Part shown: piece by piece, positions 1 through 22,765 of the stretch
Position numbering within the stretch: the stretch's first letter is position 1
Layout: each line of letters starts with the position of its first letter
IMG/VR virus record: IMGVR_UViG_3300043331_000668
Span: 1 to 22,765 of that record
Reading direction: 5' to 3' (one strand)
Source of the DNA: a virus
DNA length: 22,765 nucleotides
Position numbers and translations under genes: made by a program
The notes under the pieces: generated by a model
Database searches by the model: none
What the model was told of the DNA's origin: nothing
Seen by the model: the letters and a program-made list of their open reading frames with translations, nothing else

Positions 1-2
1 CC

Positions 3-239
3 CTGCGTGAGCTGGTGCTGGCCCGGGATCAGCACACCTGCCAGGCGGCGGTGCGGGGGTTCCCCCATCACTGCTTCGGGGGACTTCACGTCCACCACCG
101 GCTCCCCCTGAGCCGGGGCGGCAAGCACACCCTGGACAACCTCGTCGCTGTCTGCCTCAGCGCGCACGACCGGCTGCACAACGTCGACCGAGCCGGGGCC
201 TATGCCTGCGGCCTGCTGTTGCAGACCGCAGGCAGCTAG
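3..239 (+). CDS. HNH endonuclease, 5'-truncated by window edge
   Basis: The reading frame is open from the first bases of the window (LREL before the first GTG at 15), so the N-terminus is probably missing. The visible part has the HNH-nuclease pattern: RDQHTC with a Cys, then HVHHRLPLSRGGKHTLDNL and a final C-x5-H-D-x2-HN. This is the beta-beta-alpha-metal fold with the central His pair, an Asn in DNL and the distal His. The Cys residues suggest a zinc-stabilised variant. In actinophages such small HNH proteins often lie near the packaging genes and nick or cut DNA. No terminase is visible here to confirm that role. It ends two bases before the convergent gene at 241. Confidence 0.8.
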   Translation: MRELVLARDQHTCQAAVRGFPHHCFGGLHVHHRLPLSRGGKHTLDNLVAVCLSAHDRLHNVDRAGAYACGLLLQTAGS

Positions 240-240
240 G

Positions 241-684
241 TCAGGGAGTTCCGTCGAGCACGATGTCGTCCAGGTCCTCCACGAGGCGGCGCAGCGCCTT
301 CTCCGTGGTGCGGGCCTTGCGACCGATGGTTGTGCGTCCATTGGTGGCGGCGACGATGGACTTCATCATCGCCTGCATCGTGCGCAGTCGGGATTCCGCG
401 TCACCCATGCGGTTGGCCGTCCATCCCCGGACTTCGTCCAGGGTGCCGACCAGCCGGTAGAGCCACCGTCCCGTAGGGTCAGCGGGGTCGGGGTCGCATG
501 GGAAGTTGATGTCCTCGAACTCACCGAGGTACAGCCGCACGTCGCGGATGGTCTCGTTGGCGACCCGCATGTTCCAGCCGAACTCGGCCATCATGTCCTC
601 GACGGTGATCCCATCAGGGTTGGCCAGGGCGAAGTCGATCAGGTCGATGCGGCGTTGCTCACGCTTGGTCAATGCCATTGCCAT
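241..684 (-). CDS. Hypothetical protein with probable N-terminal helix-turn-helix
   Basis: This 147-residue protein has an N-terminal segment (residues about 5-50: REQRRIDLIDFALANPDG, then TVEDMMAEFGW and RVANETIRDVRLYL) that reads like a winged helix-turn-helix that opens with a helix and ends with a recognition helix. The rest is helical and charged. Its ATG overlaps the stop of the upstream gene (684-1424) by the ATGA arrangement, so the two are translationally coupled and probably act together, perhaps as a regulator pair. I do not recognise the family. The function as a DNA-binding protein is inference. Confidence 0.7.
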   Translation of the reverse strand: MAMALTKREQRRIDLIDFALANPDGITVEDMMAEFGWNMRVANETIRDVRLYLGEFEDINFPCDPDPADPTGRWLYRLVGTLDEVRGWTANRMGDAESRLRTMQAMMKSIVAATNGRTTIGRKARTTEKALRRLVEDLDDIVLDGTP

Positions 685-1424
685 CAGGCGTCACCCCCCA
701 GCTTCGCCAGCTCGGCGTCCCAGTCGATCCCCGGGCTTCCGGCCATCCGCAGGTCGATGAGGTCGAGCAGGGCTCTGATCTTGGCGATCGAGTCGCGGAT
801 CAGTTCCATTTCCTCGTCATCGAAACCGACGTCCTTGCCCACGCTGAGGGCGTGGGTCAGGCGACGCTGGGCGGCGGCGAGATCGCCTTCGATCTCGACG
901 TAGCGAGCGGTGTGCCGTTGAGCGCGGCGCTCCCGTTCACGCCGATCCATCTCCTGGCTACGACGCTGGTTCTCGGCGATCCGCCGGGCCTCGTCCACGG
1001 CGTCGGTCCCACGGCGCTCGGCCCGTGCCTTGGCCTGGCCGACCGTCTCGTGGAAGCGGTGCCGGTTGTCGCCACGTGCGACTTGCGCCACGGGACGCCC
1101 CGACCCCTCGGCGATGGCCTCGGCGAACTCCTGGTCTTCAGCCTTCATTCCGGAGAGGCGGATGGCGTCGTGGATCGTGAACCCGGAACTAATAGCCGGG
1201 CTATTAGCCAGGCGCTCCTGGTAGATGACCCAGCCTCGGCCGTAGTGGCTGATGACACCCTGGCTCCGTCCGACTGCCCGAGCGTAGGCGCTCTGACTCA
1301 CACGGTCGGGGTTGGACTCGTCCAACGTCCAGTGCCAGCGGTGCTTGGCGAGGGCTTCGGAGGCACGGTCGTGCCGCCCCTCTAGCTCGTGGTCCTTGTC
1401 GATGACTCTCTTGGGGAGCATCAT
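684..1424 (-). CDS. DNA-binding protein with helix-turn-helix and long coiled coil
   Basis: About 246 residues. Residues about 42-70 (SQSAYARAVGRSQGVISHYGR) fit a helix-turn-helix like those of ParB/KorB-type or phage regulators. The central third (QAKARAERRGTDAVDEARR onward, rich in Arg, Glu, Ala and Gln) is predicted coiled coil. The end is acidic. Two ATG codons stand in tandem at 1424 and 1421. The ribosome-binding site AGAAAGGGA is only one base from the first, so 1421 may be the true start. It is first gene of a two-gene leftward unit divergent from the big rightward operon, which suggests a regulator of that operon. That role is inferred from position only. Confidence 0.72.
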   Translation of the reverse strand: MMLPKRVIDKDHELEGRHDRASEALAKHRWHWTLDESNPDRVSQSAYARAVGRSQGVISHYGRGWVIYQERLANSPAISSGFTIHDAIRLSGMKAEDQEFAEAIAEGSGRPVAQVARGDNRHRFHETVGQAKARAERRGTDAVDEARRIAENQRRSQEMDRRERERRAQRHTARYVEIEGDLAAAQRRLTHALSVGKDVGFDDEEMELIRDSIAKIRALLDLIDLRMAGSPGIDWDAELAKLGGDA

Positions 1425-1559
1425 GTCCCTTTCTGTTTGGGCCCCGGCGGGGCCGCTACGTAAACCGTATACCCCCCAGGCCCCTCCAGCTAGTCGGGCA
1501 ATTCCGCCCGCCCCTCGGCGGGGCTAAACTTACGTAGGACCTACGCGAAAGGAACTTCT
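1425..1559. promoter_or_regulatory. Divergent promoter region
   Basis: This 135-base gap separates divergent genes. Rightward side: a stem-loop (1507-1512 with 1517-1522, loop CCTC), then TAAACT at 1525-1530 as a candidate actinobacterial -10 (TANNNT), an inverted repeat CGTAGG-A-CCTACG at 1533-1545, and GAAAGGAAC before the GTG at 1560. Leftward side: GGTTTACGTAG, a perfect stem GGCCCC/GGGGCC (1440-1445 with 1449-1454), then AGAAAGGGAC before ATG. TTACGTAG occurs on both sides and may be a shared operator. The promoter assignments are inference. Confidence 0.6.
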
Positions 1560-2054
1560 GTGACCGGAGAGAGAACACTGTTCACGGTGTCTGGCTATCT
1601 CGACGACTTGGACGCTTCGACGGCTGCCCTCGTCGAGCAGTACGGTTACGAGACCGTCCTGGCGTCAGTGACCCGCTGGGCACCGGCGCGCAAGGTGCCC
1701 AGCGCTCCAGCCCGAGTCACCGATCCCGAGACCAGCCACCTCGCCGCCAAGCGCGAGCCCGACGTGGGCCGGTTCAGTGAACGGAGCCGGAGCGCCAAGC
1801 TTCTCCGGGCGTTCTCCACGCAGCCGTTGACCGACCAACAGGCGACGGTCAGAGTGGTCGGAGCGTCGGCGGTTCCCTCCGCCTTCGACGGCTGCCGCCG
1901 ACGCTGCTCCGACCTCCGGGCGGCGGGCTACCTGGCCGACTCGGGGCGGCGACGCAAGAACCCCGGCAGCGACGACGAGAGCATCGTCTGGATGATCACC
2001 GTCCCTGGGCGCCAGGCGGTCGCCAATCTGGACCACTACGGGTGGTCGCGGTGA
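1560..2054 (+). CDS. Phage hypothetical protein, winged-helix-like
   Basis: 164 residues starting at GTG, 6 bases after the ribosome-binding site GAAAGGAAC. Contains DPETSHLAA (about residues 54-62), a motif I have often seen in small phage wHTH-type proteins, followed by a region that could be a winged helix: LTDQQATVRV, then SAFDGCRRRCSDLRAAGYLADSG. The pattern resembles a recognition helix followed by a wing, as in proteins that decide on DNA by a C-terminal wHTH. First gene of the rightward operon that ends with the base-modification genes, so a regulatory role is plausible but unproven. Confidence 0.72.
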   Translation: MTGERTLFTVSGYLDDLDASTAALVEQYGYETVLASVTRWAPARKVPSAPARVTDPETSHLAAKREPDVGRFSERSRSAKLLRAFSTQPLTDQQATVRVVGASAVPSAFDGCRRRCSDLRAAGYLADSGRRRKNPGSDDESIVWMITVPGRQAVANLDHYGWSR

Positions 2055-2590
2055 TCCGTCACCGCTACGACGAGCGGCTGAAGATGGACGTGCTCGACGT
2101 CGGTGAGCGCACCTACCCGGTGAAGGTGTGGCATCACTGCGACGAGCACGGCCACTCCCTCCGCCAGGCGATCCTGGAGTTTGAGAATCGCTGGGGCCTG
2201 TCGATCACCTGGGGGTCGATGACCTACTCCGACAATCACGATCACGACGAGTGGCGGCGCCGCATCGGCCGCGAGCCGATGCACTCCGAGTTCATCGAAG
2301 AGCCGCACCAGGTCGAGGTCGGCGTGTTCAGCCCGGTGCCCCGCATCATCAAGGGCATGAGCCGGGAGACCGTGGACTTCTTCAACGACCGCTACCCCGC
2401 CGAGTCGGAGGTGCGCGAGGAGATGATGAAGGACCGCGAGTCCGATCTGGCCTGCGACCCGTTCGGCTACCTCACCGACGAAGGGGTCAACGAGCTGGCC
2501 GACTACGTGATGACGCTGCCCTCGCACCCCGAGGACTCTGACGCCGTCGAGGCCATCGGGGCGGTCCTGGAGGAGCTGCGGTATGGGTGA
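2051..2590 (+). CDS. Hypothetical protein
   Basis: 179 residues from the GTG at 2051, which overlaps the previous stop (GTGA). A GTG at 2042 is also in frame but the coupled start is preferred. The sequence is acidic and rich in His near the middle (DNHDHDEW) with HHCDEHGHS near the N-terminus, a possible metal-binding patch. Codon use is consistent with its neighbours. I do not recognise the family. Confidence 0.7.
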   Translation: MIRHRYDERLKMDVLDVGERTYPVKVWHHCDEHGHSLRQAILEFENRWGLSITWGSMTYSDNHDHDEWRRRIGREPMHSEFIEEPHQVEVGVFSPVPRIIKGMSRETVDFFNDRYPAESEVREEMMKDRESDLACDPFGYLTDEGVNELADYVMTLPSHPEDSDAVEAIGAVLEELRYG

Positions 2591-2777
2591 AGTCCTGACC
2601 GAGAAGGTCTGCGCCCACTGCGGCGGCCCGATCACGTTGCCCGACGTCCCCGGGGCGCCGCGGAAATACTGCTCGATCACCTGTGCCACCGCGGCCAACG
2701 ACCACAAGCTGCGCCGCAAGTGCCCCGACTGCGGCGGGCGGATGGCCTGCCGGGAGTGCGGATGGACCCCGGACTAG
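2583..2777 (+). CDS. Small zinc-ribbon protein, three CxxC pairs
   Basis: 64 residues, overlapping the previous gene by 8 bases (ATGGGTGA). It has CAHC, then KYCSITC, then CPDC and CREC, that is at least six Cys in knuckle spacing, typical of a zinc ribbon or treble clef. Similar small proteins are common in actinophage accessory regions, where roles are unknown. Structural or nucleic-acid binding is inferred from the Cys pattern only. Confidence 0.78.
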   Translation: MGEVLTEKVCAHCGGPITLPDVPGAPRKYCSITCATAANDHKLRRKCPDCGGRMACRECGWTPD

Positions 2778-2929
2778 CAAGAGGCGACGGCTGGTGCAGA
2801 TGTTGCGTCTGCGGGGAGCTCCACACCGAGCCGTACGAGAACCTCGCCGTCGACACCAACGGCATCCGCTGGGACGTGTGCGCGGGCCAATGCGCCTACG
2901 AAGCGGGGCTGCGATTGCCGTCAAGCTGA
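2762..2929 (+). CDS. Small Cys-rich protein
   Basis: 55 residues from the ATG at 2762, preceded by CGGGAGTG as a possible ribosome-binding site and overlapping the previous gene by 16 bases. Contains CRCCVCGELH and, later, WDVCAGQC, a two-knuckle arrangement expected to hold one zinc ion. Function unknown. An upstream in-frame start at 2720 would lengthen it but has no clear ribosome-binding site and lies fully inside the previous gene. Confidence 0.68.
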   Translation: MDPGLARGDGWCRCCVCGELHTEPYENLAVDTNGIRWDVCAGQCAYEAGLRLPSS

Positions 2930-3129
2930 CCCCCGCGCAGGCAAAGGCGCTGGGCGTCGACACCAAGTCCAAGCGCACCACCCGCAAGACCGCCAAGGCC
3001 AAGTACCACACTCGCTGCTCCTGCGGGGAGGAGTTCCACAGTGAAGCGGCTGAGACCCGCCATGTGGCGGCAGGACACCACAGGTTCGATCTAGTCTTCG
3101 GAGAGCCATGCAAGACAACGAAATCCTGA
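2890..3129 (+). CDS. Small protein with C2H2-like zinc finger
   Basis: 79 residues from the ATG at 2890. The middle is strongly basic (KSKRTTRKTAKAK) and the C-terminal half has CSC-x-E-E-F-H...H-V-A-A-G-H, close to a single classical C2H2 finger (CxC, ~12 residues, HxxxxH). Such an arrangement suggests DNA or RNA binding. The start is uncertain: it overlaps the previous gene by 40 bases, its ribosome-binding site is poor, and real translation may begin nearer 2914. Confidence 0.62.
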   Translation: MRLRSGAAIAVKLTPAQAKALGVDTKSKRTTRKTAKAKYHTRCSCGEEFHSEAAETRHVAAGHHRFDLVFGEPCKTTKS

Positions 3130-3467
3130 CCCGCGTCGAGGTCGAGGAGCGCATCTGCCGCCTGACCGACGTCCTGGAGGAGCGCACCGGCGACTACCGG
3201 CGGCTGGCCCACAAGGCCGCCGAGGCCGAGGCCAGCTACCGCGCCCACCACGCGATGTGCACGCTGGCGATCATCAACGGAGCGGGGGACAAGAAGATGA
3301 CCGTGGACGAGCGCGCTGCCCGCGCCGACGCCAGCAGCAACGAGGAATACAAGACCTTCCTCATCGCCACCGCGGCACGCAACTCGTGCCGGGAATCACT
3401 GCTTAGCCTGCGCGCCACGCTCGACGCGCTGAGGACCCTCGCGGCTTCGATCCGCGCGCTGTCGTGA
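3108..3467 (+). CDS. Helical phage hypothetical protein
   Basis: 119 residues from an ATG preceded by GGAGAGCC. Almost wholly alpha-helical: EVEERICRLTDVLEERT, then AHKAAEAEASYRAHHA, and a C-terminal helix with SLRATLDALRTLAASIRAL. The segment around SNEEYKTFLIATAARNSCRESL looks like a protein family found in other actinophages, but no function is known to me. Ends with GTGA overlap into the next gene. Confidence 0.72.
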   Translation: MQDNEILTRVEVEERICRLTDVLEERTGDYRRLAHKAAEAEASYRAHHAMCTLAIINGAGDKKMTVDERAARADASSNEEYKTFLIATAARNSCRESLLSLRATLDALRTLAASIRALS

Positions 3468-3718
3468 ACCGCTCGATCCCCCCAGCCCGAACCCCGCTGG
3501 AGCGGGAACTGGAGCGAATCCAGATTCGCGTCACCCAAGGCGAGCTGGCCGAACTCCACCGCCGGGAGCTCATCGCCCGGCTCTACGAGCAGGGGATGAC
3601 CCAAGTCGAGATCGCCGCCCGCCTGACGAGAGCCGCCAAGCGCGCCGGTGGCAAGGCCGTGGGCGAAGATGCGGTGCAGAAGAACGTGAGGAAGTGGCGG
3701 ATGAAGGGAGCGGCATGA
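3464..3718 (+). CDS. Small helix-turn-helix protein
   Basis: 84 residues from the GTG at 3464, overlapping the previous stop (GTGA). RELIARLYEQGMTQVEIAARL is a textbook helix-turn-helix opening, followed by a basic recognition segment (GEDAVQKNVRKWRMKG). Probably a DNA-binding protein. Position directly before the ParB-like gene (ATGA overlap) suggests a regulator or DNA-targeting partner for the modification genes, which is inference. Confidence 0.72.
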   Translation: MNRSIPPARTPLERELERIQIRVTQGELAELHRRELIARLYEQGMTQVEIAARLTRAAKRAGGKAVGEDAVQKNVRKWRMKGAA

Positions 3719-4350
3719 ACATCGTCCAGCAGGAATTCGATCCCGAAGTCCCGATCGACAAGATCAGCGAGCACCCCAACAATCCACGGCGAGGGGACGA
3801 CGCCGTGGTCGCGCAGAGCATCAAGCACAACGGCTGGTTCGGGGCGGTGTTGATCCAGCGCTCGACGGGGTGGGTGATCGCCGGGAACACGAGGTTCCGG
3901 GTGCTGCGCGACCAGGGGGCCAAGACAATCCCGGCCTTCTGGCTCGACGTCGATGACGCAACGGCCAAGAAGATCATGCTGGTCGACAACCGCAGCTCGG
4001 ACCTGGCGTTCTACGACGACACCGAGCTGTTCGGCTTGCTGCAACAGCTGGTCGAGAGCGACGGCGGGGCGGGCCTGGAAGCGGCAGGCTACGACCGCGC
4101 CGCCTACGAGCTGCTGCTCCAGAGCATCGAGTCGGACACCATCATCGGCGGCATCCGCCAGGGGCTCACCCCCGACGACCGGCTCGACGCGTACAACGAG
4201 CTCGACGTCAGGTCGATCATCCTGCCCTACGGCCCCAACGACTACGAGACCGTCGCCGGTGGGCTGTCCAAGCTGCGCGAGCGGTTCGGCCTCCAGACCA
4301 ACGCCGAAGTCGTCCAGCGCCTCGTCGCCGACGTGTTGACGGCGGTCTAG
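3715..4350 (+). CDS. ParB/sulfiredoxin-fold nuclease-like domain protein
   Basis: 211 residues. The N-terminal half matches the ParB-N fold: PIDKISEHPNNPRRGDDAV, then SIKHNGWFGAVLIQR, WVIAGNTRFRVLRDQGAKTI (GNTRF at residues 57-61 replaces the usual GxHR box), and IMLVDNRSSDLA. The C-terminal part (about 155-211) is a small helical module. The ParB fold is known as a CTPase/nuclease domain and is common in phage genes beside DNA-modifying enzymes. The start ATG overlaps the previous stop and follows AAGGGAG. It precedes the dioxygenase by a TAGTG junction, so it belongs to the same unit. Its exact activity is unknown. Confidence 0.82.
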   Translation: MNIVQQEFDPEVPIDKISEHPNNPRRGDDAVVAQSIKHNGWFGAVLIQRSTGWVIAGNTRFRVLRDQGAKTIPAFWLDVDDATAKKIMLVDNRSSDLAFYDDTELFGLLQQLVESDGGAGLEAAGYDRAAYELLLQSIESDTIIGGIRQGLTPDDRLDAYNELDVRSIILPYGPNDYETVAGGLSKLRERFGLQTNAEVVQRLVADVLTAV

Positions 4351-5360
4351 TGCGCCGCGAGAACACCCCGATCAAACGGCTGGAGCTGGAGCGCCAGGCC
4401 CCACTGGTGCCGTGCGCCTACGCCGAAGGGCATAAGGACCAGTGGGACGGTCGGGTGCTCAGCTGCGGGGAGATGATTCCGTTCAAGCCGCGCCAGCCGT
4501 GCCCTTCCTGTAGTCAGATGCAGATCCGGGCCAATCCCCGCCACCCCACCGAGCGCGACCGCGTGCTCACCGAGGACACCGCCATCGTCGACGCCGCCAC
4601 GGGCGAAGTGGTCGTCGTCTACGTGGTCCCGGCCAGGCACCTCGCCACCCGCTTGGCCAACGCGCTGGCGAAGGTCAGGTTCGAACCGGGTGGGTGGGAC
4701 CGGGACTTCTTCGGCCCCAACGCCAGCACCACCACGCGCCTCAGCGGGGTCGTCGTCACTCACGCCACCTTCGGCTATCAGCCTCCAGCCCCGATGCGCC
4801 GCCGGTGGGCCTGCTGCCGGAGCCAGTTCAACGACCGCAATGCCGAAGCGATGGGCGTGCTCACCGAGTTCTGCCGTCTGGCGGAGCACGTCTTCCGCAT
4901 CCAGGCCCCCGACGTACACGATCGCACCGCCGGGCGGGTCCGTGACCTGATCGCCCCGGCCTGGCTGATCGGGGGCACGCCGTGGACCTCGGGCATCATC
5001 AACCGCACCGCCGCCCTGCCCTATCACCGTGACCAGTCGAACGTCCCCGGCTCCTGGTCGGCGATGCTGGGCTGCCGCCGCGAAGTCGAAGGCGGGATGC
5101 TGCACCTGGCCGACTACAACGTCTACCTTCCCGTCGAGCACGGCAGCATCACGATCCTGGACGGTCAGTCCGTCGTCCACGGGGTCACCCCGCTGCACCT
5201 GGCGGCCAGTCGCGGCTTCCGCTACACGGTCGTCACCTACGCCAAGACGGCGATGAGCAAGTGCGCCGAGGACCCCGCTCACGAACTGCGCCGAGCCCAG
5301 CTGGCCGCCACGATGGCCGAGGAGGCCAAGCGGGACCGTCTCACCGCGGCAGGCCGATGA
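4350..5360 (+). CDS. TET/JBP-family 2-oxoglutarate/Fe(II) dioxygenase
   Basis: 336 residues from the GTG at 4350. The C-terminal half has the full double-stranded beta-helix signature: SGIINRTAALPYHRD (metal ligands H226 and D228), WSAMLGCR, VEGGMLHLADY, GSITILDGQSVVHGVTP (third ligand H277), and FRYTVV with R291 for the 2-oxoglutarate carboxylate. SGIxN before HxD and DGQxxxHGVTP are characteristic of phage TET/JBP enzymes, which oxidise the methyl group of 5-methylcytosine or thymine in DNA. The N-terminus has C22, C39 and CPSC (51-54), a possible zinc site. It is coupled to the transferase (ATGA). The substrate cannot be read from sequence alone. An unrelated 2OG oxygenase is the main alternative but less likely given the neighbours. 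Confidence 0.87.
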   Translation: MRRENTPIKRLELERQAPLVPCAYAEGHKDQWDGRVLSCGEMIPFKPRQPCPSCSQMQIRANPRHPTERDRVLTEDTAIVDAATGEVVVVYVVPARHLATRLANALAKVRFEPGGWDRDFFGPNASTTTRLSGVVVTHATFGYQPPAPMRRRWACCRSQFNDRNAEAMGVLTEFCRLAEHVFRIQAPDVHDRTAGRVRDLIAPAWLIGGTPWTSGIINRTAALPYHRDQSNVPGSWSAMLGCRREVEGGMLHLADYNVYLPVEHGSITILDGQSVVHGVTPLHLAASRGFRYTVVTYAKTAMSKCAEDPAHELRRAQLAATMAEEAKRDRLTAAGR

Positions 5361-6352
5361 CCGACCACTGGCGGCTGTTCAGTGAGTTCTGCCGCTACGA
5401 GAAGGCGGTCGGCGGGCCCAGCGCGCACCTGTGCATGGTCGCCGGGATGAGTCACGGTCTCCCCGTGCACGAGCAGGTGTGGCGGGCGGGCTGCTACGCG
5501 GCGTTCTACAACACGGGCAGCGCGATGGCGCTGTGGAGTCACCTCAGCCACGACGAGGTGCTCGCCAGCAGCGAGGACGAGCTGCGTGACGGGCTCACTG
5601 ACTGCTGGGATGGACTTACCTTCCACCGCCACCGCCGGGCCATCCGCCGCTCGGACAAGCTGGCCCACTACCTGCGCGCCTACGCGCTGCGCTCACGCGA
5701 CTGGCCGGACCGGGACTGGTGGCACGGCGCGCCCTCCCCGGCGAACTACCAAGCCGCCTGGAACGACGTACTTGGCGTGTATGGAGTCGGCCGCTACATC
5801 GCCATCCGCATCCTGGAGCTGTTCTCCCGCTTTGGGGCGGGGACGGCGCTGCACGACATCCGGGCCCGCGACGCGGCATCGCCCCGGCGCACGCTGTCGC
5901 TGCTGTGGCCCCAGCACACCCGCGTATTGTCGACCGACAACAGCTTGGCCGGGGCGGCCAAGTCGGAGTCGATCGCCAACACCACGCTGCGCCGGGTGCG
6001 CGACGAGTGGGGCGTCGAGCTCAATCACTACGAGCTCCAGGTGATGACCTGCGAGTACCACCAGTCGATCGACAACCGCAAGCAGTTCCCCGGCAAGAGC
6101 ATCGACGGCGAGGCCAAGGCACTGCGCGCCGCCGAGCCGTACTGGGGCACGGCGCTGACCGAACCCGGCTGGGGAATGCGGCGGGAGCTGTTCCCCGAGG
6201 TGTCGCTGGGCGAAATCCACGGATGGACCTCCCGTGACGAGCTGGGCGCCGTCGCCGCCGACTACGGGTACACCTGGAGCGACCTGCGCTACGACTACAA
6301 GGCGACGCGCGACCTGGCGCATCCGGCCGTGCGGGAATCCTCACTGGTGTGA
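5357..6352 (+). CDS. aGPT-Pplase-type amino acid:DNA transferase
   Basis: 331 residues from the ATG overlapping the dioxygenase stop. Features of the aGPT-Pplase family (alpha-glutamyl/putrescinyl-thymine pyrophosphorylase, distantly related to HhH DNA glycosylases): an all-helical body, YNTGSAMALWSHLS (51-64), RRAIRRSDKLAHYLRAY (93-109), the hairpin VYGVGRYIAIRILELF (141-156), and TCEYHQSIDNRKQFPGKSID (231-250), which matches the conserved CEY...GKxID box. Known members transfer an amino acid or polyamine onto phosphorylated hydroxymethyl-pyrimidines in phage DNA. The dioxygenase upstream and kinase downstream support this. The acceptor amine is unknown. A helical glycosylase homologue with another role is the alternative. 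Confidence 0.78.
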   Translation: MTDHWRLFSEFCRYEKAVGGPSAHLCMVAGMSHGLPVHEQVWRAGCYAAFYNTGSAMALWSHLSHDEVLASSEDELRDGLTDCWDGLTFHRHRRAIRRSDKLAHYLRAYALRSRDWPDRDWWHGAPSPANYQAAWNDVLGVYGVGRYIAIRILELFSRFGAGTALHDIRARDAASPRRTLSLLWPQHTRVLSTDNSLAGAAKSESIANTTLRRVRDEWGVELNHYELQVMTCEYHQSIDNRKQFPGKSIDGEAKALRAAEPYWGTALTEPGWGMRRELFPEVSLGEIHGWTSRDELGAVAADYGYTWSDLRYDYKATRDLAHPAVRESSLV

Positions 6353-6807
6353 AGACGTTGATGTACGACGTCGGTGAGGGCCGGGTGTTCATGGGCCCGC
6401 AGCTGCTCGACGTCCCCGCCCTGCCCAAGGCGACCGCGATGACCGAGCGGGGCATCACGATGGTGATCAACCTGTGGCATGGGCGTGACGATGCCCTCGC
6501 TGCTGCGGTAGCTGATTACGTCCACGTTCCAGTACCCGACGGCCGAATGAACGATGACAGCTTCGCCCACTACGACGTCCACGCCCGGCTTGCCGCGCGT
6601 GCCGTGGCCAACGGGGGCAGCGTGCTCACTCAATGCCAGGGGGGCCGCAATCGCAGCGGCCTGCTGGCTGGGCTGACGCTGTGCTACTGGCTCGGTATCA
6701 GCGGTAACGAAGCCGTGGCGCGCGTGCGCGCCGGTCGAGGCGGAGTCGCCATCCGCAACCCCCACTTTCAGTCGTGGTTGAAGTCGATCCCGGCGCACGC
6801 GGCATGA
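6349..6807 (+). CDS. Dual-specificity/tyrosine phosphatase-like protein
   Basis: 152 residues from GTG at 6349 (GTGA overlap with the transferase). The CX5R signature loop is present: TQCQGGRNRSGL, with nucleophile C96 and R102 followed by S103. The upstream VPVPDGRMND offers D64 as possible general acid. The order of elements (MTERGITMVINLW, then the acidic loop, then the CX5R loop and a C-terminal helix) is that of compact cysteine-dependent phosphatases. Being sandwiched between transferase and kinase suggests the target is a phosphorylated base, nucleotide or modification enzyme, but this is inference. It could also act on host proteins. Confidence 0.82.
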   Translation: MKTLMYDVGEGRVFMGPQLLDVPALPKATAMTERGITMVINLWHGRDDALAAAVADYVHVPVPDGRMNDDSFAHYDVHARLAARAVANGGSVLTQCQGGRNRSGLLAGLTLCYWLGISGNEAVARVRAGRGGVAIRNPHFQSWLKSIPAHAA

Positions 6808-7340
6808 TCTACTACGCCGTCATCGGCCCCCCCGGGGTGGGCAAGACGACGGCGGTGCAGCGAGCACTCGGCCCACCTACCAGCCAACTTGTGAACCCGG
6901 TTCCGCACTTGATCTACGGCGACGGCGGGCTGATCCAGTTGGGCCGGATCCGCCCGCCGATGAGCGGCACCGACGCCCTCAGCATGTCGATCGCCCCCGC
7001 CGCGCTGGAGTTCCTCCGCGCCGAGCCAGCGCCCAAGGTGGTAGCTGAAGGCGACCGGCTGGCATCGGGCAAGTTCCTCGACGCCGTGGCGAAGTTCGCG
7101 CGGGTGGTGGTCGTGCTCATCGACGCCCCGGCGTGGGAGTGTCGCCAGCGAGCCTCAGCTCGGGGATCGAACCAAGACCCGAGCTGGTTCAAGGGTCGGC
7201 TGACCAAGTTGGATAACCTGATCGCGGAGCGACCGCACGTCAGGATCAGTGGCAGGCAGTCGCCGGTGGGCGTGGCCGTGGACCTCGCCGCGACGCTTGG
7301 CCTACCGGGGCCCCGCGGCCCCGGCCTCGACAGCTTCTGA
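6804..7340 (+). CDS. P-loop kinase, probable 5-hydroxymethylpyrimidine DNA kinase
   Basis: 178 residues from ATG at 6804 (ATGA overlap). Walker A GPPGVGKTT at residues 8-16, then the family-typical MSGTDALSM (53-61), VVAEGDRLASGKF (79-91), LIDAP (105-109) and an Arg-rich lid (CRQRASARG). The GTDxLS and EGDR boxes are what I associate with the hydroxymethyl-uracil/cytosine DNA kinases of hypermodifying phages, which phosphorylate the hydroxymethyl group on DNA. Last gene of the rightward operon. Its 3' end overlaps the convergent gene ending at 7302 by 39 bases. The alternative is a nucleoside or nucleotide kinase. Confidence 0.82.
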   Translation: MIYYAVIGPPGVGKTTAVQRALGPPTSQLVNPVPHLIYGDGGLIQLGRIRPPMSGTDALSMSIAPAALEFLRAEPAPKVVAEGDRLASGKFLDAVAKFARVVVVLIDAPAWECRQRASARGSNQDPSWFKGRLTKLDNLIAERPHVRISGRQSPVGVAVDLAATLGLPGPRGPGLDSF

Positions 7341-7631
7341 GCGCCTCCACGCAGCGCCGTACGGTCCTGGGCGGCCCGGGGGGGTACCCGGGGGGCGGCG
7401 CGGCCCGGGCGAGTCCGTAGGCGGCTGTGTGGAGCGTGTCGCAAGCGGTACGACCTTGCCGCCGGTGGTCGCGACTGGCACGAACTCCATCGTGTACGGC
7501 CCGTCTCGGTACCGCTCGCAGGGAGCATCGTCGAACCGCAACGCCTCGCCGGGGTCGTTGGTGAACTGATGGAGGCCGAAGCCGTAGGCCCGGAGGTAGC
7601 GCCCGCTCTCTACACAGCGCAGGATCATCAT
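7302..7631 (-). CDS. Hypothetical protein, distant paralogue of the 20085-20384 gene
   Basis: 109 residues; tandem ATG ATG at its start. The N-terminal half has YLRAYGFGLHQFTNDPGEAL and YTMEFVPV, which resemble FLRTYD, FTSDVDEAMAF and MTMEFVTPEV of the gene at 20085-20384, so I take them as divergent copies. The C-terminal half is Pro/Gly/Arg-rich low complexity encoded by a very GC-rich block (about 7365-7415) and overlaps the kinase gene tail-to-tail. The true stop may matter little. Function unknown. Confidence 0.6.
   Translation of the reverse strand: MMILRCVESGRYLRAYGFGLHQFTNDPGEALRFDDAPCERYRDGPYTMEFVPVATTGGKVVPLATRSTQPPTDSPGPRRPPGTPPGRPGPYGAAWRRSEAVEAGAAGPR
7305..7324. terminator. Possible bidirectional hairpin at convergent gene ends
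   Basis: CCGGGG (7305-7310) pairs with CCCCGG (7319-7324), enclosing an inner self-complementary CCGCGG. It sits where the rightward operon and the leftward gene end on each other. There is no T-tract on either side, so termination is a guess. Confidence 0.3.
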
Positions 7632-7643
7632 GGGTCAAGAATC

Positions 7644-8039
7644 TCACCGCCCGGGATCACGCCGCTCAATTTCGTCGGCCAGGAGCTGCGCCACCAACCG
7701 CAGGTTCGCCCCGAGCGTTCTGGTCGTCAACCCGCGTTGCGCGTTCAGCTCGTCGCACAGGTCGCGCAGCAGCCGCAGCGCGGCTTCGCGGGTGGGCACC
7801 CCGTCGATCTCGGTGCGCACGAACCCGTCGCGGACAGCATCAAGGCAGGCGTTCCACCCGACCTGCCACTGCGGTGTGCCAACGGTGAGAGGTGGCTCCC
7901 GTGCCAGCATCTGATCGACCCGTCGCCCGAGGGCGAGCCAGCGGTACAGCTGGGCGGCGGGAAACTTCCAGTCCTCGGGCAGCACTTCGTCCAGCTCGTC
8001 GGGCGGCAGCTCCATCGGCTTGTTCCTGGACCCCCTCAC
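7644..8039 (-). CDS. Phage hypothetical protein, helical
   Basis: 131 residues starting at GTG, overlapping the stop of the upstream gene (GTGA). Sequence is helical throughout: AQLYRWLALGRRVDQML, WNACLDAVRDGF, REAALRLLRDLCDELNAQ and LRLVAQLLADEIERR. No Cys cluster and no membrane segment. Family unknown to me; placed within the leftward operon of small accessory genes. Confidence 0.7.
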   Translation of the reverse strand: MRGSRNKPMELPPDELDEVLPEDWKFPAAQLYRWLALGRRVDQMLAREPPLTVGTPQWQVGWNACLDAVRDGFVRTEIDGVPTREAALRLLRDLCDELNAQRGLTTRTLGANLRLVAQLLADEIERRDPGR

Positions 8040-8629
8040 TGGTCCAGCTCACTCGGATCGTCGGGGATGGCGATGATCTCCAGGTCCCTGCCTTGGGCGC
8101 GGAACATCGCCCGTATGTGCATGAACAGGTGGGCGATCGCCTCGGCGTCGTTCTCCCAGGCGTAGGCGACCATCCCCGCCCGGCCCGAGACCGGGTCATC
8201 GAGGAACACCATGCAGCGGTCGGTGTCGAGATGTTCCGGGTGGAGGTCGAAGGTCTTGGTCATGTCGTCGCAGATCCTCGTCAAACGATCCTGAGGTTCC
8301 TCTGAGCGTCGCGGCTCGCCTGAATCGTCCAGCGGTTCTGTGCTCATCGCTGGTGCTTCCAATCCGTCCAATGCGCGCCGTGATCCCTCATCGGTCATCG
8401 GCACGGGGTCACGGAACAATCCCGTTCCGACCACCTTCCAGCCGGGTGGTGGTTCGTGCGGCGGGTCGCAGTCGTCGCCGTAGTAGTGGGTCTGGCCGGG
8501 ATTGCTCGGCGGTTCGGCAACAGAATCAGGTGTCTGCTCGTAGTCGCTGCGATGCCCGTAGCGTTGGCACACGTCAGGGTATTGACCGCACTCGCATCGG
8601 CGGGGAGTGAACGGCGGTTCAGTTCCCAC
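8036..8629 (-). CDS. Hypothetical protein with N-terminal Cys motif
   Basis: 197 residues from the GTG at 8629, chosen because GGGAGG lies 7 bases before it and it overlaps the previous stop by 11 bases. The N-terminus has RCECGQYPDVCQRYGH, a small zinc-knuckle candidate, then a Pro-rich linker (PPHEPPPGWK). The C-terminal part (MTKTFDLHPEHLDTDRC, FLDDPVSGRAGMVAYAW, IAHLFMHIRAMF) looks folded and could be a separate protein beginning at the ATG at 8347. Not recognised. Confidence 0.6.
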   Translation of the reverse strand: MGTEPPFTPRRCECGQYPDVCQRYGHRSDYEQTPDSVAEPPSNPGQTHYYGDDCDPPHEPPPGWKVVGTGLFRDPVPMTDEGSRRALDGLEAPAMSTEPLDDSGEPRRSEEPQDRLTRICDDMTKTFDLHPEHLDTDRCMVFLDDPVSGRAGMVAYAWENDAEAIAHLFMHIRAMFRAQGRDLEIIAIPDDPSELDQ

Positions 8630-8786
8630 GTCTGGCCTCCCGCCACCGGAGCGCGAACGGCATGACATCTTCGGCGTCGGACTCATCGAGGAAGTAGTCC
8701 GCGAGCGCGTCGAGGAAGGCGTCACGAATCTCGGTCTTGGTCCGCGGCGGTGATTCGATCGGCGGTTCGGTTCGGTCGTTCGTCAT
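8619..8786 (-). CDS. Small acidic hypothetical protein
   Basis: 55 residues from the ATG at 8786, which overlaps the stop of the upstream membrane-protein gene (ATGA). The middle is helical and acidic (DAFLDALADYFLDESDAEDV). No recognisable domain. Translational coupling on both sides supports it as a real gene. Confidence 0.62.
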   Translation of the reverse strand: MTNDRTEPPIESPPRTKTEIRDAFLDALADYFLDESDAEDVMPFALRWREARRGN

Positions 8787-8902
8787 GCCGTCAGCCCGAT
8801 CACGATGAGCACGACGATGATCACCAGCAGCACCGAAGCGCCCCACGTGAGGATCGTGCGATATGGCTCGGGCGGTGGCTCGTACCACCTCCGCCCGCTC
8901 AT
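8783..8902 (-). CDS. Small single-span membrane protein
   Basis: 39 residues. An N-terminal soluble head with several charges and prolines (GRRWYEPPPEPYRT) is followed by one strongly hydrophobic helix, TWGASVLLVIIVVLIVIGL (about 19-37), ending almost at the C-terminus. The stop overlaps the next start (ATGA). No ribosome-binding site stands out. Together with the next two genes upstream it forms an envelope-directed cluster. Confidence 0.62.
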   Translation of the reverse strand: MSGRRWYEPPPEPYRTILTWGASVLLVIIVVLIVIGLTA

Positions 8903-8906
8903 GGCG

Positions 8907-9008
8907 CTACCACCGCCAGAGCAACAGCACCGCGACGAATGTGGCCGCGGCGAGGGCGAGGGCCACCAGTTCGTCCGGGTCCCACGACCGGCGCGCCATC
9001 ACGTCCAT
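8907..9008 (-). CDS. Small single-span membrane protein
   Basis: 33 residues: MARRSWDPDE, then the hydrophobic helix LVALALAAATFVAVLLLWRW. Preceded by GAGGAGG ten bases before the ATG at 9008; an in-frame ATG at 8999 is an alternative. A competing start in another frame at 9015 overlaps the lipoprotein stop by ATGA but gives a less protein-like product (about 38 residues, Gly/Arg/Pro-rich). The membrane-helix frame is preferred. Confidence 0.55.
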   Translation of the reverse strand: MDVMARRSWDPDELVALALAAATFVAVLLLWRW

Positions 9009-9011
9009 TGT

Positions 9012-9299
9012 TCATGATCCTCCTCTCGTGCACAGGGGGTGGTTGTTGATCGCCAGCGGGCTCTGGGTGTCGCGAGAGGTGACGTAGAGGCGCGTGGGTC
9101 CGTCGCAGAAGGCGATCACGTTGGGGAAGGCATCCGGGTTGACGTAGACGATGCGTTGGTCGATGTTCTGCAAGACCTTCTCGTCGGGGAGGTCCTGTTG
9201 GGCGGGGGGATCGTCGGGCGCGCAGCCGACCACTAGGAAGGCGACCCCACCCCCCAACCACACACCCGCCGCCATCGCCAATTGCCACCTGTGCCTCAT
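9012..9299 (-). CDS. Predicted lipoprotein
   Basis: 95 residues from the ATG at 9299, preceded by GAAAGGAAG. The N-terminus is a classical lipoprotein signal: MRHRW, a hydrophobic stretch, and the lipobox FLVVGC with C26 as the lipidated residue. The mature part (PDDPPAQQDLPDEKV, then QRIVYVNPDAFPNVI and LYVTSRD) is a small beta-rich domain of unknown function. Phage lipoproteins can act in superinfection exclusion; this is inference. Confidence 0.75.
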   Translation of the reverse strand: MRHRWQLAMAAGVWLGGGVAFLVVGCAPDDPPAQQDLPDEKVLQNIDQRIVYVNPDAFPNVIAFCDGPTRLYVTSRDTQSPLAINNHPLCTRGGS

Positions 9300-9409
9300 C
9301 GCGTCTTCCTTTCGCAGTCGGTGCAGACCCCTTGCGGCACGCGGGTCCATGTCCTTACCCGGATGCGCCTGATCCGGTGGCACACGGTGCACCAGCCGAC
9401 GAGAATCAC
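9296..9409 (-). CDS. Tiny zinc-knuckle protein
   Basis: 37 residues from GTG at 9409, with GGAGG at proper distance. Two CxxC pairs (CTVC near the N-terminus and CTDC near the end) are separated by a strongly basic segment (HRIRRIRVRTWTR), as in small nucleic-acid-binding zinc ribbons. It overlaps both neighbours by GTGA and ATGA, which argues strongly that it is translated. Confidence 0.68.
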   Translation of the reverse strand: MILVGWCTVCHRIRRIRVRTWTRVPQGVCTDCERKTR

Positions 9410-9705
9410 GCCGACCTCCGCAACGCCCGTGCCGCGGGCTGGTCGAGGAAGGCGGCGGTGAGCAGTGATGCCAGTCGCCCAACTGCGTCGCGGTCCTTGT
9501 CCGATTCGAAGACATCGGACACGGCGAGTATCGCCTGACCGTAGAAAGCCATCGCTTTCTCGGCCCCCCGCCAGGCCTCGACGGATTCGCCCAGCTCTTC
9601 GATCAGCGGAGTCATCACCTTCAGCACCGCGTGTTTCATCTCTTGGTCGGCGTCGTCGCGGAAGCTGTCGGCCATCTGATCGGCGAGGGCGTGTTTGCCG
9701 TTCAT
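9406..9705 (-). CDS. Hypothetical protein, paralogue of the 11404-11730 gene
   Basis: 99 residues, ATGA overlap with the previous gene. The stretch ELGESVEAWRGAEKAMAF and the later LASLLTAAFLDQ are close to NLGESPEAWRGAAEMALF and ITQLLTVAFLEQ in the gene at 11404-11730, so the two are paralogues that differ at their ends. All-helical. Function unknown. Confidence 0.75.
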   Translation of the reverse strand: MNGKHALADQMADSFRDDADQEMKHAVLKVMTPLIEELGESVEAWRGAEKAMAFYGQAILAVSDVFESDKDRDAVGRLASLLTAAFLDQPAARALRRSA

Positions 9706-10265
9706 TCGCTCAACCTTCGCAACTCCTCCAGCACGGTCTCGGTATGCCCGATCAGGTCGTGCACGGCCGGAAGCAGCCGGGTCGGCAGCAGCCCGTCCGA
9801 GCGCGCCGCGCCGAGAATGCCGGTGACCGCTTCGACCGCGTCCAGGCCGGTCATGGGCGATTTCTTGATCGCTTCGAAGAAGGCGTCCGCTTCCTCGTCG
9901 GACAGCTTCACCGGGGCGAGGTTCATCGGATTCTCCACGCGCCCCCGTTCTGCCTCTGAACGCTTGCGGGCGTAGAAGCTGGCCGCCGCCCGGTCGAGCC
10001 CGTGCTTCTTGCTCATCAGGTGCGGGGGCAGGCTGGTGCGGATCATGCGGTCCGTGCAGCCCTGGTATTCGCAGACGATGTAGACAGGCATCTTGCCGCC
10101 GGTGTGAGCGGGCGGAGCCAGTCCGACCGCCCGGCGGTGGGTCAGCTCGTGCACCGGCACCGCCTTCTTGGTCGTGAAGAGCCGCGGGCAGATGCGACAG
10201 CGGAACTGCCCGTCGACCTCCTCGATCGTGTTCTTCAACGCCAGCTGGACGCTGGCGCGTGTCAT
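9702..10265 (-). CDS. Zinc-finger protein, hypothetical
   Basis: 187 residues from the ATG at 10265, which stands four bases after the upstream stop and has GGAAGG before it; an in-frame ATG at 10280 is the alternative. The N-terminal half holds FRCRICPRLFTTKKAVPVHE and later THRR, a C2H2-type finger (CxxC...H...H), followed by CEYQGCTDR...HLMSKKHG, a second C2H2-like finger. The C-terminal half is helical. Two fingers suggest nucleic-acid binding. Confidence 0.74.
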   Translation of the reverse strand: MTRASVQLALKNTIEEVDGQFRCRICPRLFTTKKAVPVHELTHRRAVGLAPPAHTGGKMPVYIVCEYQGCTDRMIRTSLPPHLMSKKHGLDRAAASFYARKRSEAERGRVENPMNLAPVKLSDEEADAFFEAIKKSPMTGLDAVEAVTGILGAARSDGLLPTRLLPAVHDLIGHTETVLEELRRLSE

Positions 10266-10269
10266 CCCG

Positions 10270-10590
10270 TCACCTTCCATTTGCTGTCTTCCTTCCGTTG
10301 TTGGCTCTACGTGTCTTGCGGGCGGCGCTGATGTGGCGCTCGATCCAATCGAGACGGAAGTCCTGGGTACTCGGGCGCTGGCCCTTGGCCCAGGACACCC
10401 AGCCTTCGGTGCGGACGTAGCGGGCGTAGACGACGTTGCCGTGGGTGTCCAGGCCCCAGCGGCGCTCAGAGCCACAGAGCTGGCAGCGGAACGTGAGCGG
10501 GGTCAACCCATACGGCGGAGTCCAGTCCGACGGCACATCGTCCCACCAGTGACCCTGAGGTGGGCTACACGGGTTGCGTACGAGCGCCAT
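10270..10590 (-). CDS. Actinophage Cys-motif protein
   Basis: 106 residues. FRCQLCGSERRW followed by GNVVYARYVRTEGW is a pattern I have seen in many small actinophage proteins; the CxxC and aromatic residues suggest a zinc ribbon. The C-terminus is basic (SAARKTRRANNGRKT). It begins with the ATG of a TAATG junction with the upstream gene. Function unknown. Confidence 0.75.
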   Translation of the reverse strand: MALVRNPCSPPQGHWWDDVPSDWTPPYGLTPLTFRCQLCGSERRWGLDTHGNVVYARYVRTEGWVSWAKGQRPSTQDFRLDWIERHISAARKTRRANNGRKTANGR

Positions 10591-11240
10591 TAGTTCTGCC
10601 CCGCCTTCACCCGTCGCATCACTTCATCGACTTCTTCCCTGGGGCCGAACCGGACGACGGAGCTGATCATCCCCTTCATGGCGAGAATCCCCGCGACAAT
10701 CTCCCAACCACCACCCGGCGGCGCTCCCTTGGCGGCTTCCTTGCCCTGCGCCCAAGCATCGAGCAGGCGGTCGAGATAGGAGCCCGACCCAAGGTTCAGG
10801 TCCCGCTCATTCCATCCCTCGCTGTCCTCCTCCAGGCCGTCCTGGTCGACGTCCCGGGTGAGCACGTAGCTGTTCTCGTGGTGGGCGAGATCGGCAGCGA
10901 TCACGAGAATCGCCGTGTGCACATTGGTGTCGCCGTCTTGATGCATCCTCTGGAGCTGTCCCCGCTCCAGGCTCCGCGGGCTCGCTTCGTGAAGGCCGAA
11001 CTTCCTCATCCAGGTCTCGTTGACGGCGACCACGTGCGTGGCCTCCAGCACGATGCTGAAGGCGTAGGTGATCGACACCGCCTGGTCCGACGGATGAAAC
11101 TCCGGGTGGGGCCTCAACTCGACCAGCAGCGACGTCGGCCCGCCGTGGAAGGCCACGACCGGGTCGACGGTGCCGTCATCCAAGAAGATGGTGCGGGCGG
11201 AGGTCATGTAGGCCCCGGCCAGCTCTTTCGTATTGATCAT
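10590..11240 (-). CDS. Hypothetical protein
   Basis: 216 residues from the ATG at 11240, preceded by GGAAAGGAACCAG, the recurring ribosome-binding motif of this window. Contains FHGGPTSLLVELRPH, FSIVLEATHVVAVNETW and the charged stretch REEVDEVMRRVKAG at the end. A middle segment (LVIAADLAHHENSYVLTRDV) hints at a beta-rich core. I do not recognise the family. Start trimmed from longer possible forms because of the clear ribosome-binding site. Confidence 0.72.
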   Translation of the reverse strand: MINTKELAGAYMTSARTIFLDDGTVDPVVAFHGGPTSLLVELRPHPEFHPSDQAVSITYAFSIVLEATHVVAVNETWMRKFGLHEASPRSLERGQLQRMHQDGDTNVHTAILVIAADLAHHENSYVLTRDVDQDGLEEDSEGWNERDLNLGSGSYLDRLLDAWAQGKEAAKGAPPGGGWEIVAGILAMKGMISSVVRFGPREEVDEVMRRVKAGQN

Positions 11241-11404
11241 CTGGTTCCTTTCCGTTGAATGGGGCGCACCGGGCGAGGTGCCCCGTTGTCGTAGCGGCCG
11301 ACGCGAGGTCGGTCGCTCCACGTCACCAGCAGGAAGACCACGAAGTAGAGGACCATTGCGGTGGTGACGATGGTGAGGATCAGGGTTTCGACGGCGTGGC
11401 GCAT
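11237..11404 (-). CDS. Small membrane protein
   Basis: 55 residues, ATGA overlap on both sides. Hydrophobic helix at about residues 6-29 (ETLILTIVTTAMVLYFVVFL) followed by a positively charged cytoplasmic-type tail (DRPRVGRYDN, then RPIQRKGTR). By the positive-inside rule the C-terminus lies inside the cell. Unknown function. Confidence 0.72.
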   Translation of the reverse strand: MRHAVETLILTIVTTAMVLYFVVFLLVTWSDRPRVGRYDNGAPRPVRPIQRKGTR

Positions 11405-11730
11405 CAGGCCTCCCGGAAGTGGGGCCGCGGCTCGCCCGGCGCCACTTCGACGATCAGCGGCTCCCCGCTGACGTCCGCAGGCCACAGGGGCAACTGCTCC
11501 AGGAACGCCACCGTGAGCAGCTGGGTGATCTGCTGGTCGCCCAACGCCGGGTTGTCATCCACGACCTCGACGTTCGCTGTGACAACGGCCTTGATGAAGA
11601 GCGCCATCTCTGCCGCCCCCCGCCATGCCTCCGGGCTCTCGCCCAGGTTGGTGGCGATCTGCCGGGCGCAATCCCCGGCCAGCTCGGCGACCACGGGGTC
11701 GACCAGCTTTGCGGCTGCGTATTCGGTCAT
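11404..11730 (-). CDS. Hypothetical protein, paralogue of the 9406-9705 gene
   Basis: 108 residues from the ATG at 11730. Shares LGESxEAWRGA and LLTxAFLxQ with the gene at 9406-9705 (see there). The N-terminus is helical (AAAKLVDPVVAELAGDCARQ) and the end Pro-rich. Function unknown; the pair appears to come from an old duplication inside the leftward operon. Confidence 0.74.
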   Translation of the reverse strand: MTEYAAAKLVDPVVAELAGDCARQIATNLGESPEAWRGAAEMALFIKAVVTANVEVVDDNPALGDQQITQLLTVAFLEQLPLWPADVSGEPLIVEVAPGEPRPHFREA

Positions 11731-12107
11731 ACGGCGTCCTCCAGTGCGATGAGTGCGGCCCGGTGGGGCTCGGTGGTGATCGCGGCGGGGACCGGGGGCC
11801 AGTGCCGCGACAGCACGAAGCTGTCCCCGGCCCACTCCGCCAGCCCATAGCGGGCCAGCCGATTGGCGGCGAGCATCAGCTCCTCGGGCTGCATCCCTAA
11901 TGATGTCGCCCACCGCCCCACCTCGACGCCGCAACTGCTCTGCGTCGAGAGGGCGAGGTCCGCCCGGCGGGCGAAGAGCAAGGCGTTCGGCCCCAAGAAG
12001 GGCAGCCAGGCCTCCTCCACGTACTCCGAGCGGACCCGTGACGTCCCCATTGCCGGGGTTTCGCCGTCACGGGTGGTGAGGGTGAAACGTCTTCTCACAA
12101 TGTCCAT
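11727..12107 (-). CDS. Probable winged helix-turn-helix protein
   Basis: 126 residues from the ATG at 12107, placed by the leader GAAAGGAAC. The segment VEVGRWATSLGMQPEELMLAANRLARYGLAEW, then FVLSRHWPPVP, reads like a winged-helix DNA-binding domain with recognition helix and wing. First gene after a full promoter-like leader, so possibly a regulator of the leftward operon. The family resembles short actinobacterial wHTH proteins, but I cannot name it. Confidence 0.68.
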   Translation of the reverse strand: MDIVRRRFTLTTRDGETPAMGTSRVRSEYVEEAWLPFLGPNALLFARRADLALSTQSSCGVEVGRWATSLGMQPEELMLAANRLARYGLAEWAGDSFVLSRHWPPVPAAITTEPHRAALIALEDAV

Positions 12108-12176
12108 GCATAGTTCCTTTCGGTTGGGACGGGTCGACCCGTCACTTGACAGCTTAGCCCCGCCGAAGGGCGGGGA
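12108..12176 (-). promoter_or_regulatory. Leader/promoter element with conserved boxes
   Basis: In leftward reading: stem-loop CCCCGCC-CTTC-GGCGGGG (12158-12175), TAAGCT (12151-12156) as candidate -10, GTCAAGTGACG (12140-12150), palindrome ACGGGTCGACCCGT (12129-12142), then CCGAAAGGAAC before the start at 12107. The same order occurs upstream of 14521 and, less completely, of 18856 and 1560. Confidence 0.6.
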
Positions 12177-12179
12177 GGG

Positions 12180-12216
12180 TTGGGCGGAGGGGCGCACGGA
12201 TCGCCCCTCCGCCCAA
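12180..12216 (-). terminator. Strong hairpin after the AAA+ ATPase gene
   Basis: A perfect 15-base stem (12180-12194 with 12202-12216) and 7-base loop, four bases beyond the ATPase stop. There is no clear U-tract, which is common in actinobacterial terminators. It separates this unit from the next leader. Confidence 0.65.
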
Positions 12217-12220
12217 CGAG

Positions 12221-13681
12221 CTAGCTCCCGTTGTTGGCGATGAGCTCGTACTCGGCGTCTCCGTCGAAGTTCCGCACCTCGGTCCCGTGGACGGCCCGCT
12301 TGACGACCGACCCGAGCGCCGTGGTGAGGTCGGTGGTGATCCGCTCCTCGCTGGCCTCCTCCATCAGTCGGTGCTGATCGCGGAGCCCGTCGGCGGCGAG
12401 GCAGATCGCCTCGGTGCCGATGTTCCCGAGCTGCCCATCGTTGAGCGTGATCGCGTAGCGCACGCTGCGATCCAGCACCTCTCGCACGAAGGCGGGCATG
12501 TAGCCCTCGACGTGCATGAACACCTCGTCAAAGTCGGTGTCCGGGTCGAGCGCATCGCCGATCACCCGGCGGGCCAGCTTCTCCACGCCGTCGCGCTCCA
12601 TCTCGCCGACGTGAATCACCGCCCCGATCCGCCCCGGCCGCAGCATCCCCTTGTGGATCTGGTCGGCGTGGTTGGTGGTGAACACGGCAAGGAGCTTCAG
12701 CCCCTTCTGCTTGATCCCGTCGAGCAGGTCCAAGTAGCGCTCGATGGTGTCACCGCTCTGCGGCCCCGCCATCGTGTCCACGTCCTCACCGAACACCACC
12801 GCGGGCTGGTACATGCGAGCCATCTCCAGCGTCACGGTGAGGTTGTCCCGGCCCGGACGGCACATCAAGAACGTCCACCCGTGAGCCACCGCGACTTGGG
12901 CGGTGAGGATCGCGGCGAGGCTCTTGCCCGTGCCGTAGTCCCCTTCGAACAGGACGGCGAACTTGCCCCCCTGGCCCAAGCTGTCGAGCAACTCGGCGTG
13001 CTTGATGAACGCCCACACGTCGCCCTCCAGGCGGCGCTGGACCGAGTCGGTGAAGACCACGTCGAGCGGGTTCACGACCCCCACGTCGATGAACTGCTCC
13101 GCCCCGTCGATGGCCTTGCCCTTGTAGATCGAGTCCGTCTGGAGGTACTTGTCGATCAGCTTGAACAGCCCCTCGATGTGCCAGCGGTACTTCCGCGGCC
13201 CCTCGGCGATGATTTGGAACACCGCCCCCAACTCGGCGTCCTTGGACGCGCCCAGCACGATGGTCATGCCCTTCATCCCGGGGACGCGCATCGCCCCCCA
13301 CGGCACCTGCTCTCGGTCGTCGTCGCCGGGGCCGGTCTTGATATCGACCAGCTGCGGCAACTCCCGCCCGAAGAACGAGTGCAGCGTCTGGCCGAGGGTG
13401 AAGCCGAATGCCTCCCGGATCGCCATCGCCGTGGCGCGGGCCCCGTCGTAGGGCCGGTAGGGGAACGTCCGCACGAAGCGGTGGTCGTTCTCCTCGTCGT
13501 CACGGCGCTGGACCAGGAAGTCGATCGCCCCTGAGAGGTCGACCCGCTCGGGCAGGACGAACTTCGTCCCGGAGAACGTGATGTCCTCCTCCCCGAGCAA
13601 GCGCCCGCCCAATTCGGCGAGGGCGTCAAGGTGCTGGATTTGCAGCTCCTTCATCGCCTGCTTCTGCTTTGCGGTTACCAC
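12221..13681 (-). CDS. AAA+ ATPase
   Basis: 486 residues from the GTG at 13681. Walker A GDYGTGKS (247-254), Walker B VVFGEDVD (295-302), sensor-1 Asn in FTTNHAD (337) and arginine-finger RPGR (348-351) give a classical AAA+ of the CDC48/FtsH-like group. The N-terminal 200 residues carry no domain I can name and may be the substrate or partner domain. Gene starts after the hairpin-plus-GAAAGGAAC leader and overlaps the tail of the previous gene. ATPases of this type remodel proteins or nucleoprotein complexes; the target here is unknown. The lid helices continue to the C-terminus. Confidence 0.88.
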   Translation of the reverse strand: MVTAKQKQAMKELQIQHLDALAELGGRLLGEEDITFSGTKFVLPERVDLSGAIDFLVQRRDDEENDHRFVRTFPYRPYDGARATAMAIREAFGFTLGQTLHSFFGRELPQLVDIKTGPGDDDREQVPWGAMRVPGMKGMTIVLGASKDAELGAVFQIIAEGPRKYRWHIEGLFKLIDKYLQTDSIYKGKAIDGAEQFIDVGVVNPLDVVFTDSVQRRLEGDVWAFIKHAELLDSLGQGGKFAVLFEGDYGTGKSLAAILTAQVAVAHGWTFLMCRPGRDNLTVTLEMARMYQPAVVFGEDVDTMAGPQSGDTIERYLDLLDGIKQKGLKLLAVFTTNHADQIHKGMLRPGRIGAVIHVGEMERDGVEKLARRVIGDALDPDTDFDEVFMHVEGYMPAFVREVLDRSVRYAITLNDGQLGNIGTEAICLAADGLRDQHRLMEEASEERITTDLTTALGSVVKRAVHGTEVRNFDGDAEYELIANNGS

Positions 13682-14141
13682 TTTGGTTGGTTCCTTTCTG
13701 GTTGGTTGTTGGCCCGGCGGGCCATCCCGGCGGGGGCGGAAATGTGCGCCCCCGAAGGGTTCTTGTCGGTGGCTTGCGGCGCCATCCGAGACTTGGCGGG
13801 ACGAAGCTCACGACGTCGGCGGTGGAGAAGCACAACTTGCCCTTCCGTCCGCCGTACATGGTGCCTTTCAGCAGCTTGGCGTGATACCACGCCCGCACGG
13901 TCTTGACATCGACTCCGAAGAAGTCAGCTACCTCCCTGGTGGTGATGCATTGAGTGGAGTTCTGGTGCTGGAGCAGCGCCCGGCGTTCGTTGATCGCCTC
14001 CTGCGGCACGTACCAGCGCTTGTCGTCAGCCTGGGTCCCGGCGAGAAGCCCCATCCGAATCAGCTGGTGGACCCGTTGCCGGGCGATCCCGAGCTGCCGC
14101 ACCGCCTCGGCGATGCTCACGTGCCCGGGCGGCGCGCTCAT
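13626..14141 (-). CDS. Double helix-turn-helix protein
   Basis: 171 residues from ATG at 14141 (ATGA overlap). Two MerR/excisionase-like modules: SIAEAVRQLGIARQRVHQLI with WYVPQEAI (about 9-50), and TTREVADFFGVDVKTVRAWY with LCFSTADVVSF (about 67-113). Each is a helix-turn-helix plus wing. The last 55 residues are Pro/Gly/Arg-rich and read through the leader of the AAA+ gene, overlapping its start by 56 bases. A regulator or recombination directionality factor is plausible; not proven. Confidence 0.76.
   Translation of the reverse strand: MSAPPGHVSIAEAVRQLGIARQRVHQLIRMGLLAGTQADDKRWYVPQEAINERRALLQHQNSTQCITTREVADFFGVDVKTVRAWYHAKLLKGTMYGGRKGKLCFSTADVVSFVPPSLGWRRKPPTRTLRGRTFPPPPGWPAGPTTNQKGTNQSGNRKAEAGDEGAANPAP
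13682..13723 (-). promoter_or_regulatory. AAA+ gene leader with stem-loop and ribosome-binding site
   Basis: Leftward reading gives the stem GGCCCG-C-CGGGCC (13711-13723), AACCAACCAGAAAGGAACC, then the GTG at 13681. This lies inside the coding region of the upstream gene. Confidence 0.5.
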
Positions 14142-14521
14142 CCCTCGACACGCTCCCGAGAGTTCAGCGTGACATCGACCCGGTGGATGTCACCAGGCTC
14201 CAGCTCGGAGACCTGGAGGTCTCCACGAAGCTGCTCGGTCGCGTTCTCGATCGCGTCTGTGGTGGCCTCGATGACGACCTTGTATTCGATCCTCCACCGC
14301 GCCCAGCACGGCTGGAGGTGGGCATCGGAGCACCGGGCGTTCACATCGTCGACGAACGCTCGGTAGTCCTCACACCACCCCCGATCCCCGGCCTCGCTCT
14401 TGAGTGCCTCGGCGATGATGCGGATATCGTTCTTCAGCACCTCGATCGTCAGCTTCGCCACGTCGAGCTGGTGCACCACGTCGGTGTGCTCGGTGATAGC
14501 TAGGTCCTGATCAAGCGTCAT
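14138..14521 (-). CDS. Actinophage hypothetical protein, helical
   Basis: 127 residues from ATG at 14521, preceded by ACGAAAGGAACAGGA. Contains HQLDVAKLTIEVLKNDIRI (coiled-coil-like), GWCEDYRAFVDDVN and WRIEYKVVIEATTDA, resembling small proteins found in other actinophages whose function is unknown to me. Ends in ATGA overlap with the double HTH gene. First gene of a three-gene unit with the ATPase. Confidence 0.72.
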   Translation of the reverse strand: MTLDQDLAITEHTDVVHQLDVAKLTIEVLKNDIRIIAEALKSEAGDRGWCEDYRAFVDDVNARCSDAHLQPCWARWRIEYKVVIEATTDAIENATEQLRGDLQVSELEPGDIHRVDVTLNSRERVEG

Positions 14522-14590
14522 TCCTGTTCCTTTCGTTCTAGCCGCCCCCAGCGGGCCGTCACTTGACAGCTTACTACCGCCGAGGGGCGG
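14522..14590 (-). promoter_or_regulatory. Leader/promoter element for the 14521 gene
   Basis: Leftward reading: CCGCC-CCTC-GGCGG stem (14577-14581 with 14586-14590), AGTAAGCT (box TAAGCT 14568-14573), GTCAAGTGACG (14557-14567), a short GCCC/GGGC stem, and GAAAGGAAC. Nearly the same as the leader at 12108-12176. The core AGCTGTCAAGTGACGG is identical in both. Confidence 0.6.
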
Positions 14591-15026
14591 GGGTTTCTTC
14601 GGTTACTGCCCGCCTTGCCCCGCGGCGCCCTGCGATCCGTAACGGACGAAGCGTTGCCCTGCCTGCCGTGCCGCGCCTCACCGCTACGGTCCAAGCCCGG
14701 CCTTGCTGCGCCTTCCCGTCGTGCCCGCCCTGCCGCGCCTATCTGTCCTGGACGCGCGCGAACTGGCCGTGCCTGCCCTGCCGGGACATACCAAGCCACA
14801 CCGGACGGTTCCATCCGTGCCCGGCCTTGCCCGCCCCGCCTCGCCGAGAACTGCCACGACACACCCGACCGAACCGCGCCAAGCACCCCAAACCGCGCCC
14901 GCCTTGCCGAGCTGAGCAGTGCGAAGAAACCGGAGCCGCGCCAAGCACCGCCCGCCTTGCCGGACCACGCCTTGCCCCACAGGGCCACCGATGCCGTGCC
15001 TCCGCCCGCCGTGCCTTGATGCGACG

Positions 15027-15159
15027 CACCCAGCTGAATGCTGCCGGACCCAGCCCTCCGTGCGATGCCCAGCCCGCCTTGCCCAGCCCGGCCTTGCTAC
15101 ACATGCAGCACCCAGCTGAAACATGCCGGACCCAGCCCAGCCCGCCTTGCCCAGCCCGG
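15027..15159. repeat. Imperfect tandem duplication inside the C-rich block
   Basis: CACCCAGCTGAA at 15027-15038 recurs at 15109-15120 (82 bases apart), and AGCCCGCCTTGCCCAGCCC at 15071 recurs at 15139 (68 apart, so 14 bases were lost or gained). GCCGGACCCAGCCC is also repeated at 82 bases. Confidence 0.75.
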
Positions 15160-16034
15160 TCGCGCTGCCCACGCCGAACTTAGCCTTGCCCGCCTTGCCT
15201 GGCCTTGCCACCGCTGACTCGCCCAGCCGAGCTCTCCGGAACCAGCGCTGCCCTGCCTGCCTGGCCTGGCCCTGCCCCGTCATCCGTGTCGGACCCCGCC
15301 ACGCTGCGCCTGCCTGGCCTTGCCTTGACCAGCAGCACCTTCCACGCCAGACCCGGCGATGCCGTGCCTGCCATGCCCTGCTGAGCCTCGTGCAGCCAAT
15401 CGGACCGAGCCACGCCTGCCGTGCCTGCGCCGTGCCGGGTCGAGCGCCGCCGGACCCATCCATCCGAGCCCCACTTGCCTGCCGGGCCTTGCTGCCCCCG
15501 CCAAACGTCCCTTGACCAGCCGGACCTGCCTGGCCGAACGCTGCCGTAAATGCAGTACCGAGTCGAGCCGCGCCCAGGTGAGCCTTGCCCGCCGTACCTG
15601 ACCTTGCCCATCCATCCGGGCCTTGCCCGCCGCGCCCTGCACAACCGGGCAATCCGTACCCGGCCAAGCCTTGCGCTGCCTGCCGGGCGGTGCCGGGCCA
15701 ATCCACTCCTCGCCCTGCCGCCAACCTGCCGGGCCCCGCCTGCCTGGCCATGACTAGCCGGACGCAGCCACACCGTCAACACCTCGCCCCGTCTTGCCCG
15801 CCTGACCGAGCCCCGCGCGACCGTGCATTGCCGCTCGCACCACGCCTTGCCTGCCTGGCCCGGCCCCACCTTGACCAACACTCCGGTCCTTGCCATGCGC
15901 TGCCTGCCTCACCTGACCTCGCCCAGCCACGCCCGACCAAACGACACGATGCGCAGCCCCGCCCGCCTTGCCGCACAAGACGAAACCCACCAGGCCCGAA
16001 CATGCCCAGCCTTGCCCGCCTTGCCGCGCCGGAC

Positions 16035-16080
16035 CGCGTGTAGCCGCGCCCTGCCACGGCTGGACGCGTGTAGCCGCGCC
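16035..16080. repeat. 30-base tandem repeat inside the C-rich block
   Basis: CGCGTGTAGCCGCGCC at 16035-16050 recurs at 16065-16080, exactly 30 bases later. Confidence 0.7.
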
Positions 16081-16862
16081 TGCCTGGCCGTGCCGAGCGA
16101 TCGAAGCCGCCCAAGCGAAGTGGACCTGGCCTTGCCTGCCCCGCCAAACCGTTCCGCGCCAAGCGATCCGTGTAGAGCCACGCCGCGCCCGCCCCGCCAC
16201 ACCTGGCCGGACCCTGCGGTGGTGCCCATACCAAGCCTTGCCCGCCGAGCCGCGCCTTCGATGCCTGAACCAGCCGCCCTGGCCGACCCGAGCCAAGCCT
16301 GCCCAGCGATGCCTTGCGGCGACGAGCTCTGCGAAGTCGACCAAGCCGTTGCGAACCTGGCCTTGCCTGCCTCGCCGGGCTAAGCGTTGCCGGGACGTGA
16401 CGGACGACGCCAAGCCACGATCGCCGTGCCCGCCATGCCAGACCAAGCGGTGCCTTCCCGCACCGTTCCACGCCCGGCCTTGCCAGCCGAACCATGCCGC
16501 GCTATCCGTACTGAGCAAAGCCGGGACCAACCGGGCGATGCCGAGATGAACCGAGGTGGGCCCTGCCTGCCCAGCCGCACCATGAGCGACGTGCGAACGT
16601 AGACCTGCCATACCTGCCACACGGAACCCGGCCACAACGTGCGTAAACAGGCGTAGCCCTGCCCGCCGCGCCCAACCTCGCCTCCCTGGCCTGTCGATGC
16701 CTGGCCCGCCTTGCCAGGCCGGGCGGAGCACAACCTGGCCCGACCACACCCAGCGCTCCTTGCTGCCCTTGCTGCCCGTGCTGGGCCATACCTGCCTTGC
16801 CGTGACGTGCGTTGCCGTGCATCGTCCTTGCCACGCCCCACCGTCCATGCCATGCCTGACCG

Positions 16863-17063
16863 TCATGGCACCTCCCGCCTTACGTAGATGCCGCTGATGG
16901 TCGGCTCCGAGCAGGCGTAGCAAGCCTCCACCTTTGGTTCGCGCAGGCGAATCGGAATCCGCACGCTGACGAGCGAGCGGGTGACGCCATCTTCCGACGT
17001 CACCCACTCGCCCGTCTCGTCGAGCCAGCAGCGTTCACAGATGGGAACGCTCTGCCACGCCAT
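16863..17063 (-). CDS. Actinophage zinc-knuckle protein
   Basis: 66 residues. ICERCW near the N-terminus and CYACSEPTISGIYVR near the C-terminus give two CxxC knuckles around a beta-like middle (RSLVSVRIPIRL). This pattern is common in actinophage genomes. It is the last gene of its leftward unit; downstream in its direction the 2.27 kb C-rich block begins immediately, with no hairpin terminator visible between. Confidence 0.78.
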   Translation of the reverse strand: MAWQSVPICERCWLDETGEWVTSEDGVTRSLVSVRIPIRLREPKVEACYACSEPTISGIYVRREVP

Positions 17064-17066
17064 CGT

Positions 17067-17516
17067 TCAGGCCGTCTCGCCCGCGGCGTCCCGCTCGACG
17101 GCGGCGAGGGCTTCCGCCTCCGTCCGCAGCAGGTCGATGAACTCATTCATCATGTGGTAGCGGGACTTGAACGTCGCCCACTCTCGGCGCATCTGCTGGA
17201 GGATGACCTCCCGGGCAACCGGGTTCTCCAGCACCACTTCGGTCTCGTCGTAGACCGAGGGGCGTTCGGCGGCAGGATCGCGGGTGAACGCCCGGACCTT
17301 GCCGCTCTCCCCCGAGGGCCTGACGAACCTGATCTTCACCGACCGGATCAGATTGGCCGCCTCGGCCAACCGCCACTTGGCGGCGGCCTCGGTGTTGTCC
17401 CAGGTGAAGCGGTTGTGCAGTGGATGCTCCGGGTGTTCTGCCGCCCGCACGACGTTCTCCGGGGTGAGCAACCCGAACTCCTCGCGGATGGCGAGGAGTT
17501 CGTCCCGCAGGCTCAT
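17067..17516 (-). CDS. Actinophage hypothetical protein
   Basis: 149 residues, ATGA overlap with the upstream gene. The opening MSLRDELLAIREEFG, then HPLHNRFTWDNTEAAAKWRL and later REWATFKSRYHMMNEF, is a layout I have seen in many actinophage proteins of unknown function located in DNA-metabolism regions. The middle (SVKIRFV, KVRAFTRD) is beta-like, the rest helical. Its pairing with the 17513 gene suggests joint work in recombination or DNA handling, which is inference. Confidence 0.76.
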   Translation of the reverse strand: MSLRDELLAIREEFGLLTPENVVRAAEHPEHPLHNRFTWDNTEAAAKWRLAEAANLIRSVKIRFVRPSGESGKVRAFTRDPAAERPSVYDETEVVLENPVAREVILQQMRREWATFKSRYHMMNEFIDLLRTEAEALAAVERDAAGETA

Positions 17517-18205
17517 CGCTCACCCCGCTCGATGTCGATGTCCTTGGACTCGTCGATGGTGTAGGTGCCGAAGTCGCCCTTGCGCTCCGGCCGCCACTCC
17601 CCGACGCCCACGCCCATACCACCGGCGTCGACCAGGCTCAGCACGGACTCCCGGCTGAGACACGAGCTGACGAAGGTGATCTTCAGCACGGCGTCCCACG
17701 GCCAGAACTCCGCCCGATAGCGGAGGTCGGCGGAGCGTGATGCCCCGGCCAGCCGGACGTAGTCCTCGCGCATCTTGGGCTGGCCGTCGATTGGCACCAA
17801 GGGCTGGTCGGTGTTGTCGGCCATCTCCCCGGTGAACCAGAGGAACTGGCGCAGCTCGGTCATCTTGACGTCCTTGCCGTAGAAGCGAGCCGCCGCCACC
17901 GTGGCCGACTTGAAGGCCACGGCCGGGAAGCCGAAGCCCTCGCCCAGCCGGTACATGCTGGCCTCGTACTCCTCCTCGGGGTTGCGGATCTCCTTGGGGG
18001 AGCGCCGCCCCTGTTGGGCGTCGAGCATCTTGCGCTTGGCCTTCTCGCTGAAGCGCGACATGATCAGCGGCGTCGTCCCGAGGATCGGGACGTACAGCGT
18101 CTCACTCGCGATCTTGGCGATGTGGATCTGGGGCGTTTCCGGGGTCTCCGGGGTTGCCGTGCTGGTTTCTTCTTCTGGAGTTGCATCTGGCTTCTTCGTA
18201 GCCAC
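17513..18205 (-). CDS. Phage protein with glycine-rich RAMP-like C-terminus
   Basis: 230 residues from GTG at 18205, set by GAAAGGAACCGCACG. After a Thr/Glu/Pro-rich tail (1-25) comes LGTTPLIMSRFSEKAKRKM (42-60), PEEEYEASMYR (76-86), FGFPAVAFKSATVAAAR (91-107), PLVPIDGQPKMREDYVRL (135-152), ADLRYRAEFWPW (159-170), and DAGGMGVGVGEWRPERKGDF (193-212). I know this as a widespread phage protein without firm function. The FPxxxFK box and Gly-rich loop resemble RAMP/Cas7-type RNA-recognition folds; single-strand binding or annealing is another idea. Both are inference. Confidence 0.75.
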   Translation of the reverse strand: MATKKPDATPEEETSTATPETPETPQIHIAKIASETLYVPILGTTPLIMSRFSEKAKRKMLDAQQGRRSPKEIRNPEEEYEASMYRLGEGFGFPAVAFKSATVAAARFYGKDVKMTELRQFLWFTGEMADNTDQPLVPIDGQPKMREDYVRLAGASRSADLRYRAEFWPWDAVLKITFVSSCLSRESVLSLVDAGGMGVGVGEWRPERKGDFGTYTIDESKDIDIERGER

Positions 18206-18356
18206 CGTGCGGTTCCTTTCTGGTTGTGATGTGACGTCCCGAACTCGCCCCCGGACGGCGCTCACGGAGCCGCCCGGGGGAGAGGACCTCCCAGGGGATG
18301 ACAGCAGCGGCGAGCATGGTGCCGCTGGGTTTGACCTGGGCATCGGGGTGGTCCCC
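18206..18356 (-). promoter_or_regulatory. Leader with 12-base hairpin
   Basis: A gap of 151 bases without a convincing gene. CCCCCGGACGGC (18248-18259) pairs with GCCGCCCGGGGG (18269-18280) with one mismatch and a 9-base loop, followed in leftward reading by GACGTCACATCACAACCAGAAAGGAACC and the GTG at 18205. Could act as terminator of the upstream gene or as regulatory leader. Confidence 0.5.
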
Positions 18357-18560
18357 TTACGCCTGCCGCTGGATGTACCAGCGGACGTAGACGAAGTCAT
18401 CCGCGAGCCGCTGGACTCGGTGGACGACGACAACATTTGGATCGGGGTGCTCGGGCCATGTGCCCGAGTCCTCGATAGCCGCCAATTCCTCGGCGGTCAG
18501 GCGGTAGATACCCGCCTCGTCACGGTCGATGGCGGCCAGCTCTTCGGGCGAGAAGTCCAT
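18357..18560 (-). CDS. Small acidic hypothetical protein
   Basis: 67 residues from the ATG overlapping the upstream stop. It has two similar short segments, SPEELAAIDRDEAGIY and TAEELAAIEDSGTW, which look like an internal duplication of an EELAAI helix, then NVVVVHRVQRLADDFVYVRWY. Function unknown. Confidence 0.68.
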   Translation of the reverse strand: MDFSPEELAAIDRDEAGIYRLTAEELAAIEDSGTWPEHPDPNVVVVHRVQRLADDFVYVRWYIQRQA

Positions 18561-18856
18561 CAGACCTCCGCCCCGTCGGTTGGCTTGCGCTTCAAGCGCC
18601 GAGGCTTCTGACCAGACCGCTTAGGCCCCTCCGGCTCGGGCAGGCCGTCGCGCCGCCCGGGCTTGGCCGCCCCACCGCCCCGCTCGTACAGCAGCCGGTC
18701 GCGCTCGGCCGCCTCCAGCCGCCGGGCCTGGTCGATGCCGCTGAGCAGCGCCGTGGAGGTCTGCTCCAGCCAGTACGGCTTCAGCGCGGCCTCCTCGGCT
18801 GGGCTCGTCACTGGGGCGTGTTCCCCGACGAGCGTGACCCACTTCTTCCTTGCCAT
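18560..18856 (-). CDS. Small basic hypothetical protein
   Basis: 98 residues from the ATG at 18856 (leader GGAAAGGAACTACGGAG). The N-terminus is MARKKWVTLVGEH, the middle helical (GIDQARRLEAAERDRLLYE), and the C-terminus strongly basic (GPKRSGQKPRRLKRKP), fitting nucleic-acid binding. First gene after a promoter-like leader. Confidence 0.7.
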   Translation of the reverse strand: MARKKWVTLVGEHAPVTSPAEEAALKPYWLEQTSTALLSGIDQARRLEAAERDRLLYERGGGAAKPGRRDGLPEPEGPKRSGQKPRRLKRKPTDGAEV

Positions 18857-18909
18857 CTCCGTAGTTCCTTTCCGTTCCCGCCCCGTGCGGGGCGTCACTT
18901 GACGTTACA
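18857..18909 (-). promoter_or_regulatory. Leader/promoter element
   Basis: Leftward: GTGTAAC, GTCAAGTGACG (18893-18903), stem CGCCCC-GCAC-GGGGCG (18879-18894) and GGAAAGGAAC. Third copy of the GTCAAGTGACG element found at 12140 and 14557. Confidence 0.55.
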
Positions 18910-18928
18910 CCCTCGCCACCGGCCGGAC

Positions 18929-19537
18929 CTAATCGCCGACCCGAACCACCAGCTCACGACCGATCACCCGGGCCGTGAGCCGATGCCGTAGAGGCAGCAT
19001 CGTCGGCAGCCATTCACCTCCGTAGTGGAGGTCGCCGGTGATCGCCACCGGTACCCCTGGCGCCCACGAGACCACGTACGGCTTGGTGTGGATCAGGTGG
19101 GGGCAGGTGGCCTCGGAGAACTCCAGGCACGACGGGCACACCGGGGCGTTGAGCACTAGCTGATCCTCCTGCCACAGCTCCCGGTGCTGCTCCTCGTTGG
19201 GCACCACCCACAAGTGCCTGGACTTCGACTGACGCTGGGTGCGCCCGCACACCTGGCAGAGCATCCGGGTCATGCACTCGCGCTGACGACGGCTCTGGGT
19301 CGAGCCGAAGTCAGCGGCTCCAGTGCGGTTGTCCCGCGTGGCGATGACCCACATGCCGAACTCCCGGCGGACGTGCTTGGTCCCGGGGGCGGGCTGGATG
19401 TTGCCGTTCGCATCCAGGATCATCTCCGGCCCGTCTCGTTCTCCTTCCCATATGGCGATCCACGGCACGGGGTACGGCTCGATCCCTTCCCGCGGCGAGT
19501 AGTGCGGCAGGGCCGCGATCTGGGGCGGTTCATCCAT
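18929..19537 (-). CDS. Zinc-binding actinophage/actinobacterial protein
   Basis: 202 residues, starting 8 bases into the overlap ATGGATGA. Mid-protein MLCQVCGR and later APVCPSCLEFSEATCPHL give a four-Cys plus CPH zinc site split over about 40 residues (about 93-145). WVVPNEEQHRELW lies between. This layout is known from actinobacterial and phage proteins of unknown function. The N-terminal part (EPYPVPWIAIWEG) and C-terminal part (LRHRLTARVIGRELVVRVG) are beta-rich. Confidence 0.76.
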   Translation of the reverse strand: MDEPPQIAALPHYSPREGIEPYPVPWIAIWEGERDGPEMILDANGNIQPAPGTKHVRREFGMWVIATRDNRTGAADFGSTQSRRQRECMTRMLCQVCGRTQRQSKSRHLWVVPNEEQHRELWQEDQLVLNAPVCPSCLEFSEATCPHLIHTKPYVVSWAPGVPVAITGDLHYGGEWLPTMLPLRHRLTARVIGRELVVRVGD

Positions 19538-19724
19538 GGTCGTGTTCCGGCTCCATCGGCGATGCCGTCACCGGCCCGAACGGTCCCTGTGCCGCGGCCC
19601 AGCCGCGCAGATGCTCCAGGTCGCCGAAGAACAAGCCCCGGATCACGAAGTGCTCCGACTCCAGGGTGAACTCCCACACGCCGGGGTCTTCGATGGGTTC
19701 GCCGCAGTGGGCGCACTCAGCCAT
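19530..19724 (-). CDS. Small CxxC protein
   Basis: 64 residues starting with MAECAHCGEPIEDPG, one CxxC knuckle, then EFTLESEHFVIRGLFFGDL and LRGWAAAQ. The single knuckle suggests a half zinc site completed by other residues or a partner. Overlaps both neighbours (ATGGATGA, and the TGA/ATG junction at 19724). Confidence 0.68.
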   Translation of the reverse strand: MAECAHCGEPIEDPGVWEFTLESEHFVIRGLFFGDLEHLRGWAAAQGPFGPVTASPMEPEHDHG

Positions 19725-20098
19725 CAGAGCCCGGTCCAGTCATGGCACGCCCCGCAGTAGCCCTCGGCCTGGTCGACAGGATGGTGGCTCACCTTCCCGC
19801 AGCGCGAGCAGGTGAAGCTGGCCGCCTCGCCCTGCTGCAAGAAGGCGATGGCGCACTCCCTGCAATAGAAACGAGGCCCGGGGAACTGATCCACCATCGT
19901 CTCGATGGCGACCTCGGCTCCGTGGGGGCAGGTGCCGCTGGGTCGGTAGCCCAGCGGCAGATAGCCCTGAGTGCGGAGGAACTCACGTTGGTCCGGGCTG
20001 AGCCCGTTCCAGCAAGCCATGTTGTACCAGCCCCGTGTGGGGACGGGAGCGAGGGGCATCCGCAACCCCCCGCTCCCGTCGATCTCATTCTCCGCCAC
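19724..20098 (-). CDS. Zinc-ribbon protein with three Cys clusters
   Basis: 124 residues from the GTG at 20098 (14-base overlap with the upstream gene). CPHGAE near residue 57, FYCRECAIAF, TCSRCGKVSHH and YCGACHDW give at least seven Cys/His ligands, enough for two zinc ions. N-terminal WYNMACWNGLSPDQREFL is helical. A structural or nucleic-acid-binding role is inferred. Confidence 0.74.
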   Translation of the reverse strand: MAENEIDGSGGLRMPLAPVPTRGWYNMACWNGLSPDQREFLRTQGYLPLGYRPSGTCPHGAEVAIETMVDQFPGPRFYCRECAIAFLQQGEAASFTCSRCGKVSHHPVDQAEGYCGACHDWTGL

Positions 20099-20384
20099 GG
20101 GCCACCTCCGGCGTGACGAACTCCATCGTCATCGCGGTGAGCGGGCGGTTGGGCCGCCCGTCCTCACGCAGCGGGCGGCTCTCGGGCACCGTCTGCCAGC
20201 ACTGAACCGCCGCCTCCAACGTGTCGAAGGCCATCGCCTCGTCCACGTCAGAGGTGAAGGTCGCGGCCCCCCGCCCTCCGGCGGCTTCGGGGTCGTAGGT
20301 CCTGAGAAACAGCCCGATCGGGGCCTCGTTACCCTCGGCGTCGTACGGGTCCGACGTCGCCATGCACCGCATCAGGATGCTCAT
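20085..20384 (-). CDS. Hypothetical protein, paralogue of the 7302-7631 gene
   Basis: 99 residues, ATGA overlap. FLRTYDPEA, FTSDVDEAMAFDTLEAAVQCW and MTMEFVTPEV are shared in order with the gene at 7302-7631. The fold looks like alternating beta strands and one helix. Function unknown. Confidence 0.72.
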   Translation of the reverse strand: MSILMRCMATSDPYDAEGNEAPIGLFLRTYDPEAAGGRGAATFTSDVDEAMAFDTLEAAVQCWQTVPESRPLREDGRPNRPLTAMTMEFVTPEVARGGE

Positions 20385-20614
20385 CAGCCCTCCATCTCCG
20401 GGTCTGAGCGAGCCGCTTGCGGGCTCAGCGCCTTGGCTAACTCGGGCCAGTTGGTGGGCTTGTTCAGGCGCTCGTCGAGCAGGTCATGGATGGCGAGGAG
20501 GGCGTAGCCCACCCCAACCATTGCCACGGTGGGCCCGGCGTCCGGCCCGGACCCCCAATGGGTCCGGGCCGAGCCGAGCACGCTCTCGGCGTTCTTGCGG
20601 TAGACGCTGGTCAT
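20384..20614 (-). CDS. Small actinophage hypothetical protein
   Basis: 76 residues from the ATG at 20614, which overlaps the previous stop. VGVGYALLAIHDLLDERL is a helix pattern common in small actinophage proteins. The coding sequence contains a perfect 11-base inverted repeat (see hairpin at 20544-20570). Longer start at 20644 rejected because it would overlap the previous gene heavily. Confidence 0.7.
   Translation of the reverse strand: MTSVYRKNAESVLGSARTHWGSGPDAGPTVAMVGVGYALLAIHDLLDERLNKPTNWPELAKALSPQAARSDPEMEG
20544..20570. repeat. Perfect intragenic inverted repeat (11-base stem)
   Basis: GGCCCGGACCC (20544-20554), loop CCAAT, GGGTCCGGGCC (20560-20570), inside the 20384-20614 coding region. 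Confidence 0.75.
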
Positions 20615-20793
20615 GCCCCCTGCTCCAACCAGTCGTTGAGCCAATTACGCAGGCTGCGCACTTCCTTGCGAGACAGCACGTGGGTGCGCGATCCACTGCC
20701 GTCGGTGTAGAGCACCGCCAGCTCGGCTTCGGTAGCGGTCTCGCGCAGGGCCAAAGTGTTGGACTCGGCACTCACGCTGTACCAGCTGGTCAC
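20611..20793 (-). CDS. Small hypothetical protein
   Basis: 60 residues from GTG at 20793 (GTGA overlap). Two parts: beta-like ELAVLYTDGSGSRTHVL and a C-terminal helix KEVRSLRNWLNDWLEQ. Unknown. Confidence 0.65.
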   Translation of the reverse strand: MTSWYSVSAESNTLALRETATEAELAVLYTDGSGSRTHVLSRKEVRSLRNWLNDWLEQGA

Positions 20794-21134
20794 CCCGCTT
20801 CCTCCTCATCTTGGGGCTCAGCGAAGTTGAGGCTCCGCCCCCGATCGAGCAGCTCGACGAAGTGGGCGTGGAGCTTGTCCCCCACCGACCACTCCTTGCC
20901 CTGGCACTCACCGCAGCGGCAGACAACGACCTCGGGGTCGGCCAGCAACGCCGCGACGAAGATCTCCCGGTGCTCCCACGGCTGCTCGACGGCGGCTGCG
21001 AGCAGCCGAATCCCGGCCGCGGCCTCGGCCGTCTCGCCGAAGTCGGGCAGCACGCTGAGTACCCGCCCGCACTGGAACACCACCATCGTGGCGACGTTCT
21101 CGTGATCCTCCCACCATTTCGAGTTGATAATCAC
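20790..21134 (-). CDS. Hypothetical protein with central Cys pair
   Basis: 114 residues from GTG at 21134 after AGAAAGGGACAGCG. VVVCRCGECQGKEW is a compact Cys cluster (CxCxxC). The N-terminal half is beta-like (TMVVFQCGRVLSVL) then helical (ETAEAAAGIRLLAAAV). Unknown function; regularly spaced within the operon. Confidence 0.7.
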   Translation of the reverse strand: MIINSKWWEDHENVATMVVFQCGRVLSVLPDFGETAEAAAGIRLLAAAVEQPWEHREIFVAALLADPEVVVCRCGECQGKEWSVGDKLHAHFVELLDRGRSLNFAEPQDEEEAG

Positions 21135-21346
21135 CGCTGTCCCTTTCTGTTGGTTGGTGGACGCTCGCCCAAATCGGGCACGATCACCCGCGTCCGGGGG
21201 TGTTTCTTGCGCGCCTCACGGCGTGCGGCCTCGTAGTCCGGCCAGCGCGCGTCGAGAGGGGTGTGCGTGATCACACACCCCTCTCGCGACGCCACGGCCA
21301 GGTAGCTCTTGTGCTTGTCCAGCCGAATGACGCACACGTACTTCAT
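21131..21346 (-). CDS. Small basic hypothetical protein
   Basis: 71 residues from ATG (ATGA overlap). MKYVCVIRLDKHKSYLAVA, a beta hairpin, is followed by REGCVITHTPL, then a basic helix EAARREARKKHPRTRVI. It contains a perfect 13-base inverted repeat in its coding sequence (21253-21286). Confidence 0.68.
   Translation of the reverse strand: MKYVCVIRLDKHKSYLAVASREGCVITHTPLDARWPDYEAARREARKKHPRTRVIVPDLGERPPTNRKGQR
21253..21286. repeat. Perfect intragenic inverted repeat (13-base stem)
   Basis: CGAGAGGGGTGTG (21253-21265), 8-base loop with TGATCA, CACACCCCTCTCG (21274-21286). Confidence 0.8.
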
Positions 21347-21477
21347 GACGTGGGCCCCTCCTCCGGCGGGCAGTCATCGCAGTACAGGTGCGCGCCGTGC
21401 TCGTCGAGCACCTGGTAGCAGTCCTCCTCTGTAACCTCCCGGCCACAGTGGTCGCACCGCCCGATCACCTCGTTCAC
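21343..21477 (-). CDS. Tiny zinc-ribbon protein
   Basis: 44 residues from GTG at 21477, coupled on both sides (GTGA, ATGA). CDHCGREVTEEDCYQVLDEH then YCDDC, that is CxxC and CxxC with 24 residues between, a standard zinc ribbon spacing. Acidic overall. Similar short proteins recur throughout the window. Confidence 0.72.
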   Translation of the reverse strand: MNEVIGRCDHCGREVTEEDCYQVLDEHGAHLYCDDCPPEEGPTS

Positions 21478-21695
21478 TGGCTCTCCTCCCGCAGCTCTCC
21501 CAGCTCCTGCACCATCCGCCCGAGCAACTGGGCGCAGGCCGTGATGCCCTCGCCCAGCTCGGCCATCGTCCGGGCCAGCATCTCGTAGCCGTCACCGAGC
21601 GCCGCCAGGCGCGCGACCATGTTGTCCAGTCGCGCCCCCAGCAGCTCGGCGTCGGCGTCCAAGCGAGCCAGCCGCCTGATTTCTGCCGCGCTCAC
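21474..21695 (-). CDS. Helical/coiled-coil protein
   Basis: 73 residues from GTG at 21695 (GTGA overlap); ATG at 21707 is an alternative. Long heptad-like helix with regular Leu and Ala (RRLARLDADAELLGARLDNM, then LARTMAELGEGITACAQLL). Likely an oligomer or small adaptor. Function unknown. Confidence 0.65.
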   Translation of the reverse strand: MSAAEIRRLARLDADAELLGARLDNMVARLAALGDGYEMLARTMAELGEGITACAQLLGRMVQELGELREESQ

Positions 21696-21868
21696 TCGCC
21701 GGTCCATTCGCCGTCCAGGTCGATCAACAGCCACCCGGTGCTGGTGCACAGGGCGAAGTCGTTGAAGGCGTCCGGCCCGAAGAACTGGCCTTCGGGCAGG
21801 TGCACCGCCACCGGCATCTCCTGGTCGTAGCGCGAGAGCGCCTCGACCAGGTCGGCCACGGTGATCAT
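21692..21868 (-). CDS. Small acidic protein
   Basis: 58 residues from ATG at 21868. TVADLVEALSRYDQEMPVAV has a helix-strand layout like small beta-alpha domains seen in phage proteins, then TGWLLIDLDGEWTGE. Unknown function. Confidence 0.68.
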   Translation of the reverse strand: MITVADLVEALSRYDQEMPVAVHLPEGQFFGPDAFNDFALCTSTGWLLIDLDGEWTGE

Positions 21869-22053
21869 GCCAGACACCTCCGGCACGTCACCCCTGCGTA
21901 GTCGTCCGTGCGCGCCCGTTGCCACGGGGCGTGCGGCTGGTCCCAACGGATTGACAGCCCGCAAGCCGTCATCATCAGGACCATCTGGCCGCCGCCCTCC
22001 AGCACCGCACGGTGGACGACGCCGCGTTCGCCGCGGCGCAGTAACCACCTCAT
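21865..22053 (-). CDS. Small Cys-containing protein
   Basis: 62 residues, ATGA overlap on its stop side. N-terminus basic (MRWLLRRGERG), middle ACGLSIRWD, C-terminus GVTCRRCLA with a CxxC one residue from the end. A partial zinc site completed with C32 is plausible. Unknown function. Confidence 0.65.
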   Translation of the reverse strand: MRWLLRRGERGVVHRAVLEGGGQMVLMMTACGLSIRWDQPHAPWQRARTDDYAGVTCRRCLA

Positions 22054-22057
22054 TTCG

Positions 22058-22321
22058 TCATCCCTTCTCTTTGCACAGCGGGCACTTGCGAGCGTGCCCG
22101 CCCTGGTTCTTCAACTGCCGCTCTCGCACGCGGCTGCCCTCCCACGTCCGGGCCAGCGTCCAGCTGATCCCGGCCGCCGCCACATGGCGGAGGAGGTTGG
22201 CTCCGGCGGCGGTGCCGTGATAGGCCAGCCGCCGGTCGAGGTTCCCCGGCCCCGCCCACCCCATGTAGTGGCGGGCGTGGCCGAAGGGCCGCTCGAAATG
22301 TAAGAGGTACACGGTTCCCAT
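22058..22321 (-). CDS. GIY-YIG-like nuclease-fold protein
   Basis: 87 residues from ATG at 22321. VYLLHFERP, then ARHYMGWAGPG, LDRRLAYHG, and WTLARTWEGSRVRERQLKN fit a minimal GIY-YIG fold: Tyr in VYL, Tyr-x-Gly in HYMG, Arg in LDRRL, and a Glu in RERQLK as candidate metal ligand. It ends in a CPLC knuckle. This is a familiar actinobacterial/phage family. Whether it cuts DNA is unproven, since the second motif deviates from the classical one. Confidence 0.68.
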   Translation of the reverse strand: MGTVYLLHFERPFGHARHYMGWAGPGNLDRRLAYHGTAAGANLLRHVAAAGISWTLARTWEGSRVRERQLKNQGGHARKCPLCKEKG

Positions 22322-22563
22322 CACGGCCGCTCCACGTCGATGCGCTGGTCGGCGTGGAAGGTCCAGTGCCGCGTCTTCCGACCGGCCCCGAACCCCTTGG
22401 TGATCCGTCCGCTGATGCGGACGGCCCCGAGGGGCCACACGGCCTTGTCGTTGGCGACCACCGGGTTGAGCTCGACGGCGTCGATCTCGATCACTTCGGT
22501 GCCGCTGACCCAGCGGTCACCGCGCCGGAGCTCGGTGACCGGATGTTCCCAGAGCGTGATCAC
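22321..22563 (-). CDS. Small hypothetical protein
   Basis: 80 residues from GTG at 22563, coupled to both neighbours (GTGA and TGATG). Beta-rich: RWVSGTEVIEIDAVELN, AVWPLGAVRISGRITKGFG, HWTFHAD. Possibly a small barrel. Unknown. Confidence 0.68.
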   Translation of the reverse strand: MITLWEHPVTELRRGDRWVSGTEVIEIDAVELNPVVANDKAVWPLGAVRISGRITKGFGAGRKTRHWTFHADQRIDVERP

Positions 22564-22765
22564 AGGTCACCCGCCCATCCGGCGCGCCGGTAGGTGATGT
22601 GGACGTCGAGGTCGACGGTCAGCCGGACGTACTCGACGAGGTGGTCCCGGCAATAGGCCAGGTCGACCGGCTCCCCGTCTTCGGTGCCGACGATGGTGTA
22701 GCTGGCGTCGGTGTCACAGCTCAGTAGGGGCCCAAAGGTGAACGAGCACTGCTCGGGCCGTTGAT
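22560..22765 (-). CDS. Hypothetical protein, 5'-truncated by window edge
   Basis: The last 68 codons before a TGA at 22560-22562. No start codon is visible; the gene continues beyond the window. PEQCSFTFGPLLSC, then YTIVGTEDGEPVDLAYCRDHLVEYVRL show paired Cys and His residues that could bind zinc. Overlaps the next gene by GTGA. Function unknown. Confidence 0.6.
   Translation of the reverse strand, partial: QRPEQCSFTFGPLLSCDTDASYTIVGTEDGEPVDLAYCRDHLVEYVRLTVDLDVHITYRRAGWAGDL

Follow-up and report, generated by a model that had tools for sequence, protein, structure and literature searches.

Gene cassettes of the kind considered here have been annotated before, with the cassette core occupying genes 1-5 of the Gordonia phage CaiB (PMC9302106) and a five-gene thymine hypermodification system recorded in the Rhodococcus phage Tonitrus (PMC11955845). 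In the family of the Pseudomonas phage PaMx11, 5hmdU is supplied by a deoxyuridylate hydroxymethyltransferase (PMC11946847). Thymidine hypermodification of the M6/ViI type (Lee et al. 2018, 2022) is presented, in the summaries given in PMC6449724 and PMC9476957, as relying on pre-replicative 5hmdU together with radical SAM and PLP tailoring enzymes, and phage systems combining a TET enzyme with a C5-methyltransferase and a glycosyltransferase are attributed to Burke et al. (2021, as cited in PMC12730594).

The window (the whole 22,765-base stretch of an IMG/VR virus record) is a fragment without end repeats, and its source virus is known from this 22.8-kb metagenomic fragment alone. Five open reading frames on the plus strand at 3715-7340 overlap successively by 1, 4, 4 and 4 bases, the junctions reading TAGTG, ATGA, GTGA and ATGA in that order; coordinates and junctions alike thus agree with the original prediction of five coupled genes sharing 1 or 4 bases with their neighbours. 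Another gene upstream, kept 5' of the ParB gene in the relatives of the window, overlaps the ParB-like gene by 4 bases (again an ATGA junction). The genes are as follows.

3464..3718, plus strand: small helix-turn-helix (HTH) protein (Pfam HTH_38 7e-4, weak and under the cut-off)
3715..4350, plus strand: ParB-like protein (PF02195 ParB_N 2.2e-7; phrog_723 2e-31)
4350..5360 (GTG start), plus strand: TET/JBP Fe(II)/2-oxoglutarate dioxygenase (PF12851 Tet_JBP 3.3e-10)
5357..6352, plus strand: predicted amino acid:DNA transferase (AADT; formerly aGPT-PPlase2; held-out profile 115.6 bits, 1.2e-36)
6349..6807 (GTG start), plus strand: dual-specificity-type phosphatase (DSP; PF00782 DSPc 9.3e-9)
6804..7340, plus strand: P-loop DNA-base kinase (PF18751 Ploopntkinase3 1.7e-18)

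As in the window, ParB-like, TET/JBP, PF18724 transferase and Ploopntkinase3 genes adjoin one another in CaiB and Tonitrus, whose tailoring gene, however, encodes a flavin/NAD-type oxidoreductase where the window has the DSP, and whose transferases are about 26% identical to that of the window in a profile alignment. The glycinyltransferase gp46 of PaMx11 (8z2m/8z2n) has the same fold and belongs to the same family as the window transferase, and the flavin-dependent lyase of that phage (8z2o/8z79) is homologous to the flavin gene that fills the tailoring slot of other cassettes; the PaMx11 family nevertheless takes the hydroxymethyltransferase route, whereas the window has a TET enzyme and a phosphatase. 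According to the summaries cited above, the M6/ViI-type pathway resembles the window in proceeding from a hydroxymethyl base through a DNA kinase to amine transfer, but the same summaries report neither a TET nor a DSP, both of which are found in the window. The systems of Burke et al., as far as the citing literature describes them, share the TET family, and relatives of the window TET (locus L016) sit with TET-associated glycosyltransferases; in place of the glycosyltransferase the window carries a kinase, a transferase and a phosphatase, and no C5-methyltransferase is encoded within the 22.8-kb fragment, a length too short to decide the matter.

In the light of the CaiB and Tonitrus precedents (PMC9302106, PMC11955845) and of some 40 loci described below, the core cassette is known and widespread, and the novelty originally claimed for the locus was rated too high. 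The locus is of interest rather for its phosphatase class and for the rule by which this is paired with a transferase.

Identity of the cassette proteins

Four of the five proteins have Pfam matches beyond the curated cut-offs (ParB_N, Tet_JBP, DSPc and Ploopntkinase3), so the cassette is not a chance assemblage. PADLOC and NCBIfam returned nothing specific for the window proteins; the match of the ParB-like protein to a methyltransferase model in these collections spans residues 21-141 of 211 and most likely reflects the ParB-like part. The ParB gene adjoins the TET gene in nearly all cassettes compared, and the HTH protein is probably a regulator or partner. A scan of genome contigs found no relative of the locus, hence no host or prophage.

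The window transferase itself yields no Pfam match, not even to PF18724 (amino acid:DNA transferase), and tblastn with it against named phages found nothing. Three close relatives, 67-77% identical, occur in viral contigs. The closest, the 77%-identical homologue in L001, matches PF18724 at 9.5e-6 and at the cut-off (25.9-26.2 bits against 26.2), and 31 of the 34 aligned transferases match the same model. A held-out AADT profile, for which 28 distant transferases were used and the close relatives of the window left out, scored the window transferase at 115.6 bits (1.2e-36) and none of the other tested window proteins above 0. Aligned with hhalign, the window-clade profile matched the actinophage transferases with 97% probability. 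PDB profile searches with the window-clade transferase, TET or kinase alignments alone gave no useful match; the 34-sequence transferase profile hit 25qc, an amino acid:DNA transferase, at 4.9e-22 and 8z2m at 9e-15.

With four close homologues only, AlphaFold2 produced a useless model (pLDDT 45); once 30 distant transferases had been added (34 sequences), pLDDT rose to 95.6. The best PDB match of this model in Foldseek is 8z2n, the PaMx11 5-phosphomethyl-dU glycinyltransferase (probability 1.00 and TM 0.48-0.54, with E-values that are weak, 0.01, despite that probability), followed by endonuclease III and OGG-type DNA glycosylases of the HhH type, and the best viral matches in BFVD include proteins named amino acid:DNA transferase (E about 1e-7). 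The original prediction was to be abandoned if the transferase found no structural counterpart in its family; the PaMx11 enzyme is such a counterpart. Because the input alignment holds family members, the match confirms the fold and adds no independent homology. Sequence comparison and the model together confirm the predicted identity of the window protein as an AADT with an HhH-glycosylase-like fold.

The remaining enzymes are recognised more directly. The dioxygenase scores 39.9 bits against PF12851 (curated cut-off 34.9) and aligns with actinophage TETs at 99.9% (hhalign, 3.6e-34); its iron ligands H226, D228 and H277 and the 2-oxoglutarate-binding R291 are invariant among 47 homologues, and an N-terminal four-cysteine motif (C22, C39, C51, C54) is invariant in the closest relatives. 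The kinase scores 67.3 bits against PF18751 (cut-off 27) and retains GPPGVGKTT (the P-loop), GTDALS and EGDR. In the phosphatase, which matches DSP/PTP structures in PDB profile searches, the catalytic C96-x5-R102 and the candidate general acid D64 are invariant in the alignment, and the Cx5R motif is kept in three lineages. All the identities first proposed for the five genes (ParB-like, TET/JBP, transferase, phosphatase, kinase) are therefore upheld, and the motifs on which they had been based are all found: YHRDQ, HGVTP and FRYTVV; VYGVGRY and TCEYHQSIDNRKQFPGKSID; and the three kinase motifs. Describing the locus as consistent with a complete pathway was fair, and the gene identities and the cassette are established by comparison of sequences and structures. 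A cassette that is non-functional, or that stops at a hydroxylated or phosphorylated base, finds a precedent of sorts in the Mycobacterium phage Nigel, which has ParB, TET and kinase genes without a transferase; with five intact, coupled frames and conserved catalytic residues, we regard this as very improbable for the window.

The tailoring gene is inherited with the transferase

Scans with the transferase, TET and kinase alignments gathered 40 non-redundant viral loci that have both a transferase and a kinase, nearly all of them also with TET and ParB genes (in L061 TET and transferase are fused in one 663-residue frame); the kinase is thus present in 40/40 cassettes. Exactly one tailoring gene is found in 34 of the 40, two in none, and none in six, one of these six being cut by a contig end. 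The tailoring genes fall into four classes, with Pfam supporting representatives of each and the remaining members assigned with profiles built here.

FAD/DAO-like flavin enzyme (PF01266): 13 loci
PLP-dependent enzyme (PF00291): 10 loci
DSP phosphatase (PF00782): 7 loci (the window, L001, L002, L003, L050, L053 and L055)
Asp/Asn-hydroxylase-like enzyme (PF05118): 4 loci

The flavin-dependent lyases studied in PaMx11 reportedly act on the glycinyl adduct. The flavin enzyme of the slot matches PDB entries 8z2o/8z79, annotated as 'flavin-dependent lyase', whose accession numbers come from one series with those of the glycinyltransferase (8z2m/8z2n), a resemblance which supports adduct tailoring as the business of the slot.

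In the transferase tree the DSP class forms one clade (100/100), and so does the hydroxylase class (100/100). Over all classes, the tailoring gene changes 9 times on the transferase tree, as against 14 times on the TET tree and 19 times on the kinase tree; for the DSP class the figures are 1, 3 and 4. A telling contrast is offered by L050 and L053, which have the DSP, and L051, which has the PLP enzyme: their TETs and kinases are near-sisters, but their transferases come from different clades, implying that transferase and tailoring gene were swapped as a pair. The tailoring enzyme is thus inherited together with the transferase, not with the TET or the kinase. Part of this co-inheritance could be linkage, given the adjacency of DSP and transferase genes. 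The kinase gene is, however, equally close to the DSP gene, yet the DSP does not follow it. Moreover, the flavin gene of CaiB and Tonitrus adjoins the kinase rather than the transferase, and L001-L003 have their kinase gene on the other strand, with transferase and DSP genes still coupled by a 4-base overlap; adjacency alone is therefore insufficient to account for the pairing. The original label of 'phosphatase' was right as to the family, but a generic phosphatase this is not, as it belongs to one of four tailoring classes tied to the transferase.

These patterns bear on what the phosphatase does. Since its class follows the transferase beyond mere adjacency, we infer that the DSP works together with its own class of transferase, acting either on what that enzyme makes or on its donor. 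Most likely it takes the phosphate off an amino-acid or amine adduct that carries one, the exact substrate being a guess. It might instead proof-read, leaving the adduct alone and clearing away those 5-phosphomethyl groups made by the kinase that have not reacted further, a role compatible with the presence of both enzymes in one cassette, with the position of the DSP gene between the transferase and kinase genes and with the intact catalytic residues. Any cassette would profit from such a service, which would be expected to go with the kinase, whereas 33 of the 40 cassettes have no DSP and the class changes four times on the kinase tree against once on the transferase tree; we therefore think proof-reading rather unlikely.

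Enzymes of the DSP type commonly act on proteins or phosphoproteins, and both this family background and the PDB matches would suit an unrelated accessory gene directed at host proteins. That the same transferase class accompanies the DSP in three separate TET lineages speaks against it, as do the translational coupling to the transferase by a 4-base overlap, seen in the window and in L001-L003, and the mutual exclusion with three other tailoring enzymes, so that an accessory role appears improbable. Searching named phages with the window DSP by tblastn found nothing, and we found no description of a DSP as the fifth gene of such a cassette, although a mention in Iyer 2013, Lee 2022, Burke 2021 or Wen 2024 is possible. 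The data indicate that phosphatase chemistry has a part in the hypermodification of DNA, of which we found no earlier description. If each cassette has a single tailoring enzyme that is passed on together with its transferase, the class of the transferase should predict the chemistry.

Proposed pathway and the modified base

We consider it likely that the window encodes a post-replicative DNA-base hypermodification cassette in which TET, kinase and transferase act in turn before the phosphatase finishes the product of its transferase class. In the first step, the TET/JBP enzyme would act on a pyrimidine that is already part of the DNA and hydroxylate its 5-methyl group; the kinase would then phosphorylate the hydroxymethyl group, and the AADT would put an amino acid or amine in place of the phosphate, an order proposed by analogy with the described systems. 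The phosphatase, occupying the slot otherwise held by flavin, PLP or hydroxylase enzymes, would complete the adduct, and the ParB-like and HTH proteins may target or regulate the process, the likely purpose of which would be protection from host nucleases. A more specific version, which we put forward tentatively and hold to be possible rather than probable, is that the transferase attaches an amino acid or amine already bearing a phosphate (for instance phosphoserine- or phosphoethanolamine-like) to the TET-oxidised base, possibly a cytosine, and that the dedicated phosphatase unmasks this group. If this phosphorylated-adduct reading is true, the DSP would represent a fourth tailoring class and its product a DNA base not yet described. 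The decoration of phage DNA has many such bases, and many unknown enzymes, to offer.

Both thymine and 5-methylcytosine are possible targets. No thymidylate-synthase/hydroxymethylase homologue was found in the 14 records tested, and the hydroxyl is thus presumably made in DNA by the TET enzyme. The base could be cytosine, with a phage C5-methyltransferase making 5mC, TET converting it to 5hmC, and kinase and transferase adding the amino acid. Among relatives with a full cassette, the three closest (G001, G002 and G003) indeed have a C5-methyltransferase with PCQ, ENV and RHR motifs; a C5-methyltransferase is also present in a TET-only relative (G009), and in L042 such a gene is less than 2.5 kb away from TET. 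Published phage TETs are said to use 5mC as their substrate (Burke et al. 2021, cited in PMC12730594 and PMC11404850). On the other hand, PF00145 is matched in only 3 of 29 other cassette records and the enzyme is found in none of four named actinophages; the TETs nearest to that of the window on the tree, those of L016 and L017, come from records without it; the methyltransferase genes of the relatives are distant from the cassette; 5-phosphomethyl-deoxyuridine is the substrate of the one AADT in the PDB that has been characterised; and the window is a fragment. On balance, cytosine seems rather unlikely. We had at one stage taken thymine as settled, after the Tonitrus annotation, and withdrew this in view of the C5-methyltransferases of the closest relatives; cytosine as settled was likewise withdrawn, as the nearest TETs and most cassettes lack a methyltransferase. 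The closely related viral group offers a handle on this question.

Beyond the cassette proper, it appears that different decorations can start from TET as their constant first step. Loci L016, L017 and L021 have the same HTH-ParB-TET block followed by glycosyltransferase-like genes instead, and in L001 a glycosyltransferase-like gene overlaps the transferase gene by 4 bases.

Genes associated with TET in related viruses

The block of ParB-like and TET/JBP dioxygenase (TET) genes found in the window adjoins, in four of the viral loci fetched for comparison, a glycosyltransferase-like gene with similarity, weak for some of the four, to TET-associated (TAGT) or HMC-glucosyltransferases. These genes stand in place of the cassette of the amino acid:DNA transferase in L016, L017 and L021, and are additional to it in L001, a close relative of the window:
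L001:7321-8004, glycosyltransferase-like gene
L016:7736-8518, glycosyltransferase-like gene
L017:3196-4005, glycosyltransferase-like gene
L021:3097-3972, glycosyltransferase-like gene

A natural TET-transferase fusion, a single 663-residue frame matching both proteins, occurs in another locus:
L061:2197-4185, TET-transferase fusion

Located apart from the cassette, four relatives of the window encode a short phage C5-cytosine methyltransferase with the motifs DLFCGAGG, PPCQ, IENVPG and RHR:
L029:1597-2277, C5-cytosine methyltransferase
L030:1586-2275, C5-cytosine methyltransferase
L031:1387-2049, C5-cytosine methyltransferase
L032:1458-2099, C5-cytosine methyltransferase

Database names of TET and the kinase

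Both proteins are encoded in NC_011044.1 (L008), the kinase matching Ploopntkinase3 at 2.9e-72:
776-1744, TET/JBP protein
1786-2382, Ploopntkinase3 kinase
RefSeq/PHROGs (phrog_6059 and phrog_800 are concerned) name them 'queuine tRNA-ribosyltransferase' and 'terminase small subunit', respectively; these labels are probably misannotations.

Fragment ends and a periodic tract

Two putative endonuclease frames, recognized by eye, lie one at either end of the window, the second being without a match in a Pfam search:
3-239 (+), putative HNH-type endonuclease
22058-22438 (-), putative GIY-YIG-type endonuclease

A C-rich, apparently non-coding tract of ~2.4 kb (14500-16950; GC skew down to -0.28) exhibits a degenerate 4.8-base periodicity with TGCC/GCCTT words and autocorrelation peaks at 5, 10, 14, 19, 24, 29 and onwards. 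Absent from all other fetched loci, the same periodic tract recurs in L017 (~4.0-5.2 kb), and Mycobacterium phage Donkeykong gives a weak blastn match.

Follow-up and report, generated by a model that had tools for sequence, protein, structure and literature searches.

In the base hypermodification pathways known from phages, a transferase displaces a phosphate carried by the base, and the 5-(2-aminoethoxy)methyl-dU of phage ViI derives from serine. Where a kinase and an ADDT act together, the hydroxymethyl group is phosphorylated and that phosphate is then displaced; the modified base of ViI is 5-(2-aminoethoxy)methyl-dU (PMC6449724). The stretch of DNA analyzed here, a 22.8-kb IMG/VR record (hereafter the window), resembles the 5hmU DNA kinase/ADDT systems of M6, ViI, PhiW-14 and Rhodococcus phage Tonitrus in its predicted hydroxymethyl-pyrimidine, base kinase and ADDT-type transferase, and its ParB-TET-aGPT-kinase gene order is that of phages Tonitrus and Wooper. 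However, a DSPc domain was found in none of the 5hmU kinase/ADDT phages searched, and the ADDT of the window falls into a different clade.

The leftmost module gene identified in the window encodes a ParB_N-domain protein (3694..4350, plus strand; PF02195, 31.1 bits), a neighbor that is also present in three relatives. This gene is followed, on the same strand, by a TET/JBP dioxygenase (4350..5360), which scores 39.9 bits against PF12851 (above the cut-off), shows 28-60% identity to other phage TETs and would produce hydroxymethyl-pyrimidine in DNA; by an ADDT-like (aGPT-Pplase) DNA-base transferase (5357..6352), which was recognized by homology and overlaps the TET gene in an ATGA; by a phosphatase (6349..6807); and by a P-loop kinase (Ploopntkinase3; 6804..7340; PF18751, 67.5 bits), which has a homologue annotated as "5-hmU DNA kinase" in phage Wooper and would add a phosphate to the hydroxymethyl base. 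As the transferase gene ends at 6352, its TGA (6350-6352) overlaps the phosphatase GTG (6349-6351) as GTGA, and the ATG of the kinase gene (6804-6806) shares two bases with the phosphatase TGA (6805-6807), giving ATGA; the first-pass annotation, which had placed the phosphatase between transferase and kinase with these two overlaps, is thus exact by coordinates. Its further claim that the phosphatase is embedded in a base-modification operon is borne out by Pfam and profile matches of the neighboring genes, and TET, ADDT-like transferase and P-loop kinase lie in one gene cluster, as in a TET-ADDT-kinase thymidine hypermodification module. The modification genes run rightward up to 7340, and the long ORFs past that position apparently run in the opposite direction. 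Two PHROG labels mislead in this region: phrog_6059 ("queuine tRNA-ribosyltransferase") on the TET gene (4350-5360) and phrog_800 ("terminase small subunit") on the base kinase gene (6804-7340). Neither a megablast of the whole window nor tblastn with its phosphatase and ADDT gave a match among 50,697 phage records; the GC content of the window is 68%, and its TET is similar to actinophage TETs.

We refer to the window transferase as ADDT-like because its own protein gives no Pfam match: it did not match PF18724, and no Pfam family was found at E≤1. Assignment to the ADDT/aGPT group rests on homology, i.e., on a match (E 2e-6) to the phage Wooper protein annotated as aGPT-Pplase2, on PF18724 matches in 14 of its 16 aligned homologues, and on matches of the family profile to PDB 25qc (2e-13) and to the glycinyltransferase 8z2m (5e-6).

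With regard to the phosphatase, the ORF at 6349-6807 has a GTG start and encodes 152 amino acids, with the motif C96-Q-G-G-R-N-R102-S; the catalytic P-loop CQGGRNR is encoded at 6634..6654 (plus strand; TGC at 6634-6636, CGC at 6652-6654), and the predicted general acid, D64, at 6538..6540 (plus strand), D64 preceding C96 by 32 residues, a DSP-like spacing. The protein scores 35.6 bits against the Pfam family DSPc (PF00782; gathering cut-off 33.5). Across 51 relatives, C96, G99 and N101 are each conserved in 50, R102 in all 51 and D64 in 47, and this retention of C96, R102 and D64 places the motif beyond chance. An AlphaFold2 model built from six relatives (pLDDT 82.6) matched human DUSPs (Z 13-14.5) and archaeal PTPs among solved structures. 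The CX5R phosphatase with C96 and R102 proposed for this ORF is therefore present as claimed, by ORF, motif, PF00782 and conservation, and its product is, as judged from sequence and model, a dual-specificity-type phosphatase (DSP) with an intact predicted catalytic set. It shares the DSP fold (Z about 14), the CX5R loop and the general acid with DUSP28, DUSP5 and Tk-PTP, but differs from them in a nearly invariant GxNR, where aligned relatives have GxSR or GxGR, and in its gene context; a DSP-profile search of 84,980 bacterial and archaeal genomes, run twice, confirmed no relative. Baculovirus BVP and PIR1 carry HCxxGxNRTG, with the N ahead of the catalytic R as in the window DSP. These RNA 5'-triphosphatase/phosphatase CX5R enzymes share its fold class, and the fold matches include BVP (1yn9); however, the sequence match is weak (E 0.31), BVP is not the closest fold and the window has no RNA-processing context, so that an RNA-triphosphatase reading of the GxNR motif is supported neither by sequence nor by fold rank. 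The bacterial-type DSP of PDB entry 25xa does not have GRNR. In one related locus (L112:2037-2378), a second, tandem DSP copy has Ser in place of the catalytic Cys (ISYFGKNR) and is likely, by its sequence, a pseudophosphatase; the label of phrog_17568 ("thymidylate synthase"), which matches the DSPs of loci L106 and L098, misleads.

A survey of IMG/VR showed a near-obligate linkage of this phosphatase to ADDT and kinase. Among 80 loci retrieved with a TET query, DSP matches were few, each within an ADDT-kinase operon; a DSP-profile scan found 22 loci, all 22 with ADDT immediately upstream; and an ADDT-clade scan found DSP in 54 of 56 loci, the two without it being the two most distant matches. 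The E-values of the DSP, ADDT, TET and kinase searches in these loci come from models built from the matches themselves. Removal of near-duplicates left about 49 distinct ADDT+DSP loci, 48 of them with a kinase; in three relatives, ADDT and DSP lie together on one strand and kinase, TET and ParB on the other. Rare co-occurrence outside this phage, which the first-pass annotation had named as grounds for rejecting its proposal, is contradicted by the 22/22 and 54/56 loci obtained with different queries, and the same counts rule out a chance insertion of the DSP in one phage. When 38 ADDTs were placed in a tree, one branch, supported at 100/98, divided the 22 with DSP from the 16 without, and the DSP-linked ADDTs form one clade; the tree members were chosen via DSP or TET, whereas the later ADDT-based scan was not so chosen. 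Evolutionary distances correlate between ADDT and DSP (r 0.59), ADDT and kinase (0.38) and DSP and kinase (0.22), each value being reached by none of 2000 permutations. Fusions occur with both partners: an ADDT-DSP protein of 503 amino acids in loci L140 and L141, which are identical over their shared 13.5 kb, and a DSP-kinase protein of 355 amino acids in L106, in which an internal ATG is preceded by a good ribosome-binding site, so that separate production of the kinase is also possible. Downstream of the kinase lies HMUDK_hel (PF18723) at L118:9033-9950, L111:9019-9909 and L140:10429-11307, and HMUDK_HMUD1 (PF18748) comes after the DSP at L099:7383-8207, a locus in which no P-loop kinase was found. 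The literature searched, which did not extend to the main pathway papers, contained no phosphatase as a fixed partner in phage base hypermodification, and searches for phage DNA modification with a phosphatase or an inositol synthase gave nothing relevant.

These data bear on two of the roles that the enzyme might have. DSPs are generally protein phosphatases, and DUSPs and archaeal PTPs are the closest structures here, as would suit an enzyme that acts on host or phage phosphoproteins during host takeover and merely shares the operon; we regard such a role as very improbable, given the near-perfect linkage to one ADDT clade at 49 distinct loci, the ADDT-DSP distance correlation, the fusion of DSP to both DNA-modifying partners and the location of remote DSP relatives in cultured actinophages elsewhere in the genome, distant from ADDT. 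The main rival to the reading that we favor, already suggested in the first-pass annotation, is clean-up or editing, in which the DSP would hydrolyze 5-phosphomethyl-pyrimidines that stay behind in DNA if the kinase works faster than the transferase, and would so give back the hydroxymethyl bases. Linkage and fusion of the kinase, transferase and DSP genes fit this role; phosphorylated 5hmU templates were transcribed in vitro at 37% of unmodified DNA and about 10% of 5hmU (PMC6457204), so that leftover phosphate would be costly, and a PhiW-14 mutant builds up pyrophosphorylated base (PMC5977210). However, DSPc is absent from the whole of each of 22 TET/ADDT phage records that fall outside the clade, most of which carry a kinase and four of which are complete genomes of cultured phages; removal of the kinase-added phosphate is therefore not a general need, and we consider clean-up unlikely.

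The source of the hydroxymethyl-pyrimidine varies among phages with this DSP. Among 48 DSP records, which include two near-duplicates and many fragments, so that absences are weak, 17 carry TET and 22 carry a thymidylate-synthase (TS) family gene (PF00303), and none carries both, against 7.8 expected by chance (P about 7e-7). The nearest solved structure to one of the PF00303 proteins is a CMP 5-hydroxymethylase, and no C5-cytosine methylase was found in most TET-type records. Since roughly two thirds of the DSP records gave no TET match, TET was rejected as the partner tracked by DSP: the co-occurrence with TET, aGPT-Pplase and kinase proposed for survey holds for one ADDT clade and the kinase but does not extend to TET, and DSP thus goes with ADDT and kinase. 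If this reading is right, the ADDT-DSP-kinase core plugs into either TET or a TS-family enzyme. A TS-family enzyme would make hydroxymethyl-dNMP, and its presence in many members is in line with a DSP that acts in the nucleotide pool, on modified dNMPs or nucleotides; nevertheless, the DSP is kept in the 17 of 48 records that have the polymer-acting TET and in which no TS-family enzyme was found, and we consider this role the least probable of those weighed here.

Genes that adjoin ADDT in TET-less members encode inositol-phosphate synthases. PF01658 was found in 18 of the 48 DSP records vs 0 of the 22 controls, and all 18 synthase genes precede ADDT on its strand, the distance being either 8-29 nt or 550-880 nt, the latter roughly the length of one gene; in one record of only 4.6 kb, the synthase is accompanied by ADDT, DSP, kinase and a TS-family gene. 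The best NCBIfam match of the ADDT-adjacent synthase is TIGR03450 (mycothiol INO1), below the cut-off. As the synthase lies beside ADDT in many of the DSP records and in none of the controls, we favor the DSP as an inositol-phosphate phosphatase, acting on free or DNA-bound substrate; the clean-up of base phosphates leaves this neighbor unexplained. We put the probability that the DSP is a dedicated enzyme of the ADDT-DSP-kinase module, most likely removing the phosphate of inositol phosphate, at roughly 0.48. The pathway would begin with hydroxymethyl-pyrimidine from TET or, in other phages, from a TS-family hydroxymethylase, the hydroxyl of which the kinase would convert to a phosphate leaving group. 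Inositol-3-phosphate synthase, of phage or host, would turn glucose-6-phosphate into inositol phosphate; the DSP-clade ADDT would then displace the base phosphate and attach the cyclitol to the base, and the DSP, acting either ahead of this transfer or following it, would take the phosphate off the cyclitol, to leave inositol on the base. The 5-(2-aminoethoxy)methyl-dU of ViI suggests, by analogy, that an ADDT could form such an O-linked product. The pairing has a parallel in the actinobacterial INO1 and inositol monophosphatase of mycothiol and phosphatidylinositol synthesis, in that the synthase next to ADDT is nearest TIGR03450 and that the known pathway has a phosphatase step after the synthase; here, by contrast, the phosphatase is of the CX5R DSP type rather than a metal-dependent inositol monophosphatase, and the proposed destination is DNA.

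Several observations speak against inositol as the transferred group and its phosphate as the DSP substrate. An inositol monophosphatase is commonly encoded by bacteria themselves, so that a phage phosphatase is not strictly required, and to our knowledge ADDTs have been characterized with amino acids and amines, not with inositol. The window DSP gave no match to the PTP-like cysteine phytase family (PF14566; Pfam, E≤1), and no synthase gene was found in 30 of the 48 DSP records, the 22.8-kb window among them; several of the 30 are short fragments. The window phage could draw on host inositol phosphate. A control search found the synthase in Corynebacterium glutamicum, which, together with the 68% GC of the window and its actinophage-like TET, is consistent with actinobacterial hosts that provide the synthase.

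Other neighbors are compatible with hydroxyl-rich or cyclitol chemistry but are no proof of it. Several operons contain FkbM-type methyltransferases, which are suited to hydroxyl-rich groups, and radical SAM/SPASM proteins are further neighbors. One synthase-less ADDT-DSP operon (L139:9405-11524) carries a GFO/IDH/MocA dehydrogenase and a StrS-family aminotransferase, enzyme types that are used in amino-cyclitol synthesis. Synthase-less members carry other tailoring genes, of the GFO/IDH/MocA, StrS and radical SAM/SPASM kinds, which would also suit a maturation scheme in which ADDT transfers some other phosphorylated nucleophile (amino-sugar phosphate, phosphoserine or phosphoethanolamine) that the DSP then unmasks; however, inositol synthase is the only recurrent ADDT-adjacent small-molecule biosynthetic gene that makes a phosphorylated product, and another nucleophile seems to us distinctly doubtful. 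Returning to inositol, the synthase linkage predicts a specific DNA base, inositol on hydroxymethyl-pyrimidine, and we tentatively suggest, as something a little short of an even chance, that a widespread and so far uncultured phage group makes inositol-bearing pyrimidines with synthase, kinase, the ADDT clade and DSP. We know of no described cyclitol DNA modification of this kind. If true, a cyclitol class would be added to the known DNA modifications, a phosphatase would become a core step of base hypermodification, and a new enzyme set to label DNA would be at hand.

Among cultured phages, tblastn with one such synthase matched only 18 of 50,697 records, from Stenotrophomonas phages and Caulobacter phage Cr30. 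In Cr30 (NC_025422, 48253-61389), TET, ADDT, inositol-1-phosphate synthase and kinase lie within 9 kb; the ADDT, annotated as hypothetical, matches PF18724 strongly (179 bits). No DSPc was found in Cr30, and the synthase-ADDT-kinase set can therefore exist without a DSP, which counts against the inositol reading and weakens any claim that the DSP is indispensable to inositol chemistry. The Cr30 record annotates the TET as an SNF2 repair protein and the P-loop kinase as a terminase small subunit, and a weak TAGT glycosyltransferase match lies in between. Finally, in the one Stenotrophomonas phage examined, Moby (NC_048802, 28981-33601), the synthase adjoins FolE-, QueC-, QueE- and TGT-like 7-deazaguanine genes, a second link of a phage inositol synthase with DNA modification.

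Follow-up and report, generated by a model that had tools for sequence, protein, structure and literature searches.

According to a proposal made in 2026, CRISPR may descend from Viral Interference Programmable Repeat (VIPR) systems (bioRxiv 2026.04.26.720920; PMC13142463). VIPR systems combine a RAMP protein with RNAs of 9–16 YNNGG repeats, in which DNA is recognised by the NN bases, with one target base skipped per step, and fall into seven types, some with "staggered arrays with overlapping vrRNAs"; the published accessory genes are vap1–6 (PMC13142463). Type II, from Escherichia phage SUSP1 and a P. fulva prophage, is the kind studied in depth, and its RNAs carry an invariant 3' tail with a conserved structure (PMC13142463). 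A keyword search of the literature for other descriptions besides PMC13142463 found none.

Here we examine a linear virus sequence record of 22,765 bases (the window, that is, the whole stretch of DNA that was analysed), in which a C-rich block is flanked by gene-packed regions. We interpret this block, with a probability of about 0.93, as the putative guide RNA (vrRNA) array belonging to the VIPR system of an actinobacterial phage: judging from the sequence, a gene for a Vipr-family RAMP protein, a candidate accessory gene and then about 40 units on the same strand would make up a single VIPR locus, with the following components.

17513–18205, minus strand: vipr gene (RAMP family, phrog_4652), 230 aa, with a likely GTG start and AGAAAGGA upstream; the longest ORF starts at 18436.
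17067–17516, minus strand: candidate vipr-accessory gene (phrog_15946).
16863–17063, minus strand: small Cys-rich ORF of 66 aa between the accessory gene and the array, zinc-ribbon-like by eye, without a family match.
14606–16861, minus strand: predicted vrRNA (guide) array, 467 GGY-NN steps in about 41 units by the GGC-A/G rule.

The block at 14591–16862 (2,272 bases) contains 1000 C and 620 G. The initial annotation, made from the letters alone, had described gene-packed surroundings, a small gene on the right-hand side (the Cys-rich ORF), 33 copies of CCTTGC on the plus strand and a strong strand asymmetry, all of which hold: CCTTGC occurs exactly 33 times and its reverse complement not once, GCC outnumbers GGC on the plus strand 242 to 42, and GCCTTGC is present in 28 copies, where Markov shuffles have 1.4 on average. 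The further description of GCC every 4–5 bases applies to 132 of the 241 successive GCC intervals (5 nt in 96 and 4 nt in 36), most of the others being near-multiples, and misses the strict periodicity of the block. The Fourier spectrum has one sharp peak at 4.83 nt (power 59), which is coherent, lying at 4.805–4.84 nt in every quarter of the block, and the CC periodicity is maintained along its entire length; in the window stretch preceding the block, the only peak is a codon-like one at 2.995. The tandem-repeat search that had been suggested recovered short degenerate arrays only, and near-identical direct repeats with spacers, the criterion for a CRISPR array, are absent, the units being variable throughout.

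The assignment of the vipr gene relies on a profile of 68 homologs, all of which also match phrog_4652; against 36pp_D, the solved Vipr protein of SUSP1, this profile gives an E value of 5.5e-41, and the window protein alone reaches only 0.0071 against 36pp. The predicted structure of the window protein (pLDDT 95.4) has a Csm3/Cas7-like fold: each of the 35 Foldseek rows with E ≤ 0.001 is a RAMP protein from a CRISPR complex, with VIA Z scores of up to 11.2 in a list that is a re-ranking of the Foldseek rows only. Its C end contains a conserved AG..xGxGDxRP..G..GxF motif, which we read as a putative glycine-rich loop (G-loop). The phrog_15946 gene is located downstream of vipr, on the same strand, in 63 of the 63 loci that contain both, and is present in 36 of 37 relatives; because of this constant place, it is likely to be an accessory gene. 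The predicted fold of its product had no match in the PDB at E ≤ 0.001.

Elsewhere in the window, an AAA ATPase gene (PF00004, phrog_10440) and a gene for an HTH_17 protein come after the array on the same strand (12221–14141, minus); the ATPase weakly matches IetA of the Ietas defence model. At 3694–7340, on the plus strand, genes for a ParB-like protein, a Tet_JBP oxygenase (PF12851, 4350–5360), a dual-specificity-phosphatase-like protein and a P-loop nucleotide kinase (PF18751) follow in a row that looks like a DNA-base hypermodification cassette.

The comparison with phage DNA that the initial annotation had proposed yielded a 68% match of the block to Mycobacterium phage Donkeykong, where a comparable block lies next to homologs of two window ORFs, 17513–18436 and 17067–17516. 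When IMG/VR was scanned for six GCCNN units, at least 120 stretches were returned; among the matches listed, 111 of the 122 sources contained an array by the spectral test, and 83 of the 122 a homolog of the first ORF (phrog_4652). A fair test of the link is provided by 37 relatives (54–69% identity) that were fetched by the Vipr protein alone, blind to arrays. A GGYNN array is found near vipr in 36 of these 37, on the strand of vipr in 35, the exceptions being locus L133, without an array, and L154, with the array on the opposite strand (loci are designated here by L and a number). Across 119 vipr loci, many of which had been retrieved through their arrays, the best array is on the vipr strand in 114, on the opposite strand in three (L031, L055 and L154) and absent in two, and it lies downstream of vipr in 89 and upstream in 28. 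In L106, L016 and L054, a RusA-type resolvase, by our reading by eye, is encoded beside the array.

A dynamic-programming parse running down from position 16861 divides the array into 467 steps, with a spacer of 2 nt in 382, 1 nt in 82 and 3 nt in 3; GGY is conserved and NN variable across the steps. On the plus strand there are 36 GCC-N-GCC cores at spacings of 38–110 nt (mode 53), of which 35 could be aligned with full flanks, and the RNA-sense core is GGC-A/G-GGC in all but one. In this clade, punctuation takes the form of a 4-nt step, usually GGC-A before GGY, which accounts for 408 of the 651 4-nt steps in the relatives. By the GGC-A/G rule, the window array comprises 41 units, of which 36 have six steps or more; unit length, measured by punctuation and not by RNA ends, is mostly 9–13 steps (roughly 8–13). 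No constant element or 3' tail was detected around the unit boundaries in the window, and RNA folding of seven 141-nt stretches was no better than that of shuffles (z −0.8 to 1.1). As parsed from the sequence, this is a new design: about 40 units without a tail, with GGC-A/G-GGY as their punctuation. In two other loci (L095, 1956–3546, and L106, 4354–5152), conserved non-pentad elements break the arrays every 100–200 nt, unlike in the window; these are other array designs of the same system.

If the system operates as described for SUSP1 in the preprint, the array would be transcribed on the minus strand, Vipr subunits would oligomerise on the guide RNA, the NN pairs would base-pair with double-stranded DNA, with one target base skipped per step, and binding of the Vipr–RNA complex would repress transcription of the target. 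Guide sharing suggests, in addition, that steps having lost or gained one nucleotide would be read by their last two bases.

The guides were compared among 146 loci, after three near-duplicates had been dropped. At least six identical consecutive NN are shared by 33 array pairs, compared to 0–5 in ten shuffles, and at least seven by 12 pairs, compared to none; in 16 of the 33 pairs, the triplets agree in under half of the steps (0.40 being expected by chance). One window stretch differs from L151 and L152 solely by GGAT where those loci have GGY-AT. When a 4-nt step is read as GG plus its final two bases, the window unit at 15421–15475 shares nine NN with L134, L151 and L152, at triplet identities of 0.11–0.33, and the double-length unit at 14957–15074 shares eight with L135 and L152, whereas three shuffles under the same rule yielded no sharing of eight or more. 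Since this rule came from guide sharing, it was set before any target was known. By these comparisons, the NN pairs are the apparent carriers of the message, and GGY is the scaffold.

To decode the message, arrays on the vipr strand only were used, and low-complexity guides and runs of more than 40 pentads were dropped, leaving 824 guides. With one base skipped, there were 52 matches among the loci at a score of at least 15, compared to 15, 19 and 21 for skips of 0, 2 and 3, respectively, and 14–29 for shuffled guides; at a score of at least 16, skip 3 equals skip 1 (11 each), which we suspect to be due to unmasked array remnants. The base skipped in the matched genes is the codon wobble position, so that guides read codon positions 1 and 2 and allow for synonymous change. 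In L146, one unit fits vipr in 18 other loci, and in L130 one unit fits it in five others, but neither fits the vipr gene of its own locus; read from the sequences, this is apparent VIPR-against-VIPR targeting in actinophages. A minus-strand guide of L091, opposite to the vipr homolog of that locus, also fits the vipr genes of other loci (21/22 bases in L054) and had been removed by the filter of the skip comparison.

Several window units read antisense to recognisable protein motifs.

15685–15740, minus strand: Walker A-like unit, weak, antisense to GVG[KN]TSLALGP.
15531–15589, minus strand: DEAH-like unit, weak, antisense to ..LV[CW]V[DE][DE]A[HQ].
15421–15475, minus strand: unit GG TC AT TG CC GG TC CC AC CA AC, antisense to VCVGDPGQIDP of a plasmid-borne ATPase gene.
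15195–15257, minus strand: HELGH-type unit, antisense to ..T[CW]S[HQ][DE]LG[HQ]LL.
15079–15142, minus strand: HEIGH-type unit, antisense to [HQ]R[FL]T[CW]A[HQ][DE][IM]G[HQ], with 0 matches in 118 genomes.
14957–15074, minus strand: double-length unit, its first part antisense to AA[HQ][DE]LG[HQ]LV.

A pattern composed of the shared guide of the 15421–15475 unit and two NN from L134 and L152 was searched in 148 actinobacterial genomes at up to two mismatches and hit 24 sites in 21 genomes, every one with exactly one mismatch, compared to 0 for the reversed pattern. Ten of these loci were read, and in each the guide is antisense and codon-phased to LFVGDPGQLDP of an ATPase. Plasmid homologs of this gene revealed a second allele: by the published 1-nt skip, the window unit fits the gene WP_041814197.1 of Rhodococcus erythropolis plasmid pREL1 at 22/22. 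Among nine plasmid homologs besides pREL1, the fit is 22/22 in four, 21 in two and 18–19 in three. On Streptomyces-type alleles, the window guide scores 19/22 and the L152-type guide 23/24, so that two guide alleles track two target alleles. Both the 22/22 fit and the exact shared guides span a 4-nt and a 6-nt step (the last-two-bases rule was extended to the 6-nt step while the target was being read). We infer from these alignments a feature that is new for VIPR, namely that 4- and 6-nt steps hold the register and only their final two bases count.

The target gene in pREL1 (Pfam AAA_30) sits behind genes for an AAA_3-like ATPase, a DUF2201/VWA protein and an unknown protein. Among plasmid records, 55 contain a homolog, and 31 of these are from Rhodococcus; none were found in phage records. 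On a Streptomyces plasmid, the homolog directly precedes DUF3375, DUF4194 and SbcC/MukB-like genes, which we take to be the Wadjet set, and the helicase-like part of the ATPase is distantly similar to the anti-phage models MkoA and PLuB, far below the NCBIfam cut-off; our guess is that the ATPase belongs to a defence cassette. From the matches between guides and genes, the window phage probably uses the array against rival mobile DNA; the opponents that we infer are plasmids (or the cassette on them) and ImmA-type regulators of rivals.

The latter come from the HExGH metalloprotease motif, which is read antisense in three window units (mean of 0.003 in 2,000 shuffles); the shuffle means for motif counts are post hoc because the motifs had been seen before counting. 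An HExGH consensus, built mainly from sister guides, matched 5 of 98 genomes at up to three mismatches, compared to 0 for the control, and four of the five matches read HRFTAAHELGHL, in proteins of 399–426 aa that we recognised as ImmA/IrrE-like. The match of the Walker A unit, in 3 of 118 genomes at two mismatches, is weak, and the Walker A and DEAH readings involve one unit each, with the motifs picked after the fact. The double-length unit at 14957–15074 fits L193 at 21/22, but a related pattern had served to retrieve this locus, which makes the result partly circular. For most of the 36 decoded units, the 1.9 Mb scanned contained no target above chance (L181, L185 and L186 score low because one strand only was scanned), and exact 9-pentad scans of viral contigs with three window guides gave 0 matches each. 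A Streptomyces prophage guide, searched in two genomes, one of them its own, had only 3-mismatch matches, and the reversed control had more; in 392 genomes it had one 1-mismatch match, judged to be chance. We do not claim as targets the six matches of the W2 consensus in viral contigs (five ParB-like, in contigs of 41–43% GC, and one ImmA-like, all named by eye) or the single match of the W1 scan, in a long protein of a 39-kb contig.

We consider, at roughly even odds, that the array is a motif-seeking arsenal. Because a guide reads the first two codon bases only, guides would settle on codons of catalytic motifs (VGDPGQ of AAA_30, HExGH of ImmA/IrrE-like proteases, Walker A and DEAH), and a single guide could then act on all members of a protein family, even where synonymous changes and some amino-acid changes have accumulated. 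Its opponents would not be restricted to phages but would extend to plasmids and possibly to a defence cassette of a plasmid or of the host (AAA_3, VWA, unknown, AAA_30), and the complex would tolerate 4- and 6-nt steps. Such tolerance, if real, would be a flexibility absent from the main text of PMC13142463.

The parse also bears on whether the array still works. The scaffold is weak in mid-unit, with GGY at 30–59% at steps 3–7 from the boundary, and some window units may therefore be eroded or mis-parsed; relatives have GGY at 63–86% and fewer 4-nt steps than the 82 in the window. A degraded array, homologous to working ones and drifting, would look like this, but the shared guides and the 22/22 fit cross a 4-nt and a 6-nt step, so these steps have not destroyed the message, and the CC periodicity is kept over the whole block; we regard degradation as unlikely. 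It is considerably less probable that the array is a protein-binding RNA scaffold or sponge, with its GGY triplets coated by Vipr or a different oligomer and its NN free of information. The triplet plus two-base spacer geometry with its coherent 4.83-nt period and the RAMP-fold partner would suit such an element, yet unrelated arrays have runs of NN, not triplets, in common, and one unit fits a plasmid gene at 22/22 in codon phase.

The block is non-coding. Long open frames do cross it, stop codons being rare there, and in Donkeykong (L004) a frame of this kind, gp48 (7954–8340), is annotated as a "hypothetical protein" although it spans a VIPR array and is probably not a gene; but none of the 10 ORFs inside the block matched Pfam, in line with the earlier statement that no plausible protein is encoded, and a period of 4.83 nt, which is not a multiple of 3, runs through all frames, so that a repetitive protein-coding gene on either strand can be practically discounted. 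Rfam covariance models did not match the block at E ≤ 1; outside it, P10 at 181–249 scored 29.3 bits, below the gathering score of 37. A replication origin or DNA-structural element with iterons, to which the strong local GC skew and the core motifs spaced 38–110 nt might point, is scarcely credible, as the cumulative skew, the check put forward in the initial annotation, has no turning point beyond the bias of the block itself, and the near-constant link with vipr, the shared guides and the gene matches would be left unexplained.

Assembly artefact was rejected as well: scaffold and guides recur in many independent contigs, and the same architecture is present in isolates (Donkeykong, L161), which also bears out the view that a long non-coding block is kept by selection. 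That selected, non-coding interpretation stands, although it came with no function, partner or code, the vipr gene (17513–18205) lying beyond the stretch that it described. The promoter-like leader proposed for the left border is not supported, as there are 0 sigma-70-like promoters in 14000–18600. A stretch of 36–42 bases of this leader (14521–14590) recurs at 12139–12175 and 18864–18903 with 84–89% identity, before other minus-strand genes, and is probably a shared 5' leader with a ribosome-binding site.

In actinobacterial phages, VIPR appears to follow a different design, with a large bank of guides that lack a tail and carry messages that can be decoded from sequence alone. The locus provides an independent, purely comparative test of the 1-nt-skip rule, with guides shared at NN only and targets in codon phase, adds a plasmid gene to the prey of VIPR and points to a rule of frame tolerance. 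A GGYNN period near 4.9 nt beside phrog_4652 is a simple way to find and decode such banks in metagenomes.

Compared to type II VIPR, the window system is alike in its Vipr-family RAMP protein, the GGY/NN tandem repeats on the vipr strand, the location in a virus, the small neighbouring gene, the decoding by a 1-nt skip that falls on the wobble base (here by computation) and the targeting of other mobile elements, other vipr genes included. Type II has four RNAs, whereas the window has about 40 guides in one continuous array, without a constant tail, with GGC-A/G-GGY punctuation and frequent 4-nt steps, and with a plasmid gene as a target; given the missing tail and RNA that folds no better than shuffles, we do not file it as type II. 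With the Csm3/Cas7 backbone of class 1 CRISPR-Cas it shares the fold of the RNA-binding subunit (Z 11.2) and the idea of an RNA-guided filament, but it has no identical repeats or spacers, no cas genes were seen, and the guide is broken every two bases. TRAP coats (G/U)AG-NN RNA repeats, and here, too, a triplet plus two-base spacer would be read by an oligomer; in the window, by contrast, the triplet is GGY, the arrays are far longer and the spacer bases appear to hold the message.
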